Assembly (NCBI GenBank): GCA_026014745.1
Contig: JAOZHS010000002.1
Location: 248,001-312,000 of the forward strand
Reading direction: 5' to 3'
Length of the DNA: 64,000 nucleotides
Source: Candidatus Bathyarchaeota archaeon
GTDB lineage: Archaea > Thermoproteota > Bathyarchaeia > Bathyarchaeales > Bathycorpusculaceae
Shown here: piece by piece, positions 1-64,000 of the stretch
Numbering within the stretch: position 1 is the first letter of the stretch
How the letters are laid out: each line of letters starts with the position of its first letter
Made by a program: the position numbers and the translations under genes
Notes under the pieces: model-generated
Told to the model about the DNA's origin: nothing
Databases searched by the model: none
What the model saw: the letters and a program-made list of their open reading frames with translations, nothing else

Positions 1-186
1 ATACTCTGAGAGAGTATGGAATTTTGAATGGGGCAAACGGATTCGTGCCGCCATCGCAATCCGCCGCGCCGAACCCACATATTCTGCCGCCAGTTTGGGG
101 TTGCTCTGGGCGACTTTTTGGGCTTGCACAAAGAGGATTTCGATGCGTTGCCGCGCAATCTGCCTAATGTTGCCTTGCTTCATCAT
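1..186 (-). CDS. rnp4: RNase P protein component 4 (Rnp4/Rpp21 family), N-terminal part
   Basis: Protein subunit of archaeal RNase P, which trims the 5' leader of pre-tRNA. The reverse strand is open from an ATG-ATG pair at 186/183 to the window edge, giving 62 residues. The translation carries the Rnp4 N-terminal helical signature: ARQRIEILF near residues 11-19, then repeated positions around AAEYVGSARRIAMAARIRLP. The family's C-terminal zinc ribbon, with four cysteines, would lie beyond base 1, so the gene is cut by the window and is not necessarily broken. An overlapping forward frame at 28-270 is judged a shadow. The family assignment is by recognition of the sequence pattern. The choice between the two adjacent ATGs is open. 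Confidence 0.8.
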   Translation of the reverse strand, partial: MMKQGNIRQIARQRIEILFVQAQKVAQSNPKLAAEYVGSARRIAMAARIRLPHSKFHTLSEY

Positions 187-508
187 AACCTAAACATGCA
201 GAAAAGCACGGTTCGCTTGCATAATAGTTGCGCTTATGCTAGCTTTGTTTGTCACTTTATGTTGGTATGACAGTTTACGGCGCGCCACAAGAATACAAAT
301 AGATACGGTTACGTTTTGGGATTACAATGTTTTTCAACGCCAGTTACTTTGTGGTGAGTATGTTTTCCTCTATACACGATACATGACGTTATGTTGGAAC
401 CGTCGCGGTGTGTATGTGAAAACATGTATCGATTGCTTTTTTCGTCAAGTTAGTGCTTTTATATTCCTTAACAGAATAATTCAAACCCAGAGGCTGGGCA
501 CTTAACCT
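187..508. other. intergenic region, no gene supported
   Basis: About 320 bases between the start of rnp4 (reverse) and the membrane protein at 509 (forward). Open frames here translate to low-plausibility peptides rich in W, C and R with no recognisable domain. The interval must hold the promoters for both flanking genes, but I could not pick a convincing TATA box or ribosome binding site. No tRNA or strong hairpin was noticed. Confidence 0.4.
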
Positions 509-937
509 TTGGACTTGATTGGCAAGATTTTAGTAGTAATAGGCAGCACTATCTCAATTGGTTTTGGAATTTGGCACTTCACTGTGCCCGAAGCGTGGAA
601 ATGGTATTCATATATCGCGCCCAACGCCACTGAGTTAGTGTTAGCCGTCCAAGCTATCAACGTGTTCTTCTCTTTGACTTTAGTTCTGTTTGGAGTCGTA
701 AACATGCTGCTAATTTATGGAAACAAAGCCAACAATTACTCAGTCATGATAGTGCTGACTGCAACAAGCATCTTGTGGATAACAAGAGTTGCATTGCAGA
801 TCGTTTATCCTCAAGGTTCAATCTACCCTGCACTCCAATACGGGATGCTATCCGCCTTCGTAATTGTGTCGCTATGCTACATCACCCCATTAACCACGGT
901 AGTTAGAAAAGAAATCAGGGCTAAACATAAAACCTGA
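509..937 (+). CDS. small multi-pass membrane protein, function unknown
   Basis: A 142-residue protein with about four hydrophobic segments, near residues 5-23, 43-70, 77-96 and 107-127, ending in a short basic tail (RKEIRAKHKT). Aromatic residues (FGIWHF, WKWYSY) lie between the first two segments. No catalytic or binding motif is visible and I do not recognise the family. It starts with TTG at 509, and no better ATG exists upstream in frame. Its downstream neighbour runs in the opposite direction, so it is probably a single-gene transcript. The membrane location follows from hydrophobicity; any role would be a guess. Confidence 0.6.
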   Translation: MDLIGKILVVIGSTISIGFGIWHFTVPEAWKWYSYIAPNATELVLAVQAINVFFSLTLVLFGVVNMLLIYGNKANNYSVMIVLTATSILWITRVALQIVYPQGSIYPALQYGMLSAFVIVSLCYITPLTTVVRKEIRAKHKT

Positions 938-1126
938 ATTAGGTAGGGCAACAAAAAGGTCTATTGACCTTCTTCTAACACAGAAGAAAGAAAGCTGTCC
1001 GTTTAAGTAATCCGATGTTAAGGAAAAGAGAAAGTAGGAAACCCATTTGAGAAAAAAAACCAAACTATCATGGGCTAATCTGGTTCCCGTGGCTCCTCGC
1101 AGCTGAATGTATCGCCAATCACTCAT

Positions 1127-2071
1127 CTACGCAGACAAACTATGTCCCACAGTTATGACGACGTTTCCTTTTTTATGCCCAGCTTCAACGTAGCGGTGTG
1201 CCTCAACAATCTGCTCCAACGAATACTGTCGGTCGATGACTACTTTTACTTTGCCAGTTTCAATTAGACCGCTAAGGGTTGACAAATCGTTTGGCTCCAT
1301 GTCTCCTGACCCCCAAGTGGAGAGAAAGACACCGGTTTCTGTCAGTGACCCCTTCGCCTTTGAACGCGAAATTTTGCCTACTGCGTCAAAAACCAAGTCA
1401 TACTTCTGACCATTTTTAGCGAAATCTTCTTTGACGTAATCAATCACAACATCCGCCCCTAAAGATTTGACCAACTCCAAATTAGCGGCGCTACAAACGC
1501 CAGTAACTTGTGCCCCGTAATACTTGGCAAGCTGAACGGCGTAGGTACCAACGCTTCCCGAAGCTCCATAAACAAGGACCTTCTGTCCATTCTTGACGTT
1601 TGCCTTCCTAAGAAAAGCCAACGCCGTCATTCCCCCGATGGGAACCGCAGCAGCTTCCTCAAAAGTCAAATTTGCAGGTTTCTTTGCAACCTCGATAACT
1701 ACTCTGCCCACCACGTCTGTTTCTGGAAGACAAATATACTCGGCATATCCACCGCCAAAACCAGTTGCAGCCAAAACTTCATCACCGACCCTAAATTTTT
1801 CCACACCCTTGCCAATTGTCTCGACGACCCCCGATACTTCCATCCCAAGAACTTTTTTTCTTGGCCCCGTTAAACCTAAAGCTAACCGCATAGGGAGCCA
1901 AAATTTCGTTGGGACTTTAAAGCCGCGCATTCGTATATCTCCTGCTGCTATGGTAGTCGCATTTATTTTCACTAGTACTTCATTGTCCTTTGGAACTGGT
2001 TTTTCTATTTCTTTGAGACTTAGGACCTCTGGCGATCCATATTTTTCGTATATGACTGCTTTCATTTTCAA
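1127..2071 (-). CDS. MDR-superfamily NAD(P)-dependent oxidoreductase, quinone-reductase-like
   Basis: Medium-chain dehydrogenase/reductase of 314 residues. The N-terminal half is the GroES-like domain. The Rossmann nucleotide-binding motif YGASGSVGTYAVQLA lies near residues 168-182. The stretch AAGDIRMRG occupies the position where zinc alcohol dehydrogenases carry their catalytic zinc cysteine. The cysteine is absent, which favours a zinc-free NADPH:quinone or enone reductase rather than an alcohol dehydrogenase. The C-terminus has the family's HKKGNVVITV signature. It lies just downstream of a flavodoxin gene on the same strand (2-base gap), so the two are probably co-transcribed from the divergent promoter region near 2.9 kb. 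The substrate cannot be read from sequence. Confidence 0.85.
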   Translation of the reverse strand: MKMKAVIYEKYGSPEVLSLKEIEKPVPKDNEVLVKINATTIAAGDIRMRGFKVPTKFWLPMRLALGLTGPRKKVLGMEVSGVVETIGKGVEKFRVGDEVLAATGFGGGYAEYICLPETDVVGRVVIEVAKKPANLTFEEAAAVPIGGMTALAFLRKANVKNGQKVLVYGASGSVGTYAVQLAKYYGAQVTGVCSAANLELVKSLGADVVIDYVKEDFAKNGQKYDLVFDAVGKISRSKAKGSLTETGVFLSTWGSGDMEPNDLSTLSGLIETGKVKVVIDRQYSLEQIVEAHRYVEAGHKKGNVVITVGHSLSA

Positions 2072-2073
2072 AA

Positions 2074-2592
2074 CTACTTTCCTCCAAGATTGCTATGAAA
2101 CATGTTTTGTTTCAACTGTTCAGAGAAGGTTTCCGCATTTTGGAGGTCTTCTTCATTGGGTCTTCCTTTGTTCATGCCTCCAAAATATTTGAGGAAGACA
2201 TTGGTGTTGAAACCTTTGCATTGGAATTCATCAATTATTTTGTAGCCTTTAGCCTCCAATTTTTCTCTAAGCGCCGAATGATCCTTGGCTAGTTTTTTCT
2301 TCCCTGTTATTCCAGCGGTTGAAAAAATGAACGCAGGTTTGCTTTCTACCTGTGGTAGTTTGTCAGCGAAGTCAAGTAGGGGTTTGTAGTGTTTTCCGCT
2401 GTCTATGCCTGCGCCAAACCCAACTAGGCCAAACTTGTCGAGTTCTTGGGGGTTTGTTTGTTGGGGCGTTTTTATTTGTGCATTAAGAACTTTTGCAATA
2501 ACCTTGGCGATTTTTTCAGTATTATTGTGATGATACGAAAAAAGAACTATTGCAGCAGCTAAATCCACATTTACGGCTATTTTTTCACTCAT
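2074..2592 (-). CDS. flavodoxin-family protein
   Basis: A 172-residue soluble protein with a flavodoxin fold, expected to bind FMN and carry electrons. The phosphate-binding start of the fold is visible as FSYHHNNTEKIA near residues 18-29, and later glycine-rich loops (GFGAGIDSG, STAGITG) match the FMN-contacting loops of the family. An extended C-terminus (residues 135-172) lacks clear motifs. The gene overlaps the preceding 97-residue ORF by 4 bases (ATGA type), a sign of translational coupling. The MDR oxidoreductase follows directly. The three genes form one operon facing away from the FilR1-type regulator at 2994, which may control it (inference). Confidence 0.8.
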   Translation of the reverse strand: MSEKIAVNVDLAAAIVLFSYHHNNTEKIAKVIAKVLNAQIKTPQQTNPQELDKFGLVGFGAGIDSGKHYKPLLDFADKLPQVESKPAFIFSTAGITGKKKLAKDHSALREKLEAKGYKIIDEFQCKGFNTNVFLKYFGGMNKGRPNEEDLQNAETFSEQLKQNMFHSNLGGK

Positions 2593-2882
2593 TTCTGTCC
2601 CTCCGGTAAGGCTTGTGTTTTTTCATTTGTCTTGGTCGAAGGCAGGAGTTTGCGCAGTTCTTCTTCAGTTAAGTCAATTCTGAGAATCCCGTTGGTTCCC
2701 TGTATCTCCAGAATGATGCCTTCGGTTATGCCTATTTCCTTGAGTTCGCCAAGATACCCCTCAATTAGCACCTTGTCATCGCTGTCGCTGGATATTGCGA
2801 AGCGTTTGACAAAGTTCTTCGAAGTCAATTCTATGGAGAACAAATGGCTCAAGTTTTGGGAGTTTACCATTTTTTTCAACAC
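2589..2882 (-). CDS. conserved-looking small protein, first gene of flavodoxin operon
   Basis: A 97-residue protein that I do not recognise. It has a mixed alpha/beta composition with two short beta-type repeats (KVLIEGYLGEL, GIILEIQGTNGIL), followed by an acidic helix (LTEEELRKLL) and a polar tail. No cysteines suggest metal binding, and there is no membrane segment. Its start overlaps nothing upstream, and its stop overlaps the flavodoxin start by four bases, so it is probably translated with it. The composition and coupling make a real gene likely. The function is unknown. Confidence 0.6.
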   Translation of the reverse strand: MLKKMVNSQNLSHLFSIELTSKNFVKRFAISSDSDDKVLIEGYLGELKEIGITEGIILEIQGTNGILRIDLTEEELRKLLPSTKTNEKTQALPEGQK

Positions 2883-2993
2883 CTTTATGAGACTTCTTGG
2901 GCGTAAATCAAAGATTAAGTTATTTTAGGAACTGATATCAAATAATACTAAAGACCCGAAAATTTCAGCATCAGCAACAAGGTGTGCAATTAA

Positions 2994-3752
2994 ATGGAAG
3001 TGTACGAGTTATTGTTTGAACTGGCGAATAGCGACAGGTTCAAGATAATGCTACTAGCCGAAAAACAAAAACTAAAGCTATCGCACATATCAAAAAATCT
3101 TGACATGACTGTAGCTGAAACGTCACGGCATTTAGATAGACTACGTGAAAATAGTCTGCTTGAAAAGAACGCTGAAGGACTGTATGAACTTACACCGTTT
3201 GGTCAGCTTACTTTGTCTTTGACCCCCAGCTTTGAATTCATATCCAAGCACAGAGACTATTTTAAAGATCACACGCTTTCTCATTTGCCTCAACAATTCA
3301 TAAGCAGAATAGGTGAACTGGAGAATTCTATATACACTAACGACGTTATGGTAGCTTTTGATTTAACGGAAAAAGTTATTGACGAAGCCCAAGAGTACAT
3401 TTGGATTCTTTCCAATCAGGTGCTTGTAAGTACCTTGCCTTTTTTGGAGAAAGCCATTAGACGGGGAGTCAAGTTCCAACTTATCTTGCCTAAAGATTTT
3501 ATGCCCACGCCAGGTTTCAAGCCTTTACCTATAATCCCTAATTTGATAGAAAGGCGTACTCTCTCAAGAGTTGACTCGGTTATAATTGTGTCTGAAAAGA
3601 AGGGACGTTTGGCTTTTCTAAACAAGAATAGCACAATGGACTACATGGGGTTTGGCTCAACAGATGAACGTGGGCACAAGTGGTGCCATGATTTGTTTGT
3701 TCATTACTGGGAAGAAGCAAAACACGAAAAACCAAGCAACTACCCTTCTTAA
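2994..3752 (+). CDS. winged-helix transcriptional regulator, FilR1/DUF1724 type
   Basis: A 252-residue DNA-binding regulator. Residues 1-75 form a winged helix (ANSDRFKIMLLA; AETSRHLDRLRENSLLEKN as recognition region). Residues 90-250 match the archaeal FilR1/DUF1724 C-terminal domain, including EAQEYIWILSNQVL, the ARG-rich RRGVKFQLILP and the C-terminal WCHDLFVHYWEEAK. Such regulators in archaea often act on the divergent neighbour, here the flavodoxin/oxidoreductase operon across a 111-base gap (inference). The ligand of the C-terminal domain is unknown. Start is ATG at 2994; no strong Shine-Dalgarno is seen. Confidence 0.8.
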   Translation: MEVYELLFELANSDRFKIMLLAEKQKLKLSHISKNLDMTVAETSRHLDRLRENSLLEKNAEGLYELTPFGQLTLSLTPSFEFISKHRDYFKDHTLSHLPQQFISRIGELENSIYTNDVMVAFDLTEKVIDEAQEYIWILSNQVLVSTLPFLEKAIRRGVKFQLILPKDFMPTPGFKPLPIIPNLIERRTLSRVDSVIIVSEKKGRLAFLNKNSTMDYMGFGSTDERGHKWCHDLFVHYWEEAKHEKPSNYPS

Positions 3753-3755
3753 AAT

Positions 3756-3812
3756 TTAGTCAGCCTCAAAGGTAATTACAACGTTTCCTTTTTTGTGCCC
3801 GCATCAAACGCA
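3756..3812 (-). pseudogene. remnant of an MDR oxidoreductase C-terminus
   Basis: The reverse strand between the FilR1 gene and rfbD encodes GHKKGNVVITFEAD followed by TAA (3756-3758). The intact oxidoreductase at 1127-2071 has GHKKGNVVITV near its own C-terminus. Just upstream a one-base slip restores a further match (FDAG versus VEAG), and an in-frame TGA stands where the coding frame should continue. This fits a decayed second copy of such a gene, of which only about 15-20 codons survive. No promoter or start is present. The match is short but specific in sequence and in distance from the stop codon. Confidence 0.6.
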
Positions 3813-3830
3813 CCCCTATATTTGGTGGAG

Positions 3831-4712
3831 CTAAGAGGATAGTTCATGTTTTAGCTGCTTTAATGCGTCTGCCATTTGGAGTGGCTTGCAGTTTAGGTTT
3901 CGCTGTGCTTTGGCGGTGTCAAGAGAGGAATCCACGGGGCGTTTGGCGGACCAAGTAAACTGCGCCGACGTCACAGAGTCAATTAGGCTCTTGTCCAACC
4001 CAAAGACATCGCATATTTGGTTGGCGAATTCAAGGCGGCTGACGCGTGTGGCACCACAGAGATGGTAGATTCCTGTGAGGCGGCGCCCCAGAATTTCAAG
4101 CGTCATCTCCGCGAGGTTAGTGTTTAGCGTGGGCGTATTATATTGGTCGGTGACGATTTTGACGCGGTTACCCTTGCGGAGGGTTTCGATGAGCCAAAGT
4201 GCAAAATTGACTTTTCCCGCGGCTGGCGTGGAGCCATAGATGACGCTGGGCCGAGCAATGCAGAATTCGGGCAGGGTCTGAACGATTTCTTCCGCTTTAA
4301 GCTTAGTCACCCCGTAGTAGTTTATGGGGTCAGGTTTGTCACTTTCTTTGTATCTTCCCTTTGCGCCGTTAAAAACGTAGTCTGTGGAGACATAAAACAG
4401 GAAAGAACCAGCCGTCTGCGCTGCTTTTACGATGTTTTGGGTGCCTTCAACGTTAACTTTCCAAGCCAACTCTTTGTTTAATTCGCATTTATCAACGTCG
4501 GTCAAGGTGGCGGCGTGAACGACAAAGTCAGGTTTTATGGTTTGAAGGGCTTCAGCTACCTGTTCCTTAGCTGAAACATCAATTTTTACATAGGTGCCTA
4601 CCGCGGATATGCTCTGGATGTCTGAAGAATAAACCTCTAAACCTTGAGCAAGCGCCAGTTGCGCCAGTTTCGAGCCGTAAAGCCCGCTGGCACCCGTGAT
4701 TAGAAGCTTCAA
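3831..4712 (-). CDS. rfbD: dTDP-4-dehydrorhamnose reductase
   Basis: Last step of dTDP-L-rhamnose synthesis: NAD(P)H reduction of dTDP-4-keto-L-rhamnose. It is a short-chain dehydrogenase fold with TGASGLYGS near the N-terminus, STDYVFNG in the middle and the catalytic YYGVTKLKAE (YxxxK). I place the start at the TTG at 4712, giving 293 residues that begin MKLLITGASG as the family does. This TTG overlaps the TGA stop of rfbB, implying coupled translation. A longer frame from TTG at 4733 adds seven residues with no family support. It ends the rfbA-C-B-D operon. Confidence 0.88.
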   Translation of the reverse strand: MKLLITGASGLYGSKLAQLALAQGLEVYSSDIQSISAVGTYVKIDVSAKEQVAEALQTIKPDFVVHAATLTDVDKCELNKELAWKVNVEGTQNIVKAAQTAGSFLFYVSTDYVFNGAKGRYKESDKPDPINYYGVTKLKAEEIVQTLPEFCIARPSVIYGSTPAAGKVNFALWLIETLRKGNRVKIVTDQYNTPTLNTNLAEMTLEILGRRLTGIYHLCGATRVSRLEFANQICDVFGLDKSLIDSVTSAQFTWSAKRPVDSSLDTAKAQRNLNCKPLQMADALKQLKHELSS

Positions 4713-5716
4713 CGCATACCGCCTAGTTTCCAAGGCGTCGGATGCAAAATAACTTCAGTTGCAAACGGCGTCCACCAGCGTTCATTCTCCAGATACCACT
4801 GAACGGTAGATTTTAGGCATTCTTCAAAGCTTGCCTCGGGTGCCCAGCCTAATTTGCTGCGGGTTTTGGTTGAGTCTAAGCTGTAGCGGGTGTCATGTCC
4901 GGGGCGGTCTTCAACAAAAGTTATCAGGGCATCTGATTTGTGGAGGTAGCTGATGATTTTTTTGGCGATTTCAATGTTAGGCACTTCGTTGCCTGCCGAG
5001 ACATTATAGATTTCTCCCGGTTCGCCCTTTTCAAGCACTGCATCGATGGCTTCGCAGTGGTCACCCACATATATCCAGTCGCGGATGTTTGTGCCTTTTC
5101 CGTAAATTGGGATGGGCAGATCCCTTAATGCGCGGATGACGGTTTTAGGGATTAATTTCTCGGGAAGCTGGTAGGGTCCAAAATTGTTGGTGCATCGAGT
5201 GATGGAGACGTTTAAGCCGTAGGTTTTGTGGTAGGCTAAAACGAACATGTCTGCTGCGGCTTTTGCTGCGGAGTAAGGATTAGAGGGTTTAGGCGGAGAA
5301 TTTTCAGTGAAGGAGCCTTCTAATGCTTCGCCGTAGACTTCGTCGGTGGATACTTGCAGAAACCGGGCTTTGTGATTATGGCGTCGCAGAGCCTCCAAAA
5401 TAGTGAAAGCACCCAAGGTGTTATTCTGCAAAAAGACAAAGGGTTCAACGATGCTACGGTCCACATGGGTTTCCGCGGCAATGTTTACGACGGCATCAAC
5501 TTGATGAACCAGCCGATTCATAAGTTGAGGGTTGCAGATGTCGCCTTTTATGAAGGTGTAGTTTTTGTCGTTTTCGATGTCATGGAGGTTAGCGGGGTTT
5601 GCGCCTATCCCCACCTTGTCGACGTTTATTATTTCGTAATCGGGGTGTTTTGTCAGCATCAGCCGACAGAAATTGCTTCCAATGAAGCCTAAGCCGCCAG
5701 TAACTAACACTTTCAT
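4709..5716 (-). CDS. rfbB: dTDP-glucose 4,6-dehydratase
   Basis: Converts dTDP-D-glucose to dTDP-4-keto-6-deoxy-D-glucose, the second step of the rhamnose pathway, using tightly bound NAD. This 335-residue extended SDR has GGLGFIGSN at residues 7-15, the active-site STDEVYG at 123-129 (Thr, Asp and Glu at 124-126) and the catalytic YSAAK at 148-152. Length and motifs are those of a complete RmlB. It lies six bases after rfbC and overlaps the start of rfbD, so all three are read as one message. The alternatives among NDP-sugar dehydratases are unlikely given the full set of neighbours. Confidence 0.92.
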   Translation of the reverse strand: MKVLVTGGLGFIGSNFCRLMLTKHPDYEIINVDKVGIGANPANLHDIENDKNYTFIKGDICNPQLMNRLVHQVDAVVNIAAETHVDRSIVEPFVFLQNNTLGAFTILEALRRHNHKARFLQVSTDEVYGEALEGSFTENSPPKPSNPYSAAKAAADMFVLAYHKTYGLNVSITRCTNNFGPYQLPEKLIPKTVIRALRDLPIPIYGKGTNIRDWIYVGDHCEAIDAVLEKGEPGEIYNVSAGNEVPNIEIAKKIISYLHKSDALITFVEDRPGHDTRYSLDSTKTRSKLGWAPEASFEECLKSTVQWYLENERWWTPFATEVILHPTPWKLGGMR

Positions 5717-5722
5717 AGTTCA

Positions 5723-6226
5723 TCACTTATGGGGAGGGAAATTCCAATCCCAAGGTTTACCAACACGTGGGTCTGTGGTTTTGCCGTTTATTGTTTTTGG
5801 GATGAGTGTTGGGTCATTCCAAGCGCGGCGTTCCTCGTCGGGGTCTGCTGTGTTGTAGAGGTTGGTGGTGAAGTAGAGCAGCATTGCTGGTTCGACACCT
5901 AAGGCTTTAAAGCCATGCCAATAGTGCCCCGGTACCCGTACAATCTGCAATTCTGAGCCACTTGACACTACTTCGGTTAACTCAGAGGCGGCTTCGTCGA
6001 AAGCACAGATTTTTATTGCGCCCTTCAAAACCAAAAAATAATCATCTTGACCCCTAACGTGACGATGCCAAGCGCGGATAACACCGGGAAAGGTGGAGGA
6101 AATGTTTGCTTGCGCTATGGTGTCTTCTCCAAAAAGGTCTGCCCAGTCCCGCCGCATAACCTCGGAGAAGGCTCCTCGCTCATCTGAAAAACGCTTAACG
6201 GGTTTAATCTTAATCCCCTGTAACAT
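5723..6226 (-). CDS. rfbC: dTDP-4-dehydrorhamnose 3,5-epimerase family protein
   Basis: A cupin-fold sugar nucleotide epimerase of 167 residues, expected to epimerise C3 and C5 of the 4-keto-6-deoxy intermediate. Family signs are SDERGAFSEV near 14-23, the histidine-containing WHRH at 53-56, PGHYWHGF near 99-106 and a C-terminal block ending in WNDP. The first histidine motif differs from the usual GLHYQ form, so it belongs to a divergent RmlC branch and a related ketoisomerase activity cannot be excluded. It sits between rfbA and rfbB on the same strand, which supports the rhamnose role. Confidence 0.85.
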   Translation of the reverse strand: MLQGIKIKPVKRFSDERGAFSEVMRRDWADLFGEDTIAQANISSTFPGVIRAWHRHVRGQDDYFLVLKGAIKICAFDEAASELTEVVSSGSELQIVRVPGHYWHGFKALGVEPAMLLYFTTNLYNTADPDEERRAWNDPTLIPKTINGKTTDPRVGKPWDWNFPPHK

Positions 6227-6293
6227 AACCTACACCTTGCTACCTTCAATCATATTTCGGCGAATTCTTTATAATGATTGCCTTTTTTACGGT

Positions 6294-7352
6294 TTAAACT
6301 TCTATTTCGGAATAATCGCCCACATGTAACTTTATGGTCCGATTCCGTTGGTTACGTGTGACCTTGGCGTTTTTGCCGATTAAGCTCTCTTCTAACCGCT
6401 CTATGTCTTTTATGGTTACAGCTGTTTGGACCACACAGCATTCAAGATTAGAGTTGAAGATTTTTGAATCCTCGCCGACGCTTGTGTAGGGTCCGATGTA
6501 GGAGTTTTCGATAATCACGTTCTTGCCGATTATACATGGACCGCGAATGGTGCTGTTTGTAATTGTTGCAGTTGAATCAATCTTTACACGGCCATCAATT
6601 ACGCTTCCTGTAATGGTGCCTTTGATGTCTCGCTGTATGTATTCGTCCAAGATTCGTGTGTTTGCAGAGAGGATGTCATCTTTTTTGCCTGTGTCAAGCC
6701 ACCAAGAGGTAAGAATCTCGGCTTTCACTGAAAAGCCCAGATTAATCATTTCTTGGATAGCATCGGTGATTTCTAGTTCATTCCGCCAAGACGGCTTTAT
6801 CCGCTCAATTGCTTTGTGCACTTTATTGGAGAAAAGGTAGGTGCCGATGATGGCTAAATTACCCATGGGAGTTTTGGGTTTTTCTACAAGCCGCACGATG
6901 TTGCCTTTCTCGTCTAATTGGGCGATGCCAAAGCTTGACGGGTTATCTACTTCTTTTAGTACGATTAGCGCATCGAGGTGTTCGCTCTTGAACTTTTTAA
7001 TAAACCCCTTCAAACCCTGCCCGGTTACGTTGTCGCCTAAACACATCACAAAAGAGTCCTTACCTAAAAACCGCTGAGCCGTCTTGACTGCATGTGCTAA
7101 TCCAAGGGGTTCTTGCGGGATATAAGAAACCGTCAGGTTCCATTCAGCGCCATCTGCAACGTAGTCCTTCACGTTTTGACCCGTTTCAGGCGCGGTAATA
7201 ATGCCCACCTTTTTTATGCTCGTAGCTGCAACTTGATCCAGCACATAACCTAATATGGGTTTGTTAGCTACGGGAATTAGTTGTTTGGCGCAGGTAAAGG
7301 TTAAGGGTCTTAGCCGTGTGCCTTTACCGCCACTTAAAACTAGCGCTTTCAT
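6294..7352 (-). CDS. rfbA: glucose-1-phosphate thymidylyltransferase, long archaeal form
   Basis: Makes dTDP-glucose from dTTP and glucose-1-phosphate, the first step of the pathway. The nucleotidyltransferase signature GGKGTRLRPLT starts at residue 8, and the sugar-binding EKPKTP and WWLDTGKKDD motifs follow. At 352 residues it is longer than bacterial RmlA (about 290): residues 245-352 add a left-handed beta-helix of hexapeptide repeats (ITGSVIDGRVKI, IIGKNVIIENS), typical of archaeal versions. It is the first gene of the rfb operon, 67 bases before rfbC. A TATA-rich region precedes its ATG at 7352. Confidence 0.9.
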   Translation of the reverse strand: MKALVLSGGKGTRLRPLTFTCAKQLIPVANKPILGYVLDQVAATSIKKVGIITAPETGQNVKDYVADGAEWNLTVSYIPQEPLGLAHAVKTAQRFLGKDSFVMCLGDNVTGQGLKGFIKKFKSEHLDALIVLKEVDNPSSFGIAQLDEKGNIVRLVEKPKTPMGNLAIIGTYLFSNKVHKAIERIKPSWRNELEITDAIQEMINLGFSVKAEILTSWWLDTGKKDDILSANTRILDEYIQRDIKGTITGSVIDGRVKIDSTATITNSTIRGPCIIGKNVIIENSYIGPYTSVGEDSKIFNSNLECCVVQTAVTIKDIERLEESLIGKNAKVTRNQRNRTIKLHVGDYSEIEV

Positions 7353-7762
7353 AGTGTATCTTATAGTGAGATGAGGTTGGTATTAATGGCTTGCTATAAA
7401 CAGAGTAGAGCTAACACAGTTGTGGTTGGGCTTGTGCAGTCACATAATTTTATTACTAAAACCACCGAATTTAAAGTGCTGAGTCGGTAGAAGGGTTGAG
7501 TTTTTTGAAAAATGATTTTTTTCTGCCTCTTCGAAAAAAGGCCAAATGCAAATATGCAAACATATGTGACTTATACTCCTCATCAAGCGTCACTTGTACA
7601 AACGTAGGCGGAGAATACTGTGGCAGATACCGGGCCTTAATAAAACGCCAAAAGCCCAATAGAGAATCGAGTTCACTTCAACAAGTACTCGCCTAACATC
7701 AGGCATCCATTAGGACGTCCGCTACGCTGTTGAATGCTGATTATTAGCAAACGGCTTATGGC
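7353..7762. other. intergenic region with a possible small reverse ORF
   Basis: About 410 bases between the flippase stop and the rfbA start. A 62-codon reverse frame (7471-7659, beginning MGFWRFIKARYLPQ) is free of stops, but it lacks a recognisable domain or ribosome binding site. It could be the remains of a glycan-synthesis gene or chance. An AT-rich stretch at 7446-7460 and runs of T near 7500-7520 could serve as promoter and terminator signals between the flippase and rfbA. Confidence 0.35.
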
Positions 7763-9346
7763 TCATCGTTGAAAGAAGTTAATGAGTTTCTCAACTAAAC
7801 TAACAAACACATTCAAAATGCCCCGCAGGGGCCCAAGCGAATTAACTATATCACGCACACTTTTTACATCAGTTTTGTTGACTGTCCGAGTTAAAACTGC
7901 AACCAAGACAAACAGCACAACAAATGCAACCACACCAATAATTAATTCAAACAACGCTGAAAGATTAAGGAACAAAACCAGCAGATAGGTTAAGATGCCG
8001 GCTATGCCAGATGAAATCGAAATTTTTATTGAAGAAGACCACTCGATACCGACGCCGAAGTGATTTTTGATAAATCGCAAGCTTAGGAACATGCCGGGGA
8101 GGCAAACTATCAGGGTAGTTACAATTAAGCCTATTACGCCGAATTGGGAAATCAAAATGAAGCTCGTTGGGAATCCAAGAATAGCTGTCAGTATGGTTAT
8201 TTTGAGGTTGTATCCTGTATAGCCTTGCCCATTAAGCAGGTTGCCTACACTCAAATATCCTATTGCTGTGTACAAGTATTGGATAGCTAACAACGCCAAA
8301 AACAGGGGCGCAATCACATATTGGGTTTGGAACACCGTATCAATGGCGGGCTGCGCAAGCGCCATAACCATCACTGTGACTGGCACAATGAGTAGAGATG
8401 CATATTTGACGGAGAATTGGAAAACGCCTTTGAGCAGGTCTCGGTCGGTTTCGGGGTTTAGTTTAGAGAAGGCGGGAAGCATCATAGTTGTGACTGGAGA
8501 GGCAAAGAAGGTAATTAAAACAATAAAGTTCAAGGCAACGTTATAGTTTCCGATGACCGCGTTATCGGTAACGTAGATCGCCAGGATGAAAGTGTAAAAA
8601 TAAGTAAGGACTGCGGTCACAATGGTACCGATTGATACGGGCAAACCATATTTTATCATCAGCTTAACGTTGCTAAAGAATGCTATGTTGCGGTGACCTT
8701 GGGGTGGTTTAGGCAGGGATTTATACATTACATAGACAAGCAAAACCCCGATTATGCCCGCAAATAGAGTAGATAGGGTGTAGCCCCAAACTGCACCCGG
8801 GGTGCCAAACCCTAAGAGAACCAAAACAAGAATCAGCACGGTCTTTAATGTTGACTGAACGATTTGCACGATGCTGTTTAGATGCATGCGCTCCAGACCC
8901 GTAAATGCTGCTGCCGCTGTATTCATGAGGGCGCCTGTTAAGACGAAAAAGGATGCAATTTGGATAAGAGGCGTGATTGTTGGACGGCTAAAGGCTACTG
9001 CTAAAAAGTCAGATAACCCAAAAGACACCAATGTTAGAACCACGCCTACAAGAGCTTCGAAGAGCAGCCCCGAGAAGAGGATGCTGCGTATTTTTGCTAC
9101 ATCCCCTTCGCTATTGTACTGTGCGGAGTACTTTATCATGCCTGTTGTGATGCCTAAATCGCGGATAGTCGCGATTAGGTTGGGGGCGGTTAGGGCGATT
9201 CCGTATAAGCCGTAGTTATCGGCGCCTAAAATCCGTGCGATAAATATGGTGCCGACAGCTGAGATTATGGTGGATAAAATCAGGCCCCACATAACGTGGA
9301 AGCCGCCTTTCGTGCTTACCCGCGCCATCTCTGTTGCTTTGGTCAT
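7763..9346 (-). CDS. polysaccharide flippase, Wzx/MATE-like
   Basis: A 527-residue integral membrane protein with about 14 hydrophobic segments, of the polysaccharide-biosynthesis (Wzx-like) branch of the MOP superfamily. It has the characteristic beginning: a glycine-rich first helix followed by ARILGADNYGLYGIALTAP near residues 38-56. It would move a lipid-linked oligosaccharide across the cell membrane. It lies upstream of the dTDP-rhamnose genes on the same strand, separated by 410 bases. A role in exporting a rhamnose-containing surface glycan or protein glycan precursor is a reasonable inference. The glycan itself is not identifiable. Confidence 0.85.
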   Translation of the reverse strand: MTKATEMARVSTKGGFHVMWGLILSTIISAVGTIFIARILGADNYGLYGIALTAPNLIATIRDLGITTGMIKYSAQYNSEGDVAKIRSILFSGLLFEALVGVVLTLVSFGLSDFLAVAFSRPTITPLIQIASFFVLTGALMNTAAAAFTGLERMHLNSIVQIVQSTLKTVLILVLVLLGFGTPGAVWGYTLSTLFAGIIGVLLVYVMYKSLPKPPQGHRNIAFFSNVKLMIKYGLPVSIGTIVTAVLTYFYTFILAIYVTDNAVIGNYNVALNFIVLITFFASPVTTMMLPAFSKLNPETDRDLLKGVFQFSVKYASLLIVPVTVMVMALAQPAIDTVFQTQYVIAPLFLALLAIQYLYTAIGYLSVGNLLNGQGYTGYNLKITILTAILGFPTSFILISQFGVIGLIVTTLIVCLPGMFLSLRFIKNHFGVGIEWSSSIKISISSGIAGILTYLLVLFLNLSALFELIIGVVAFVVLFVLVAVLTRTVNKTDVKSVRDIVNSLGPLRGILNVFVSLVEKLINFFQR

Positions 9347-9489
9347 ACCCCTCTCTCAGCACCCTTAAACTATGTTGTGTTAGTGACGTGGTGTTTATCA
9401 TTTTTGGTATTTCAAGAAACCAGAAAAGACGCCCTTACGCGGATGTTGCAAGCTTTTTATCTGTGCACTGCGACCTTTGATTGACGCGT

Positions 9490-9975
9490 ATGCCCTCAGA
9501 CATCGAAAAGCAACTCAAAGAATGGTTTGCCGACTTTAGAAAAGTCGTGGTGGCAGGCATAGGGAACCCAATACGCTCAGACGATTATGTAGGCATAAAA
9601 ATCGTAAAAAACCTAAAAGGAAAAGTGCCGCCTAACGTTTACCTGCTAGAATGCGAAACAGTCCCAGAAAGCTACATCTACGACATAGAAAAATTCAACC
9701 CCACCCACATCCTACTCATCGACGCAGCAATTTTAGGCTTAAACCCAGGAGACGTCCGCTTAGTAAAAACCGAAGAATTACACCCATCCTCGGCGATTTC
9801 ATCCCACATGTTGCCGCTAAGGATTTTCTGTGACTACCTCAAAGCATCAACGGAGGCAAAAATCGGTCTGCTACTGGTCGAGCCTAAAAGCATGGAGTTT
9901 GGGGAAGGATTAAGCTGTGAAGTTGAAGCTTCAGCGCAGAGGCTAACGCAGATTCTTCGGGGCTTTCTTAAATGA
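9490..9975 (+). CDS. hydrogenase maturation protease (HycI/HyaD-like)
   Basis: Endopeptidase family M52, which clips the C-terminus of [NiFe]-hydrogenase large subunits after nickel insertion. The key motif GIGNPIRSDDYVGIK holds the first metal-binding acid, LIDAA carries the second acid, and a histidine follows in ISSHMLP, as in the family. The length of about 161 residues is normal. I use the ATG at 9490; a TTG at 9481 in the same frame is also possible. No hydrogenase subunit gene lies in the window, so its substrate must be encoded elsewhere. Related M52 proteases also process other proteins. Confidence 0.82.
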   Translation: MPSDIEKQLKEWFADFRKVVVAGIGNPIRSDDYVGIKIVKNLKGKVPPNVYLLECETVPESYIYDIEKFNPTHILLIDAAILGLNPGDVRLVKTEELHPSSAISSHMLPLRIFCDYLKASTEAKIGLLLVEPKSMEFGEGLSCEVEASAQRLTQILRGFLK

Positions 9976-9976
9976 G

Positions 9977-10447
9977 TTACCTTTTTCGTTTAAAGACGTA
10001 GTCAATAGTCAGATTGGTTTGACCGAATTGCTTGTTTTCTTCTTTGACTTCAAAGTGGTCTTTGCTGACCCATTTTAGGGTGACGTGTTCTTCGAGTTCT
10101 TGATCTTCAAAGGTGCCTCTCCAAAACAGCTTGAGGGTTTGGTCATCTACCCAGGTTCCTACATGGTCATGAACTATCCCCTCGGATGTGATGCGGAACA
10201 TATGCACTTCGCCGTTGTCGGGGTTTAGGCTCCAAAAGTCATTTTGGTAGTAGTCCTCGTAGCCTTCAACCTCTATGTTCATTTCTGAGTTTATTCCATC
10301 TTCGCCTACTGCAAGCGCCGTCATTTCTCCGCAGCCTGAAACGATTTTGCCATTAGAGGACTTCATTGCGATGCCCACTGCCCATTCGCCTATAAGCTGT
10401 TTTAGCAACTCCGATTGTTTGGAGTTACGGGTGCTTTGCTGTGTCAT
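9977..10447 (-). CDS. lipocalin-like DUF1579-type protein
   Basis: A 156-residue soluble protein rich in beta strands. It starts with a helical segment (LLKQLIGEWAVG) followed by alternating strands with WSLNPDNGEVHMF and WVDDQTLKLFWRG, the pattern of DUF1579/THAP4-type beta barrels that often bind small hydrophobic ligands or heme. No cysteine or signal peptide suggests export. The gene converges on the hydrogenase protease gene with a one-base gap. The family assignment is tentative and the ligand is unknown. Confidence 0.6.
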   Translation of the reverse strand: MTQQSTRNSKQSELLKQLIGEWAVGIAMKSSNGKIVSGCGEMTALAVGEDGINSEMNIEVEGYEDYYQNDFWSLNPDNGEVHMFRITSEGIVHDHVGTWVDDQTLKLFWRGTFEDQELEEHVTLKWVSKDHFEVKEENKQFGQTNLTIDYVFKRKR

Positions 10448-10579
10448 GGTTTAACCTCTAAATCAAGCTTCACAGCTTCGAGGACAGTTATAAACAAATG
10501 TGGTAACCAACACACAACCACTTGCCATGCAGGGTATGTTAATTAGCAAGTGTAACCCTAGCATTAACTGTGAAGAGCA

Positions 10580-11059
10580 ATGGCTGGCAAAGCAATAATT
10601 ATTATGGGTTCAGAGAGGGATTTGGATTTCTCCCGAGAAATCGCTAAATACCTCAAAATCTTGGGTGTAACCTACGAGTTCCGCATCGCTTCTGCTCACA
10701 AAACCCCCCAGACCGTTTTGGAAGTCATTAAAGAATTTGAAAACGAAAAAGTCATCTACGTTACCGTGGCGGGACGCTCTAACGCATTAAGCGCCTTCGT
10801 CGACGGAAACACTTCCAAACCCGTCATTGCCTGCCCACCCTACAGCGAGAAATTCGGAGGCGCAGACATTTACTCCTCGCTTCGGGTTCCAAGCGGCATC
10901 GGCAGCTTAGTTACCATTGAACCAGAAGGTGCAGCGATTGCTGTTGCAAAAATCTTGGGTCTAGAAGAGTCGCAGATTGCAGCCAACGTGAAGGCTTATC
11001 AAGAGGACAAAAAGAAGGAACTTGATAAGGCTAACGAGTCGGCAAAAAAACTCAAATAA
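10580..11059 (+). CDS. purE: PurE, class II-like AIR carboxylase
   Basis: Purine synthesis enzyme acting on aminoimidazole ribonucleotide. The 159-residue protein has IIMGSERDLDF near residue 7, SAHKTP near 38 and VAGRSNALSAFVDGNT near 64-79. The region after it (IACPPYSEKFGGADIYSSLRVPSGIG) resembles the animal PAICS and class II PurE pattern, with SSLR and PSGIG, more than the bacterial class I mutase. This suggests direct CO2-dependent carboxylation without PurK (inference). It stands apart from the purC-purP cluster at 30-33 kb. A T-rich stretch follows the stop codon. Confidence 0.85.
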   Translation: MAGKAIIIMGSERDLDFSREIAKYLKILGVTYEFRIASAHKTPQTVLEVIKEFENEKVIYVTVAGRSNALSAFVDGNTSKPVIACPPYSEKFGGADIYSSLRVPSGIGSLVTIEPEGAAIAVAKILGLEESQIAANVKAYQEDKKKELDKANESAKKLK

Positions 11060-11072
11060 TTTTTCCTTTTTT
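11060..11072 (+). terminator. T-rich terminator after purE
   Basis: A run of Ts interrupted by CC directly after the purE stop codon, without a preceding hairpin. This matches the usual archaeal oligo-T termination signal. It separates purE from the convergent aor module. Confidence 0.5.
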
Positions 11073-11133
11073 GTGTAAAGTATAGAAATTTTAAATTTTA
11101 AAAAGAAGAAAAATTAAGAGGGCAAAAAGGCCC

Positions 11134-11634
11134 TTATGGTTTGTCTTGTTTCTCTTGGAAGAGCTTCTTGATTGCGCTGATACGAGCCTTCTGCGCCAAC
11201 ACATCACTGGTAACCACAGTCAAAGCTTCTTCAGGACACCACTTAACACATTGGGGACCGTCGGCTTTGTCTTTGCAGAGGTCGCAGACGTATACCCGTT
11301 TGGTTTCGGGGTGTAGCATCATAGCGCCGTAGTCGCAGGCTTCAATGCACCAGCCGCAGCCGTTGCATTTGTCTTTGTCTAAGACGATGTTGCCTGTGTC
11401 GTTTGCTTGAGAGAGGGCGTCACGTGGGCAGGCGGCGACGCATGCTGGTTCTTCGCAGAGTCTGCAGGTGACTGCCATGTTGGCTACTTGGCTGACTCGG
11501 ACGACGCGTATGCGGGATTTCATGGGGTTGAAGCATTTTTCTTTGTTGAAGCTGCAGGCGTATTCGCAGACTTGGCAGCCAACGCATTTTTCGGGGTCAG
11601 CGGAAATGAATTTTCTTTGGTGAACTTTGACCAT
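11134..11634 (-). CDS. four-cluster 4Fe-4S ferredoxin subunit of AOR module 1
   Basis: A 166-residue polyferredoxin. Sixteen cysteines fall into four groups: CVGCQVCEYAC at 17-27, CRLCEEPACVAAC at 57-69, CNGCGWCIEAC at 90-100 and CDLCKDKADGPQCVKWC at 117-133. These predict four [4Fe-4S] clusters, as in AorA of bacterial tungsten aldehyde oxidoreductases and the HycB/DmsB family. It follows the AOR catalytic gene by two bases on the same strand, so it is its likely electron-transfer partner in the cytoplasm. The last 93 coding bases are identical to those in the second module's ferredoxin. Confidence 0.88.
   Translation of the reverse strand: MVKVHQRKFISADPEKCVGCQVCEYACSFNKEKCFNPMKSRIRVVRVSQVANMAVTCRLCEEPACVAACPRDALSQANDTGNIVLDKDKCNGCGWCIEACDYGAMMLHPETKRVYVCDLCKDKADGPQCVKWCPEEALTVVTSDVLAQKARISAIKKLFQEKQDKP
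11155..11247 (-). repeat. 93-bp segment identical in ferredoxin genes 1 and 2 (copy 1)
   Basis: This stretch is base-for-base the same as 13712-13804. It encodes the C-terminal region starting around VKWCPEEALTVV in both ferredoxins. Flanking coding sequence differs at many positions. Confidence 0.9.
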
Positions 11635-11636
11635 TT

Positions 11637-13493
11637 TTAATCCTCCTTGCCTTTCACTATGCTGGAATACTCTTCGAGTCCAAGCGCTTGCAGCTTTTCT
11701 TTACTGGGGATACCTTGCTTAGACCAGCCTCGGGCTTGATAGTAGTCATCCAATAAGAGGTTAAGTTCATCTTTGGTTACTACTGCACCTTTTACGGGTC
11801 CATCATCAGGGACTGGTAGATTCATAACTTTCCAAGGTAACGTGTCGTCTTTTCGGGTCAAGCCCTCGCGGAGGTTGATGAGTTTGGCTAAGTTGATTAT
11901 ACGTTCACCTACAAGGCTAAGTGCCTCTGCAGAAACATCGGCTCCAGTGACTAAATTATAGAGTTTAGCCATGTCCGCGACTTCTTTGTAGAGGGTACCC
12001 TTTGAGTTCTTGCAAATAATAAAAGAGTCAATTAAAGCAAAGATGTCTTCGCCGTCTTTGACGATTTTTCCGCGTCCTGCTTCCGCCTTCAAACGGTCAA
12101 CTTTTCCTTTCAAGTCAACGGTGTAGGCGCCGCTTCGGTTTTGATCTGCGCCACGGAAGGAGACCGCCGCGGCTAATGCTGCAGTTTTAAGGCAACGTAA
12201 ATCAAAGCCAGAGGCTTCTAAACCTTTAATGTGTTGGGCAAGCGGAACGAAATCTTTACCCATTTTTTCGGATGCTGCTTTAACGCCGTCTGCTAAAAGT
12301 TCACCGACGCCTTCGCGTTTGCCGATTTTCTCGACCAGTTGAACAACTGCTTCTGCGTTGCCGAAGTGGGCATCGATACCGCCGAGGTCATCGTGGTTTA
12401 TTAGACCTTTTTCGTGGACTTCCATAAGGAAGCTTATGGCAACGCCAGTGCTGGTTGCGTCTAAGCCGTAGAAGTTGCAGAGTTCGGCGGCTTTAATGAT
12501 TGCGTCAAGCCTGTCTACACCACAATTGGGACCAAGCGCCCAGAGGTTGTCATATTCCATACGTGCTAAGGTGCCTTTGTAGGGTCCTTCACGAACGGTT
12601 GCTTCGTGCTCACATCGCATGGCACAGGAGTTACAGCCGATGACCTTTGCGATGTAGCGTTCGTTTAGTAATTGGCCGCTGACTTTGTCTGCGTCTTCGA
12701 AATGAGCGTTAGTGAAGTTACGTGTGGGCATGCAGTAGAGTTCATTTTGTATCATAACGTTCTCGCTTGAGCCAAGAGTGCGGTACTTCTGTGCTGCGGG
12801 ACCCTTCATACGTTCATGGAATTCTCGAACCATGTCGAGGAATTCTTCAGGTTTTGCAACGAACACGTCGCTGGTTCCCCGCACAGCAATAGCTTTGAGG
12901 TTTTTGCTGCCCATAACAGCGCCTAAACCGGTTCGTCCGGCAGCGCGGGTTTTTTCGTTAATGATATTGGCGATTTTGGATTGCAGCTCACCTGCTAAAC
13001 CGATGGATGCTACACGGATGTAGTAGTCGCCAAGTTCTGTTTTTAGGGCATCCTCGGTTTCACCTGGAGATTTACCCCAAACATGTGATGCATCATAGAG
13101 CTGAACTGAGTCATCATCAATCCAGAGGTAAGAGGGCTTCTCAGCTTTGCCAGTTAAAATTATTGCGTCGTAGCCTGCGCGTTTGAGTTCAGTGCCGAAG
13201 GTGCCGTGGCTTACAGCTTCGCCTAAGGCGTTTGTTTCGGGTGATTTGGATATGAATGCATGTCCGTTTCCGCCTGTGGGGAACATGGTGCCTGCGATTG
13301 GTCCAACTGCTAAAACAAGCGGGTTTTCGGCGCTAAGGGGGTCTACGCCGGCTTTTGAGTTGTCTAGCCAAAGTTTCATGCCTAAACCGATTCCGCCGAT
13401 GAACTTCTTTGCGACGTCTTCACTTAGTTTTTCGGTTCGGGTTTTCCCCGTAGCTAAATCAACGTGGAGGATTTTTCCTGAGTAACCTAGCAA
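11637..13493 (-). CDS. aor: tungsten aldehyde ferredoxin oxidoreductase, module 1
   Basis: Oxidises aldehydes to carboxylic acids using a bis-pyranopterin tungsten cofactor and one [4Fe-4S] cluster. The 618 residues include cluster ligands C287, C290, C294 and C494, which fall at almost the same numbers as in Pyrococcus furiosus AOR (288/291/295/494). A glutamate in RMEYDNLW falls at 313, equivalent to the known active-site Glu313 if numbering transfers. Start is TTG at 13493 with a GAAAGG ribosome site before it, beginning MLGYSGK like the other two copies. It is followed by its four-cluster ferredoxin. The substrate aldehyde is unknown. Confidence 0.92.
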   Translation of the reverse strand: MLGYSGKILHVDLATGKTRTEKLSEDVAKKFIGGIGLGMKLWLDNSKAGVDPLSAENPLVLAVGPIAGTMFPTGGNGHAFISKSPETNALGEAVSHGTFGTELKRAGYDAIILTGKAEKPSYLWIDDDSVQLYDASHVWGKSPGETEDALKTELGDYYIRVASIGLAGELQSKIANIINEKTRAAGRTGLGAVMGSKNLKAIAVRGTSDVFVAKPEEFLDMVREFHERMKGPAAQKYRTLGSSENVMIQNELYCMPTRNFTNAHFEDADKVSGQLLNERYIAKVIGCNSCAMRCEHEATVREGPYKGTLARMEYDNLWALGPNCGVDRLDAIIKAAELCNFYGLDATSTGVAISFLMEVHEKGLINHDDLGGIDAHFGNAEAVVQLVEKIGKREGVGELLADGVKAASEKMGKDFVPLAQHIKGLEASGFDLRCLKTAALAAAVSFRGADQNRSGAYTVDLKGKVDRLKAEAGRGKIVKDGEDIFALIDSFIICKNSKGTLYKEVADMAKLYNLVTGADVSAEALSLVGERIINLAKLINLREGLTRKDDTLPWKVMNLPVPDDGPVKGAVVTKDELNLLLDDYYQARGWSKQGIPSKEKLQALGLEEYSSIVKGKED

Positions 13494-13540
13494 ACCTTTC
13501 TTCTCTCCGAGAGTTTAGAATATTTAGTGAAGGTGAAAAG

Positions 13541-13562
13541 TATATTAAGCTAATGGGTTCTT
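13541..13562 (-). promoter_or_regulatory. shared aor promoter element, copy 1
   Basis: Read on the coding strand this is AAGAACCCATTAGCTTAATA followed by TA, ending about 48 bases before the aor1 start codon. The TTAATATA part is a TATA box placed for a leader of about 20 bases. The adjoining CCCATTA is conserved in all three aor promoters and may be an operator or BRE-like element. Copies 1 and 2 are identical over 22 bases. Confidence 0.7.
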
Positions 13563-13690
13563 CGCGGTGAAATGCACGTTTTTATGTTCCTTTGGGCTCT
13601 GGCAGGGTATCAACTGCAAATATAGACAGCGCTATACCCAAAACCAAAAAAAGCGCCCGAAGGAAAGCTCACCTAAGAAAAGACAGGGGT

Positions 13691-14191
13691 TTATTTTTCG
13701 GCTTCCCGGGTTTGGAAGAGCTTCTTGATTGCGCTGATACGAGCCTTCTGCGCCAACACATCACTGGTAACCACAGTCAAAGCTTCTTCAGGACACCACT
13801 TAACGCACTGAGGACCATCAGAGCGGAATTTACAGAGGTCACAGACGTAGACTGTTTTGGTTTCGGGATGCATCATCATAGCGCCATAACTGCAGGCTTC
13901 CATACACCAGCCGCAACCGTTGCATTGGTCTTTGTCAATAATGATGTTGCCGTTAATGGGTGACTGTGAAAGGGCATCTCTTGGGCAGGCGGCGACGCAG
14001 GCGGGGTCTTGGCATAGACGGCAGGTAACAGCGATGTTTCGGACTTGATTATCCCGAACGACGCGGATACGTGATTTGACTGCGTTGAAAACTTTTTCTT
14101 TGGCAAATGAGCATGCGTATTCGCAGATTTGGCAACCGACGCATTTGTCAGGGTCAGCGGAAATGAATTTTCTTTCGTGCAGATTAACCAT
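13691..14191 (-). CDS. four-cluster 4Fe-4S ferredoxin subunit of AOR module 2
   Basis: A close paralog of the module 1 ferredoxin, also 166 residues with four groups of four cysteines (CVGCQICEYAC, CRLCQDPACVAAC, CNGCGWCMEAC and a final C-x2-C-x8-C-x3-C group ending CVKWC). It is expected to carry electrons from the tungsten enzyme to soluble ferredoxin or another partner. It starts five bases after the AOR2 stop. Its last part is identical at DNA level to module 1 over 93 bases, although the rest has diverged. That pattern is what gene conversion or a very recent partial exchange would leave. Confidence 0.88.
   Translation of the reverse strand: MVNLHERKFISADPDKCVGCQICEYACSFAKEKVFNAVKSRIRVVRDNQVRNIAVTCRLCQDPACVAACPRDALSQSPINGNIIIDKDQCNGCGWCMEACSYGAMMMHPETKTVYVCDLCKFRSDGPQCVKWCPEEALTVVTSDVLAQKARISAIKKLFQTREAEK
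13712..13804 (-). repeat. 93-bp segment identical in ferredoxin genes 1 and 2 (copy 2)
   Basis: Identical to 11155-11247, in the same reading frame and position within the gene. Identity stops at base 13804/11247, where synonymous differences begin. Confidence 0.9.
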
Positions 14192-14196
14192 TTGTT

Positions 14197-16050
14197 TTAG
14201 TTCCTCCCTTCAACTAAGCTGGTATAGTTTTCAAGACCTAACTCTTTTAGGTGGAATGCTGAGGGTAAGCCCCGTTCGTTCCAGTTGCGGGCGTGATAGT
14301 AATCATCTAAGAGCAACTTGAGTTCAGCGGCAGTAACTACTGCACCTTTTGCGGGACCATCATCTGAGATGGGTTGATTCATAACTTTCCAAGGCAAAGT
14401 GTCGTCTTTGCGGGTTAAACCCTCGCGTGTGTTGATAAGTTTAGCAAGGGTCTGTATCCTTTCGCCTGCAACAGCCATTTCATGAGCTGTAACTTCAAAG
14501 CCTGTAACTACATTGTAGACTTTTGCGATGTCTTCTAAGTCGTTGTAGAATGTGCCTTTAGCGTTCTTGCAGACAATTAATGAATCAATCAAATTGAACA
14601 TGTCTTCAAGGTCTTTAACGAGCTTACCGCGGCCCTTCTCGGCAACCAACCGGTCGACTTTCCCCTGTAAATCCAGATTGCAAGCGCCGCTACGGGAATG
14701 GTCTGCGCCACGGAAGGATACAGCAGCGGCTAAGGCGGCTGTTTTAAGTGACCGTAAGTCATAGCCAGTGGCTTCTAAACCTTTAATGTGCTGGGCTAGT
14801 TGGTCTGATTTTTTGCCGATTTTTTCTGAGGCAACCTTTACGCCATCCGCGAGCAGGTCACCGATGCCTTCACGTTTGCCGATTTGATCGATTAGTTTGA
14901 TTAGGGCATTGGCATTGCCGAAGTGCGGGTCGATTCCTACAATTTCTTCGTGTGAGAGAAGCCCTTTTTCGTGGCAATCCATAAGAAAACCGATGACAGC
15001 GCCTGTGCTCTGTGCATCTAAACCATAGAAGGTGCATTTTTCTGTGGCTTTGATGATGAAGTTTAGTTGGTCTATACCACAGTTGGGACCAAACGCCCAA
15101 AGGTTATCGTATTCCATGCGTGCCATGGTTCCGACGTAATAGCCTTCTCGGATTATAGCTTCATGTTCACAACGCATAGCACAGGAGTTACATGCAATAA
15201 TTTTGGCAATGAAATGTTCGTTTAAAACTTCGCTGCTGATTTTGTCAGCGTTCTCAAAGCGAGACTCGTTATAGTTGCGTGTTGGTAGACAAGTTAGGTT
15301 GTTATTGATTTCAAGGTTCTCGGTGGAACCCAAGGTGCGGTATTTCTGTGCCGCGGGACCCTTCATGCGTTCATGGAATTCTTCCACCAGATTCATGAAT
15401 TCGGTCGGGTTTGCAACTGCAACATCATAGGTGCCGCGGACCGCGATGGCTTTGAGGTTTTTACTACCCATAACAGCACCCAAGCCAGTTCTGCCGGCAG
15501 CGCGGGTTTTGTCGTTAATTATGCTAGCAAGCTTTGACTGCTTCTCGCCTGCCAAACCAATAGCAGCTACTCGGACGTAGTGATCGCCAATTTCCTCTTT
15601 GATAGCGTCTTCGGTTTCGCCCGGAGACCTGCCCCAAAGGGTGCGGGCGTCACGTAGTTGCACATTGTCGTCATCAATCCAGAGGTATACAGGTTTGGGA
15701 GATTGACCTGTTATGATGACGGCGTCGTATCCGGCACGTTTAAATTCTGTACCGAAGGTGCCGTGACTTACGGCTTCGCCGACTCCGTTGGTTACGGGTG
15801 ATTTTGAGATAAAGGCATGTCCGTTTCCGCCTGTTGGAAACATTGTGCCTGAAAGGGGACCTACGGCTAGTACGAGCGGGTTTTCTGGACTCAAGGGGCT
15901 CACGTTTGCCTTAGAGTTCGTTAGCCAAAGGTGCATTCCTAAGCCGATGCCGCCGATGTATTTCTTAGCGACGTCTTCGCTTAGTTTTTCGGTTCGGGTT
16001 TTACCCGTGGCTAAATCGACGAATAGTAGTCTTCCAGCATAACCAAACAA
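14197..16050 (-). CDS. aor: tungsten aldehyde ferredoxin oxidoreductase, module 2
   Basis: A paralog of AOR1 with the same architecture: N-terminal pterin-binding region (TGKTRTEKLSEDVAKKYIGG), the cluster motif CNSCAMRC, the fourth ligand in SLIVCKNAKG and the RMEYDNLW glutamate. The arginine-histidine pair GADHSRSG replaces GADQNRSG of AOR1 near the active site. I choose the TTG at 16050, which aligns with the starts of the other two copies (MFGYAG) and has GGAG upstream. An ATG at 16068 would add six residues. With the TTG start, all three genes sit 42-48 bases from their TATA box. The substrate is unknown. Confidence 0.9.
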   Translation of the reverse strand: MFGYAGRLLFVDLATGKTRTEKLSEDVAKKYIGGIGLGMHLWLTNSKANVSPLSPENPLVLAVGPLSGTMFPTGGNGHAFISKSPVTNGVGEAVSHGTFGTEFKRAGYDAVIITGQSPKPVYLWIDDDNVQLRDARTLWGRSPGETEDAIKEEIGDHYVRVAAIGLAGEKQSKLASIINDKTRAAGRTGLGAVMGSKNLKAIAVRGTYDVAVANPTEFMNLVEEFHERMKGPAAQKYRTLGSTENLEINNNLTCLPTRNYNESRFENADKISSEVLNEHFIAKIIACNSCAMRCEHEAIIREGYYVGTMARMEYDNLWAFGPNCGIDQLNFIIKATEKCTFYGLDAQSTGAVIGFLMDCHEKGLLSHEEIVGIDPHFGNANALIKLIDQIGKREGIGDLLADGVKVASEKIGKKSDQLAQHIKGLEATGYDLRSLKTAALAAAVSFRGADHSRSGACNLDLQGKVDRLVAEKGRGKLVKDLEDMFNLIDSLIVCKNAKGTFYNDLEDIAKVYNVVTGFEVTAHEMAVAGERIQTLAKLINTREGLTRKDDTLPWKVMNQPISDDGPAKGAVVTAAELKLLLDDYYHARNWNERGLPSAFHLKELGLENYTSLVEGRN

Positions 16051-16094
16051 TCGTTTCGTCTCCAACATTTTAAATTCATCAATTGAATGGAGAA

Positions 16095-16116
16095 TATATT
16101 AAGCTAATGGGTTCTT
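16095..16116 (-). promoter_or_regulatory. shared aor promoter element, copy 2
   Basis: The same 22 bases as the module 1 element at 13541-13562, beginning 45 bases upstream of the preferred aor2 TTG start. It holds the TATA box (TTAATATA on the coding strand) and the conserved CCCATTA. The flanking sequence on either side differs from copy 1, so the match is not just part of a long duplication. Confidence 0.7.
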
Positions 16117-16385
16117 TCGCTTGAAATTCATGGCATTCCTTGACGTTGGAGTTGCCAGCTCAGATAGCCGTTCTGAGTTATTTTTTAAACCGAATTTATG
16201 AGAAAAATCTGTTTTTGAAACAAAAAACATTCTAACCTGATTATTCAACTAAACGCAATTGAAAAAAAAGACAGGTTCCAATTCCCCTAAACAACATTGA
16301 ATAAACAATACCCTTCAATATTAAACCTAAAGACTACCAGTATACGCAGCTTTTAAAAGCAAACTGATTAGGTATAAAATACCAT
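16117..16385. other. AT-rich intergenic region between AOR2 and a small membrane protein gene
   Basis: No gene is supported. A perfect 12-base palindrome GCTTTTAAAAGC at about 16350-16361 lies some 30 bases before the ATG at 16386 and could be the TATA region of that gene. Directly before the ATG is GGTATAAAATACC, an inverted repeat that may be an operator. The rest is A-rich without recognisable RNA features. Confidence 0.4.
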
Positions 16386-16697
16386 ATGACCGGCAGAAAA
16401 AAACTATGCATCAACGCCATAGGCTTCACACTATATGTACTCTGCATAGGCATAGCCCTTAGCATAACGATACTGTGGCTAAAAATACTAATAACAGGGT
16501 TAATAGCAGCCGTGACGGCAGGCCACATATATGCACTCTACCGTTACCGACACGCAAACAAACAACAAAAACAAAAAAGGGACGACCAAAAAACTCTATA
16601 CCGCTACTACTATGACCGATGGTACACCCCGGCGGATTCAACAAGAATAGAACACGAGAAAGAAAAACTAAAAAAGTTATCCCGAAAACAAAAATAA
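16386..16697 (+). CDS. small membrane protein between AOR modules
   Basis: A 103-residue protein with two hydrophobic segments (about residues 10-30 and 33-52) and a long, highly basic and aromatic tail (YRYYYDRWYTP, then lysine-rich to the end). No family is recognised. It lies between AOR module 2 and module 3 on the opposite strand and stops eight bases before the module 3 ferredoxin stop. Codon use and membrane layout make it plausible. A link to aldehyde metabolism is not supported beyond position. Confidence 0.5.
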   Translation: MTGRKKLCINAIGFTLYVLCIGIALSITILWLKILITGLIAAVTAGHIYALYRYRHANKQQKQKRDDQKTLYRYYYDRWYTPADSTRIEHEKEKLKKLSRKQK

Positions 16698-16705
16698 AAA
16701 AAGAA

Positions 16706-17212
16706 TCATTGGCTATTTTTGGTTGCCGCATCAAAAAGGTGCTTAACAGCTTTATTTCGACCCCTCTGCGCCAACGTCTCCGCATTCACAACAGTCAATG
16801 CATCGTTTGGACACCATTTGACGCACTGCGGCTCCTTTTCGTCATTTTCAGTGCAATTATTACAGAGGAAAACAACGCGCTTGCCGGGGTGAACAGTTAT
16901 GGCACCGAATTGGCAAGCGTTGATGCACCAGCCGCAGCCGTTGCAGATTTCTTCGTTGACGCGGATGATGCCTGTGGCTTCTTCTTGAGTTAAGGCGTTT
17001 CGTGGGCAAGCTGCAACGCAGGCGGGGTGTTCACAGTGGCGACAACTGATAGCGAGGTTAGTTACAGGGTCAAGACGCATGGCACGGATACGGGATTTAG
17101 TTGGGTTAAAGGTTTTCTCGTTTGCCATGCTGCAGACGTATTCGCAGACCAGACAACCTGTGCATTTTTCAGGGTCAGCAGTTATGAATTTTCGGTCATG
17201 AGGTCGAACCAC
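16706..17212 (-). CDS. four-cluster 4Fe-4S ferredoxin subunit of AOR module 3
   Basis: The third polyferredoxin of the array, 168 residues, with cysteine groups CTGCLVCEYVC, CRHCEHPACVAAC, CNGCGWCINAC and CNNC plus CVKWC, again four predicted [4Fe-4S] clusters. It is clearly more distant from the other two: the last cluster spacing carries an acidic insertion (TENDEKEP), and the N-terminal HDRKFITADPEKC differs. It starts two bases after AOR3. It is the presumed electron acceptor of AOR3, in an AorAB-like pair. Confidence 0.88.
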   Translation of the reverse strand: MVRPHDRKFITADPEKCTGCLVCEYVCSMANEKTFNPTKSRIRAMRLDPVTNLAISCRHCEHPACVAACPRNALTQEEATGIIRVNEEICNGCGWCINACQFGAITVHPGKRVVFLCNNCTENDEKEPQCVKWCPNDALTVVNAETLAQRGRNKAVKHLFDAATKNSQ

Positions 17213-17213
17213 A

Positions 17214-19100
17214 CTATGCGCCTCCCGTCACGGTTTGATTATTAGTGGTTTGAGCATTTTTGACGATAGAAGCTAAATCAGCTAAGCCAAGTGCTTGGAG
17301 ACGATCAACCGTTGGGACGCCATCTTTAGTCCAGCCACGCGCTGCATAGTAGTAATCGAGACCCAATTGAAGTTCGGGGTCGGTTACGCAGACTCCATGT
17401 GTAGGACCACGGTCGGGTATAGGTTGCTTGATTTTATAGGGGACAGTGTCGTATTTGCGGGTGCCTTTGCCTTCTCGGATGTTGAAGAGGCGTGCAAGGT
17501 TTTCTACGCGGTCGCCTACTTGAGCTAATTCTTCGGCTGTCACCGAGATGCCAGTGGCAAGCGTGTAGTACGCGGCAAGTTCGGGGTAGCCTTTGTATAT
17601 GGCGCGGCTGTAGTTGCACAGGATAAGCGAGTCCAAAACGTTGTACATTTGGGTTTCTTCCAGGACTATTTTGCCGCGGCCTGATTCGATTTTTAGGCGA
17701 TTTACTTTTCCTGATATGTCAAGGGTAGCAGCGTTGCTTCTTAGCTGTGAGGCTCCTGAGTAGCTGACGCTAAATGCTAAAGCGGCGGTTTTGAGGCTTC
17801 GGATATCGTAGCCGGGTACTTCTAAGCCTTTGATGTTGCAAGCGTAATTCTCGGCTCCTTTACCGATTAATTCGGCTGCTTTAGCTGTGCCTTCAGCGAG
17901 GATGTTGCCAAGCCAGCCTTCCCGTGTGCCAATTTTTTGAATTATCTCAAGTAGTGCGTCGGCGTTTCCAAATTTGAGTTCTAAACCGTTGGTTTGCGCC
18001 CTTGTAAGTATACCGTGCTCGTATAGGTCCATGGCAAATGCCACTGTGACCCCAGTGGAGGTAACGTCTAAGCCGTACAGGTTGGCTAGATGAATAGCCT
18101 GGACTATTACGTCTAATTGGTCGATACCACAAAGGGGACCCATACTCCAAAGACCCTCAGAAGTGAGACGAACCGTAACACCTTTGAAAGGACCATCAGG
18201 CACAACCGCAATATGGTCACAGGACATACCGCAAGTTGCACATCCAACAATTTTTTTGACGTAAACGCCTGTCAGTTCTTCGCCGCTGATGTTGTCTATG
18301 CCTGCGAAGGCGGCGTTGGTCCAGTTTCGGGTCGGCAACGCAGAAAGCGCATTGAGGACTTCAACGTTTTCGGGGGTGCCTGCGGTTGTGTATTTTTTTG
18401 TTTCAGGGTCTTTCATGCGTTCAAAAATGATTTTGATGAATTCTCGAAAGCCCGCAAAGTCAGCGGCGCCCACGTCATGTGAACCTCGGATGGCGATGGC
18501 TTTGAGGTTTTTACTGCCCATAACGGCGCCTAGTCCTGTGCGCTCGGCACCGTGGAAGCCGTCATTAACTATGGAGGCAAATCGACAGAGTTTCTCTCCT
18601 GCTTCGCCGATGGTGGCGATGCGGATGTAGGGGTCTCCGAATTCATTTTGGATTATTTGCTCCGTTTCGTTGGAGGGTTTGTTTCTGAGTTTTTCGCTGC
18701 CGCGGATTTCGATTGTTTCGTCATCAATCCAAAGATAAGATAAACGGGAAGCTTTGCCCGTTATGACTATGGCGTCGTATCCGGCGCGTTTAAGTTCAGG
18801 ACCGAAAAAGCCGTGAGCGACCGATTCGCCGACTCCGCCTGTGGCAGGGGATTTGGAGACCACGGCGTAGCAGCTGCCGCCTGTTGGAGCCAATGTACCC
18901 GTTAAAGGCCCTGTGGCGAAGACAAGGGGGTTATCAGGATGTAGAGGGTCGGTACCCGCTGAAGAGTTATCCATAAGTAAACGTATGCCTAAGCCGACGC
19001 CGCCGAGATAGGCTTTAGCCAAATCATTAGTGAGGGTTCTGGTTTTTGTTTGCCCAGTAGTGAGGTTAACATACAAGATTTTTCCTGCATAAGCAAACAT
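17214..19100 (-). CDS. aor: aldehyde ferredoxin oxidoreductase, divergent module 3
   Basis: An AOR-family protein of 628 residues. The cluster ligands are kept (CATCGMSC and the later SLILCNYS). However, the segment equivalent to RMEYDNLW reads RLTSEGLW, so threonine replaces the position aligned with Glu313 and a glutamate appears two residues later. Other blocks (TGPLTGTLAPTGGSCYAV) also differ from copies 1 and 2. It may use a different substrate or belong to another branch, such as the WOR or GOR types. It begins at ATG 19100, 42 bases from its TATA element, and is followed by its ferredoxin. Confidence 0.9.
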   Translation of the reverse strand: MFAYAGKILYVNLTTGQTKTRTLTNDLAKAYLGGVGLGIRLLMDNSSAGTDPLHPDNPLVFATGPLTGTLAPTGGSCYAVVSKSPATGGVGESVAHGFFGPELKRAGYDAIVITGKASRLSYLWIDDETIEIRGSEKLRNKPSNETEQIIQNEFGDPYIRIATIGEAGEKLCRFASIVNDGFHGAERTGLGAVMGSKNLKAIAIRGSHDVGAADFAGFREFIKIIFERMKDPETKKYTTAGTPENVEVLNALSALPTRNWTNAAFAGIDNISGEELTGVYVKKIVGCATCGMSCDHIAVVPDGPFKGVTVRLTSEGLWSMGPLCGIDQLDVIVQAIHLANLYGLDVTSTGVTVAFAMDLYEHGILTRAQTNGLELKFGNADALLEIIQKIGTREGWLGNILAEGTAKAAELIGKGAENYACNIKGLEVPGYDIRSLKTAALAFSVSYSGASQLRSNAATLDISGKVNRLKIESGRGKIVLEETQMYNVLDSLILCNYSRAIYKGYPELAAYYTLATGISVTAEELAQVGDRVENLARLFNIREGKGTRKYDTVPYKIKQPIPDRGPTHGVCVTDPELQLGLDYYYAARGWTKDGVPTVDRLQALGLADLASIVKNAQTTNNQTVTGGA

Positions 19101-19141
19101 GATGCTTCCTCAGTTAAGAAGACTCTTAGTTAATTGAAAAC

Positions 19142-19158
19142 TATATTAATATAATGGG
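19142..19158 (-). promoter_or_regulatory. shared aor promoter element, divergent copy 3
   Basis: Reads TATATTAATATAATGGG on the plus strand against TATATTAAGCTAATGGG in copies 1 and 2. Both the TATA box and the GGG-side block are kept, at the same distance from the start codon as in the other modules. Confidence 0.6.
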
Positions 19159-19260
19159 ATACATGTTAAAAAAATTCCGAACAAACCAAAGCATTTCTGA
19201 ATTAGAAGCGAAAACTTAAAGCCACCCCAAATCTTCCCAATCTAGTAGGCGAAAAACCTT

Positions 19261-20337
19261 TTGACACGCACCCAAAGCCTAAAAACAGCCGCTGCCAAAC
19301 AAGGCAAACCTGACACATACGCAATTTTTAACCCCACAAACATAACCTACTACACCAACTTCCCAGCCGCAACCGCCCTGCTTATCCCGCCTGAAGGCAA
19401 AAACATCCTCTACGTCTCGGGAACCAACTATGAACAAGCCAAAGCCGAAGCCCAAAACGTGACCGTGGAACTGCTCCGTCGCGGGGAGAGCGTTTATGAA
19501 AAAATCGCACAGCAGGTCCCTAACATGAAAATCGGCGTGGACACGTTGAGTTTTGAGAGTTGGCGTTTATTTTCGAAAATCTTGGGGGGAGCGGACAAGC
19601 TTGATTCCGTTGGCAGCATTATTCGTGACCAGCGTGCCGTCAAAGACGCACAAGAAATCGAGCTTATCCAAGCTGCCTGCAAAATCGCGGATATAGGCAT
19701 CCAAACAGCCGCGGAGTTCATCCGTCCCGGCTTAAAAGACAAAGAAGTTGCCGCTGAAGTGGAGTATGCAATGCGTAAGGCGGGGTCTGATGGCACTGCC
19801 TTTGAAACCATTGTGGCATCGGGGCATTGCTGCGCGTATCCTCATGGCACATTCACCGAGAAAACCATTCAAGAAGGCGACTTAGTGGTCGTGGACATTG
19901 GCGCCACCATCAAGTTTTACCGCTCCGACATAACCCGCACCTTCGCCGCAAACAGCCCCACCGAGAAACAACGCCGCATCTACGAAGCCGTAAAATTAGC
20001 CCACCAAGCAGCATACCAAAAAATCAAACCCCACGTCTTGGCACGGGAAGTAGATATGGCAGCAAGACAAGTGATTGAAACTGCTGGGTTCGCCGAATTC
20101 TTCGTACACAATCTGGGGCATGGAGTCGGCTTGGAGGTACATGAAGCGCCTGTGCTGAGTCCTGACAGCAAAGACCTCCTCGAAGAAGGCAACGTAGTCA
20201 CAGATGAGCCAGGGGTTTATCTTCCTGGGTACGGCGGCGTCCGAATAGAAGATACCGTGCATGTCACGGAGAATGGCGCAGAAAAGTTAACACATGCGCC
20301 TATCGGGTTATCTGCGGAATTTCCTGAAAGAAAATAG
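19261..20337 (+). CDS. Xaa-Pro peptidase, M24 family
   Basis: A cytoplasmic metallopeptidase that removes N-terminal residues before proline. The N-terminal creatinase-like domain covers about residues 1-125, and the pita-bread catalytic domain follows. All five metal ligands can be seen in order: the aspartates in VVVDIGAT and RSDITRTF, the histidine in HNLGHGVGLEVHE, the glutamate in TDEPGVY and the final glutamate in GGVRIED. The length of 358 is typical of archaeal PepQ. Start is TTG at 19261 with no in-frame ATG nearby. The gene diverges from AOR3 and its end overlaps the next reverse gene by 30 bases. Confidence 0.9.
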   Translation: MTRTQSLKTAAAKQGKPDTYAIFNPTNITYYTNFPAATALLIPPEGKNILYVSGTNYEQAKAEAQNVTVELLRRGESVYEKIAQQVPNMKIGVDTLSFESWRLFSKILGGADKLDSVGSIIRDQRAVKDAQEIELIQAACKIADIGIQTAAEFIRPGLKDKEVAAEVEYAMRKAGSDGTAFETIVASGHCCAYPHGTFTEKTIQEGDLVVVDIGATIKFYRSDITRTFAANSPTEKQRRIYEAVKLAHQAAYQKIKPHVLAREVDMAARQVIETAGFAEFFVHNLGHGVGLEVHEAPVLSPDSKDLLEEGNVVTDEPGVYLPGYGGVRIEDTVHVTENGAEKLTHAPIGLSAEFPERK

Positions 20338-21003
20338 CAAACCCACGGCAGCTGTCAGAGTCGTGGCAAAAGCCGCTATGATAAACACCGTTGGGGAGAC
20401 AGAGGACAAAGGTGTTGGCTGCTGAGCTACAACAATAAAGGTGCATTGTGCAGAATTGTTAACCTGCCTGATTTGGTCGCTTTCTTGAATTTCTTGACCA
20501 AACGAATCGGAAAAAGCACTGTGTGTTAAGTTGCCAAAATACGCCAGCCCCTCTGCAGTAATTGTTACGCTGTGTTGCCCAGCGGATAGCTGCCCAAGAT
20601 TAACAGAGTAATGGGAGATGCCGCTTTGGGGATTGTATATGTGGCTTGCTTTTAGTGGTGACTCTGAAATTTTGTTTGCGGCAATTTCAGGGTTATCGTC
20701 TAGCGAAAACCTAACATCCGTTAGTTGACCCATGGTGGTGGCATAAGACTCAGGGTAGAAACGATGTGATGTGCTGTACCAGTCAGTTATAGGCACAGAC
20801 ACCGTAAAATTAAGCCACACCTCACTGCCAATCCAGTGCTGCCCAGTCCAAGTGGGCGATTCGATGATAATTACGGGCGCGACGGGTTCATCGGACCAAG
20901 AACCACTCGGCATAAAAGGATTCGCCAAAGCAACCCCGACAAACAGCATAAACGTCAATGCCGCAATAACTGCAAAGCTTAACGGAAAGGCTTTCCTGTC
21001 CAT
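20308..21003 (-). CDS. anchored surface protein, function unknown
   Basis: A 231-residue protein with an N-terminal signal peptide (basic MDRKAF, then a hydrophobic stretch to about residue 27, followed by ANPFMPSG). The extracytoplasmic body is beta-rich, and a C-terminal membrane segment (VFIIAAFATTLTAAVGLLFSF) ends in a basic FRKFRR stop. This is the layout of several other genes in the window and marks a cell-surface protein. No enzyme motif was recognised; the body resembles immunoglobulin-like folds only in composition. Its stop lies inside the 3' end of the M24 peptidase gene. Confidence 0.7.
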   Translation of the reverse strand: MDRKAFPLSFAVIAALTFMLFVGVALANPFMPSGSWSDEPVAPVIIIESPTWTGQHWIGSEVWLNFTVSVPITDWYSTSHRFYPESYATTMGQLTDVRFSLDDNPEIAANKISESPLKASHIYNPQSGISHYSVNLGQLSAGQHSVTITAEGLAYFGNLTHSAFSDSFGQEIQESDQIRQVNNSAQCTFIVVAQQPTPLSSVSPTVFIIAAFATTLTAAVGLLFSFRKFRR

Positions 21004-21180
21004 GCCTATTCATCAGTTTCTCTTTTAATTTAAAAAGCTAAAAAGCGTTTTCGTCAAAGTTTCTTGACTAACGCAACAGTACAAAGACAAGCTATTGTTT
21101 AGGGCTTGAAGTATCTAGAGTACGTGTATGGCGCGAAGGTCATGTCTGTTTATGAGGTTATCCAAGAAATAGTCAAATAA

Positions 21181-21393
21181 CTATTTGCGAGGGCGACGGC
21201 TGGTTTGGGTTATGGCGGCGCCGACAAGCACCCCAACAGCTAAGGCAACGGAAGCGATAGCGAAGGTTTCATGATGTATATCACCCAGTTGGAACCATAC
21301 GCCAAACGTGACTTTCTGCTGATACAGAATCAAAAACGCCACAGCAAAAAAGACCACTGCGACAAGCACCGCTACCCAACGATTACTCACCAA
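21181..21393 (-). CDS. small two-helix membrane protein
   Basis: Seventy residues with two hydrophobic helices (about 7-25 and 41-58) linked by a short polar loop (YQQKVTFGVWFQLGDIHHE), ending in basic TSRRPRK. The family is unknown. No neighbour on the same strand is close enough to define an operon. The clean membrane pattern supports a real gene. Confidence 0.5.
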   Translation of the reverse strand: MVSNRWVAVLVAVVFFAVAFLILYQQKVTFGVWFQLGDIHHETFAIASVALAVGVLVGAAITQTSRRPRK

Positions 21394-21565
21394 AAATCGC
21401 CTAAGTGAACAAGGGAACGGTGGGGTTTAAAGTTAGCTGAAAAACGGCTGGAGCCTACGCGGGTTAGGTGTTCTTTGAAAGAACAAGCTTGTTCTTGGAG
21501 GAGAATTATGTGCCGCTCTGCCTGACTAGGAAGCGGCGAAAATCGAGAAAAAACTACTCACAGGG

Positions 21566-21742
21566 TCAGGTGGCTATTTCGGCGTCTGCGGCGCCGCCAA
21601 TTAGATTGGTGATTCTTACTCGTACATGGCTGTTGAGTTTTGCGCCCTTTATGAAGACGGGAAAGTTTTTGATTTTGGCGACACCCTCCCCGTTGGGGGC
21701 AACATCAAAAATGTCAACTTCAAATTCGTCCCCAATATCCAT
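21566..21742 (-). CDS. small TRAM-domain protein
   Basis: A 58-residue protein starting MDIGDEFEVDIFDV, followed by APNGEGVAKIKNFPVFI and VRVRITNLIGG. These are the two conserved blocks of the TRAM RNA-binding domain found in short archaeal proteins; the glycine-rich GEGVAKI loop is diagnostic. The frame stays open upstream of the ATG and encodes an N-terminal NRGRGVAYP-like tail that is usual in this family. The in-frame stop at its far end and the lack of an upstream ATG/GTG/TTG make the ATG at 21742 the best start. Small TRAM proteins are thought to act as RNA chaperones. Confidence 0.78.
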   Translation of the reverse strand: MDIGDEFEVDIFDVAPNGEGVAKIKNFPVFIKGAKLNSHVRVRITNLIGGAADAEIAT

Positions 21743-21908
21743 TGGGTAGGCTACGCCTCTACCGCGGTTTTTGGCGTTTCTTGGTGCTCGTTTTTTTGGA
21801 CTTATGGTTCAATTCCTCTGTTATAACACAATACAATCTAATGAGGCATAAGGCTTTTTCTTTAGAAGCCCAAAAAAGGATACGCACTATTATTCGTGAA
21901 ATATAATG

Positions 21909-21982
21909 TGGGCCCGGCCGGATTTGAACCAGCGACCAACAGATTATGAGTCTGGCGCTCCACCGAGCTGAGCTACGGGCCC
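21909..21982 (-). tRNA. tRNA with anticodon CAT (Met elongator or Ile2)
   Basis: A 74-base cloverleaf with acceptor stem GGGCCCG paired with CGGGCCC and discriminator A. The D arm is GCTCAGCTCGGTGGAGC, the anticodon loop is CTCATAA and the T arm is GCTGGTTCAAATCCGGC. The anticodon stem has a C-U mismatch at its base (27-43). The CAT anticodon fits elongator methionine, or isoleucine if the C is modified to agmatidine. The GGGCCCGTAGC beginning is also common in archaeal Ile2 tRNAs, so identity is left open. No intron is present and CCA is not encoded. Confidence 0.92.
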
Positions 21983-22153
21983 ACAAGACTAACCTGCCTA
22001 ATATTGCTCTCTCAAACCACATTTAAACATTTTCCGAGCCACACAACAACCCAGAGATAAATTAGAAAGGAAGACTTAAGTCAAGAAAATTTGACACCGC
22101 CAGTCAATAAAGGTTGACGACAAATCTTTTATCATTAAAGATGCGAAGAGGAA

Positions 22154-23920
22154 ATGGCGAAAACAAGGTTGAAAACTTGGGGCGCAATCGGCATACTTCT
22201 TATGGTAGTTATAGCGTTTGTGCCGCTCTCCAGCGCGGACTGGCCCATGTTTCATTCTAATCCAGCCAAAGATGGCATTGGCACAGGTGCGCCAATATAC
22301 AGTTTAACGTTACTCTGGAACTTCTCCACAGGAGACACTGTAAACACATCGCCTACGGTAGTCAATGGCACAGTGTATGTGACTGCAGGCGGCTATATCT
22401 ATGCTTTAAACGCTGCCACGGGGGTTCAGCAATGGAGATATCGCCCCGTAGACAACTCAATGGATTCTTCTCCCGCAGTCGATAATGGCATAGTCTATGT
22501 AATGGGTGGACCACGAAAGGTCTATGCAGTTAATGCATCAAACGGAGAGTTTCTGTGGGGCTCACAAATTTATGAAGATTTTGCTTCACCGCCAACTGTG
22601 GCAAACGGGATTGTTTACATAGGCACACGTAATACCTATCACCTACCAGATTTTTTGGCGTTCAACGCCACCACAGGAGTTCAAATTTGGAATTTCACTA
22701 CCGGGCAAGGCGGCGCCGAATATAGTTCTCCCGCAGTAGTTAACGGCATAGTCTACTTTGGAGCAGAAGATGGCTGCGTTTACGCATTAAATGCTACTAA
22801 CGGTTTTCAAATCTGGAAGTACACCGCCTATTCAAGCGCCATTATCACTTCGTCGCCTGCAGTTATCGACAACACGGTTTACATAGCCATTAGCGGTCAT
22901 GAACTTAACACCTATACTTTGTTTGCGTTGAACGCTAGCACGGGAGAAAGATTTTGGAGTTATACCTCTAGTGGGGGTCAGAATTATTTTACAACTTCTC
23001 CCGCTGTTGCGAATGGTGTTATATACATCGGTTCAAGAGACGGCGATGTGTATGCTTTTAACGCTTTAACTGGCGCACAAATCTGGAAAGTAACGGCAGG
23101 CACTTGGCTTTTTTCGTCACCAGCAGTCGTTGATACTGTGCTTTACTTAGGTTCAGGTGACGGAAATGTTTACGCATTAAACTGCAGTGACGGCAGTTTA
23201 ATCTCAAATTATACGGTTAATAACATTCCCGGCAGGTGGGTTTATTCATCTCCCGCAGTTGTCAACGGCGTTGTATACATAGGCTCAGGCGACCATAACG
23301 TCTATGCCTTAAATGGATCACTCGAACCTTTACCTCCGAAGGCGACGCCCACCCCGACAATCCAACCCACATCGTCCTCCACAAAAACCTCAACGCCAGC
23401 ACCAACGCCAAAACCTACTACAACCCCTTCATCTAAACCACCAACCCCAACCCAAACGCCCGATATAACAATAATACAAGCAATAAAAAACAACGGAGAA
23501 AACGTGACCCTAAACATCGAGGGCAATATTACCTATGCACAAATCTTAGGCACCACCATAACTAACAATGAGTCAACACTCACCACAACCGTTGGGTTCA
23601 CATTAACTGGACAAACAGGAACAGCAGGCTTCGGTAACATAACCCTTCCAAGAAGCGCCATACCCTACGGAACCACGCCCACCATCTACATTGATAACCA
23701 AAAAACCCAAACCCAAGGCTTCACCCAAGACGCAGACAACTATTACGTTTGGTTTACAACCCACTTCAGCACCCATAACGTCTCAATCGTGTTCGCCGCA
23801 GCATCAGCCGAGGTACAGCCTCAAACGTTCCTTCAACCAGTAATTATTGCAGTAATGGCAGTGATAGTTCTCATAGCATTAGGTGCATTAGGGATTCAGT
23901 TAAGAAAAGCAAAAAGTTAA
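22154..23920 (+). CDS. cell-surface PQQ-like beta-propeller protein
   Basis: A 588-residue exported protein. The signal peptide covers residues 1-28 (hydrophobic GILLMVVIAFVPL, then SSADW). Residues 35-390 hold at least eight repeats of the PQQ/outer-membrane-assembly type, each with a core like GIVYFGAEDGCVYALNATNG and a following W. A threonine-proline linker (about residues 394-440, TPTPT and PKPTTTPS) leads to a C-terminal beta domain and a membrane anchor (VIIAVMAVIVLIALGALGI, RKAKS). Lack of PQQ-dehydrogenase residues suggests binding or scaffolding rather than catalysis. A frameshifted relative lies at 28.6 kb. Confidence 0.85.
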   Translation: MAKTRLKTWGAIGILLMVVIAFVPLSSADWPMFHSNPAKDGIGTGAPIYSLTLLWNFSTGDTVNTSPTVVNGTVYVTAGGYIYALNAATGVQQWRYRPVDNSMDSSPAVDNGIVYVMGGPRKVYAVNASNGEFLWGSQIYEDFASPPTVANGIVYIGTRNTYHLPDFLAFNATTGVQIWNFTTGQGGAEYSSPAVVNGIVYFGAEDGCVYALNATNGFQIWKYTAYSSAIITSSPAVIDNTVYIAISGHELNTYTLFALNASTGERFWSYTSSGGQNYFTTSPAVANGVIYIGSRDGDVYAFNALTGAQIWKVTAGTWLFSSPAVVDTVLYLGSGDGNVYALNCSDGSLISNYTVNNIPGRWVYSSPAVVNGVVYIGSGDHNVYALNGSLEPLPPKATPTPTIQPTSSSTKTSTPAPTPKPTTTPSSKPPTPTQTPDITIIQAIKNNGENVTLNIEGNITYAQILGTTITNNESTLTTTVGFTLTGQTGTAGFGNITLPRSAIPYGTTPTIYIDNQKTQTQGFTQDADNYYVWFTTHFSTHNVSIVFAAASAEVQPQTFLQPVIIAVMAVIVLIALGALGIQLRKAKS

Positions 23921-24168
23921 GGTTTACCGAACCATTTTTGGACCCATGCAGTGTACATGGAGAGGCACTCTTTTTGGTAGGCGTCTTCGCTTTCTTCGCG
24001 CAGGCAACTGGCGAGTTCGAGGTTGCGGCTAAGTTCAGCTTGGGCTTCTTGGAGCGCGGTTTGCACGTCGTCAAGCATGTCGTTGCCGCCTTGGGCGTAG
24101 TCTTTTAGTGCTGCTTGCAGGAATGCGCGTTTTTGTTGGATTAATTCTTGGATTTTGCCATCAACCAT
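23917..24168 (-). CDS. small helical protein, unknown
   Basis: An 83-residue, mostly alpha-helical protein with an acidic, glutamine-rich middle (VQTALQEAQAELSRNLELAS) that suits a coiled coil. It contains two cysteines (SCLREES, KECLSM) and ends in a tryptophan-containing WVQKWFGKP. No family is recognised. It converges on the propeller gene with a 4-base overlap of stop codons. The gene is likely real given composition and a clean start at 24168. Confidence 0.55.
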   Translation of the reverse strand: MVDGKIQELIQQKRAFLQAALKDYAQGGNDMLDDVQTALQEAQAELSRNLELASCLREESEDAYQKECLSMYTAWVQKWFGKP

Positions 24169-24332
24169 ACATGTTTCCTCGGTTAGGGTGGGATGGCTTG
24201 TTTAGCTTCACGGGTTGATTTGAATGTTTCCCACCCACCGCAACTCAAACAGTTGTTCAGTTTTTTATGCAGAACCCAGATAAGCCCCGTATATCACTAT
24301 CAAGCTACCGATAACTAAGTTTTGGTGAGAGT

Positions 24333-24662
24333 ATGGTTTTTGAACAAGCAGCCCAAACCCAAGACATCCCAGCGGGACAAATGAAAGCAGTCAAAATTGG
24401 AACCCAAGAGGTTTTAATCGCAAACATAAACGGCGCCTTCTATGCGGTCAGCAACGTGTGCACCCATCAAGGCGGCAACCTCTCTAAAGGCAAACTAGAA
24501 GGCAACGTCATAACCTGCCCTAGACACAAAGCCCAATTTGACTTAACCAATGGCAAAGTCGTTTCGCCGCCAAAAATCATGTTTATGCACCCAACAATCA
24601 GCGACCTGCCTACGTTCACTGCAAAAGTCGAAGGCAACAAAATCCTAATAGAACTCAAATAG
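24333..24662 (+). CDS. Rieske 2Fe-2S ferredoxin
   Basis: A 109-residue soluble Rieske protein. The [2Fe-2S] ligands are in CTHQGG (Cys and His) and CPRHKAQF (Cys and His), 17 residues apart, as in ferredoxin components of ring-hydroxylating oxygenases and the NirD-type proteins. It has neither a membrane anchor nor a signal peptide. It would transfer electrons in the cytoplasm to an unknown partner, because no oxygenase or reductase gene lies beside it. Start ATG at 24333 follows GGTGAG. Confidence 0.88.
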   Translation: MVFEQAAQTQDIPAGQMKAVKIGTQEVLIANINGAFYAVSNVCTHQGGNLSKGKLEGNVITCPRHKAQFDLTNGKVVSPPKIMFMHPTISDLPTFTAKVEGNKILIELK

Positions 24663-24667
24663 CCACG

Positions 24668-25528
24668 TCACTGCTGAGTTCGCTCATAATGGTAGAGGTA
24701 TTCCTGTGCGTAGCCAGCGTATTTGCCGAAGTAGCTTCGGGCGAAGTCGCCGATTTTTTGGTATTCCCCATTGGTTAAGGAATTGCGGCTCTGCATCTTC
24801 GCCACCAACTCAGGGGGAAAATGGTTAGCATAATATTTGAGGACAACACGCTTCACCCAGACATCCACGGGAAACGCTTCGGTTTTCTCCAACGAAAACA
24901 GCAACACACAATCCGCGACCTTCAAGCCTACCCCAAGAAAACCCAACAGCACATTACGCGCTTGCAGATAGGGAAGAGCCTGAAGGTCATTGAGGTTTAT
25001 GTGTTCGTCACAGATTTTACGCGCCGTCCCCTGCACATACTTAGCCCGAAAACCCAAACCACACTCCCGCAAACCGTTTTCGCTTGCCACAGCCAACCTC
25101 TCTGCAGAGGGAAGGAGATAGAAGTCTTTGCCGTCGAAAACCCGTTTCTCACCAAATTTAAAAGCCATTTTGGAAAGCATTTGTTCGATGGCAGGGATGT
25201 TTTTCTGGATAGAACAAATAAAGCCGATTAGGCACGCCCAAGGTTCCTGCCGCACCAACCGCAACCCACCAAACCGCTCAAGCGCCTGCTCGATGACGGG
25301 GTCTTTGTTGATGCTTTGGCTGATTTGAGTTAAGTCGTCGTTTAAGCCGAAGTAGTGCCGCACAAACTCCTCCGATGCGCCTTCAAACTCTAGTTGGTTG
25401 TCGCATTGGCGGATTTTTATGATGTTGTCGCCGACGACGCCGTACCACCAGTTGCCCATTTTCTTCCAGCGGAAAACCTGCCCACAGCACAGCGAGAAAT
25501 CCAAGTCAAACGCTACATCAAGCCGCAT
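24668..25528 (-). CDS. ogg: 8-oxoguanine DNA glycosylase/AP lyase, OGG1 family
   Basis: Base-excision repair enzyme that removes 8-oxoguanine and cuts the abasic site. The N-terminal OGG domain shows CCGQVFRWKK at 14-23. The helix-hairpin-helix-GPD core shows GVGLKVADC, with catalytic Lys203, and FPVDVW with Asp222, the positions expected from human OGG1. The length of 286 is normal for the family. It begins two bases after the stop of the EF-2-like gene, so the two are probably one transcript. That pairing is unusual, and nothing in the sequence says the proteins work together. Confidence 0.88.
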   Translation of the reverse strand: MRLDVAFDLDFSLCCGQVFRWKKMGNWWYGVVGDNIIKIRQCDNQLEFEGASEEFVRHYFGLNDDLTQISQSINKDPVIEQALERFGGLRLVRQEPWACLIGFICSIQKNIPAIEQMLSKMAFKFGEKRVFDGKDFYLLPSAERLAVASENGLRECGLGFRAKYVQGTARKICDEHINLNDLQALPYLQARNVLLGFLGVGLKVADCVLLFSLEKTEAFPVDVWVKRVVLKYYANHFPPELVAKMQSRNSLTNGEYQKIGDFARSYFGKYAGYAQEYLYHYERTQQ

Positions 25529-25530
25529 GC

Positions 25531-27645
25531 CTATTGCTCCATGAATTTGTCGGGTTTTGGCACCTCGGGCACTAATCCTTTGCGTCGGCGTAGGTCTCGG
25601 ATGACTTCGGCGGCGAGTTTGGGGGGCAGGGTTTCCCAGTGGTCAAAGAGCAACTGCCAAAACGCTCTACCTGAGGTGGCTGAGCGAAGTTCTTTGGAGA
25701 AGCCAAACGTTTCAGCGACGGGGATGTAGCCTGTGATGTGGGTTAGGAGACCTTTTTGTTCGTATTGGGTGACTTTGCCGCGTCGGGTGCACAGTATTCG
25801 GGAGGATTCGCTGGCGAGTTCGGCGGCGACGGTTATGATGATTTTGTAGATGGGTTCTTGCAGGATGGGGTCGGCTGTGAGGAAGCTGCCAAAGACGGCT
25901 TTGCCGATGCCCCGCATCACTTCTTGGTCGCCTAATTCTGTTTCGCCGAGTTGGAAGTCGGTTAAGGTGGCTTTGACTTGGCGGAGGGGTTCACCGCACT
26001 GTGGTCCCGCTTGGCACGCGTATTTGAAGCCCGCGACAACGGCGTCTAAAACCTCTGGGGGGATGGATTGTGCTTTGCCTGAGCCGTCTATGAGTAGGTT
26101 TTGGTGCTCATCAACAGATAAGACTACGCCTGAATCCTTAGGGGGGGTTTCTGTTTGGGGAGCAACCGTTATCCAGAAGCTGTGCAGCTTATTGGGGCTC
26201 TTAGCCAACGCAACCACACCCTCCGCCTGCACACTCTCCATGTAAACCACCCGCGGAGAAGAAACACCAACCTCAAAGCCCAAGAGCCGCCTGAGCTGGT
26301 TGATGGCGACTTCCAGATGCAACTCGCCCATGCCACTAAGCAAGTATTCTCCAGTTTGTTTGTCTAGGGAGGTTTTGAGGTTCGGATCCTCTGAGGCTAA
26401 TCGCTGCAGACCCTCGAGGAGCAGGGGGATGTCTTGGGGGTTTTTGGGTTCTACTACCAAAGTCACCACTGGCTCCGAAACGTAGGTTATAGCTTCGAAA
26501 GGCACCATACCCTCCTTGTAAGAGGAGTCGATAAGTGTTTCTCCTGCCGCTACCTTGCCTGTGAGAGTCACTGACGCCAAGTTCCCCGCGGAGATTTCTG
26601 GAACAGCTTCCCGAAAAGAACCCATGTCAACCGCGATTGTTTTGACCTCAACTTCAGCGTTGGCGTTGACAAGATGAAGGTGGTCGCCAACTTTGAGGGT
26701 ACCTGAAAACACTCTACCAGATGCGACGGTGTCGCCGTTGGATTCGTTGTGGATGTTAGTTACAAACATAACAGCTGGGGCGGTATCGCTGCATTCTGAG
26801 AGTGCCTTGCCCATCTTTGAGTGGACTGAACCGCACCAGATTTTGCCCGTTCGATAAGCTTGGGCTTCCCGCGGGTTAGGAAGCTGCTTGATTGCCAACT
26901 CAAAAATCGCCCCGTAAACAGGCAAAACCTGCTGTATCTTACTATGTTTGCCGTTGACGTAGGCTTGGATTATTTCGGAAAATTTGATGCCCCTCTGCTT
27001 AGCCATGCCCAACGTGAAGCCCCAGCCATGCAATGCAGAACCGAACGCAACATTGCCAGCGGCAGCGCTGATTTTCCATTTCGACCTGAAGGGGGCTTCG
27101 GCATAGACTTCAAGCAAATCGTTGAAACCCCCGATAATGTGGTTGAGTTTGCCTTGGAGCTGTTCCTCAGTGAGTTGAAGTTCGGTGATGAGACGGTCCA
27201 CCTTGTTGATGAAAAGTACGGGGCGGACGCGTTCCTCAAGCGCTTGACGAAGAAGCACCTCGGTTTGCGCCATAATCTCCTCCACTGCATCCACCACCAC
27301 AACAGCGCCATCGATTACGCGGAGTGCACGGGTGACTTTGCCTGTGAAATCCACGTGCCCGGGTGTGTCGATGAGGTTGATGATGTAGGCCTGGTCGGGT
27401 TGGCGGGTGAGGAGGCTTATGTTAGCGGTTTTGATGGTGATTTTGCGCTTTTGCTCTTCAGCCAAATAATCCAAAACCCGTGCGGTTCCAGCCATCTGAA
27501 CCGAAAGTAACCCCGCTCCCGCGAGCAGTGAATCAGCAAGCGTGGTTTTGCCGTGATCGATGTGGGCGATTATGCCGATGTTTCGGATGGCTTGCTTTTT
27601 AGCCATTAACTGCTGAATTTCTTGGATATGCTTGAACCGCGGCAT
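25531..27645 (-). CDS. EF-2 paralog lacking the diphthamide histidine
   Basis: A translational GTPase of the archaeal EF-2 family, 704 residues (usual about 730). The GTPase motifs are intact: AHIDHGKTT 27-35, DTPGHVDF 93-100 and NKVD 147-150. Two highly conserved features are changed. In switch I, RGIT is RKIT (67-70). In domain IV the loop that normally carries the diphthamide histidine (family text HEDxxHRG) reads LGETELGDQEVMRG (566-579), two residues shorter and with glycine 572 where histidine should be. The nearby SPNKHNR block is SPNKLHS (483-489). A GGGGG ribosome site precedes the ATG. dph5 elsewhere in the window implies another, canonical EF-2 in the genome. Confidence 0.9.
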   Translation of the reverse strand: MPRFKHIQEIQQLMAKKQAIRNIGIIAHIDHGKTTLADSLLAGAGLLSVQMAGTARVLDYLAEEQKRKITIKTANISLLTRQPDQAYIINLIDTPGHVDFTGKVTRALRVIDGAVVVVDAVEEIMAQTEVLLRQALEERVRPVLFINKVDRLITELQLTEEQLQGKLNHIIGGFNDLLEVYAEAPFRSKWKISAAAGNVAFGSALHGWGFTLGMAKQRGIKFSEIIQAYVNGKHSKIQQVLPVYGAIFELAIKQLPNPREAQAYRTGKIWCGSVHSKMGKALSECSDTAPAVMFVTNIHNESNGDTVASGRVFSGTLKVGDHLHLVNANAEVEVKTIAVDMGSFREAVPEISAGNLASVTLTGKVAAGETLIDSSYKEGMVPFEAITYVSEPVVTLVVEPKNPQDIPLLLEGLQRLASEDPNLKTSLDKQTGEYLLSGMGELHLEVAINQLRRLLGFEVGVSSPRVVYMESVQAEGVVALAKSPNKLHSFWITVAPQTETPPKDSGVVLSVDEHQNLLIDGSGKAQSIPPEVLDAVVAGFKYACQAGPQCGEPLRQVKATLTDFQLGETELGDQEVMRGIGKAVFGSFLTADPILQEPIYKIIITVAAELASESSRILCTRRGKVTQYEQKGLLTHITGYIPVAETFGFSKELRSATSGRAFWQLLFDHWETLPPKLAAEVIRDLRRRKGLVPEVPKPDKFMEQ

Positions 27646-27756
27646 ACAAAACCCCCTTAGAAAGCTAATTTGAAATGGCTGCCTATAAATTTAATATTTA
27701 CACTCAGGAGAGGCGAAAAGGCTTATTCTTCTCAACGCCATGTTTGTGCGAGCAAC

Positions 27757-28530
27757 ATGCCCAAAAAACCCGCAGTAATCCCCATTGACCAGCTTGGAGA
27801 AGCCCCCTACGCCGCCGTAGTCTGCTATCCCAGAGCCACCGCAGCCGAAATCAAGCAACGCATAGAAGAACTTGGGCAGCACAGCATCGAAGCGCTCGAG
27901 TTTAATGGGCAAGCGGAGGCGTTTGGCGTTCCTATACTTGGCAAAGGCTACGTGGGCATCGTTGTGGTCGGTCACCTGAAGGGAACGCGGGTAGCGGTGA
28001 AGATGCGGCGGGTAGACGCGGACCGCGTAGACCTAAAAGCGGAAGCCGAGTTGCTCCAACGCGCCAACGTGGTGGGTGCGGGTCCAAAATTCATCGGTGT
28101 TAGCGGGAACTTTATGGTTTCGGAGCTTGTGGATGGGGATTTGCTGGTGGATTGGCTCAAAAAAGCCCCCGCCAAAGCGGAGGTTCGGAGGGTTTTGGGG
28201 GACATTTTGGAGCAGTGCTGGCGACTTGACGAAGCAGGCTTAGACCATGGCGAACTCAGCAAAGCACCCAAACACCTCCTCATCAACAACACGGGCAAAC
28301 CCTACATTGTAGATTTTGAATCCGCCAGCCCCGCCCGCAAAGTCATCAATGTCACATCGGTTTGTCAGTACCTCTTCCAAGGCCGCAGTGACGCACACCA
28401 AGCCATTGCACAGGTTTTGGGTGAAAAAAACTGGGATGAGTTAGTGGCTGCTTTGAGGAAATATGGAAAGGAGAGAAACCGAACCAATTTCGACGCCTTA
28501 ATGAAGCTCTGCTTATCGGATGTTCTTTAA
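27757..28530 (+). CDS. predicted Ser/Thr protein kinase, COG2112 type
   Basis: A 257-residue protein resembling the archaeal RIO/COG2112 group of small protein kinases. A glycine-rich loop (GKGYVGIVVVGH) is followed by the lysine of RVAVKMRR. The catalytic loop is LDHGELSKAPKHLLI and the metal-binding segment is YIVDFESAS, where DFE stands in for DFG. I choose the ATG at 27757 (MPKKPAV); a frame extending to 27670 adds 29 residues with no family support. A TATA-like TATAAAT at 27684 would give a leader of about 45 bases and can also serve the divergent EF-2-like gene. The target is unknown. Confidence 0.82.
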   Translation: MPKKPAVIPIDQLGEAPYAAVVCYPRATAAEIKQRIEELGQHSIEALEFNGQAEAFGVPILGKGYVGIVVVGHLKGTRVAVKMRRVDADRVDLKAEAELLQRANVVGAGPKFIGVSGNFMVSELVDGDLLVDWLKKAPAKAEVRRVLGDILEQCWRLDEAGLDHGELSKAPKHLLINNTGKPYIVDFESASPARKVINVTSVCQYLFQGRSDAHQAIAQVLGEKNWDELVAALRKYGKERNRTNFDALMKLCLSDVL

Positions 28531-28625
28531 GCATATAGTCTACTCAGAGCAGCTTATGGAGCGATACTAGAAGTCAAAGGGCGAAACAAGTAAGCTTTAT
28601 ACTCTGCAACCTCCGAGATGAAACA

Positions 28626-30109
28626 GTGGCTAGTGTGAAGCGAAACACCGCTATCTCGTTGATCTTCATTATGCTCCTTGTAGCCTCTACTTTTGAAGTA
28701 AACCTAAGCAATGTTTTCGCTAAATGCCAATCGCAGGGGTTCTCTGAAAAATGGCTTTCCTCTAATGCAGGGGATGAAGATACAATTCACTCCGTCATTA
28801 CCGAAAATGGGTACATCTATGTTGCGGCAGGCGGAATCTTTGAGGGTAGCAGACTTTACTGCCTAAATGCAGATACGGGTAGCCAAGTATGGAATTATAG
28901 TATATGGTATCTTTGTTTCAGTGTTGCTAAGGGCGTTATCTATGTCGGGGGTTCCCACGTTTACAATACCGCGGGGAGTATTCTCTGTCTTGATGCCTCA
29001 AACGGTGCCCAATTGTGGAAAAGCGACCTGAATGGAAAAATCGACAAAATAGCGGTGGTTGGAGACTGCGTATACGTTATGGCAGATAGCACTGTATATT
29101 CATTTAATGCTGAAACAGGCGCAAAAAACTGGGATTATTCGGTTCCTAAAGGCAATAAGCTTGGGTCCTTTTCGGTTGGCGTGGGATATATTTGTGCAGT
29201 CAGCATAACAGACGACCAAAATTCCAGTTCATACCTCAACTATGTTTATGCATTAAATGCTTCCAGCGGTCAACCAGTATGGACCCAAAAAATCTTAGGT
29301 AACACTTCACCTTCAAGCTATGCCTATTCAATTAGCGCATCCAATGGAACAGACTTTGTTCTTCAAAAGATTTATTCACAAAACATCGCTGGCTCGGGCA
29401 ATGTATATGCATTTGACGCCCAAAATGGGACGTTACTAGGAAGTATGGAATCGTTGGCACTCCCAGCGACTTTACCGTTGAGAATAACGTTGTTTATGGT
29501 GCCACAAGTTCGGGGGTTTTCGCGGTGAACGCATCAAACGGTAACGAACTCTGGAACTATGAAGGCAACTCACAGTTCGGAACACTCATCACTGATAAGG
29601 ACTTCCTGTATGTTAGTTCTACCAAAGGCGTTTGCTGCTTTAATGCTGGAAAGGGCGTTTTGATTTGGGATTACCAAGCTATTGACTATAATTCTAACCC
29701 CACCGACGGAAGCATGGTTGATGAACTATTGCCAACAACCCCAACATTGAGGGATGGAATAATTTACTTCGGCTGGAACGGCCCACAGAGGTGGCTAGAC
29801 ACAACAGAGCATAAATTTTATGCAATAAATGCTTACTCGGGGGAGGTTCTTTGGACGGATACCCTTGCGTACCGCTTCCAAGCAACGCCAGTGGTTTATA
29901 ACGATACGCTCTACCTTGGCGGTTCGGCGGTGACTACAAAGAGCATGACGGGGGTAGGTGCAGGCGCTGTTATTGCTTTAACGCCAGATGTCACAGCTAT
30001 AGAGCAAAAAAACCATGAGGTTACATCTATAATTATTGTTTTAACTATACTAATCATCACCGTCTTGTTATCCATTCTATTTATCATTCGAAAAACAAGG
30101 AAAAGATAA
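28626..30109 (+). pseudogene. PQQ-like beta-propeller surface protein, frameshifted
   Basis: A relative of the propeller at 22154. The first frame (GTG 28626 to 29528) has a signal peptide and several propeller repeats, then drifts into non-homologous text after LLGSM near 29447. The next frame picks up with YGIVGTPSDFTVENNVVYGA, which is propeller-like, and runs to 30109 with a C-terminal membrane anchor (IIIVLTILIITVLLSI). Adding one T after GGAAGT would join both into one protein of about 494 residues. Either the gene is newly broken or this is a sequence error. The anchor and signal are both still intact. Confidence 0.75.
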
Positions 30110-30119
30110 CAAAAAATGG

Positions 30120-31205
30120 TTAAGCGACTACTTCGTGTAGACGCTTCTGCTTCACTGCCTCTTTAAGCTCAAGCGCGATACGTCTGCCCATGTACATGTT
30201 CTCGCCGTAACGCAAGTATGCGTAGGGTGAGGTGCCGATGCCGACGTTAGTGCCAGCCACGATGCGCGCGGAGATTTCGAAGGTGTAGATTTTGAGGTCG
30301 TCGGTGATGACGGTTTCGAGGCAGAAGGGACCAATGATGCCAGGCGGAGCGAGTTCAGCGGCTTTTTTATGCACGTTTTCGCCCATGCGCATGATTTCGG
30401 GCAACAATGATTCGCGGAGTACGATGGGGAAGTTGCCGACTACGGTGTAGGTTGGGGCAACGTCGATTTCGAGTTGTTCCTGCGCAGGGATTTTGCCGAT
30501 GCTATCCACTGCTGATTCGTAGCGGCGATCCATCGCGAGCAGTTCCACGTCGTTGTTGAGGATGCTACTGAAGTAGCTGGGGTACACGTTGACGCCCAGC
30601 GCATATTCTTGGAGATGCACGCCTTCTAAGTCAGCTTTGGTGACTAGGCCACGTTTGATCATTTCGTCAGCTTTCTTGTAATAGCCTTTGGGTGAGTTGG
30701 CGAGGAAGTAGCCACGTCCGCCCTTGGCTCCCTGCAACTTGGCGATGACGAGGCGGTCAATATCATCGGGCGAGTTGAAAACGGCGGGGAGACGCAATCC
30801 AGCCTGCCGTAGCCATTCTTCTTGGCTTTTGCGGTTGGCTTCCCAATGGAGCAGTTTACGGTTTCCCATCATGGGCACGTTGAGGCTGTCGGTGAGCTGC
30901 TCGGTGCTAAGATATGCAGTGAAGCTGCCATGGGGGATTAAGACGACGTTTAGTTTGCGTAGTCGCTCCTGTAGGGCGGGGCTGAGAAGTTCACTGAAGT
31001 CTTTGACTATGATTAATTCGTCGACGAGGGGGTACTTTTGGTACATGATGGCGTCTTTTTCTTTGCAGATACAGACGGTGCGGAAGCCTTCTTCTTTGGC
31101 GCCCTTGAAGATGTTGAGTGAACTGTGTGAGCCTAACGTGCCGATTGCAAGCTTGGACTGATCATATTTCTCAAGGATACGAGCAACGTCAGCGGCTTCA
31201 ATCAT
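30120..31205 (-). CDS. purP: formate-dependent FAICAR synthetase, canonical PurP
   Basis: ATP-grasp enzyme that makes FAICAR from AICAR, formate and ATP, the archaeal replacement for PurH transformylase. The 361-residue protein has the PurP start (TLGSHSSLNIFKGAKEEGF), a nucleotide-binding middle (RLVIAKLQGAKGGRGYFLA) and the C-terminal FEISARIVAGTNVGIGTSPY, the conserved PurP signature. It is third in a purC-purP-purP operon, its ATG overlapping the stop of the previous gene by four bases. It is the copy most like characterised PurP and so is probably the active FAICAR synthetase. Confidence 0.88.
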   Translation of the reverse strand: MIEAADVARILEKYDQSKLAIGTLGSHSSLNIFKGAKEEGFRTVCICKEKDAIMYQKYPLVDELIIVKDFSELLSPALQERLRKLNVVLIPHGSFTAYLSTEQLTDSLNVPMMGNRKLLHWEANRKSQEEWLRQAGLRLPAVFNSPDDIDRLVIAKLQGAKGGRGYFLANSPKGYYKKADEMIKRGLVTKADLEGVHLQEYALGVNVYPSYFSSILNNDVELLAMDRRYESAVDSIGKIPAQEQLEIDVAPTYTVVGNFPIVLRESLLPEIMRMGENVHKKAAELAPPGIIGPFCLETVITDDLKIYTFEISARIVAGTNVGIGTSPYAYLRYGENMYMGRRIALELKEAVKQKRLHEVVA

Positions 31206-32299
31206 GTAACCACATCAGCCAATCTGCCAGCCTTCACAGCAGCCTTAATTTCCATGGCGACACGTCTGCCGGGACCCACTTCGATGCCATACTTGTATTT
31301 CATGTAGGGTGAGGTGGCTTCGACGCAGGGGCAACCAGGTACGCGGGGGCTTACGTCGAACACGTAGAAGTCAAGGTCTTTGGTGACGGCGCCTTGCAGG
31401 GCGAAGAGCCCAATCATGCCGGGTGGATACTCCTTTTTGCAGGCTGAGACGAATTTTTCTGCAGCTTCAAAGATTTTCTCAATTTGACTTTCCCGCATGG
31501 TTGCGCCCATGTGACCGATTTCGATGTTCTGGGTGGGGATGTTAAGTTCCATTTGCTCTTGCGCGGGTAAGTCAAGCACGCCGTCGAGGTCGGTTTGGAT
31601 GCGGCGGTCAAAGCCCAAGAGGTCAATATCGTCGGTTAATGGCGACCAGAAGAGGTTAGCGTTGAATTTAGCTCCCAACACATACTCCTCAATAACCGCC
31701 TGCCCAAGCGCTTCGCGGGTGATGATGCCCTGCTCTATGCGCTTCTCAGCAACCTTTTCGTATTCTTGGGGGTTGGAGGCGTAGAAGAAGGCACGTTCGA
31801 TGCTACGGGTTTTCTCGGGGACTTTGATGATGGCTAAGCGGTCGATTTCCTCGGGGGAGTTGAAGGTTTTAGGGGTCTTGATACCTGCTTGTTGGAGGAG
31901 ATAGAGTTGGTTTCGGGGGGTGTTTCGTTCTTCGGTGCGGAGCATGCTACGGTTACCCATCAACGGCACAGCAAACTGGTCCTCGACGGGCTCGTAGCCA
32001 GCGTAGACTGAAAAGGAACGGTTAGGCACAAACACCGTATTTAGGTCTGTTAGCTGCTTTACGGCGTTGGGGCTGGTTATGTCTGAGAATTTGTCCAGCG
32101 CAATGACGTGGTCGAATACGTTTTTGTAGTATTTGGTGTATGTTTTGTCGCGACCCTTCTGGACGACGACTACGGTTTCGAAGCCTTCCTGTTTTGCGCC
32201 TGAAGCAATTTCTAGCGCGGAGTGGCTTCCCAGTACGCCTATTCGGATTTTGCTTTGGTCATATTTGCTAAGGATTTGGTTTAGGTGCTCGGTTATCAT
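31202..32299 (-). CDS. second PurP paralog, diverged
   Basis: A PurP-family ATP-grasp protein of 365 residues with the same layout as its neighbour (VLGSHSALEIASGAKQEGF at the N-terminus). The C-terminal signature has changed from FEISARIVAGTNVGIGTSPY to FDVSPRVPGCPCVEATSPY, and other central blocks differ as well. Many archaea keep two PurP branches, and the role of the second is not settled. It may have a related ligase activity in purine synthesis. It overlaps purC and the first PurP by four bases each, so all three are translated together. Confidence 0.85.
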   Translation of the reverse strand: MITEHLNQILSKYDQSKIRIGVLGSHSALEIASGAKQEGFETVVVVQKGRDKTYTKYYKNVFDHVIALDKFSDITSPNAVKQLTDLNTVFVPNRSFSVYAGYEPVEDQFAVPLMGNRSMLRTEERNTPRNQLYLLQQAGIKTPKTFNSPEEIDRLAIIKVPEKTRSIERAFFYASNPQEYEKVAEKRIEQGIITREALGQAVIEEYVLGAKFNANLFWSPLTDDIDLLGFDRRIQTDLDGVLDLPAQEQMELNIPTQNIEIGHMGATMRESQIEKIFEAAEKFVSACKKEYPPGMIGLFALQGAVTKDLDFYVFDVSPRVPGCPCVEATSPYMKYKYGIEVGPGRRVAMEIKAAVKAGRLADVVT

Positions 32300-33354
32300 G
32301 CTTTTTCACTCATATACTCCTTGTAAGCGCCTATCACTGCTGACAGCGAGGGTACATCAAACAGTTTGAGACGCGTCATCTCATTTGCAGTTGCCATATA
32401 CATTTGGCTAATAACGGTTTTAAGCTTGGCGTCCAACCGTGGCGGCTGCGACTTGCACAGCGATTTCCAGTCCTGTACGCCGTGGGCTTCAGCGTCCTTT
32501 TTGGCTTGCTCCAAATCCGTATACCACGCGGTTTTCTTGTAGAATTGCCGCGCCACCTCTTTGCTGACGTGTACGCCGTCGTGGGTAAAGCGGCATTCAT
32601 CTAGGGTGCCTAAGACGTCGACGAGGATTAGTCTGCGTTTGTCGTCGAAGCCTAACTCGATTTTGCCGTCCTCGTTTTTGAGCCCTGCGTTTTGGGCGGC
32701 TTCGGTTATGGTTTGGTCAGCTTTGAGCAGCACTGCTTTGACGTCTGCGAGTTCTGTGGCGGTTAAGCCAGCGATTTTCTGCGCCTCGGTCCATGTTACG
32801 TAGCGGTCGGTTTCTTCGAGTTTGGTGCTTACGTCGAAGATTGGGTTTTTGAGGGTTTCGCCGGGGGTGGGTTGGTGGTCTAAGCCCAAATCGGCTAGGG
32901 TGGTTTTGCCTTGGGCGAGGCGTTTAAACACTGAGGAGCCTTCGGGTAAGCCGTTGCGGTAGATGATTTCGAGGGGTATGAGGCAGTTTTTGAGCGTCTG
33001 GTTGTAGATGCTGTAGTCGTGGACGATTTTGCCGCTTGTGACTGTGGTTTGGGGTCTGTAAACGTTTACGAGTGCGACTTCCATGATGCTGGAGGGCGCT
33101 TTGAGTTCTTTGACTTTAACTGCTTTGCCTTCTGCGTTGACTAAGCCGCGGTAGTGGCTGTTTACGCCTAGTTTTTCGAGTTGTTCAAAGCAGTATGCCC
33201 CCATCAGGCAGAGCGCGGCGCCTTTGCCGTCGATGTGGTCGGGCATTTCGCCCCAATCAAATACGCTGTAACGGTCAGAGAATAGAAATCTCCCAAGCCC
33301 CATAGCTGTCGGGGTTGGTTTTTGGATGATTTGTAGGTCTTTTACGCTACCCAT
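32296..33354 (-). CDS. purC: SAICAR synthetase
   Basis: Joins CAIR and aspartate in purine synthesis. Length is 352 residues (larger than the 240-residue bacterial type, as in other archaea and yeast). The substrate-binding opening GLGRFLFSDRYSVFDWGEMPD is near residues 19-39, and IPLEIIYRNGLPEGSS carries the conserved nucleotide-binding arginine. The region DGKIELGFDDKRRLILVDVLGTLDECRF matches the catalytic end of the family. First gene of the purC-purP-purP operon. The product feeds through PurB to AICAR, the substrate of PurP. Confidence 0.9.
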   Translation of the reverse strand: MGSVKDLQIIQKPTPTAMGLGRFLFSDRYSVFDWGEMPDHIDGKGAALCLMGAYCFEQLEKLGVNSHYRGLVNAEGKAVKVKELKAPSSIMEVALVNVYRPQTTVTSGKIVHDYSIYNQTLKNCLIPLEIIYRNGLPEGSSVFKRLAQGKTTLADLGLDHQPTPGETLKNPIFDVSTKLEETDRYVTWTEAQKIAGLTATELADVKAVLLKADQTITEAAQNAGLKNEDGKIELGFDDKRRLILVDVLGTLDECRFTHDGVHVSKEVARQFYKKTAWYTDLEQAKKDAEAHGVQDWKSLCKSQPPRLDAKLKTVISQMYMATANEMTRLKLFDVPSLSAVIGAYKEYMSEKA

Positions 33355-33494
33355 TCTGTTCCCTCGGTATCGGTGATAATCTGTTTTCCACTTATATCAC
33401 TTTATCCTATTAAAAAAGGGCTCTAAACGGCAATTTTAAGCAAAAGCTATTTATCCATAACAGAATGGTGTGAGCTAATAGGTTAAGGGGGTAA

Positions 33495-34694
33495 ATGGCG
33501 ATGGCGGCACCGGCGCAAAATGTTACAGCACAGACAAGATTTTCCAGCAGCCAAACAAATTCTTTAGAGTTATTGCCAAAACGTTGGTTCTGTGCTGGAT
33601 TGGAACCTTCAGGTCGTGCGTTTAAGATTGAGTCCGAATCACCGGATAATTTTCTTGAGGCAATGAAAAGCTCAATCATTACATGGGTTGACTACATCAC
33701 CGACGACCAAGCCAAAGATTTACCAATAGTAGCCGCCCAGATGGGTTTTAGCGATGCCATCATTACTAACTTAGCCAGCTGCGACCAACTTAACTATTCA
33801 GACTTTGACAGTGAAATGTGGCTAACTTTCCCGACCATTCAAATAAGGGGAAACGACGTTAGACCCTATTCACTTGTTGTTTTAATTCGTAAAAACCTAG
33901 TTTTCACCATACATGTCCGCATGATAGATAAACGGTTTCTAAGGCTGCGAAGATATTCAGAAACGATTCTTAGGAAAATCCCCACAGACATCAAATCTGA
34001 AGACAGACTGACGCTTCTGCTTTCACGCATTCTCGAGGCTAACAATGACAGTAACTTTAGGCACCTACGAATCATCGAAGAATACGGCGACGAACTGAAC
34101 CGTGATTTGATGGATAAAGACGTGGACAAAGCTACGCTGGGGCCTAAAATTTACCAGATGAAACACGCCCTAATCGTTTACCTAAACGCGCTGTGGGAAA
34201 GCGTGGATGTATTACAGACGATTCGCTTCGGAGACGCAGAACTGCTCACAGATGACCCCAAAATTGTGAACTTGTTCGCCGGCATGGTTGAATCAGTGAA
34301 AAGCCAAATAGGCTTATCGGAGCACATGTCTGAAGTTTTAGCTTCAGGCATAGAAGCGACACAGTCAATATACAACAACCAGCTAACCATCGCAAACAAT
34401 CAACTAACCATCTCAAACAACCAGCTAACCGTATTTAACAATCGCTTAGCAAAGGTTGTTGCGTACCTAACCATTGTGGGCACCGCCATCTTGATTCCCA
34501 ACACCATCGCCACCATGCTTGGAAACTCTGTTTGGGCGATTGGACCTGAATTTTTCTGGACATATGCGTTGTTGATGATTGGAGCCACTGGTGTGGGTAG
34601 TGTTTTGATGTGGGTGTGGATTAGAAAGACTGGACTTATGATGGAAGAAAAAGAACACCCGCCGAGACCAAATAAAACCAAACCCCCAGCTTAA
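33495..34694 (+). CDS. CorA-family metal transporter-like protein without GMN
   Basis: A 399-residue protein with the CorA layout: an N-terminal cytoplasmic alpha/beta domain, long helices, and two C-terminal membrane segments (about 336-353 and 362-383). At the end of the first membrane segment, where CorA/Mrs2 proteins have the GMN motif, the sequence reads IATMLGNSVW, that is GNS. The stalk helix carries three 7-residue repeats (NNQLTIA, NNQLTIS, NNQLTVF) just before the membrane. CorA-type proteins need GMN for Mg2+ selection, so transport of magnesium is uncertain; another ion or a sensor role is possible. Confidence 0.78.
   Translation: MAMAAPAQNVTAQTRFSSSQTNSLELLPKRWFCAGLEPSGRAFKIESESPDNFLEAMKSSIITWVDYITDDQAKDLPIVAAQMGFSDAIITNLASCDQLNYSDFDSEMWLTFPTIQIRGNDVRPYSLVVLIRKNLVFTIHVRMIDKRFLRLRRYSETILRKIPTDIKSEDRLTLLLSRILEANNDSNFRHLRIIEEYGDELNRDLMDKDVDKATLGPKIYQMKHALIVYLNALWESVDVLQTIRFGDAELLTDDPKIVNLFAGMVESVKSQIGLSEHMSEVLASGIEATQSIYNNQLTIANNQLTISNNQLTVFNNRLAKVVAYLTIVGTAILIPNTIATMLGNSVWAIGPEFFWTYALLMIGATGVGSVLMWVWIRKTGLMMEEKEHPPRPNKTKPPA
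34374..34436 (+). repeat. 21-bp tandem repeat within the CorA-like gene
   Basis: Three near-identical 21-base units (AACAACCAGCTAACCATCGC and variants) encode NNQLTIA/NNQLTIS/NNQLTVF. A fourth, partial unit reads NNRLA. The unit length of seven codons is a helical heptad. Confidence 0.8.
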
Positions 34695-35054
34695 TTGCGC
34701 TGTGTCGCTTTTTAGCGCCCGCATAAACTCGTAATACTCGCAAATTTGATAGCGCTGAAAAGTGAAGTTTATGTGCCAGTAGGCCGAAAGGGGATGGGTC
34801 TACTCTGCCTAAGAGGGGTAGGTCACTATTGACGCAGAAACAGCACATTAGCATGTTGAAAACCAGTAGAAACCCCTACCTAAGGGTCTTTGAGGTCCCC
34901 TGCAGCGTTAGGGTTTGTGAAAGACAATGTCGCTGTGGTCTATAAGCAGATAGAAAAACACCTTGAGGTAATCAGTCAAGACAAAAGCAATGAGCGCGTA
35001 TCCCCAAACGAATCTGGCTAAGCCCCATGCGGGAGTTGCGAATGGTTTAAAGAA
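34695..35054. other. intergenic region, possible decayed element
   Basis: No intact gene. A stem of seven pairs, GTAGGCC with GGTCTAC, occurs at about 34780-34804. On the plus strand open frames read RSLLTQKQ and then KPVETPT, later SPAALG, in alternating frames, which looks like decayed coding sequence. A GTG-started 34-codon frame (34917-35021, VKDNVAVVYKQIEKHLEV) ends in TAA exactly in frame with, and 33 bases before, the TTG start of the gene at 35055. The nature of the lost element is uncertain. Confidence 0.35.
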
Positions 35055-35543
35055 TTGGCAACAGTTAATTTATTGAACATTTTTGGTTGTGATTTTGTGG
35101 CTTTAACTTATGTGGATGTAGTGCGTAGCGTGCGGGATTATTTTGAATTCCAAGGCTACACAGTGTCTACTCAGCTAGGCCCCAGCGGTAAAAGTGAAGA
35201 AATCACTGCAACTAAAGACAAAGACAGCTACATAATCGAAGCCGTCGGCGATTCCGCCACAGCACAATTGGCAAGCGACGGGAACGTTGTGTATGCAGTC
35301 GGCAAAATTGTGAAGCGCATGAAGGAGAAAGGGTTTTGGATACATTACGGAATTGCGATGCCTAAAAGTGACTATAAGCTGCTTAGAGATTTTGAAATTG
35401 AGGGGTTCGAGACATTGGGGCTGCATTTGTTTTTGGTGGAGAACCTTTTCTCACTGCTTCATTTGCATCCGCAGGAAGCGGTGCAGTTGCTGGAGCAGCT
35501 AAAAGACATCGGCATCGTCAACTTTAACGCGTGGAAACTTTAA
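35055..35543 (+). CDS. protein of unknown function, nuclease-fold-like
   Basis: A 162-residue protein. A YVDVVRSVRDYFEFQGYTV helix is followed by strands with ITATKDKDSYIIEAVGDS, a layout resembling PD-(D/E)xK restriction-like folds, in which the D/E near ITATKDK and the E of IIEAVG could be the acidic pair. The K of the triad is not certain. The remaining half is helical. The start is TTG at 35055, with GTG at 35097 as an alternative. The upstream open frame in phase with it may be a lost N-terminus. Function is unknown. Confidence 0.5.
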   Translation: MATVNLLNIFGCDFVALTYVDVVRSVRDYFEFQGYTVSTQLGPSGKSEEITATKDKDSYIIEAVGDSATAQLASDGNVVYAVGKIVKRMKEKGFWIHYGIAMPKSDYKLLRDFEIEGFETLGLHLFLVENLFSLLHLHPQEAVQLLEQLKDIGIVNFNAWKL

Positions 35544-36150
35544 CTTGGAGAAGCATGAGGAAGAGGCCCGTTTGAACCGTTAAGCGAAGGCGGGAGCAAC
35601 CCTTGAGCTTACCCCCCACATACGTTTGAATCGTGAGACTCAACGTCTGTTAAAGCTCTGCAGATTGCAGCCGCTTGTTCGCTGCCTTGTCCATTCGAAC
35701 CTCTTCCCATTGCGGATCTTTGTTAGCTTTTGTTGGGGTGTTCCTTTAACAGGAAACCTCTTCTGTTATCGTAACTCTTACGATAATACTATAAAAGGGT
35801 TACGTAGCCCAAACCATGATTACAAAAAACAACCACACAAAACCAGTTAATACCCACATAACACCAAAGCCGAGCTCCCACTCCCCAGGACCTGTTCAGA
35901 GAGCCTCTCCCGCCCTCATCTAAACTACAAATAGGCAGGGACCCGCCGAGAAGAGCGGTTGTAGATTTGAGAAATCGCCTAAGTCAAAGAGTTGCTGTTG
36001 AGGCACAACCACACATCCTTAAGCCATGGTTCATGTAAAAACTCTTGGAAGGCATGGAACCTTTACCCCGAAGACAAAAAGACACAAGTTGCCATGACAA
36101 CTGATCAATGCACCGTGCCTTCCAACGTTTTTAGGTGAACATTTTTGGAT
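35544..36150. other. long intergenic region upstream of the glucosidase gene
   Basis: About 600 bases with no supported gene; the frame at 35626-35850 lacks any domain. A poly-hairpin region lies at 36037-36131 (separate entry). Inverted blocks such as TTGTAGATTTGAG at 35957 and CTAAACTACAAATAG at 35919 suggest more RNA structure in the middle part. No tRNA, rRNA, RNase P RNA or SRP RNA consensus was recognised. Confidence 0.4.
36037..36131 (+). other. imperfect hairpin in the leader of the glucosidase gene
   Basis: Left arm AAAACTCTTGGAAGGCATGG at 36037-36056 pairs with the right arm ACCGTGCCTTCCAACGTTTT at 36112-36131 through stems of five, ten and two pairs with small bulges. Inside lies a second hairpin AGTTG/CAACT. 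The structure ends about 20 bases before the ATG of the glucosidase gene, a position suited to control of its translation or to a small RNA. No known riboswitch was recognised. Confidence 0.45.
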
Positions 36151-38862
36151 ATGGAAATAGAGCGTTTATCGGATATGCGTCTCAAAAAGACGCCTTGGCA
36201 TAAATGGGGACCCTATCTAAGTGAACGTCAATGGGGAACTGTAAGAGAAGATTACAGTAAAGACGGAGCAGCATGGGATTATTTTTCTCATGATCAAGCA
36301 AGATCGCGAGCGTATCGTTGGGGCGAAGACGGCTTAGCAGGAATCTGCGACGAGAATCAGAAGCTGTGTTTTGCGGTAGCCTTGTGGAATGGGCAAGACC
36401 CGATTCTTAAAGAACGACTTTTCGGCTTAACCAACAGTGAAGGCAACCATGGCGAAGACGTTAAAGAATACTACTTCTACCTAGACAACACCCCAACCCA
36501 CTCCTACATGAAGTACCTCTACAAGTACCCACAGAGAGCCTACCCCTATCTGGATTTGGTGGAGACTAATCGGCAACGAACCAAATTTGAATTTGAATAT
36601 GAACTCCTTGACACAGGCATTTTTGACGACGACCGCTACTTTGATGTCTTTGTCGAATACGCCAAAGGCGCACCAGAGGATATTTTGATTAAAATCTCCG
36701 CGTACAATCGAGGACGAGAACCCGCCGATCTGCATATTCTGCCCACCTTATGGTTCCGCAACACCTGGTATGGAAGCACCACACCTGTCGAGCGACCCAG
36801 CCTCTTAGAGATAACGGCTATGCCAAATGTGAATGCCGTCGAAGCTCATCTGCCCAACGTTGGAAGATATTACCTCTACTGCGAACCCGCTCCGCTGCTC
36901 TTCACGGAGAACGAAACCAACAATAAACGGCTATTTGGAACCGAAAACGCAACACCCTACGTTAAAGATGGCATAAACAATTATGTCGTAAACAAAGAGG
37001 TCGACGCCGTTGACCCTGCGAAAAGAGGTACCAAAGTGTCCGCAGACTACCAGTTCATTATTCCCAGCAAAGAATACCGAACCGTCAAACTAAGGTTAAC
37101 CAACCTAAAACCCGAACATTTGCCTCAGGAAAACTTTTTTGGCGCAGACTTCAACGAAATATTCAATTTACGCAAAGATGAAGCAGACGAATTCTTCAAC
37201 GTGTTTTCGCCTTCAAAATTCAGCGCAGACCAAAAAAACGTTCTACGACAAGCCGTTTCAGGTATGCTTTGGAACAAGCAATACTACGAGTATGATGTGG
37301 CAAAATGGCTAACCGAACACCACATAGACTACTACAATGAAACAAGCGATACCATTCGGAATCGTCAATGGTTCCACATGATGAACGGCGACGTAATCTC
37401 CATGCCCGACAAATGGGAATATCCTTGGTATGCGGCGTGGGACTTAGCCTTCCATACGATGGTTTTCTCATTGTTTGACCCCGAATTTGCGAAACAACAG
37501 CTAAAACTGATGTTAACCGAACGTTACCTTCATCCTAATGGCCAATTCCCCGCTTACGAGTGGAACTTCAACGACGTCAACCCACCCGTCCACGCCTGGG
37601 CGGTACTCTTTAACTACTATATTGAAGAAGCCCTCTACGGCAAAGGAGACTTAGCCTTCGTTGAGGACGCCTTCCAAAAACTGCTTATGAACTTCACATG
37701 GTGGGTTAACCGAGTAGACAGCACAGGAAAAAACATCTTCGCAGGCGGCTTCCTCGGCTTAGACAACATAGGGCTTTTTGACCGAAGCGCCAAGCTTCCT
37801 TTGGGAGTAACGTTAGACCAAGCGGATGGTACAGCGTGGATGGCGATGTTCTGCCAAAACATGCTCACTCTTGCCGTGCTGCTTGCCAGACACAACCCCA
37901 TCTACGAAGAACAAGCCATAAAATTCTTTGAACACTTCCTATGGATTGCCCACGCAATGGCAACAGGAGGACCAAATAAGGAAGGGCTATGGGACGAGGA
38001 AGACGGCTTCTTTTATGATAATCTGCGGCTACCAGACGGACGCTCAGTACGACTAAAAGTTCGCTCGATGGTTGGGTTGATTGCTTTATGTGCCACAAGC
38101 GTTTTCCCCGGAGACTCGCTTCAGAAGATGCCGAGATTTGCGGAACGCGCCGCATGGTTCACGCGTAACCACCCTGAACTCGTAGCTCACATTCATCGCC
38201 CCGGCGTACAAGGACTCAATGGAACCTTCATGATTGGGCTGCTAGATGAGAGTAAGTTGCGCCGCATACTCGAAAGGATGCTCGACGAAAACGAGTTTTT
38301 CAGCCCTTATGGCATACGTTCGCTCTCCAAAAGCTACGCAGAACAGCCCTACAAGGTGGATTTAGGGGGGCAGAGCTTTGAAATCGAATATGCCCCCGCG
38401 GAATCCACAACGGGCGCGTTTGGCGGCAACTCTAACTGGCGTGGACCCGTATGGTTCCCCATAAACCTCCTCCTTATCCGAGCGCTCATTAACCTCTACT
38501 CTTATTACGGTGACGACTTCAAAGTCGAATGCCCCACTGGCTCTGGCAGAATGATGAACTTTTTTGAGGTAAGCCAAGAAATCGCTACTCGGCTAGAAAG
38601 GATTTTCCTCAAGGACTCTGAGGGCAAACGACCTGTCTATGGTGGATCAGATAAATTCCAAAATGATCCCTACTGGAGAGACAATATTTTGTTCTACGAA
38701 TATTTCCATGGCGACAACGGTGCAGGTGTTGGCGCAAGCCATCAGACAGGCTGGACAGGACTTATCGCAACGTTGATGCGGCTTTATGGCTCCATAACTG
38801 TGAAGAGCTTTGGTGCTGGTCGCAAGGGCCTGTACGAGAACATGGTCAACTATCGCATATAA
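36151..38862 (+). CDS. glucosidase, MGH1/GH63-like (alpha/alpha)6 barrel
   Basis: A large soluble glycoside hydrolase of about 903 residues. An N-terminal beta domain with many aromatic residues is followed by the (alpha/alpha)6 catalytic barrel. This is seen in EYPWYAAWDLAFHTMVFSL near residue 425 and FGGNSNWRGPVWFPINLLLI near residue 755, the two blocks that hold the general acid and base in GH63 and related families. No signal peptide is present, so it acts inside the cell. Start is ATG at 36151; a TTG at 36145 is also possible. The TrmB regulator downstream may respond to its sugar. The natural substrate is unknown. Confidence 0.85.
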   Translation: MEIERLSDMRLKKTPWHKWGPYLSERQWGTVREDYSKDGAAWDYFSHDQARSRAYRWGEDGLAGICDENQKLCFAVALWNGQDPILKERLFGLTNSEGNHGEDVKEYYFYLDNTPTHSYMKYLYKYPQRAYPYLDLVETNRQRTKFEFEYELLDTGIFDDDRYFDVFVEYAKGAPEDILIKISAYNRGREPADLHILPTLWFRNTWYGSTTPVERPSLLEITAMPNVNAVEAHLPNVGRYYLYCEPAPLLFTENETNNKRLFGTENATPYVKDGINNYVVNKEVDAVDPAKRGTKVSADYQFIIPSKEYRTVKLRLTNLKPEHLPQENFFGADFNEIFNLRKDEADEFFNVFSPSKFSADQKNVLRQAVSGMLWNKQYYEYDVAKWLTEHHIDYYNETSDTIRNRQWFHMMNGDVISMPDKWEYPWYAAWDLAFHTMVFSLFDPEFAKQQLKLMLTERYLHPNGQFPAYEWNFNDVNPPVHAWAVLFNYYIEEALYGKGDLAFVEDAFQKLLMNFTWWVNRVDSTGKNIFAGGFLGLDNIGLFDRSAKLPLGVTLDQADGTAWMAMFCQNMLTLAVLLARHNPIYEEQAIKFFEHFLWIAHAMATGGPNKEGLWDEEDGFFYDNLRLPDGRSVRLKVRSMVGLIALCATSVFPGDSLQKMPRFAERAAWFTRNHPELVAHIHRPGVQGLNGTFMIGLLDESKLRRILERMLDENEFFSPYGIRSLSKSYAEQPYKVDLGGQSFEIEYAPAESTTGAFGGNSNWRGPVWFPINLLLIRALINLYSYYGDDFKVECPTGSGRMMNFFEVSQEIATRLERIFLKDSEGKRPVYGGSDKFQNDPYWRDNILFYEYFHGDNGAGVGASHQTGWTGLIATLMRLYGSITVKSFGAGRKGLYENMVNYRI

Positions 38863-39026
38863 TCAAAAATTAATATTTTTTTTATTTTTTAATACATTTT
38901 TCTAGATAATAATTTACTATTTCAAATATGTATCAGAGATTCAGATTTCTAAGTCGTAATGATATTATATAATGTCCGTCAAAATTGTGTAGCAAGACTC
39001 AAAATCAGGAAAGGATGAAAAGTTAA

Positions 39027-39911
39027 ATGACTCTTGCATTGGAAAACGACGACGTAAAGAAAGTCTACAACAAGCAACCCGATGCCTGGAAAATTGCTAA
39101 AAAAGAACAAACATACGCTAATCAATTAACCACCATCGAGGATACCCTCGCAAGATTCGGACTTCTAAAAAACGAAATCCGAGTGTACCTCCACCTCGCC
39201 CGCGCAGGCGAAAAGAAAGCCGGCGAAATCGCCGAAGCCATAAGCCTCCACCGCACCGAAACCTATCGCATACTGCGCGACCTCGAAAAGAAAGGCATAG
39301 TCTTCAGCATCTTTGAGAAGCCACTCAAATTCACAGCTGTCCCCCTTGACAAAGCCATCGACCTCCTCGTAGACGCCCAGAAAATCCGCATCAGACTCCT
39401 CGAACAAGAAAAACCCAGCCTAGTTGAACTCTGGAAAACCATGCCTAAAACCAAAGTCGAAAGCACCAAAAAAGAACTCTTCCAAATGCTAGAAGGCGAA
39501 CAACAAGTCCTCATGAAAGCCAACGACCTACTAGAAAAAAGTCAACACAAATTCGAAATCTACGCCTCTGCAGAGTACCTGTCCGAACTCTATTACAACG
39601 ACTTCTCCGACAACCTCAAAGCCCAAGCCAAAAAAGTTCAAGTTAACCTCGTCACTGATAACACCATCAAAAGCGCCTACTTCATCGGCCAAATGCAGTG
39701 GCTAACCGACTCACACCACATCAGCGACGAACAAAACCTGCCCTGCTTCATGATATCAGACAGCAAAGAAGTCCTAATAGCCTTCCACGAGAAGGAAAGC
39801 GACGGCAACGATGACGCCAAAAAGAAGCTCCGAACCGCAGCCATCTGGACCAACTACAGCGCACTCGTCAACACGTTACAGATACTCTTCGCCAAACTCA
39901 AACAAGACTAA
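39027..39911 (+). CDS. TrmB-family transcriptional regulator
   Basis: A 294-residue regulator with an N-terminal winged helix (GLLKNEIRVYLHLARAGEKKA, then LHRTETYRILRDLEKKGIV, residues 45-92) typical of TrmB sugar-responsive repressors. A helical linker (MLEGEQQVLMKAND) and a C-terminal domain with the phospholipase D-like fold of this family follow. A TATA box in GATATTATATAATG near 38959 would give a leader of about 40 bases with a GGAAAGG ribosome site. Being next to the glucosidase gene it may regulate that gene (inference). Confidence 0.85.
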   Translation: MTLALENDDVKKVYNKQPDAWKIAKKEQTYANQLTTIEDTLARFGLLKNEIRVYLHLARAGEKKAGEIAEAISLHRTETYRILRDLEKKGIVFSIFEKPLKFTAVPLDKAIDLLVDAQKIRIRLLEQEKPSLVELWKTMPKTKVESTKKELFQMLEGEQQVLMKANDLLEKSQHKFEIYASAEYLSELYYNDFSDNLKAQAKKVQVNLVTDNTIKSAYFIGQMQWLTDSHHISDEQNLPCFMISDSKEVLIAFHEKESDGNDDAKKKLRTAAIWTNYSALVNTLQILFAKLKQD

Positions 39912-39924
39912 CCATTTTTTGGTT
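39910..39924 (+). terminator. hairpin terminator after trmB-like gene
   Basis: AACC-ATTTTTT-GGTT directly at the stop codon, followed by T- and C-rich sequence. Confidence 0.45.
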
Positions 39925-39940
39925 GTTCTCTTCTTTTATC

Positions 39941-39959
39941 ACCCCTCAAAAAAAGGGGT
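39941..39959 (-). terminator. hairpin terminator after the M3 peptidase gene
   Basis: ACCCCT at 39941-39946 pairs with AGGGGT at 39954-39959 around a C-plus-A loop, immediately next to the peptidase stop. It marks the convergent end of the two neighbouring transcripts. Confidence 0.45.
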
Positions 39960-41740
39960 TAAATGACTTTTTTTAGGTCACCTACAAAACGTTCAAACAC
40001 TGCCATGCCACCCCGCCAAAAACTGGGGTCCGCTACGTTTAAGCCCACGGTTTCGCCGATGCCCAACGGGGACAAGCTGCTTCCAGCCGAAAGTGCACGC
40101 ACCAGTTTAGGCACAAACGCCTTGCCTTCCTTGAGGTACTGCTCGTAGAGGGCATACACGAACATTTGCGCGTAAACGTAGGGGTAGTTGTAGAAACGGT
40201 AGTTTGCCATGTAATAGTGGGGTTTCATGGTCCACTCAGCGTCCATCTCTGAGAACCAGCTTACTGCGTCGCCGTAGATTCTGTCTCGGGAGGTTGTCCA
40301 GTGACTGCAGATGGTGGGGTAATCGAGGAATTCACCTTTCTCGATGGATGCGTAGAGCGCCTGTTCAAACCACACCCGCGCCGTAACCTGAAACGCAGTC
40401 ATCCCCGCTTCATCAAGAACCAAACAAAGCACTGCGCTGCGTTCAGCATCTGATTTGGCGCCCTCCAACATGAGGTCAGTTAGCAAGAGTTCCCCAAAAA
40501 TCGAGGCAGTCTCAGCCACCACCGAAGGCACATTAATGTTGAGGGGGGTCTGGTTCCGCGCCATATACCAATCATGAGTGGCATGTCCTAATTCATGCGC
40601 CAATGTGAAAACATCGCTTAAGGTGCCGTTGAAGCTTTGTAGGATGTAGGCGGATTTGCCGTTGTAGTGGTTTGCGCAGAAGGCGCCGTTGCGTTTGCCG
40701 AAGCGTGGGGTGGCGTCGATGTGTTGCTTTTGGAACATTTCCTTAACCCCCAAAGCATACTCAGGGTCAAAGCGGCCGTAGGCGTCCACAACCAGCTTCT
40801 CGGCTTGCGCGAAGCTGTATTTTAGTTCAGGCGAATCGGGCAGAGGCGCAATGATATCGTGGTTTCCAAGTTTAGGCAACCCCATGAGCTTGGCTTTCAT
40901 CTGAAGATAATCCCGATACTTCACTGCGCCCTCTTCTATGGTTACGAGGAGATTATCAATTATGCCCTGCTCGGTATCGTTGCTTATTAAGCTGGACGCC
41001 ATGGGCGAAGCGTATTTGCGACGCTTAGATACTGTGACCCAGTCGTTGCAAATGCTGCGTAACGCCGCCGAGAAAACTTCGCCGTCTTTGCCGAGCAAAC
41101 CATAAATGGCACGGTTGGCTGATTCCCGAGTGGCGCGGTCGCTATGCGAGAGCAATCCGTTAGCTTCGCCATAGCTTAATGTCTTCTTCTCACCCAACAC
41201 GGTCACTTCGAAGAGGCGGGTGTTGAGCCACTTGCTCTGAAGCTCCTCCCATGCATACACGCCGAATTGGTCTTTTTCAATTATAAGCTGCTCTTCTACC
41301 TCACTTAGTTGGTGCTCTACACGGCGGTAGACGCGTTCAAGCATATGACGATAATTGCTTAAGGCGGGGTCTTGGATGTAGGGGGGGTTGTTTTTGAGGA
41401 GTTTGCCAAGTTCAAGCGAGAAAAACGCTAGCTGCTTGCCGAGTTCTGCGTCGAGTTTGTTGACGCGGTCGTTGAGGGTTTGTGTTTGGGGTAGCGTCAT
41501 GTTTGCGGCGAAGCAGAGGCTGGCGTAGAGGGAGAGGTCGCTGGTTTTTTGCCTAAATTCCTCCATGCCTTGCAGGCACTCTAGCAGGCCTTGTGGGGTT
41601 AGGTTGGTGATTTTGCTGCGCCATTTTTGCTCAAAGGCGTCGGTCAATGTTTTGGCGTCTTTGATGGCGTGTTCTATTTTGGGGTCAGATATGCTAGAAA
41701 ACAGGCTGGATAGGTTCCAGGTGACTTCTTGCGTAACCAA
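39959..41740 (-). CDS. pepF: oligoendopeptidase F, M3 family
   Basis: A cytoplasmic zinc metallopeptidase that degrades oligopeptides. This 593-residue protein has the HELGHATHDW zinc site (HExxH) near residue 386, followed by the downstream glutamate in ETASIFGELLLTD. An N-terminal helical domain covers residues 1-350. All core elements and the length suit a complete PepF. It ends against the TrmB gene with hairpins between them. Its role in peptide breakdown fits an amino-acid fermenting lifestyle (inference). Confidence 0.9.
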   Translation of the reverse strand: MVTQEVTWNLSSLFSSISDPKIEHAIKDAKTLTDAFEQKWRSKITNLTPQGLLECLQGMEEFRQKTSDLSLYASLCFAANMTLPQTQTLNDRVNKLDAELGKQLAFFSLELGKLLKNNPPYIQDPALSNYRHMLERVYRRVEHQLSEVEEQLIIEKDQFGVYAWEELQSKWLNTRLFEVTVLGEKKTLSYGEANGLLSHSDRATRESANRAIYGLLGKDGEVFSAALRSICNDWVTVSKRRKYASPMASSLISNDTEQGIIDNLLVTIEEGAVKYRDYLQMKAKLMGLPKLGNHDIIAPLPDSPELKYSFAQAEKLVVDAYGRFDPEYALGVKEMFQKQHIDATPRFGKRNGAFCANHYNGKSAYILQSFNGTLSDVFTLAHELGHATHDWYMARNQTPLNINVPSVVAETASIFGELLLTDLMLEGAKSDAERSAVLCLVLDEAGMTAFQVTARVWFEQALYASIEKGEFLDYPTICSHWTTSRDRIYGDAVSWFSEMDAEWTMKPHYYMANYRFYNYPYVYAQMFVYALYEQYLKEGKAFVPKLVRALSAGSSLSPLGIGETVGLNVADPSFWRGGMAVFERFVGDLKKVI

Positions 41741-41973
41741 AGTTAATGCGCCTCTACGGGGATATACGCCGCTGGGTTATTGTGCGTTTTGATGCAGCCA
41801 ACCCGAGCCAGGCCTGTTTTATTTTTGTGCTTAAATACCGTTTATGCCTCGGCGCCCATGGCAAACGGCAATTTTCATGGAAAAAACTCCGCAGCAACCA
41901 TTGGGGGTTTAAAGGTTGATTTAAAAAATGGCGTGGTTGATTGTCGGTTTTTACCTTATTGGTTCGAACACTC

Positions 41974-41980
41974 TTTTATA
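41974..41980 (+). promoter_or_regulatory. TATA box of cdvB
   Basis: TTTTATA (with ACC after it) lies about 35 bases before the TTG start of cdvB, placing the transcript start near 42003 and leaving a short leader. Confidence 0.5.
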
Positions 41981-42012
41981 ACCTGCAGGTAGCTGGGGTT
42001 TAGGCGACTAAT

Positions 42013-42672
42013 TTGGTTAAAGGTTTCACTGACCGCTGGAAACAAAACGAGAAAGACCCCTCCATAGTATCCAAAATTGCAAATGTGGGTAAATCACAGG
42101 AGAGCATAAAAGATCAAATTACACAAGTCACCAAACGGCTCGACATGCAAACACAGGGCCTAGACGCCGCCATCGTGCGCTTCCAGAATCGGGACAAAGA
42201 AATGTTTAACCGCGTTGTCAAAGCCATGGCAAATCATGAAGAGGCACGCGCCAACATCTTTGCAACCGAACTCGCCGAGATACGTAAAGTAACCAAGATG
42301 CTAAGCCATGCCTCACTGGCATTGCAAAGCGTTTCCATGCGGTTGAGTACTGTCTCTGAAATGGGAGATTTAGTGGCGGCTCTTAGCCCAGCCAAGACCC
42401 TGCTTAATGATGTCCGCGCGGAAATGTGCGGTATCCTTCCTGAAGCCAGCCAAGAACTTGGAAGCATCGGGGACTTGCTAGGCGAAATCTGCACTACAAC
42501 CAATCAGGACAGTGGCATGTCGCTTAATCCAGGCGGTCCAAGCCCCGATGCTTTAGGTATCCTTGAAGAAGCTGAAGCTGCAGCGGCACTCAAACTTAAC
42601 GAGCGACTTCCGGAAGTTTCCAATGAGCAGCCCCTTAAACGTAGAACAGGGCTGGAATCTTCCTCTTTATAG
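42013..42672 (+). CDS. cdvB: CdvB/ESCRT-III (Snf7) family protein
   Basis: A 219-residue ESCRT-III homologue of the archaeal Cdv cell-division system. The basic N-terminal helix (KGFTDRWKQ) and the long coiled-coil core (IKDQITQVTKRLDMQTQGLDAAI, AMANHEEARANIFATELAEIRKVTKML) follow the Snf7 pattern. An acidic helix near residues 185-200 (ILEEAEAAAALKLNERLPEV) takes the place where AAA ATPase-binding motifs usually lie; a canonical MIM2 is not clearly visible. The gene starts with TTG at 42013. CdvA and CdvC (Vps4) are not in this window, so it is probably one of several paralogs. Division or membrane remodelling is the likely role. Confidence 0.82.
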   Translation: MVKGFTDRWKQNEKDPSIVSKIANVGKSQESIKDQITQVTKRLDMQTQGLDAAIVRFQNRDKEMFNRVVKAMANHEEARANIFATELAEIRKVTKMLSHASLALQSVSMRLSTVSEMGDLVAALSPAKTLLNDVRAEMCGILPEASQELGSIGDLLGEICTTTNQDSGMSLNPGGPSPDALGILEEAEAAAALKLNERLPEVSNEQPLKRRTGLESSSL

Positions 42673-42733
42673 TAAAAAACGCAGGCAACTCGCAGTATTA
42701 AAACCTAAAAATTTGCTACTTAACCCTTGAAAC

Positions 42734-42742
42734 TCTTATATA
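42734..42742 (+). promoter_or_regulatory. TATA box of the SUI1 gene
   Basis: CTTATATAC centred about 26 bases before the ATG at 42763, so transcription probably starts at or near that ATG and the message is leaderless. This argues against the TTG start at 42727, which lies upstream of the box. Confidence 0.6.
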
Positions 42743-42762
42743 CACCCGATGAATATTCACTG

Positions 42763-43080
42763 ATGAGTGTCATGGCTGAAGTTTGTTCGACATGTGGACT
42801 ACCTAAAGACCTATGCGTTTGTGGCGAAATAGAGAAAGAGCAACAACGTATACGCATACGCCTTGAAACCCGAAAATTCGGAAGATCAACCACCATTATT
42901 GACGGAATGGACGACAAAAACACCAACCTGCAAAATGTCGCCCAGAAACTAAAAACCTACTGCGCCTGCGGAGGAACCCACAAGAACGGGCTAATCATGC
43001 TCCAAGGCGACCACCGCGACCGCGTTAAAGAATTTCTCATAAAAATCGGCTATCCACAAGAAAACATCGAACTCCAGTAA
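42763..43080 (+). CDS. translation initiation factor aIF1 (SUI1 family)
   Basis: A start-codon selection factor of the eIF1/SUI1 family. The SUI1 domain carries RIRLETRKFGRSTTIIDGMD, then KLKTYCACGGTHKNGLIMLQGDH and VKEFLIKIGYPQENI, which match the archaeal family. An N-terminal zinc motif (CSTCGLPKDLCVC) precedes it. ATG 42763 (or 42772) is preferred because the TATA box at 42734 would place the start of transcription at this ATG. The protein is about 105 residues and acts on the small ribosomal subunit. It lies between cdvB and a zinc-ribbon gene. Confidence 0.88.
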   Translation: MSVMAEVCSTCGLPKDLCVCGEIEKEQQRIRIRLETRKFGRSTTIIDGMDDKNTNLQNVAQKLKTYCACGGTHKNGLIMLQGDHRDRVKEFLIKIGYPQENIELQ

Positions 43081-43112
43081 CCTACCGCTAAGATCAGGGT
43101 GTACCTTCATAG

Positions 43113-43340
43113 ATGGGAGCATTAGATGGCTTACGAGATGTATTCAAACACACTAAACATCGTAGCCCTACCCAGATTTTTTGTCCCCGTTGTTGCAGCC
43201 CAAAAATTAATCTCAACAGTAGCTTAGACGTGTGGTTAACGCCCAAAACTTATCATTGCGAAAACTGTGGATACACTGGCATCTTGGTTATGGAGTTAGA
43301 AGAAGAAAAAGAAGAAAATAAAGAGGAAGAATCGCCTTAA
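43113..43340 (+). CDS. small zinc-ribbon protein
   Basis: A 75-residue protein with a zinc ribbon (CPRCC near 24-28, then CENCGYTG near 50-57) and a long acidic tail (EEEKEEN). The tail is fairly typical of archaeal small ribosome or transcription-associated zinc proteins. Its stop overlaps that of TFB by four bases in convergent orientation. The short gap after SUI1 (32 bases) allows the two to share a transcript. Specific function unknown. Confidence 0.65.
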   Translation: MGALDGLRDVFKHTKHRSPTQIFCPRCCSPKINLNSSLDVWLTPKTYHCENCGYTGILVMELEEEKEENKEEESP

Positions 43341-44284
43341 TCAGGCAATTCAAGATTGAGTTGTTTTTTGAGGGTCTTGTAGCGGTTACGAACCGTGACT
43401 TCTGTTACGCCGGCGGCTTCTGCGATGTCTTTTTGTGTCTTCTTTTCGTTGTTCTGTAGACATGCAATGTAGAGTGCTGCTGCTGCTAAGCCCATGGGGT
43501 CTTTTCCTGCGGCGGCGCGTTTTCGTCTGGCTTCTCGAAGGATGTTTATGGCAGCGCCTTGAGTCTTGCCGGATATGCCTGTCTTCTCTGCGATTTTAGA
43601 CACGTATGTTAGAGGGTCAGCGATGGGCATGTGTACTTCAAGCTCACGCAACAAGAGTCGGTAGCATCTTGCAACGTCTTTTTTGTCCACTAAGCTGGCT
43701 TCTGCGATTTCTCGTAGAGTTCTGGGAGTTCCACTTCCGCGGCATGCAGCATAAAGCGCGGCTGCAGCTATGGCGGCGATGGAGCGTCCGCGTACGAGTC
43801 CTTTATCGAGAGCTTTGCGGTAGACAACGGCTGCTTTTTCCTTGATTGGAGGAGGAATGTAGACTTTGTCGGATAAGCGGTCAAGTTCAGCCATTGCTTG
43901 TGCGAGGTTACGGTCGATGCTTGAGTGAACACGGCTTCGGATTTGCCATTTGCGAAGACGCCACATCTGTAGCCTTGTTGAGAGGGGCAGTTTTCTGCCG
44001 AAGGCGTCGCGGTCGACTTGGCTGATGGCTGTTGATAAGCCTTTGTCATGTACGCTGTAAGAGGTGGGTACACCGACGCGGCTTCTGGATGCTTTTTCTT
44101 CTTGGGTGAATGCACGCCATTCTGGGCCTTTGTCCATCATCTGTTCGTAGAGGACTAGTCCGCAGTCGCCGCACACGGTTTCTCCAGTGTCATAATCGTG
44201 AACAAGATTTTCTCCACCGCATTCTGGGCATTTGTCTGCTGAGCGCTGGGTTGTTCTTTGGGGTGTATCTTTCCTTATACTCAT
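43337..44284 (-). CDS. tfb: transcription initiation factor TFB
   Basis: Archaeal homologue of TFIIB, 315 residues, which links TBP-bound promoters to RNA polymerase. The N-terminal zinc ribbon is CPECGGENLVHDYDTGETVC with CGDCG (residues 19-42). The B-reader region EWRAFTQEEKASRSRVG follows. Two cyclin folds cover about 115-205 and 210-305, each ending with the family's helix pattern (RGRSIAAIAAAALYAACR and KDPMGLAAAALYIACL). The start at 44284 has a clean context. The upstream region holds a TATA-like stretch near 44393. Confidence 0.93.
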   Translation of the reverse strand: MSIRKDTPQRTTQRSADKCPECGGENLVHDYDTGETVCGDCGLVLYEQMMDKGPEWRAFTQEEKASRSRVGVPTSYSVHDKGLSTAISQVDRDAFGRKLPLSTRLQMWRLRKWQIRSRVHSSIDRNLAQAMAELDRLSDKVYIPPPIKEKAAVVYRKALDKGLVRGRSIAAIAAAALYAACRGSGTPRTLREIAEASLVDKKDVARCYRLLLRELEVHMPIADPLTYVSKIAEKTGISGKTQGAAINILREARRKRAAAGKDPMGLAAAALYIACLQNNEKKTQKDIAEAAGVTEVTVRNRYKTLKKQLNLELPD

Positions 44285-44666
44285 GTTGTAGTCTACCTCT
44301 TTTTAATGTGCGTAGAACCGTCACCATAAGGCCAAACCTGCCTAGAATTAGTACATTCGGCCCGCGCAAACTAAGCAAAGGAACTGATATCATATTTAAG
44401 TTTTGTGGTTTATTAAACCTATTGCACATTATAGTTTCTATTTATCACACAACACAGCGGCTGCTTAATGAGAAATATTGTAAAAATGTGTAAAACCGCG
44501 AGCGCGGCAACCCCCCAAAATATAATAAAAAGTTTTATGCCAGAACACAAACCCAAACCAAAACCCACACAAAACAGCCCCAACCCAACAAAAACCTGCC
44601 TGCACCTTGGGGAACGCTTATTAGGAAAAAACACGTCCCATTAAAACCCAGCAACAAAAACCGCGC
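44285..44666. other. intergenic region between TFB and tRNA-Gln
   Basis: Includes the reverse promoter of tfb. A forward 35-codon frame starts at ATG 44537 (MPEHKPKPKPTQNSPNP) with AAAATATAATAAAA about 20 bases ahead. It ends in LGERLLGKNTSH and could be a very small gene, but nothing supports it beyond the TATA-like sequence. The frames on the other strand are proline or cysteine biased and look like shadows. Confidence 0.35.
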
Positions 44667-44739
44667 AGCCCGTTGGTGTAGTGGTCAAGCATATCGGGCT
44701 TTGGACCCGACGACGAGAGTTCGAATCTCTCACGGGCTA
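44667..44739 (+). tRNA. tRNA-Gln (anticodon TTG)
   Basis: A 73-base cloverleaf with acceptor stem AGCCCGT/ACGGGCT and discriminator A. The anticodon stem is TCGGG/CCCGA around loop CTTTGGA (anticodon TTG), and the T arm is GAGAGTTCGAATCTCTC. No intron. The CCA end is not encoded. Downstream TTTTA may end the transcript. Confidence 0.94.
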
Positions 44740-44930
44740 CTTTTACACCTCGATAAAGAATACTGAATCCGTCCCCTTGATGCACTCATACGCATCATTA
44801 AAAACGATTCTGCGGGGAGCTTGGAGTACCTATAATTAAGAAATAATTGCCAAAGCACCTGTATTTGTAAAATAATATATACGGTATTTTATTACACATG
44901 TTTACAGGTGTAAAAAGGAGAAAGTAACAA

Positions 44931-46166
44931 TTGAGAGAGAACAGACTGGTTTTTATTTTCGAAATATTTTTGATGGCTATTCTTTTCTTTGGAGTTTTTA
45001 TCTCTACGGCTCAAGCTGCAACAATAAACACATCTTTTCTTTCAGACACATCTATTACACCTAACCCCGCAGGTCTTGGTCAACAGATTAGGATAATTAA
45101 GACCATTTCACCTGAGCCACCGGCAGGATATTCTTATCATGGAATCAGATTTAGTGTTATAGACAGCAATGGGAACTACCAGATTGTAGGAACAAATAGC
45201 ACTCAACCGGGAACGGGAACATTTTATTTTTCCTACACACCCGATATCGCGGGTGAATATTTATGTATGTTTAATTATCCAGGAGAAACGTTAGCGGGCA
45301 ATGTTTACTCTGGTTGTCAAAGCAATAATTCATTTTTAGTTGACAGTTCTCTACCGACACCATCTCAGACCCCAACATCAATGCCTACGCCAACATCAAA
45401 CAGCACACAAACTACAAATCTTGGAACAGTCCTCAACGTTTACTGCCAAAGCTCAACAACTGCCACAAACTTCAAAGTAAACATACAGGGAACTCTGACA
45501 GCGGATAATTCAGGCATATCTGACGCAGCAATTCAATTATCATACAGTGTCGATGGCGGCAACTCATGGACACCATTGACATTTGTAAGCACTGATAAAG
45601 GTGGGACATTCCAAGCAGTTTGGACACCATTGGTTTCAGGTAATTACTTTTTGAGAGCCCTATACGAAGGCAATTCAGAGTTGGCGCCTGCAAGCACTGT
45701 TGTAAATTTTGCGGTTCTGCCTTTCGATGATGATTCCGTTTTCTCAGTAGCATCTAATTCGACTGTTACCGCTCTGGCTTTTAACTCCACTATTCAAGAG
45801 TTAAGCTTCACAGTAAGCGGAGAAGCAGGAACAACAGGATACGTCAATGTCTACATATCAAAGTCACTGATGAGTGATGTATCAAATCTAAAAGTATACT
45901 TTGACCAAGAAAACCTCGGGCCCGTTACTCAATCTTTAGGCGAGTCATGGCTTGTCTCTTTAACATATCACCACAGTATACATACAGTAACCTTGGCGCT
46001 GAATTCGAATACAATAAACACTCAAACGCAAACAGAAAATATACAGTACATTACTGCTGGTGTGGCAGGAACGATTTTAGCTATTGCAATAACGATGGTG
46101 CTCCTGAAAAGTAAAAACTTGAAAGGTAAAACTAAACGCAAATTCAAAAACACTAAAGAACTTTGA
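44931..46166 (+). CDS. anchored surface protein with Ig-like domains
   Basis: A 411-residue protein. The signal peptide is at residues 1-30 (hydrophobic IFEIFLMAILFFGVFIST, then AQAAT). A beta-rich domain with SYHGIRFSVIDSNGNYQIVGT comes first, followed by a proline-threonine linker (about 145-165, PTPSQTPTSMPTPTSNS). An Ig-like domain (AIQLSYSVDGGNSWTPLTFVS) and a third domain lead to a C-terminal membrane helix and a basic tail. The layout matches other surface proteins in the window. AT-rich upstream sequence carries TATA-like boxes near 44870-44890. No enzyme motif recognised. Confidence 0.75.
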   Translation: MRENRLVFIFEIFLMAILFFGVFISTAQAATINTSFLSDTSITPNPAGLGQQIRIIKTISPEPPAGYSYHGIRFSVIDSNGNYQIVGTNSTQPGTGTFYFSYTPDIAGEYLCMFNYPGETLAGNVYSGCQSNNSFLVDSSLPTPSQTPTSMPTPTSNSTQTTNLGTVLNVYCQSSTTATNFKVNIQGTLTADNSGISDAAIQLSYSVDGGNSWTPLTFVSTDKGGTFQAVWTPLVSGNYFLRALYEGNSELAPASTVVNFAVLPFDDDSVFSVASNSTVTALAFNSTIQELSFTVSGEAGTTGYVNVYISKSLMSDVSNLKVYFDQENLGPVTQSLGESWLVSLTYHHSIHTVTLALNSNTINTQTQTENIQYITAGVAGTILAIAITMVLLKSKNLKGKTKRKFKNTKEL

Positions 46167-46185
46167 ACTTTAAAGAGCAACTTTC

Positions 46186-46488
46186 TCAAATAGAAAATTT
46201 GGGTGCAACAATGGGGTAAAGTACAGATACGGCAACAATTGAAAGCGCAATAGCACCAATCAGCCCAAGCATAAACAACAAAGCAAATTCACCCTCATTA
46301 CGTTCAAACAGCTTTTTTGTATTGTAAATGGCATAAACTAGAATTATGCTGAGTAAAATTATGGGTAAACTGACTAATATTGGAGCACTAAAAAGTATCC
46401 CAGATAATGGAAATACTACCCAAGATAAGGGAAGGTATAGTAAAATACAGCCTATAGCTAGAAGAATTACTCCTACCTCTCTGAGCAT
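46186..46488 (-). CDS. small three-helix membrane protein
   Basis: One hundred residues with three hydrophobic helices (about 3-25, 33-54 and 67-93) and a short charged loop (NTKKLFERNEGEF). No family recognised. The gene converges with the surface protein at 44931 and shares the promoter interval with the protein at 46638, on the opposite strand. Likely a membrane protein of unknown role. Confidence 0.5.
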   Translation of the reverse strand: MLREVGVILLAIGCILLYLPLSWVVFPLSGILFSAPILVSLPIILLSIILVYAIYNTKKLFERNEGEFALLFMLGLIGAIALSIVAVSVLYPIVAPKFSI

Positions 46489-46637
46489 AATCTACAATCA
46501 ATGCCAGAAGCATAAGTATTTTTGCAATACGCTCCAAAAATGGTTCTCATCGGCTGATTAAGTGGGTATACCACCTTCAAAAAAAGTTAAAAAAGTCTAA
46601 GTATCTGCTCGAGTAACATACTTTGAAGAGGAACAGT

Positions 46638-46991
46638 ATGCCTCATGTTGTTTTAAACGGAGTTGTTCGGTTAGAAGAGGTTTTTGATCAATTAAAACCG
46701 ATCATGATACGAGAAGGACAGACAATTCTTCGAACAAATGAGCTATACCTTGAACACAACAAGGATGCAATATTGGTTGATTCGCTCGCTATTGAGGCGG
46801 GAAAGAAAACGGCTTTTCTAGCTATGATATCGAGCAGGGATGATGGTTTGGTTGTCAGGCTATACCCTAAGTTTGAGGTTGAAAAGACAGGCGGCGTTAA
46901 GAAGATATTAGCTGAAATAGCCAAGCAGATCATCGAGGTTTTTCCTGCGTTAAAAGTAGGCGAAACCAATCTGCAAGACTACCTAAAATAG
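46638..46991 (+). CDS. conserved-looking small protein, unknown
   Basis: A protein of 117 residues starting at ATG 46638, preceded by GAGGAAC. A TTG at 46623 would add five residues. It has alternating strands and helices (MPHVVLNGVVRLEEVFDQ, AILVDSLAIEAG, RLYPKFEVEKTGGVKKI) and no cysteine. The C-terminus resembles that of some archaeal proteins of unknown function. It stands alone between two reverse genes. Function unknown. Confidence 0.55.
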   Translation: MPHVVLNGVVRLEEVFDQLKPIMIREGQTILRTNELYLEHNKDAILVDSLAIEAGKKTAFLAMISSRDDGLVVRLYPKFEVEKTGGVKKILAEIAKQIIEVFPALKVGETNLQDYLK

Positions 46992-47023
46992 ACACAAATA
47001 GAGTCGTCTGATTGCGGTTAAAT

Positions 47024-47455
47024 TTATTCTTCTATTATCTCGTAGCTGCTGGTGATTTCGGCGGTTTTTTTAATCATGGCTTCAATAGGGCAGTATTTCT
47101 CGGTTGAGAGCTGAATTGCCCGTTCTACGGCTTCTTTTGCGATGTTTTTTCCTCGGATTATGTATTTAACGTCGATTTTTGTGTAGACCGTGGGAGGTTC
47201 AGCGGCGCGTTCAGCTTCGACTTTGATGCTGTAACCGGTGATGTTTTGGCGTTTCTTTTTAAGCACACTCACCACATCATAACTGGTGCATGCTGCCAGC
47301 GAGGCTAGAAGGGTCTCCATGGGGGAAGGCGCGGACGCTTCGCCGCCGTGGTCGATTGGCGCATCAAAGTTTATTTTTAGGCCCTTCTCGGTTTTTGCTT
47401 CAAAACGGAAATTACCCTTCCAGTCCAGAACAATTTTTTTTCGGTTAGGCGTCAT
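47024..47455 (-). CDS. OsmC-family peroxiredoxin-like protein
   Basis: A 143-residue OsmC/Ohr-type protein. Ohr/OsmC proteins reduce organic peroxides through two cysteines. The first cysteine lies in ASLAACTSYDVVSVLKKK near residue 52, and the second in STEKYCPIEAMIKK near residue 127. The DAPIDHGGEAS loop is also typical of the archaeal members. Length matches the family. No partner is adjacent. Confidence 0.85.
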   Translation of the reverse strand: MTPNRKKIVLDWKGNFRFEAKTEKGLKINFDAPIDHGGEASAPSPMETLLASLAACTSYDVVSVLKKKRQNITGYSIKVEAERAAEPPTVYTKIDVKYIIRGKNIAKEAVERAIQLSTEKYCPIEAMIKKTAEITSSYEIIEE

Positions 47456-47604
47456 AATAGTAATGGAGGCGTAATGTAAGAAAAAGTTTGCCTAAACCCT
47501 CGGCATGAATCGCCATTTTCCGATTTATATGCTTAGGGGTTGGAGTTGTCTGCTTAATGCCTCTACGGCAGCTACGCAACTCGTAGAAAAGGGATGAAAA
47601 ATTG

Positions 47605-48294
47605 TTATGGGTGATTTTTTTTGCGGTACATCCAAAATGCGGTGCCGCCAACAAATACCAGTGCCAAGGGAACTACTAATGCGATTACGGTTAGGGTTGG
47701 GAAGGGTTCGCCGGGGGTTTCGGTTTCAGTTGGAGAAGCAGTGGGTGATGATGTTGCTGCATCAGTCGGAGAGGCGGTTGGAGAGTTTAGGGGTGAGGAT
47801 GTTGGAGAGGCAGTTGGATTGTTATTGGAGTTGGATGTAGGTTTGGGGGTGGGAGTGGGGGTGCTTTCGGGTGCTCCTTCGTCATATTGTAGGACTAAAT
47901 TGTAATTTGCCACGTTTTCCACGGAGATTGTGACCGTGACGGTTGCGGGTTGGGTTTGAACAGAGTAAGAGTTTGAGGTGATTTCGTGAAGACCCGCTTC
48001 TGCGAATGTATATAGGGTTCCGCCTCCTGTGCCTCCGCCGTCATAGGTTAAGGACAATTTAGAGGTTTCACCAGTGGCGTTGCAGGTTCCTACAACGCGG
48101 ATGAAAGAAGGATTGGGAACAGATGCAGATACCTTTTGGTTTTCGCTGCCGGTTATGGTTTTTACGTCTTTCCAAACGGCGTCCTCATTGGTCCAATCAG
48201 GGTTTGCCTGCACAGAATTTACTAGGAAAGCTGCAGCTAAAATCGTTAGCAGACTTATAGTGAGCAGAGTAAGGGTCAATGCTGATTTCTTCAT
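47605..48294 (-). CDS. anchored surface protein with P/T/S-rich linker
   Basis: A protein of about 229 residues. I start it at ATG 48294 (MKKSALTLTLL), which gives a proper signal peptide ending near NSVQA; a longer frame adds eleven residues. A beta domain (VTGT, SKLSLTYDGGGTGGGT) is followed by a long linker of repeated TASPT and SPT units (about 145-185 in the frame) and a C-terminal membrane helix with a YRKKNHP tail. The architecture fits the other surface proteins in the window. No enzyme motif seen. Confidence 0.72.
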   Translation of the reverse strand: MKKSALTLTLLTISLLTILAAAFLVNSVQANPDWTNEDAVWKDVKTITGSENQKVSASVPNPSFIRVVGTCNATGETSKLSLTYDGGGTGGGTLYTFAEAGLHEITSNSYSVQTQPATVTVTISVENVANYNLVLQYDEGAPESTPTPTPKPTSNSNNNPTASPTSSPLNSPTASPTDAATSSPTASPTETETPGEPFPTLTVIALVVPLALVFVGGTAFWMYRKKNHP

Positions 48295-48460
48295 CCAAGC
48301 ACCAACTAGTATTAGTCGGGCGACCAATTAAACCTTTATGAAGCAATAAGTCACATTAGCCGATAGTTAACTAATCAGAAAAATATTTTCAGATACAATT
48401 AATCCCTTCAAGTTATGCATCGAATCAACAAGATGAACCACACCAAAATTATGAGGGTAA

Positions 48461-49441
48461 TTAGACCCCTATAAGGTAGATTCTCGCAGCCAAAATGGGC
48501 AAAACAAGCACTAACCCAAACGACGCCGCAGACAAAGTCATTATCCGCAAAGCTTTGTTGATGTCGTCTCCTGAAATGTGACCATGGTCGTCGCCTAGTG
48601 TGTAGTAGCCTTGCTTTTCAAGTTGGATGTTTAAGGCGCCAGCCATTGCGCTGATGGTGAAGCCTGCGTTGGGGCTTGCGGTTTTGTGTTTGTCACGTTG
48701 CAGAATACGCCATGATTCACGCCAATCCGCGCCCAACATGAAAGCAGCGGCAACCATGAGGTAGGCGGTTATGCGGGCTGGGAGGTAGTTGGTGTAAGTG
48801 TCGAGTTTGGCGCTGAACCATCCGATGTTGCGGTTCTCCACGTTCTTGTAACCCACCATTGAATCCAAGGTGTTGATGACTCGATAGGCGAATGCTCCAG
48901 GAACGCCAAAAAACGCATAGAAGAAGAACGGTGCGGTTATGCCGTCGGTGGTGGATTCGGCGATGGATTCGACGGCGGCGCTGATGATTTGGCGTTCGTT
49001 TAGGCTGTTGGGGTCTCGGCGGACAATGTAGGGGAGCCATTTGCGTGCGCCTGCTAAATCGTTTTGTTTGAGTGCTGCCGCGATGGGTTTGGTGTATTGT
49101 CCCATGCCAGAAATGGCAAAGGTGGCTTTGAAAAGGAGCGCGCCAGCGACTATGTAGAGAACTTCACCATATGGAAAGGGCAGGGTGCGTAGCCAAAAAA
49201 GAAGCACGAACGTTGGTAGGGCAAAGATGAGCATGATTGAGAGCGCCATTAGTACGCCGTTGATTTTTTCCCGTTTCGGGTTTGGGTGTTTGGATTTGCG
49301 TTTGAAGAAGGTGATGAGTTTGCCGATGCCTATGGTTGGGTGGATGCGGTCGGGGTACTCGCCGAAAACTAAGTCTATAACGAAGGCTAAGGCGAAGATG
49401 CAGACCGAATCAATAAACCATGACAAGTCAAACCAGAACAT
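48461..49441 (-). CDS. cbiB: adenosylcobinamide-phosphate synthase
   Basis: Integral membrane enzyme that joins aminopropanol phosphate to adenosylcobyric acid late in cobalamin synthesis. The 326-residue protein has several hydrophobic segments, the family's FVIDLVFGEYPDRIHPTIGIG near residues 20-40, the conserved ESIAESTTDGITAPFFFY block near 167-184 and RVINTLDSMVGYKN. The downstream SPNAGFTISAMAGALNIQLEK is also typical. It follows the aminotransferase-like decarboxylase gene by eight bases on the same strand, and they form a pair for the nucleotide-loop side of B12 synthesis. Confidence 0.9.
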   Translation of the reverse strand: MFWFDLSWFIDSVCIFALAFVIDLVFGEYPDRIHPTIGIGKLITFFKRKSKHPNPKREKINGVLMALSIMLIFALPTFVLLFWLRTLPFPYGEVLYIVAGALLFKATFAISGMGQYTKPIAAALKQNDLAGARKWLPYIVRRDPNSLNERQIISAAVESIAESTTDGITAPFFFYAFFGVPGAFAYRVINTLDSMVGYKNVENRNIGWFSAKLDTYTNYLPARITAYLMVAAAFMLGADWRESWRILQRDKHKTASPNAGFTISAMAGALNIQLEKQGYYTLGDDHGHISGDDINKALRIMTLSAASFGLVLVLPILAARIYLIGV

Positions 49442-49449
49442 ACCGTAAG

Positions 49450-50580
49450 CTAAACCGCCCTAACCGCTTCATGTAACGCCTCAATCAAACGTTTGTTTTC
49501 TGTGTGAGTTTTGACTGCTATGCGAATATAGTATTGGTCTAAGCCCTTAAAGGAAGAGCAATCACGAATCAAAAGACCTCTGGATAGCACTCGGTTTTTG
49601 AGTTCTTGAGCCGTTAAACCAGAGTTGCGTATGTCTATGAAGAAAAAGTTCGCATCTGGCTCCCCAAACTTAAAGGAGGTAAACTTGGAGAGTTCCGCCT
49701 GCAGCCACGCTTTTTCTTTTTTGATGATTTCGCGTGTTAATTTGAGGTGTTCCTCGTCGCGTAGTGCAGCTATGGCGGCGGGTTGCGCGAGGCAGTTTAC
49801 GTTCCAAGGGATTTTTGCGCAGAGCAGGGCGTTTATGAGTTCGGGGTTGGCGATGCCGTATCCGACGCGTAACCCTGTTAAGCCATAAATTTTGGTGAAG
49901 GAACGTAGGATGAATAGGTTAGGGTACTTGTTGATGTTGCCAATCATGGATTGGGCTTGTTCGGCTTGGACGAATTCTAAAAAGTCCTCGTCAAGAAACA
50001 CCAACGTATTCTGCGCTAGTGCATCCTCTATGATGCCTTTTAGCGTGTTGGGGGGGATGAGCATGCTGGTGGGGTTGTTGGGGTTGCAGAGGAAAACGAT
50101 TTTTGCACCCTTCATCTCTTGACGAAAACGTAGAGCGTCAATGTTTAGGTCCTTACCCATTTTAACGAACTTTGGGCATTCGCCTGCTTTTCGGACGGCA
50201 CTTTCGTATTCGCCAAAGGTGGGGGCAGGCATAACCACGGTTTCGCCGGGTTTTAGGAAGGTTTCGGCAAAGAGGTACATGAGTTCGGTTGAGCCGTTGC
50301 CCACGATGAGGTTGCCGCGGTTTATTCCGTAGTGGTTGGCTAGGACGTCGCGGAGTTCGTTGCTGTTGGAGTCAGGGTAGGAGGCGATTTGGTTAAAAGC
50401 GGCTTGGGCGGCGGCTAAGGCTTTTTGTGATGGACCCAAGGGGTTGACGCTGCTGCTGAAGTCTAAAATTTCTGTGGGGGCTTTTCCGCTTTGTTGTGCG
50501 GCACTTATTACTTCTGCGCCGTGGACGCATGGCTTGAGACTTCGAATGTTATCCCTTACTAAGCTGTCTATGGGATTCAT
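49450..50580 (-). CDS. cobD: L-threonine-O-3-phosphate decarboxylase-like PLP enzyme
   Basis: A PLP-dependent enzyme of the aminotransferase class I/II fold, close to CobD and HisC. Start is ATG 50580 (MNPIDSLVRD), since the frame to 50670 adds 30 residues with no family support and GGAAAG precedes the ATG. The opening SSSVNPLGPS fits CobD, CNPNNPTS near 165-172 lies in the substrate pocket, and the Schiff-base lysine is K230 in SFTKIYGL, with the following LRVGYG. The gene next to cbiB favours the cobalamin role (making aminopropanol phosphate) over histidine synthesis. Confidence 0.85.
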   Translation of the reverse strand: MNPIDSLVRDNIRSLKPCVHGAEVISAAQQSGKAPTEILDFSSSVNPLGPSQKALAAAQAAFNQIASYPDSNSNELRDVLANHYGINRGNLIVGNGSTELMYLFAETFLKPGETVVMPAPTFGEYESAVRKAGECPKFVKMGKDLNIDALRFRQEMKGAKIVFLCNPNNPTSMLIPPNTLKGIIEDALAQNTLVFLDEDFLEFVQAEQAQSMIGNINKYPNLFILRSFTKIYGLTGLRVGYGIANPELINALLCAKIPWNVNCLAQPAAIAALRDEEHLKLTREIIKKEKAWLQAELSKFTSFKFGEPDANFFFIDIRNSGLTAQELKNRVLSRGLLIRDCSSFKGLDQYYIRIAVKTHTENKRLIEALHEAVRAV

Positions 50581-50730
50581 GTGTGTCTTTCCTTGCTGTG
50601 CCCCTAATCTGAGGTTTCTTGTAAACGTAAATGATATAAATGTTTGGTTGGATGCTCCAACCAAATGCACAAGTTAGAAAAGGGTTTTTGAAGTAGAAGA
50701 GGAATCCTATAGGTAAGCAAGGGATGAGAA

Positions 50731-50913
50731 ATGAGCAAAAAACCAGACAGCCAACACATGAAAGAATACCTCAAAGACATGCTCAGAGATAAACCCAAAA
50801 ACGAACCCGTCGAAAAAACGCTTGCCATCTTCTGCGAACGTTACGGCGTAAATATGGAAGAATGCCAAGTCCACTACAATGACTTAGTCAAAAAGGGCGT
50901 TATCAAAGAATAA
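50731..50913 (+). CDS. small conserved-looking protein upstream of dph5
   Basis: A 60-residue helical protein with an N-terminal SKKPDSQHMKEYLKDMLRDK and a later FCERYGVNMEECQVHYNDLVKKG. It contains two cysteines. No family recognised. A gap of 19 bases separates its stop from dph5, with a ribosome site GGAAAGGGG in between, so the two genes are probably co-transcribed. Function unknown. Confidence 0.55.
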   Translation: MSKKPDSQHMKEYLKDMLRDKPKNEPVEKTLAIFCERYGVNMEECQVHYNDLVKKGVIKE

Positions 50914-50932
50914 TCACGGAAAGGGGCTACGC

Positions 50933-51730
50933 TTGAAGGAACTTGTCTTTGTAGGATTAGGATTAAACGACGAATACGGCATCACCTTAAAGGGCTTAGA
51001 GGAAACCCGAAGCGCCGACGCCGTATTCATGGAAACGTACACGAGTCGCATGCCCGATTTCAGCATAACCCACTTTGAGGAGCTCTGCGGCAAAAAAATC
51101 CAACCCGTCACCCGCCAAATGCTCGAAGAAGAAAACGGCCAAGCCCTCCTCAACGCCGCCGCAGCAGGTAAAGCGGTGTTTTTGGTACCCGGCGACCCCT
51201 TCATCGCCACCACCCACATCACGTTACGTATCGACGCACAAAAAAAGGGCATCCCGACCCGAGTTGTCCACGGCATATCCATCATGTCCGCCATCGTTAG
51301 CCTCTCGGGCTTGCACAATTACAAATTCGGCAAAACCGTCACTGTCCCCTTCCCCGACAATTTTAGCGAAACCCCCTACAACGTCATAGCCCAAAACAAG
51401 CAACGAGGACTGCACACTTTGTGTCTTTTGGATTTGCGGGCAGCTGAAAACCGCTATCTCCCCATTAACGAGGCGCTAAAGATGCTACTTGAGGTCGAAG
51501 AGAAACGTAAGTTGGGCGTGCTTAGCGGGGATGCAGTTGCGGTTGGCATCGCACGTGCTGGAGGCGAGCATCCTGTTATGAAGGCGGATTTTGTGGCGGA
51601 ACTGGCAAAGTTCGATTTTGGGGAACCCCCATTTAGCCTCATAATCCCGGGAGAGTTGCATTTTATGGAGGTTGACGCGTTAATCGCGTTGGCTGGGGCG
51701 CCTGTGGAGTTTCGGAGGCTTGCCCATTGA
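50933..51730 (+). CDS. dph5: diphthine synthase
   Basis: A SAM-dependent methyltransferase that methylates the modified histidine of EF-2 in diphthamide synthesis. The 265-residue protein starts with FVGLGLNDEYGITLKGLEE and has the tetrapyrrole-methylase fold signatures VPGDPFIATTH and VHGISIMSAI, plus LLDLRAAENRYLPI typical of Dph5. Start is TTG at 50933 after the AAAGGGG ribosome site. It overlaps the DUF357 gene by four bases. The gene implies diphthamide is made in this organism and therefore that a canonical EF-2 with the target histidine exists outside the window. Confidence 0.92.
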   Translation: MKELVFVGLGLNDEYGITLKGLEETRSADAVFMETYTSRMPDFSITHFEELCGKKIQPVTRQMLEEENGQALLNAAAAGKAVFLVPGDPFIATTHITLRIDAQKKGIPTRVVHGISIMSAIVSLSGLHNYKFGKTVTVPFPDNFSETPYNVIAQNKQRGLHTLCLLDLRAAENRYLPINEALKMLLEVEEKRKLGVLSGDAVAVGIARAGGEHPVMKADFVAELAKFDFGEPPFSLIIPGELHFMEVDALIALAGAPVEFRRLAH

Positions 51731-52020
51731 GTTTAGAGGCGCTTGCCGCGAAATATATTGGTTCAGCCGAGAAGGTTTTAGGGGAACTAAAACGCAACCC
51801 AACCCCAATAACAATAACGGAAGATGCTGTCGCGACGGTTCTTCGTTGGTGCAGAGATTATTTGGAGGATGCAAAGTATTATAAGGCGCAGGGTAAGCTT
51901 GAAACCAGCTTAACCAGTGTAGCTTACTGCGAAGGGCTACTAGATGCACTTCGACTGCTAGGTGCGGTGACGTTTGAATGGCCAACCAAACAAGAAAAAC
52001 CCGAGCCAAAGTTGTCTTAG
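51727..52020 (+). CDS. DUF357 family protein
   Basis: A 97-residue helical protein of the archaeal DUF357 family, recognised from the paired helices (AAKYIGSAEKVLGELKRNP, WCRDYLEDAKYYKAQGKLETS) and the conserved AYCEGLLDALRLLGA. It is often found beside ribL in archaea, as here. Its start overlaps the dph5 stop (ATTGA type), and its 3' end overlaps the ribL start by 43 bases in another frame. No biochemical function is established for the family. Confidence 0.78.
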   Translation: MSLEALAAKYIGSAEKVLGELKRNPTPITITEDAVATVLRWCRDYLEDAKYYKAQGKLETSLTSVAYCEGLLDALRLLGAVTFEWPTKQEKPEPKLS

Positions 52021-52445
52021 CCTCAGGCGTATTTGACCTGCTCCATCTGGGGCATGTACGGTTTTTAGAGGAAGCCAAACTTGCAGGCGGTCCCGACGCG
52101 CGGCTTGTCGTCATCGTTGCTAAAGACAGCACTGTGGAGAAGACAAAGGGAAAAAAACCCATACTCTCCGAGGGGCAACGGTGTGCGGTGGTTGCGGCGC
52201 TGCGAGTTGTGGATGAAGCGTTGGTGGGCTATGAAGGGCTCGACATCGGCGAAGTTATTGAAAAAATCAAACCTGACGTCATCGCGTTGGGCTATGACCA
52301 AGAGGCGATGGAGCGGGAAGTGGCGGCGTATGTGGCTTCGCATAAATTGCCTGTGAATATTGTTAGAATTGGCAAATTTGGAGAGAACTCTTTAGATAGC
52401 TCGACGAAGATTAAACAGAAAATACTCGACCGACTCTCTAAGTGA
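51978..52445 (+). CDS. ribL: FAD synthase RibL
   Basis: Archaeal cytidylyltransferase-type enzyme that makes FAD from FMN and ATP. The 155-residue protein carries the HIGH-like motif LASGVFDLLHLGHVRFLEEAK near residues 14-34, then PILSEGQRCAVVAALRVVDEA and LGYDQEA, and a late SSTKIK motif in place of ISSTKI. Start ATG at 51978 lies inside the DUF357 gene. ribK, which supplies FMN, is less than 1 kb away on the opposite strand, so FMN and FAD formation are clustered here. Confidence 0.88.
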   Translation: MANQTRKTRAKVVLASGVFDLLHLGHVRFLEEAKLAGGPDARLVVIVAKDSTVEKTKGKKPILSEGQRCAVVAALRVVDEALVGYEGLDIGEVIEKIKPDVIALGYDQEAMEREVAAYVASHKLPVNIVRIGKFGENSLDSSTKIKQKILDRLSK

Positions 52446-52458
52446 GTGGTTATCCGCC

Positions 52459-53070
52459 ATGAACTGCACCAAATACAAACCCACCTACATACTCATCGCC
52501 ATAAACATCGCTATCTACATTTATGGAGCCATCGTAGGAGGCGACGCATTCACCACAGGCGACAACGTCGTGTACATGTGGGGGCAAGTGAACCTGTTTA
52601 TCTTTCAAGGTGCATATTGGCAACTCATCAGCTCCATATTCATCCATGCCTCCATCTTCCACTTAGCAGGTAACATGCTGTTCCTCTTAATCTTCGGATT
52701 ACGGGCAGAAGAAATGTTTAGCCTACCCGAGTATCTCTTAATCTATTTAGCAGGCGGCTTAGTAGGCAACCTGCTATCGTTGATGTTTGGCCCCTATTTC
52801 ATTTCCGTGGGGGCATCGGGCGCCATATTCTCAATTTTCGGCGCAGTCGTCATCTATAACCGCCGAGCCGTACGACAATCCATCTTAGGCGCATTAGTAT
52901 ACGCGTTTTTCCTGTTCTTCCTAAACGTTGGTGAAGGCACCAACCTCGTTGCACACCTTGGCGGACTCGCATTTGGCTTGCTGATAGGCTACTGGATAGC
53001 TTCAAAACGTAAACAAGCAGAACAATACCAAACTCAATACACGTATTCGACGACGGCAACGCCGTTTTAG
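52459..53070 (+). CDS. rhomboid intramembrane serine protease
   Basis: A 203-residue membrane protease with six hydrophobic helices. The catalytic serine is S120 in GASGAIFS and the catalytic histidine is H166 in VAHLGGLAFG; the conserved HxxxN pair is H68/N72 in HLAGNMLF. It would cut membrane-embedded segments of other proteins. The gene is close behind ribL (13-base gap) and ends four bases into the ribK gene. No substrate can be named from sequence. Confidence 0.88.
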   Translation: MNCTKYKPTYILIAINIAIYIYGAIVGGDAFTTGDNVVYMWGQVNLFIFQGAYWQLISSIFIHASIFHLAGNMLFLLIFGLRAEEMFSLPEYLLIYLAGGLVGNLLSLMFGPYFISVGASGAIFSIFGAVVIYNRRAVRQSILGALVYAFFLFFLNVGEGTNLVAHLGGLAFGLLIGYWIASKRKQAEQYQTQYTYSTTATPF

Positions 53071-53819
53071 TTGGACTGCGTGTAAACCTCAACTTTCACT
53101 TTATGCCCATCTTTCAAGTTAAGATGCTTGCGTAAACAAACGGGCGCGATGAGTTCAAGCACCGAAGCATCATAGTGGCTACGCATCGCCGTCACCAAGG
53201 CACCCTTAACTTTGTTGTCAATCAGGGCGGGAAAACATTTGACGAGGCCGAAGGTGCGGTCTTCGTTTTGGAAGCCTTTGACCTCGATACCGGGGTAGGC
53301 GTCGAGTTCCGTGCGGGTTTTGATGTCATAGTCCGCGGTTAATTTGAGGTTGAGGGTACCGGGGTAGGGTTCGAAGCCGAGTTTTTCCACGATTTGCTTG
53401 CGGTAATCGGTTTTGCCCACATAGTAGGCGCCTTCACCTAAACCCGTGAAGACTGTGCCTTCTACCGTGACGGAGGGCGGGTAGGATTTTTCGATGAGAA
53501 CTTTGAGGTTGCTGTAGAGTTTTTGGATTTCTTTGGTGCCCTGCTCCTCGATTTTGATTAAGCCGCCATCGGGGGTGATGTCTCGTTGAATCCAGCCTTT
53601 GCGTTCTAACTCGATGAGGTAGCGAGATGCGGTCTGCTGGGATATGCCGAGTTTCTTAGCTAAATATTCTGTAGAAACCTTGGCGCTTCGCCGATAGGCG
53701 CCCAACTCGGCAAGTTTTATGAGCATATAGAGGTGCTGCCACTGTTGCTTTTCCGTCAAAGGGTGATTCTCCGATGATTTAGAAATATAGCGCTGAATAT
53801 TTAAGCGGCTCGGGGACAA
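53067..53819 (-). CDS. ribK: CTP-dependent riboflavin kinase with HTH domain
   Basis: Makes FMN from riboflavin and CTP. The N-terminal residues 1-100 form a winged helix (LAKKLGISQQTASRYLIELERKGWIQRD), and residues 115-245 the DUF120 catalytic domain with GEGAYYVGKTDYRKQI, FEPYPGTLNLKL and RSHYDASVLELIAPVCLRKHL. The fused helix-turn-helix suggests it also regulates genes in response to flavin. It converges with the rhomboid gene by a four-base overlap. It pairs functionally with ribL about 0.6 kb away. Confidence 0.9.
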   Translation of the reverse strand: MSPSRLNIQRYISKSSENHPLTEKQQWQHLYMLIKLAELGAYRRSAKVSTEYLAKKLGISQQTASRYLIELERKGWIQRDITPDGGLIKIEEQGTKEIQKLYSNLKVLIEKSYPPSVTVEGTVFTGLGEGAYYVGKTDYRKQIVEKLGFEPYPGTLNLKLTADYDIKTRTELDAYPGIEVKGFQNEDRTFGLVKCFPALIDNKVKGALVTAMRSHYDASVLELIAPVCLRKHLNLKDGHKVKVEVYTQSN

Positions 53820-53922
53820 ACTCGTAAGTTTAAAACAAAACAGACTCCTTTACAGAAAGCCCAGCATAAGTCAAGGTTTCTTGACGAATAATTTTTTATC
53901 GTAAACCGCCTAAATCACAAGC

Positions 53923-54561
53923 ATGAGCAAATTCAACAAACGGCTAACATTTATTCTGATTCTCTCACCATTGCTATTTTTGTCCTTTTCAAATTCAATG
54001 CAATTTGCTGTGAGTCAAACAACCGGATACAAAGCCATTGTACATATAACTTCTCCAGTTCAAGACCAGATTTACCGAACAAATAATATACTTGTGAATT
54101 TTACCTGTGACACAAACATTCCCGAATCAGAAATCTATTCTTTTATGTTCGCTGGCAATATTGATGGACAAGTAGGCTATCATGGTGGAGACCGCCTCTG
54201 GTTAGGTACTTTTCAGAAACCCCTTAGTAGTTTCTATAGCATTCCCGTTAACGTGTCTGAGGGCACTCATTTGCTTTGGGTACAAGTGAGCATTGGAATC
54301 AGTGAAATGGATTCAGGTGTTGCCTATCCTAGTGGCGTTATTGTGGAGGATTTGTCTCAAATCGTCAGTTTCACAGTAGACACAGGGGCAGGCACTCCAA
54401 ATCCAGCAGTTACCCCTACGCCGCAACCCACAAACTCAGCCGCCTCAAACACAGAACCAACCGCTACACCTACCGTTCCAGAATCCTCATGGGTGGCAAT
54501 AGCGGCTTTACTTGTGTCTGTGCTCTGTGTTGAGATAATATTTAGGCATCGAAAACACTAA
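53923..54561 (+). CDS. anchored surface protein with P/T-rich linker
   Basis: A 212-residue protein. The signal peptide covers residues 1-32 (LTFILILSPLLFLSFSNSM, then AVSQ). A beta-rich domain with HITSPVQDQIYRTNNILVNF follows, then a linker with repeated TPTP, TEPTATPT, and a C-terminal membrane helix (AIAALLVSVLCVEIIF) with an RHRKH tail. It matches the layout of four other genes in the window. Function unknown. Confidence 0.7.
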   Translation: MSKFNKRLTFILILSPLLFLSFSNSMQFAVSQTTGYKAIVHITSPVQDQIYRTNNILVNFTCDTNIPESEIYSFMFAGNIDGQVGYHGGDRLWLGTFQKPLSSFYSIPVNVSEGTHLLWVQVSIGISEMDSGVAYPSGVIVEDLSQIVSFTVDTGAGTPNPAVTPTPQPTNSAASNTEPTATPTVPESSWVAIAALLVSVLCVEIIFRHRKH

Positions 54562-54633
54562 TTGAGAACAATGACCTTTTTGGGCTCGATATAACTAACT
54601 ATTCTTTAGGGGTAATCCTCAAGCTGGGACAGC

Positions 54634-55359
54634 ATGAACGTTTTTGATGCGATGGGCAAGTATTGGGCAGAAATCGCCGACGCCAACCAGACCCCACGCC
54701 AAATCAGCTTCCTCAAAACCCACCTACCAAGCGGCGGCTACGTGCTCGACCTCGCCTGCGGCACAGGACGCCACATGACGCCGCTTATGAAAGCGGGGTT
54801 TGGTTTAGTGGGGCTCGATGTTTCTGGCAAACTGCTGCGTCTTGCCAAACAGAGGGATAAGTCGGTGCAGGTGGTCTGCGGCGATTTGCGGTATCTGCCT
54901 TTCAAAAAGGACACGTTTGGGGCTGCGGTGAGCATGGATACGAGCATTGGCTATCTGCCATCGGTGAAGGATGATGTAGGGGTGTTAGTTGAAGCTCATC
55001 GAGTACTAAAAGAGGGAGGCGTGTTGGCGGTTGATGTTTTCAACAAAAGCCACCTCACAGCGAAATACAAAGGTAAACCTGCAGCGACTAAAAGATTGCA
55101 ATATCCCAATTTCACTCTGGAGCAAACAAGAACAGTGAGCGAGGACGGCGTTTGGCTTTGTGATTTGTGGACAGTGCAGGGCAAGACAGGAGAAGCCAGG
55201 ACGTTTGAGCATAGGGTGCGGCTATATGAGCAGGAGGCGCTAAAGATGCTGCTTGTTGCGGCGCGTTTTGGTTCCCAACAGTTTTTCGGCAACTATGACG
55301 GTCAAGCGTTTGGGGCGGATTCGCCGAGACTCATCGTTGTTGCCGCCGCTGCCAAGTGA
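54634..55359 (+). CDS. class I SAM-dependent methyltransferase
   Basis: A 241-residue protein with the Rossmann methyltransferase fold. Motif I is YVLDLACGTGRHMTPL near residues 33-48, followed by VGLDVSGKLLRLAKQR and the later motif DTSIGYLPSVKDDVGVLVEAHRVLKEGGVLAVDVF. A GNYDGQAFGADSPRLIVVA block ends the protein. The substrate cannot be inferred. It stands alone with a short upstream gap. Confidence 0.8.
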   Translation: MNVFDAMGKYWAEIADANQTPRQISFLKTHLPSGGYVLDLACGTGRHMTPLMKAGFGLVGLDVSGKLLRLAKQRDKSVQVVCGDLRYLPFKKDTFGAAVSMDTSIGYLPSVKDDVGVLVEAHRVLKEGGVLAVDVFNKSHLTAKYKGKPAATKRLQYPNFTLEQTRTVSEDGVWLCDLWTVQGKTGEARTFEHRVRLYEQEALKMLLVAARFGSQQFFGNYDGQAFGADSPRLIVVAAAAK

Positions 55360-55456
55360 TGCCTGCTAAAGCATTTTTAGGCGTGTATGATGCTTTCTAC
55401 CGCATAACAGTTATAAGCGTCAACTAAAAGACATCAAAACACAGAATGTGAGAAGC

Positions 55457-56452
55457 ATGAACGCTTGGAAGCTTCACTTTTCGATGGTTGCTACCTTAGC
55501 AGCGATTTTTGGGTTAACTACGTTAGTTTTCGCGGTTGTACTAACTTGGGCGGGTCTTGGGCTAAGCTTAGCCATGATTGGCCTTTTAGTGGTCGGGCTA
55601 AACATTGCCCAGTGGCTCCTCTCGCCTTACCTCGTCGGAGCCATCTACCGCGCCAAAGCGTTGCCTGAAAACGAGAACCCCAAACTCCACCAAGTCGTAG
55701 CGGACCTTAGCAAGAAAAGCGGCATCTCCAAACCCCAACTTATGCTCTCCAAACTAACCATACCCAACGCATTCGCTTATGGGTCTCCTTTAACGGGTAG
55801 CCGCGTCGCCGTAACCGAGGGACTAATCAAAAACCTTGACGACGGCGAAGTTGAAGCAGTACTGGGTCACGAGTTGGGTCACCTAAAACACCGCGATGTC
55901 CAAGTCATGATGGTTGTTTCCTTTTTGCCCGCCCTGTTCTACTATATTGGTTACTCCATGATGCTGTCGGGAATGTTTGGCGGCGGCAACCAACGTGAAG
56001 GCGGCCAAGGTGGCGGTAACGCCCTAATCGGCATTGCTTTCATGGCTTTCTCATGGATTCTAACCTTATTCACGCTCTACCTTAGCCGACTCCGCGAATA
56101 CTACGCCGATCGCCACAGCGCATCCATTGTCGATAACGGCGCCGAAAAACTCTCCACTGGCCTTGTCACCATCGTGGAGCAAAGCAAGCGCAGCGGTAGA
56201 CCTACACGAGAGCAAGCCCAAAACAACAACGCCTTCAAAGCGCTCTTCATCTCGGACCCAGACCGCGCAAACGTCGACGCAGAAGAACTCCACGCCAACA
56301 ACATCACCAACAAATACGACCTACTCAGAGAAACACTTGCCCAAAAACCCAGTGGCGCAGAGAAATTCGTAGAAATCTTCTCCACCCACCCCAACATCAT
56401 AAAGCGGCTGCGGGCGCTACAGGAACTTCGCGAAAACCCACGCGGGTACTAA
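55457..56452 (+). CDS. htpX: HtpX-type zinc metalloprotease, M48
   Basis: A membrane-bound protease of about 331 residues. The zinc site is HELGHLKHRD (HExxH, starting at residue 138 from this ATG). The third ligand lies in the segment YLSRLREYYADRHSA. Four hydrophobic helices surround the site, with the active domain on the cytoplasmic face. The start at ATG 55457 is preferred; GTG 55448 would add three residues. Its stop overlaps that of the MBL gene by four bases, and its role is probably quality control of membrane proteins. Confidence 0.88.
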   Translation: MNAWKLHFSMVATLAAIFGLTTLVFAVVLTWAGLGLSLAMIGLLVVGLNIAQWLLSPYLVGAIYRAKALPENENPKLHQVVADLSKKSGISKPQLMLSKLTIPNAFAYGSPLTGSRVAVTEGLIKNLDDGEVEAVLGHELGHLKHRDVQVMMVVSFLPALFYYIGYSMMLSGMFGGGNQREGGQGGGNALIGIAFMAFSWILTLFTLYLSRLREYYADRHSASIVDNGAEKLSTGLVTIVEQSKRSGRPTREQAQNNNAFKALFISDPDRANVDAEELHANNITNKYDLLRETLAQKPSGAEKFVEIFSTHPNIIKRLRALQELRENPRGY

Positions 56453-57075
56453 AGCAAAGAATCCGCATCAGTGAGGAAAGGATTTACTTTCTTTTCTTGC
56501 CCAATCACTGTGGCTTCGCCATGACCGGGGTACACCAGTAGGTTGTCGGGCAATTGTTTGATTTTTTCCAGCGACTGCCGCATGTCACGCATGGATCCGC
56601 CTTCAAAGTCCGTTCTGCCTATGCTTCCAGCAAAAAGCGTATCCCCAGTAAAAACAACTTTCTCGCCCACAAGACAGATGCTTCCTCGGCTGTGACCGGG
56701 GGTATGCAGAATGTTTAGGGGTTCGGAACCGAAGACGATTTGGTCGTGTTCCTCTAAAAGGACGTTATCGGGGTTTCCGAAACGAGAGATGCTCTCGATG
56801 TATGAGGCGTCAAAGGAGTGGATACAGATGGGCACGCTGTATTTTCTTTTGAAGAGGTCATCGCCTTTGATGTGGTCATCGTGTCCATGAGTGTTTATGA
56901 TGAATTTTATGGTTAAACCGTTTTTTTCGATGTAATTTACGATGGCTGTGGCTTCATGCACAAAATCTAAGCCGGGGTCGATTATGACGGCTTCTTTGGT
57001 TTGGGCGTCACTTGCAACATAACAGTTAGTGTAGAGCATACCTACGGGGAAGGTTTCAACTATCATAGCAACCAA
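56449..57075 (-). CDS. MBL-fold metallo-hydrolase, glyoxalase II-like
   Basis: A 208-residue metallo-beta-lactamase fold hydrolase. The di-metal motif is INTHGHDDHIKGDD near residues 60-73, the next ligand is in HTPGHSRGS, and further ligands lie in FTGDTLFAGSIGRTD and YPGHGEA. This is the glyoxalase II-like branch, in which the metal site hydrolyses thioesters or other esters. The natural substrate is unknown. It converges on htpX by four bases. Confidence 0.87.
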   Translation of the reverse strand: MVAMIVETFPVGMLYTNCYVASDAQTKEAVIIDPGLDFVHEATAIVNYIEKNGLTIKFIINTHGHDDHIKGDDLFKRKYSVPICIHSFDASYIESISRFGNPDNVLLEEHDQIVFGSEPLNILHTPGHSRGSICLVGEKVVFTGDTLFAGSIGRTDFEGGSMRDMRQSLEKIKQLPDNLLVYPGHGEATVIGQEKKVNPFLTDADSLL

Positions 57076-57170
57076 AAGAAAATACCCACAAAGATAAACT
57101 AAATGTTTTTGCTTCCAAACGCTAAAAACATCATCAAAGACTTTTGAACTAAAAAATCAGTGATCCTCGA

Positions 57171-57437
57171 TTATGTGCCTGTGACCTGAAGAAAGCCAGT
57201 GAGTTTAATGGTGCTTCCGCATTTGCCGCAACTGATGACTAATTCTGAAAGTTCATCGTTAACTACTTGGGTGTCAAGGATTTGGTAGGTTTCTTCTGAC
57301 GAGTCATCGGGCGAAATTGACGTTCCACATTTTGGGCATGGGAAAGAACCGTCACCTTCAACACTCGATAGGTCAATCTTGTATTCCTTTTCTTTGTCCA
57401 GTTTTTTCATCATCATGGGTTCTTCCTCTAATTTCAA
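57171..57437 (-). CDS. small zinc-ribbon protein
   Basis: An 88-residue protein with two cysteine pairs (CPKCGT near residue 34 and ISCGKCGS near residue 71) forming a zinc ribbon, with acidic residues between them. The N-terminus (EEEPMMMKKLDKEKEY) is charged; an internal start at MMKK is possible. No clear family. It lies between the MBL hydrolase and the PEPCK gene on the same strand but with separate gaps of about 95 and 110 bases. Confidence 0.6.
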   Translation of the reverse strand: MKLEEEPMMMKKLDKEKEYKIDLSSVEGDGSFPCPKCGTSISPDDSSEETYQILDTQVVNDELSELVISCGKCGSTIKLTGFLQVTGT

Positions 57438-57545
57438 TTATAGTTTTGTTAATTAAACAATTATGAATCTCTAGTCAGTAACGAAGTCTTTAAAAAGCTG
57501 TCCCAAAAAAAGGAAAAAAAAGATTTTGAATTTAGCATTTTCAAG

Positions 57546-59450
57546 TCAAGCCTTGTTCTCTTTTTCGAACTGTTCAGGAGAAATATAGTCGCCGTATTTA
57601 GCTTGAGCAGCCAGTAGCCGTTCGCGTTGCATGTATAGTAATCCGAAGAGTTCCAGAGGGTTGTCAGTGACGTTTTCTTGGTAGAATTTGGAGACGCGTT
57701 CGATTTTGGAGAGGTTTTCGGGGACGCGGATGGTGAATTGTTTGTTGTAGTCTGCTTTTTCGTAGCTTCGACCCAGTACTTCTTTGAAGAGTTTCTTGAG
57801 GTCTTCATATTTGGGTATGTAGCCTGTGGGGGTGGGGATAGCTTCGACTTCGTTGTGCACTCGGAGTTCCATCCACTTTACCCAGACATGTTTGTCTCTG
57901 GGGGTGTTGAGGTATTTGCCAGTTTCGATGTCACGAAGGAAGTAGTTCACGCCGAAGACGATGGGTTGCTTTTGGAGTTTTTTACCGAAGTTTAGGTTAT
58001 TCTGCACGTTTCGACCCATGGGGATGCTGATGAAGTCCTGTATGCTCATCATGTTAATTTCGGGGACACCTTCTTTGCCGACGGTTGCAAAAGTGGTTTC
58101 AGTCTCCAATGAAGCACCGTAAGCGATGATACCGTGCTCCCAGCTAAAACTCTGTTGAACAGGCACGTAGGCTTTTGCGTCTCGACCGCCATACATGATG
58201 CCGCCTAACTCGACTCCGTTGGGGTTGTTGAGTTCAGGGTCAACGTTTTCTAGGGCTGTTAATGCCACGGCGTAGCGGGCGTTTTTGTGAGCTGCTGGGA
58301 TGTCGTTGCCGTTTTCGTCTTTTTTGCCTTCAAACCATGTACCAGTGTAGTTGATGCCGTCTTTGGGTAATTCCTGCCCCATACCAAGCCAGTAGGGCTT
58401 GCCGTCTTTCACTAAGATGTTGCTAAATACGATTTCGCCAGGGGTTGTGAGTACCTTCCAGATGAGAGCGTCATCTTTGGGGTTGACATCTTGGATAATG
58501 CCAAAGATGCCTGATTCCACGTTAACGGCGCGGGCGACAGAGTCGATGTCGCGGATGTAGGCGATGTCGTCACCTAAGATTTTTTCACCCGGCAACATAG
58601 CTGTGGATGTTTTGCCGCATGCACTTGGGAAGGCACCTGCAAAGTAGGTTTTGCGTCCACCAGGACCAAACACGCCCATAAGCAGCATGTGCTCAGCTAA
58701 CCAGCCTTCACTGCTGGCTTTGCGGATGGCTAAACGGAAGGCAAGTTTCTTGAAACCCACCGAGTTGCCAGCGTACTGGGTGTTGACGCTGTAGATAGTG
58801 TTATCCATGTGGTCGATGTAGATGCGTTTTTTAGCGTAATCTTCGCTGACCATGTCACTGGTGAGTTTCCCCGCGGAATGAACCACACGCAGAAAATCTG
58901 TTTTTGGTCCAGCTTTAACGAATTGTTCAAACCCTGCCCTGTAGAGTAGCGATTCAGTGTGGGCAACATACCATGAATCGGTGGCTTGTAAACCTAATAT
59001 CGTGAAAACCGAGTCGGGGGGTCCAAGAGAAATGAAGCGAAGAATCATGGTTCTGCCTGCCATGGAGTTTCGCAGCAACCCTCGAACTTCTACGAGACCC
59101 TCTTGGCGGTCAATCTGGTTAAGCGCCTTGCTCAACGTTAAGCCTTTGGGTACGAGGTATTTGGTGGCTTGGCGGTCGCGTCCTTGGTCTTGTTCGCCGT
59201 CGAAGTGAAGAGTGTGTCCCTGTAGGGTTAGGGTGGCTTGTTCTTCTCCGGAGGCGATAGCTTGTTTGCGGACGTAGGCTATGTCTTCGGCGGAGTCGCT
59301 GCATATGAAGATTTTTTCGGGGTGACAAAGATCGCTTTCTTTGGCGATGAATTCGTGTACGTTGGGGTTGTCGATTTTTTGAAGTTTTTTAAAATCGGCT
59401 TCGGTTAGTTTAGGTTGGAGTGCTTCAAGATAGGGATTCATTATTGCCAT
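57546..59450 (-). CDS. pckG: phosphoenolpyruvate carboxykinase (GTP)
   Basis: Interconverts oxaloacetate and phosphoenolpyruvate with GTP. The 634-residue protein has the GTP-type signature FAGAFPSACGKTSTAML near residue 280 (substrate and nucleotide loop), GGRDAKAYVPVQQSFSWEHGI, the aspartate-rich ILGDDIAYIRD for metal binding and FGVNYFLRD. The length suits the GTP class and not the ATP class. It stands alone, starting at ATG 59450. It would serve gluconeogenesis from peptides or organic acids (inference). Confidence 0.93.
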   Translation of the reverse strand: MAIMNPYLEALQPKLTEADFKKLQKIDNPNVHEFIAKESDLCHPEKIFICSDSAEDIAYVRKQAIASGEEQATLTLQGHTLHFDGEQDQGRDRQATKYLVPKGLTLSKALNQIDRQEGLVEVRGLLRNSMAGRTMILRFISLGPPDSVFTILGLQATDSWYVAHTESLLYRAGFEQFVKAGPKTDFLRVVHSAGKLTSDMVSEDYAKKRIYIDHMDNTIYSVNTQYAGNSVGFKKLAFRLAIRKASSEGWLAEHMLLMGVFGPGGRKTYFAGAFPSACGKTSTAMLPGEKILGDDIAYIRDIDSVARAVNVESGIFGIIQDVNPKDDALIWKVLTTPGEIVFSNILVKDGKPYWLGMGQELPKDGINYTGTWFEGKKDENGNDIPAAHKNARYAVALTALENVDPELNNPNGVELGGIMYGGRDAKAYVPVQQSFSWEHGIIAYGASLETETTFATVGKEGVPEINMMSIQDFISIPMGRNVQNNLNFGKKLQKQPIVFGVNYFLRDIETGKYLNTPRDKHVWVKWMELRVHNEVEAIPTPTGYIPKYEDLKKLFKEVLGRSYEKADYNKQFTIRVPENLSKIERVSKFYQENVTDNPLELFGLLYMQRERLLAAQAKYGDYISPEQFEKENKA

Positions 59451-59587
59451 GTATTTTTCACCATTAAATTCTTGAAATTAAGTCTAGGCTTCCTTTTTGT
59501 AACTTGCATTAGTAAATGATAAACCTTGTGCAAAGAAAAGAAATGTGGAGAATTGTAGCGTTCCATAGGCAAATTCTTTACACAAAC

Positions 59588-60559
59588 CTATAGTTCGTTT
59601 ACAGTTCCGGGGACTCGGGGGAAAGGTTGGCATTCAGCAATGTGGTCAACACCAGCAAGCCATCCAACTAAACGTTCCATGCCTATGCCTCCGCCGGCAG
59701 TGGCTTTGAGCCGTCCGTCTTTGGCCATTTTAAGCACTAGTGAATAGTTGTCTTTGTTGACTTGGTCACGCTCAAGCTTGCTCAAGATTTTGCTGTACTC
59801 AAATTCACGCTTAGCACCCGAGAGTACTTCGCCAAACTGGGGCAAGAAGAGGTCATAGTTGTCCCATTTACCCGTCGCGAAATCTTCAAAATCATAGAAT
59901 TCACGAGGTATGTTGGTTACCCACACGGGTTCAGTAATATCTTTTGCGACGCCTGCTTCCCAACCGTCAGCGCCGTATTTAGCTTCTAAATCCAAGCGGT
60001 CAATGACTTTGAAGGGTGCCTTTGGAGCTTTGAGGCTGTCACAGCGGCACAGAGTGGTTAATTCGCTTTTCATGTCGCGTTTGAGGTCTTTAACAAGGGT
60101 GCAGATAGCGTCTTCTACCAATGTAAAGACATCTTTTGAAGTTGCACCGCTCACTTCAAAGTCTAATTGAGTGAATTCGTATATGTGCCTTCCAGTTTTT
60201 GCGCGTTCCGCCTTTTCAATGCGGATGTTGGGTGAAAGGATGAATAGTTTAGGATAGGCAGTGGATGATGCGACGAGTTTGTGGATAATCATGCTGGCGG
60301 TGGTGCGAACGGGTTTGCCGTAGATGTCGACTTCAATGCGTTTCTCGATGGATGCACCAGGGTCTGGCCAGAGGGGGTCAGTGCTTTGGCTCAAAGCAAC
60401 TGGGAGGAGCCATTGGAAGCCCTTGTTAATGTATGTGTTAGTGAGACTTTTGAGAGTGTAAGTCATAATTTTGCCTATGCAGGCTTTTCGTTCTAGCTCG
60501 GTTGTCGTTAGTTGGTCTAACGGTTTGGGAATTTGGATTGCTTTACTCAAGGTAATCAC
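59588..60559 (-). CDS. archaeal asparagine synthetase (AsnRS-related, class IIb fold)
   Basis: A protein of about 323 residues that looks like the catalytic core of a class II asparaginyl/aspartyl-tRNA synthetase but lacks the N-terminal anticodon-binding domain. The AspRS/AsnRS motif 2 region (FTQLDFEVS) and motif 3 (GGGIGMERLVGWLAG) are intact. Such free-standing cores in archaea act as asparagine synthetase A, making asparagine from aspartate and ammonia with ATP. The start could be the GTG at 60559, TTG 60550 or GTG 60592. Its divergent neighbour is an Lrp/AsnC regulator, the same arrangement as asnA-asnC in E. coli. Confidence 0.78.
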   Translation of the reverse strand: MITLSKAIQIPKPLDQLTTTELERKACIGKIMTYTLKSLTNTYINKGFQWLLPVALSQSTDPLWPDPGASIEKRIEVDIYGKPVRTTASMIIHKLVASSTAYPKLFILSPNIRIEKAERAKTGRHIYEFTQLDFEVSGATSKDVFTLVEDAICTLVKDLKRDMKSELTTLCRCDSLKAPKAPFKVIDRLDLEAKYGADGWEAGVAKDITEPVWVTNIPREFYDFEDFATGKWDNYDLFLPQFGEVLSGAKREFEYSKILSKLERDQVNKDNYSLVLKMAKDGRLKATAGGGIGMERLVGWLAGVDHIAECQPFPRVPGTVNEL

Positions 60560-60662
60560 GTGAAATGGTTGTGTTGGATTAGCACAGTACACGGGAGGTA
60601 ATAAATTTTTTATAATAAAAAATGATTAATTTACAATAACTACAAGTTTTTATACCTGAAAC

Positions 60663-60677
60663 ATGTAAGATTTACAT
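60663..60677 (+). promoter_or_regulatory. candidate Lrp/AsnC operator
   Basis: ATGTAA-GAT-TTACAT, a perfect inverted repeat, ends exactly one base before the ATG of the Lrp gene. A TATA-like TTTTTATACC lies about 30 bases upstream of the ATG, so the transcript would be leaderless and the repeat would cover the start site. This is a good place for autoregulation. Confidence 0.55.
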
Positions 60678-61178
60678 ATGAGCATTAAACTTGACGAAAA
60701 AGACCTCGCCATCCTGCTCCTAATCCAAGAAAACAGCAAACTCACCGCCAACCAAATCGCCAAAAAAATAAATGCCCCAATAACCACCGTTTTCGCCAAA
60801 ACCAAACGCATGGAAGAAATGGGCATCATCAAACAATACCGCGCCATACTCAGCGCAGAAAAACTCAACCTCGCCACCTCCGCGTTTATTCTCGCCCAAG
60901 TCAGCTACCAAGCCCAAAACCACGAAACCCCCATAACCCAACGTGACGTAGCCGAAGAAATCGCCAAGTTCCCCGAAGTCCAAGAAGTCCACATCATAAC
61001 CGGCGACTGGGACCTCCTCATGAAGTTACGGGCAGAAAACGTGGAGGCAATCGGCAGATTTGTGGTGGATAAACTGCGCCGCATCAAAGGCTTAGAGAAA
61101 ACCTTGACATGCATGGTGTTTGAAACCGTTAAAGAAACCACTAGCCTGCCGCCGCCCCCAAAGAAAAGCCACCCCTAA
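60678..61178 (+). CDS. Lrp/AsnC family transcriptional regulator
   Basis: A 166-residue feast-famine regulator. The N-terminal winged helix (KDLAILLLIQENSKLTANQIAKKINAP) and the C-terminal RAM domain (VQEVHIITGDWDLLMKLRAENVEAIGRFV) are intact and in the usual order. The proline-rich end (LPPPPKKSHP) is unusual. Start ATG at 60678 with TATA 30 bases upstream. It diverges from the asparagine synthetase gene, and asparagine or another amino acid may be its ligand (inference). Confidence 0.88.
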   Translation: MSIKLDEKDLAILLLIQENSKLTANQIAKKINAPITTVFAKTKRMEEMGIIKQYRAILSAEKLNLATSAFILAQVSYQAQNHETPITQRDVAEEIAKFPEVQEVHIITGDWDLLMKLRAENVEAIGRFVVDKLRRIKGLEKTLTCMVFETVKETTSLPPPPKKSHP

Positions 61179-61191
61179 ACGGAATGTAGAG

Positions 61192-62220
61192 TCAGCTATT
61201 TCTTGTGAAGTAAAGCATTGCGGTGCCATCATTGAGTTGCGTTGGCTCTCGCGCTTTCTTGAAGCCTGACTCTAAAAATTTTTTCTCCACCAAAACTTGG
61301 AGTTCTCTGGTGTGAGTTTCAATAAAATAATAGTGAACTAACCCCAAAACCTCGGGGGCTACATTGATTAGGCAGGTTTCGGCTCCTTCGCAGTCAATTT
61401 TTGCGATATTAGGTTTAGTTTCCTTAAGGATGCTGGAAATTTTTTTGATTTTTATAACAGCGCTCTTTTGTCCCTTGGAGAGTAATCCGAAGCCTACGCC
61501 AATCTGGTCATAGTTGATGGTCTGCGATCCGTCGGTCTCGCCGATGCCTTCATTGTACAATTCAGCGTTAACGTGATTTAACCGAATATTTTGCTCAATA
61601 AAAGTCTGATACTCACTGATGGGCTCATAGATTATGACCTTAGCAGCACCTAAACTGGAGAAGAGCGCGGCTGTTTCTCCACAGAAGCCGCCGACGTCGA
61701 GCACTACTTTGCCTTGGAAGTTGGTTTCGTAGAGTTTCTCTTCGCTGCATTCGATGAAGTAAACGGTGGCTAAGTCTATGGGTCCGACGAGGTGGATTTT
61801 TTTGGATTGGATTTCAAAGAGGTTGTCGCCCGTTTGGGTTATGGTGTAGGCGGCGCCGTCTTTTTGGAGACTGTATTGGGTTTTGGTTCGGTTTATGCTC
61901 CAGCCTCGGCATTTTAGGTCAAGCAACAAGTCGAACAACAACCAGCCCGATGCGGGATAGTTTGTTTGGTAGATAAATTCGCCTTTTTTGACTATGCAGC
62001 CGCCCTCAGTTTTCTCGATGCGGTACCCTTGTTTTTGGAGTTTCCAAAACCAGTCTCTAAGCAGCGTGTATTGGAGGTAGGTTGTTTTTGCTTCGACGCC
62101 GTTTCTAAACTTGATGGTTTGAGGGGTGGACGAGTTTCTTAGCTGCATGACAGCCCAAAAGCTGCGCGTTGTTTGAATCGTTCGGTACAAGCCACTTAGT
62201 GTTGGCATATAGCACTCCAA
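61192..62220 (-). CDS. FkbM-family methyltransferase
   Basis: A 342-residue protein. The SAM-binding core is in VVLDVGGFCGETAALFSSLG near residue 170, then IIYEPISEYQTFIEQNI. The family's acidic block follows in PNIAKIDCEGAE, with INVAPEVLGLVHYYFIETH near the end. The N-terminal 150 residues resemble a separate region of unknown fold. FkbM enzymes often methylate sugar hydroxyls, which would fit surface glycans here, but the substrate is unknown. It is followed by the Lrp gene with a short gap. Confidence 0.82.
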   Translation of the reverse strand: MECYMPTLSGLYRTIQTTRSFWAVMQLRNSSTPQTIKFRNGVEAKTTYLQYTLLRDWFWKLQKQGYRIEKTEGGCIVKKGEFIYQTNYPASGWLLFDLLLDLKCRGWSINRTKTQYSLQKDGAAYTITQTGDNLFEIQSKKIHLVGPIDLATVYFIECSEEKLYETNFQGKVVLDVGGFCGETAALFSSLGAAKVIIYEPISEYQTFIEQNIRLNHVNAELYNEGIGETDGSQTINYDQIGVGFGLLSKGQKSAVIKIKKISSILKETKPNIAKIDCEGAETCLINVAPEVLGLVHYYFIETHTRELQVLVEKKFLESGFKKAREPTQLNDGTAMLYFTRNS

Positions 62221-62278
62221 ATTAAGTCAGGGTGTAGGCATAAACATTTTTCGTTTGTCGTATCAAACCAAAAAAGGG

Positions 62279-62710
62279 TTAGACAGAACTTGAAGTATAA
62301 TACAGCAGCGGCAGCGCTAAAAGTACGGTGTCTTTGCCTTTGGAGGTTAAGGCGTATTCTACTCGAAGCGGCGGACCCGGGGTGACGTTGCGTGTTATGT
62401 AGCCGTGTTCTTGGAGCATTTTTAGTTTGCCAGATAAGGTGCGGCTGTTTACGCCTAGGATTTTTTTGATGTTGCCAAAGCCCATGGTGTTTTTTAGGAT
62501 TAGGGTGTAGAGGATTTCGAGGCTCCATTTTTGGAAGAGGAGGTTGAAGCTGTCTTGGAGGCTTTCGACTTCGTCTTTGAGTTCTTGGGGAGTGATTTTT
62601 TGGGTTTTTATGATGTCGTTGAAGACGACTTCTACGCCTTGGAGCACGTGGGTCATGCGTTCTTCGACGATTTTTCGGAATTCTGCACTTAGGGTTAGGG
62701 GGGCGCTCAT
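62279..62710 (-). CDS. HxlR-family winged-helix regulator
   Basis: A 143-residue regulator. The HxlR winged helix is in FQKWSLEILYTLILKNTMGFGNIKKILGVNSRTLSGKLKMLQEHGYI near residues 60-105, followed by RVEYALTSKGKDTV. An N-terminal helical extension (residues 1-50) is not usual for the family. It diverges from the geranylgeranyl reductase gene across 95 bases that hold an inverted repeat, so it may regulate that gene or itself (inference). Confidence 0.82.
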   Translation of the reverse strand: MSAPLTLSAEFRKIVEERMTHVLQGVEVVFNDIIKTQKITPQELKDEVESLQDSFNLLFQKWSLEILYTLILKNTMGFGNIKKILGVNSRTLSGKLKMLQEHGYITRNVTPGPPLRVEYALTSKGKDTVLLALPLLYYTSSSV

Positions 62711-62760
62711 GGTTATACTCGGTTGGGTTTAGGTTACTTCACAGTTTATTAAGCTTTACA

Positions 62761-62776
62761 TATACAACATGGTATA
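62761..62776. promoter_or_regulatory. inverted repeat between HxlR and reductase genes
   Basis: TATAC-AACATG-GTATA, with outer TTTAC (62755) and GTAAA (62781) that nearly extend the symmetry. It lies in the divergent promoter region about 30-45 bases before the reductase start, overlapping TATA-like sequence. Candidate operator for the HxlR-type regulator. Confidence 0.45.
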
Positions 62777-62805
62777 CAAAGTAAAGTTACATTGGAGGAT
62801 ACATC

Positions 62806-64000
62806 ATGGAAAAATATGACGCCATAGTTGTAGGCGCAGGCACAGCCGGCTGCCTTGCAGCAAAAACCGTAGCTGAAAAAGGCCTCAAAGTCTGCCTCAT
62901 CGAAAAGAAGCCCAAAAGCGAAATCGGAGAAAAAATCTGCGGCGACGCCCTAGGCGACCACCACCTAAACACTCTGGGTCTTGAAAAACCCACAGGCGGC
63001 GAATTAGAAGCCAAAATCGACGGCATCAAAATCTACAGCCCCGACGAAAACACCGTGTTCACCATCGCGGACAAAGACTTCGTCGGCCACATCCTAAACC
63101 GCCGCCTCTTCGGGCAGTGGCTGCTCAAGAAAGCCACCGACGCAGGCGCGCAATTACAGGATAACATGAATTTCCGCAGCCCCATAATCGAAAACGGCGC
63201 AGTCGCGGGCATAACCGTCAAAAACATGAAGACGGGCGCAGTCAAAGAATTGCGCGGCAAAGTAACCATTGACGCGACGGGCTACTTTGGCATGGTCCGC
63301 AAGCAGCTCCCCGCCGAACTCGGCATTGACCGCGAAATCGACAACGCCGACGTGGAAGCTTGCTACCGAGAAATCCGCCAGCTAAAGCAAGAAACAGAGG
63401 ATACTCGTTTCTGCGAAATTTACCTTAACCAACAAGCCTCACCAGGCGGCTACGTCTGGATTTTCCCCAAAGGCGGTGCACGCGTAAACGTAGGCATCGG
63501 CACCTGCATGCGCAAAACAGGCTATCCGAATCCTAAAGAGCAACTCTACAAAACCGCGTTTAGCAAACCCATGTTCGACGGTAGCCTCGTGTTGACGGGC
63601 GGCGCATGGTTTGACCCTGTCCGCAGACCACTTGACAACATGGTCGGCAACGGTGTTATGCTGGTCGGCGACGCTGCCTCACTGGTTAATCCGATTCATG
63701 GCGGCGGTATTGGTCCCAGCATGCTCAGCGGATTCTATGCGGGTCAGCAAATCGTCGATGCACTCGGTAAAGGTGAGCCCACCAAAGAGGCGCTGTGGGG
63801 CTACAACAAACGCTACATCAACACCTACGGCAAAAAACAAGGCACCCTCGACATCTTCAAAATCTTCCTCCTATCCTGTAGCGACGACGACTTAAACTAT
63901 GGCATGAACCAAAAACTCATGACCGAAGACGACGTCTTAAAGGCAGGCATGGGCGACGACTTCCACCTCAACATCACCGAAACCGCCAAACGAGTCTTCC
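62806..64000 (+). CDS. geranylgeranyl reductase family flavoprotein (partial)
   Basis: FAD-dependent reductase that saturates the isoprenoid chains of archaeal lipids (digeranylgeranylglycerophospholipid reductase type). The dinucleotide-binding motif VVGAGTAGCLAAKTVAEKG is at residues 9-27, followed by KICGDALGDHHL (family CG-D signature) near 44-55, and GNGVMLVGDAASLVNPIHGGGIGPS near 280 with the second FAD-binding block. A GGAGG ribosome site precedes the ATG at 62806. The gene runs off the window end at residue 398, close to its expected end. No lipid-synthesis neighbour is in view, so a related role is not excluded. Confidence 0.87.
   Translation, partial: MEKYDAIVVGAGTAGCLAAKTVAEKGLKVCLIEKKPKSEIGEKICGDALGDHHLNTLGLEKPTGGELEAKIDGIKIYSPDENTVFTIADKDFVGHILNRRLFGQWLLKKATDAGAQLQDNMNFRSPIIENGAVAGITVKNMKTGAVKELRGKVTIDATGYFGMVRKQLPAELGIDREIDNADVEACYREIRQLKQETEDTRFCEIYLNQQASPGGYVWIFPKGGARVNVGIGTCMRKTGYPNPKEQLYKTAFSKPMFDGSLVLTGGAWFDPVRRPLDNMVGNGVMLVGDAASLVNPIHGGGIGPSMLSGFYAGQQIVDALGKGEPTKEALWGYNKRYINTYGKKQGTLDIFKIFLLSCSDDDLNYGMNQKLMTEDDVLKAGMGDDFHLNITETAKRVF

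Follow-up and report, generated by a model that had tools for sequence, protein, structure and literature searches.

Results

Three tandem AOR–ferredoxin pairs

The window analyzed here, a stretch of 64,000 nucleotides, belongs to an uncultured soil-type archaeon of the genus Candidatus Bathycorpusculum, whose genome assembly (2.7 Mb in 3 contigs) is 97.5% complete. ORF calls place three pairs of genes in tandem on the minus strand, each an aldehyde oxidoreductase (AOR) gene with its ferredoxin gene, transcribed in the order AOR3, AOR2, AOR1 (Table 1). A genome-wide PF01314 search recovered these three AORs and no further member of the family, and AOR2 carries the Pfam domains AFOR_N and AFOR_C. 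By alignment, the four cluster cysteines at positions 288, 291, 295 and 494 of the Pyrococcus furiosus enzyme (PfAOR) are present in AOR1, AOR2 and AOR3, as is Asp489, and each ferredoxin has 16 ligand cysteines, ferredoxin 1 having one extra (17 in total). The ORFs, domains and ligand counts thus confirm the three tandem pairs of AOR and four-cluster ferredoxin of the preliminary description; the spacing of 2–5 bases given there holds for pairs 1 and 2 (2 and 5 bases), the gap in pair 3 being 1 base. AOR1 is 72% identical to AOR2 and 51% identical to AOR3. PurE, one unknown gene, a HycI protease and an M24 peptidase flank the pairs, and a putative 103-aa ORF with a hydrophobic segment (16386–16697, plus strand) lies inside the 637 bases that separate pair 2 from pair 3.

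Table 1. Genes and promoter-like elements of the AOR locus, in window coordinates
Feature	Position	Strand	Remarks
HycI-type hydrogenase maturation protease (context gene)	9481..9975	+	conserved neighbor of pairs, 27 loci
WorS1, four-cluster [4Fe-4S] ferredoxin paired with AOR1	11134..11634	-	166 aa; ORF, Cys count, AlphaFold model
AOR1 / WorL1	11637..13493	-	618 aa, TTG start; group A
CCCATTAGCTTAATATA promoter element upstream of AOR1	13541..13557	-	motif search
WorS2, four-cluster ferredoxin paired with AOR2	13691..14191	-	166 aa; ORF, Cys count, sequence matches
AOR2 / WorL2	14197..16068	-	623 aa; group A
CCCATTAGCTTAATATA promoter element upstream of AOR2	16095..16111	-	motif search
WorS3, four-cluster ferredoxin paired with AOR3	16706..17212	-	168 aa, GTG start
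AOR3 / WorL3	17214..19100	-	628 aa; group B; all cluster Cys kept
CCCATTATATTAATATA promoter element upstream of AOR3	19142..19158	-	motif search
M24 peptidase, Xaa-Pro dipeptidase-like (context gene)	19261..20337	+	conserved divergent neighbor, 33 loci

Family and phylogeny

The best solved relatives of AOR2 are the electron-bifurcating aldehyde oxidoreductase 9mqx (class IV), Pyrococcus AOR and Aromatoleum AorB, and those of ferredoxin 2 are the small subunits of 9mqx and 8c0z (AorA), HycB3 of HDCR and the WOR5 small subunit, with 9mqx the best sequence match of both proteins. The AlphaFold model of AOR3 (pLDDT 92.8) matches solved AOR structures at TM 0.91–0.93 in Foldseek, and that of ferredoxin 1 (pLDDT 79) has a double-ferredoxin fold with three tungsten-enzyme small subunits as its top matches; 9mqx again leads for both models. 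In sequence and in fold, tungsten oxidoreductase small subunits (9mqx, 8c0z AorA, WOR5) come mostly ahead of HycB-type proteins among the ferredoxin matches.

In a quick IQ-TREE phylogeny (SH-aLRT, long branches) that placed the large subunits (WorL) against PfAOR, CaAOR, AaAorB and 9mqx, the WorL proteins of these pairs fall in a Bathyarchaeia-dominated clade (SH-aLRT 100, one record titled Nezhaarchaeota). The clade stands apart from PfAOR plus CaAOR and from AaAorB plus 9mqx, a branch of SH-aLRT 100 separating it from the AorB clade. It splits into what the tree indicates are two old paralogue groups: AOR3 belongs to group B, and AOR1 and AOR2, products of a duplication within the genus, to group A.

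Judged from gene content, an adjacent WorS gene and no NAD/flavin subunit gene near the three pairs, these are class II (WorL plus WorS) tungsten oxidoreductases in the scheme of PMC13328260. They resemble the class II enzymes WOR5/ASOR of P. furiosus and GOR of Caldicellulosiruptor in having two adjacent genes for a W-pterin large subunit and a four-cluster small subunit, in the presumed use of ferredoxin as acceptor and in the absence of a flavin subunit; they differ in their separate, Bathyarchaeia-dominated clade, in the three tandem pairs and in second-shell changes in two of the three. Unlike 9mqx, they have no genes for NADH/flavin subunits nearby. P. furiosus AOR (1aor) has the fold, cluster ligands and Asp489 in common with them, but is of the single-subunit type without WorS and has the canonical T243/E313/Y427/H448. 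The AOR–ferredoxin pairs themselves are of a known kind, and the variation lies in the altered catalytic sites of two copies. Of 92 tungsten oxidoreductase clades counted, only five hold a member with a defined physiological role (PMC13328260), and we found published biochemistry for no member of the Bathyarchaeia-dominated clade.

Spread of the pair among relatives

Among related WorL genes in the fetched loci, 109 of 129 have the same ferredoxin directly 3′ (median start offset 3), so the pairing is not a matter of chance; the remainder belong largely to distant clades or come from cut ORFs or contigs. As 87 of the 91 genomes searched in the family also carry AOR-type genes, the pair is an old and stable unit of Bathyarchaeia. 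Several of the comparison genomes are fragmented MAGs. Among relatives with names, the closest are MAGs of Candidatus Bathyarchaeota, many of them described in their titles as bins from peat, soil or sediment, and Candidatus Bathycorpusculum from termite guts; peat and termite gut as habitats are presumed partly from isolate names. Outside the genus, Mvh, Hdr and Tfr-like genes and the HycI protease (names by inspection) often neighbor the pairs, and of these the window retains the protease.

In seven sister genomes (G009, G013, G024, G032, G033, G034, G038; L145–L158) the N-terminal and C-terminal parts of AOR sit on separate contigs, which raised the possibility of gene fission. This was rejected: the fetched fragments lie at contig ends and therefore reflect assembly breakage, probably in near-identical tandem copies. 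Separately, termite-gut Bathycorpusculum genomes hold an extra four-cluster ferredoxin with no AOR directly upstream (L178:6524-7015, L164:2070-2561, L018:3328-3819), each preceded by its own TTAATATA-type box; a search upstream of these orphans for AOR remnants gave no significant match.

Catalytic residues and selection

In aldehyde-oxidizing members of the family, T243, E313, Y427 and H448 (PfAOR numbering) form a conserved second-shell set (PMC12096430, PMC13328260), and by alignment the full set of AOR sensu stricto occurs in none of the three copies. AOR1 reads S/D/F/Q (T243S, E313D, Y427F and H448Q, at its own positions 242, 315, 430 and 451). AOR2 reads S/D/Y/H, with T243S and E313D, both conservative, and with Y427 and H448 kept; on this comparison it is the most nearly canonical of the three. 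AOR3 reads T/E/Y/Q and carries the changes R182H, A183G, G185E, E311T, Y312S, R444S, H448Q and F496Y; Ala183 coordinates Mg via its backbone (PMC12096430). Beyond the genus, nearly every relative retains the catalytic columns T-E-(Y/F)-E-Y-H that are changed here. All group A members of the genus that were analyzed carry E313D and F496N, and H448Q requires four separate changes on the tree (AOR1, AOR3, L005 and L006).

Changes were counted in 100 columns, each conserved to at least 97% across 70 relatives from outside the genus and found in no fewer than 4 of 5 reference AORs. In these columns AOR3 has 10 changes, including R182H, A183G, G185E, R444S and H448Q. Group B orthologues of seven same-genus (peat-type) relatives have 0, and those of termite-gut members 17–24. 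Relative to their L004 orthologues, Nei–Gojobori estimates, made with synonymous sites near saturation, are dN 0.12, dS 1.28 and dN/dS ~0.10 for AOR1 and dN 0.24, dS 1.79 and dN/dS ~0.13 for AOR3, with ratios of ~0.18–0.21 for termite group B pairs and 0.06 for normal group B. By these measures AOR1 and AOR3 are not pseudogenes, and the constraint on them appears relaxed but purifying. AOR3 and ferredoxin 3 are 67% and 73% identical to their L004 orthologues, where the intact L004/L009 pair keeps 92–93%; the two accelerated together, which indirectly supports a joint enzyme.

A promoter-like element upstream of each AOR

At ≤1 mismatch, CCCATTAnnTTAATATA occurs exactly 3 times in the 2.7-Mb genome, once upstream of each AOR; its reversed control pattern has 0 matches in the whole genome. 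Within the window the three AOR elements are the only matches at ≤3 mismatches (0.13 expected). In 1.1 Mb comprising the window and related loci, 41 of 43 matches to CCATTAnnTTAATATA lie 16–68 bases 5′ of a called AOR start; of the remaining two, one is near a contig end and one just inside an over-long group A AOR ORF (L078). The TTAATATA portion reads as an archaeal TATA box, and the inverted repeat ATTA-N3-TAAT inside the element could bind a dimeric regulator. The CCCATTA part is gone from the group B genes of termite-gut members. A search for bacterial-type promoters found no clear excess.

Cofactor genes, electron partners and WorX

The preliminary description had proposed a genome search for tungstate transport and moa genes. 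The genome encodes MoaA, with MoaC and a MoaB-like protein beside it (by inspection), two adjacent MoeA and a ModA-type binding protein with permease; WtpA was not found. A ModE-like regulator stands beside the ModA-type binding protein and ModB-type permease (L197:1492-2879), making this a candidate locus for molybdate/tungstate uptake. Matches to PF12849 were rejected as a tungstate transporter: the strong one is PstS-like and belongs to a Pst cluster, and a LysR-type regulator accounts for the other. The genes fit W and Mo alike, and tungsten is the presumed metal. Genes for hydrogenase large subunits are part of an HdrBC-MvhAG cluster, at a distance of tens of kilobases, and of a group 4-type membrane complex (subunit names by inspection). 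Adjoining moaC is a gene for a 1015-aa protein (L084:7903-10950) whose C-terminal stretch resembles, by eye, a tail-spike intramolecular chaperone; it may be what remains of a provirus next to the molybdopterin genes.

The AOR-linked ThiS/MoaD protein (PMC1779556), named WorX in PMC13328260, adjoins pairs in 31 loci, including L004:7484-7888. Close homologues (60–100%) occur in nine genomes of the genus (G015–G020, G028, G030, G037), all nine of which have a close group B AOR, in G019 only as a fragment at a contig end. The window genome has only generic MoaD-like proteins (21–26% identity), and WorX is likewise missing from the termite-gut genomes and from genomes without a full-length group B match. 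In these sequences, WorX presence appears to go with a close group B AOR, and its absence with an eroded or lost one. This is an association, and since the genomes concerned look like one lineage, it may reflect a single event.

Discussion

We suggest that the locus probably encodes one near-canonical aldehyde oxidoreductase and two co-regulated paralogues with altered chemistry, all as WorLS heterodimers. Gene order, cysteine ligands, phylogeny, residue changes, selection and the shared promoter-like element are the observed basis of this reading; what it says of metal, substrate, complex formation, electron acceptor and loss of aldehyde activity is what we infer. Each pair would form a WorL–WorS heterodimer of the class II type, with a W/Mo-bispyranopterin and one [4Fe-4S] cluster in WorL and four [4Fe-4S] clusters in WorS, a five-cluster chain that would lead electrons from the buried active site to a soluble ferredoxin; the next acceptor is probably one of the hydrogenases whose genes lie at other sites in the genome, HdrBC-MvhAG or group 4. 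For AOR2 the probable role is that of a functional aldehyde oxidoreductase, or of an acid reductase if it runs in reverse. AOR1 and AOR3 have other residues in place of the acid/base ones around the metal, with purifying selection still acting on fold, cluster ligands and partner, and most likely their aldehyde chemistry is altered or absent. Having lost residues presumed essential and yet being intact behind a common promoter-like element, these two may do something other than oxidize aldehydes. Changed second-shell residues without known aldehyde activity have precedents in the WOR4, YdhV and BamB clades, although the substitutions there differ from those in AOR1 and AOR3, and a Cys acquired in YdhV and BamB serves there as a metal ligand.

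That each copy is tuned to a different aldehyde, as first proposed, fits poorly with the absence from AOR1 and AOR3 of second-shell residues held necessary for aldehyde oxidation. Still, the changes may merely reshape the pockets of three ordinary aldehyde oxidoreductases with differing substrate ranges, an unlikely reading with a real chance of being right. The intact fold and cluster ligands, the purifying selection and the common promoter element would all suit it. Active enzymes with a single second-shell substitution are also known (C. formicoaceticum AOR, E. acidaminophilum AOR and WOR5; PMC12096430), and E313D and T243S are conservative changes, so oxidation of some aldehyde by AOR1 and AOR3 may persist. 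Against it, AOR1 is altered at all four second-shell positions, AOR3 at H448 and in the segment around the Mg/pterin-phosphate residue A183, and the T-E-(Y/F)-E-Y-H columns hardly vary outside the genus. A further reading takes the loss of residues in the Mg/pterin-phosphate segment, of part of the acid/base set and of WorX, with the five-cluster chain, partner and promoter kept, as a sign that the WorLS pair was repurposed in Ca. Bathycorpusculum. We regard it as speculative that AOR3, and perhaps AOR1, co-regulated with one true oxidoreductase, has turned into an enzyme of electron transfer or of non-aldehyde chemistry whose pterin cofactor is modified or missing. AOR3 might instead be in slow decay and heading for loss as in several sister genomes: five relatives that are 90–99% complete (G025, G026, G027, G029, G031) lack a full-length group B match, and group B is more eroded in termite-gut members. 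Its intact ORF, its partner with 16 of 16 cysteines, its dN/dS and its retained promoter element make such a fate improbable.

The preliminary description also likened the pairs to AorAB complexes and their filaments. A WorL–WorS complex is consistent with the small-subunit matches and the co-acceleration; the filaments fared less well, given a WorL outside the AorB clade and no AorC. In such filaments WorS would polymerize through its C-terminal helix and be decorated by WorL, conducting electrons as in AorAB. AorA filament formation depends on a C-terminal helix (PMC10413684), and the fold of WorS is close to AorA and to the 9mqx small subunit. AlphaFold predicts a helix at residues 143–163 of ferredoxin 1 (pLDDT ~60–73), in which Q148, R151 and L158 are invariant in 43 ferredoxin sequences. 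The predicted helix appears to resemble that of AorA in position only; being predicted and conserved class-wide, it leaves filaments a small probability, and we consider them quite doubtful. According to PMC10413684, only its own subclade has the AorA helix, and the window WorL falls outside that clade; no gene for AorC, the NAD/FAD subunit that could nucleate a filament, adjoins the three pairs; and the helix could bind WorL instead. Compared with the AorABC of Aromatoleum aromaticum (class III, 8c0z), the pairs are alike in their AorB- and AorA-like subunits and in a C-terminal helix predicted on the small subunit, and differ in lacking AorC and in belonging to another clade.

Under our preferred reading, of one near-canonical enzyme and two altered paralogues, a genus in which a paralogue loses catalytic residues and keeps its wiring offers natural variants for testing the residues of a still hypothetical AOR mechanism, and for testing whether WorX serves particular WorL proteins only. 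A handle on the regulation of these enzymes comes from the promoter element. Bathyarchaeia are widespread in sediments and soils.

Two further observations concern more distant relatives. A 709-aa AOR homologue (L053:1348-3477), for which no adjacent ferredoxin was found, has Gly at the Asp489 position. In some Bathyarchaeia outside the genus, a further ferredoxin-like protein (~200 aa) is encoded after the pair (L058:10384-11001, L060:10399-11007, L062:3402-4004, L079:10235-10843) and is a possible third subunit there.
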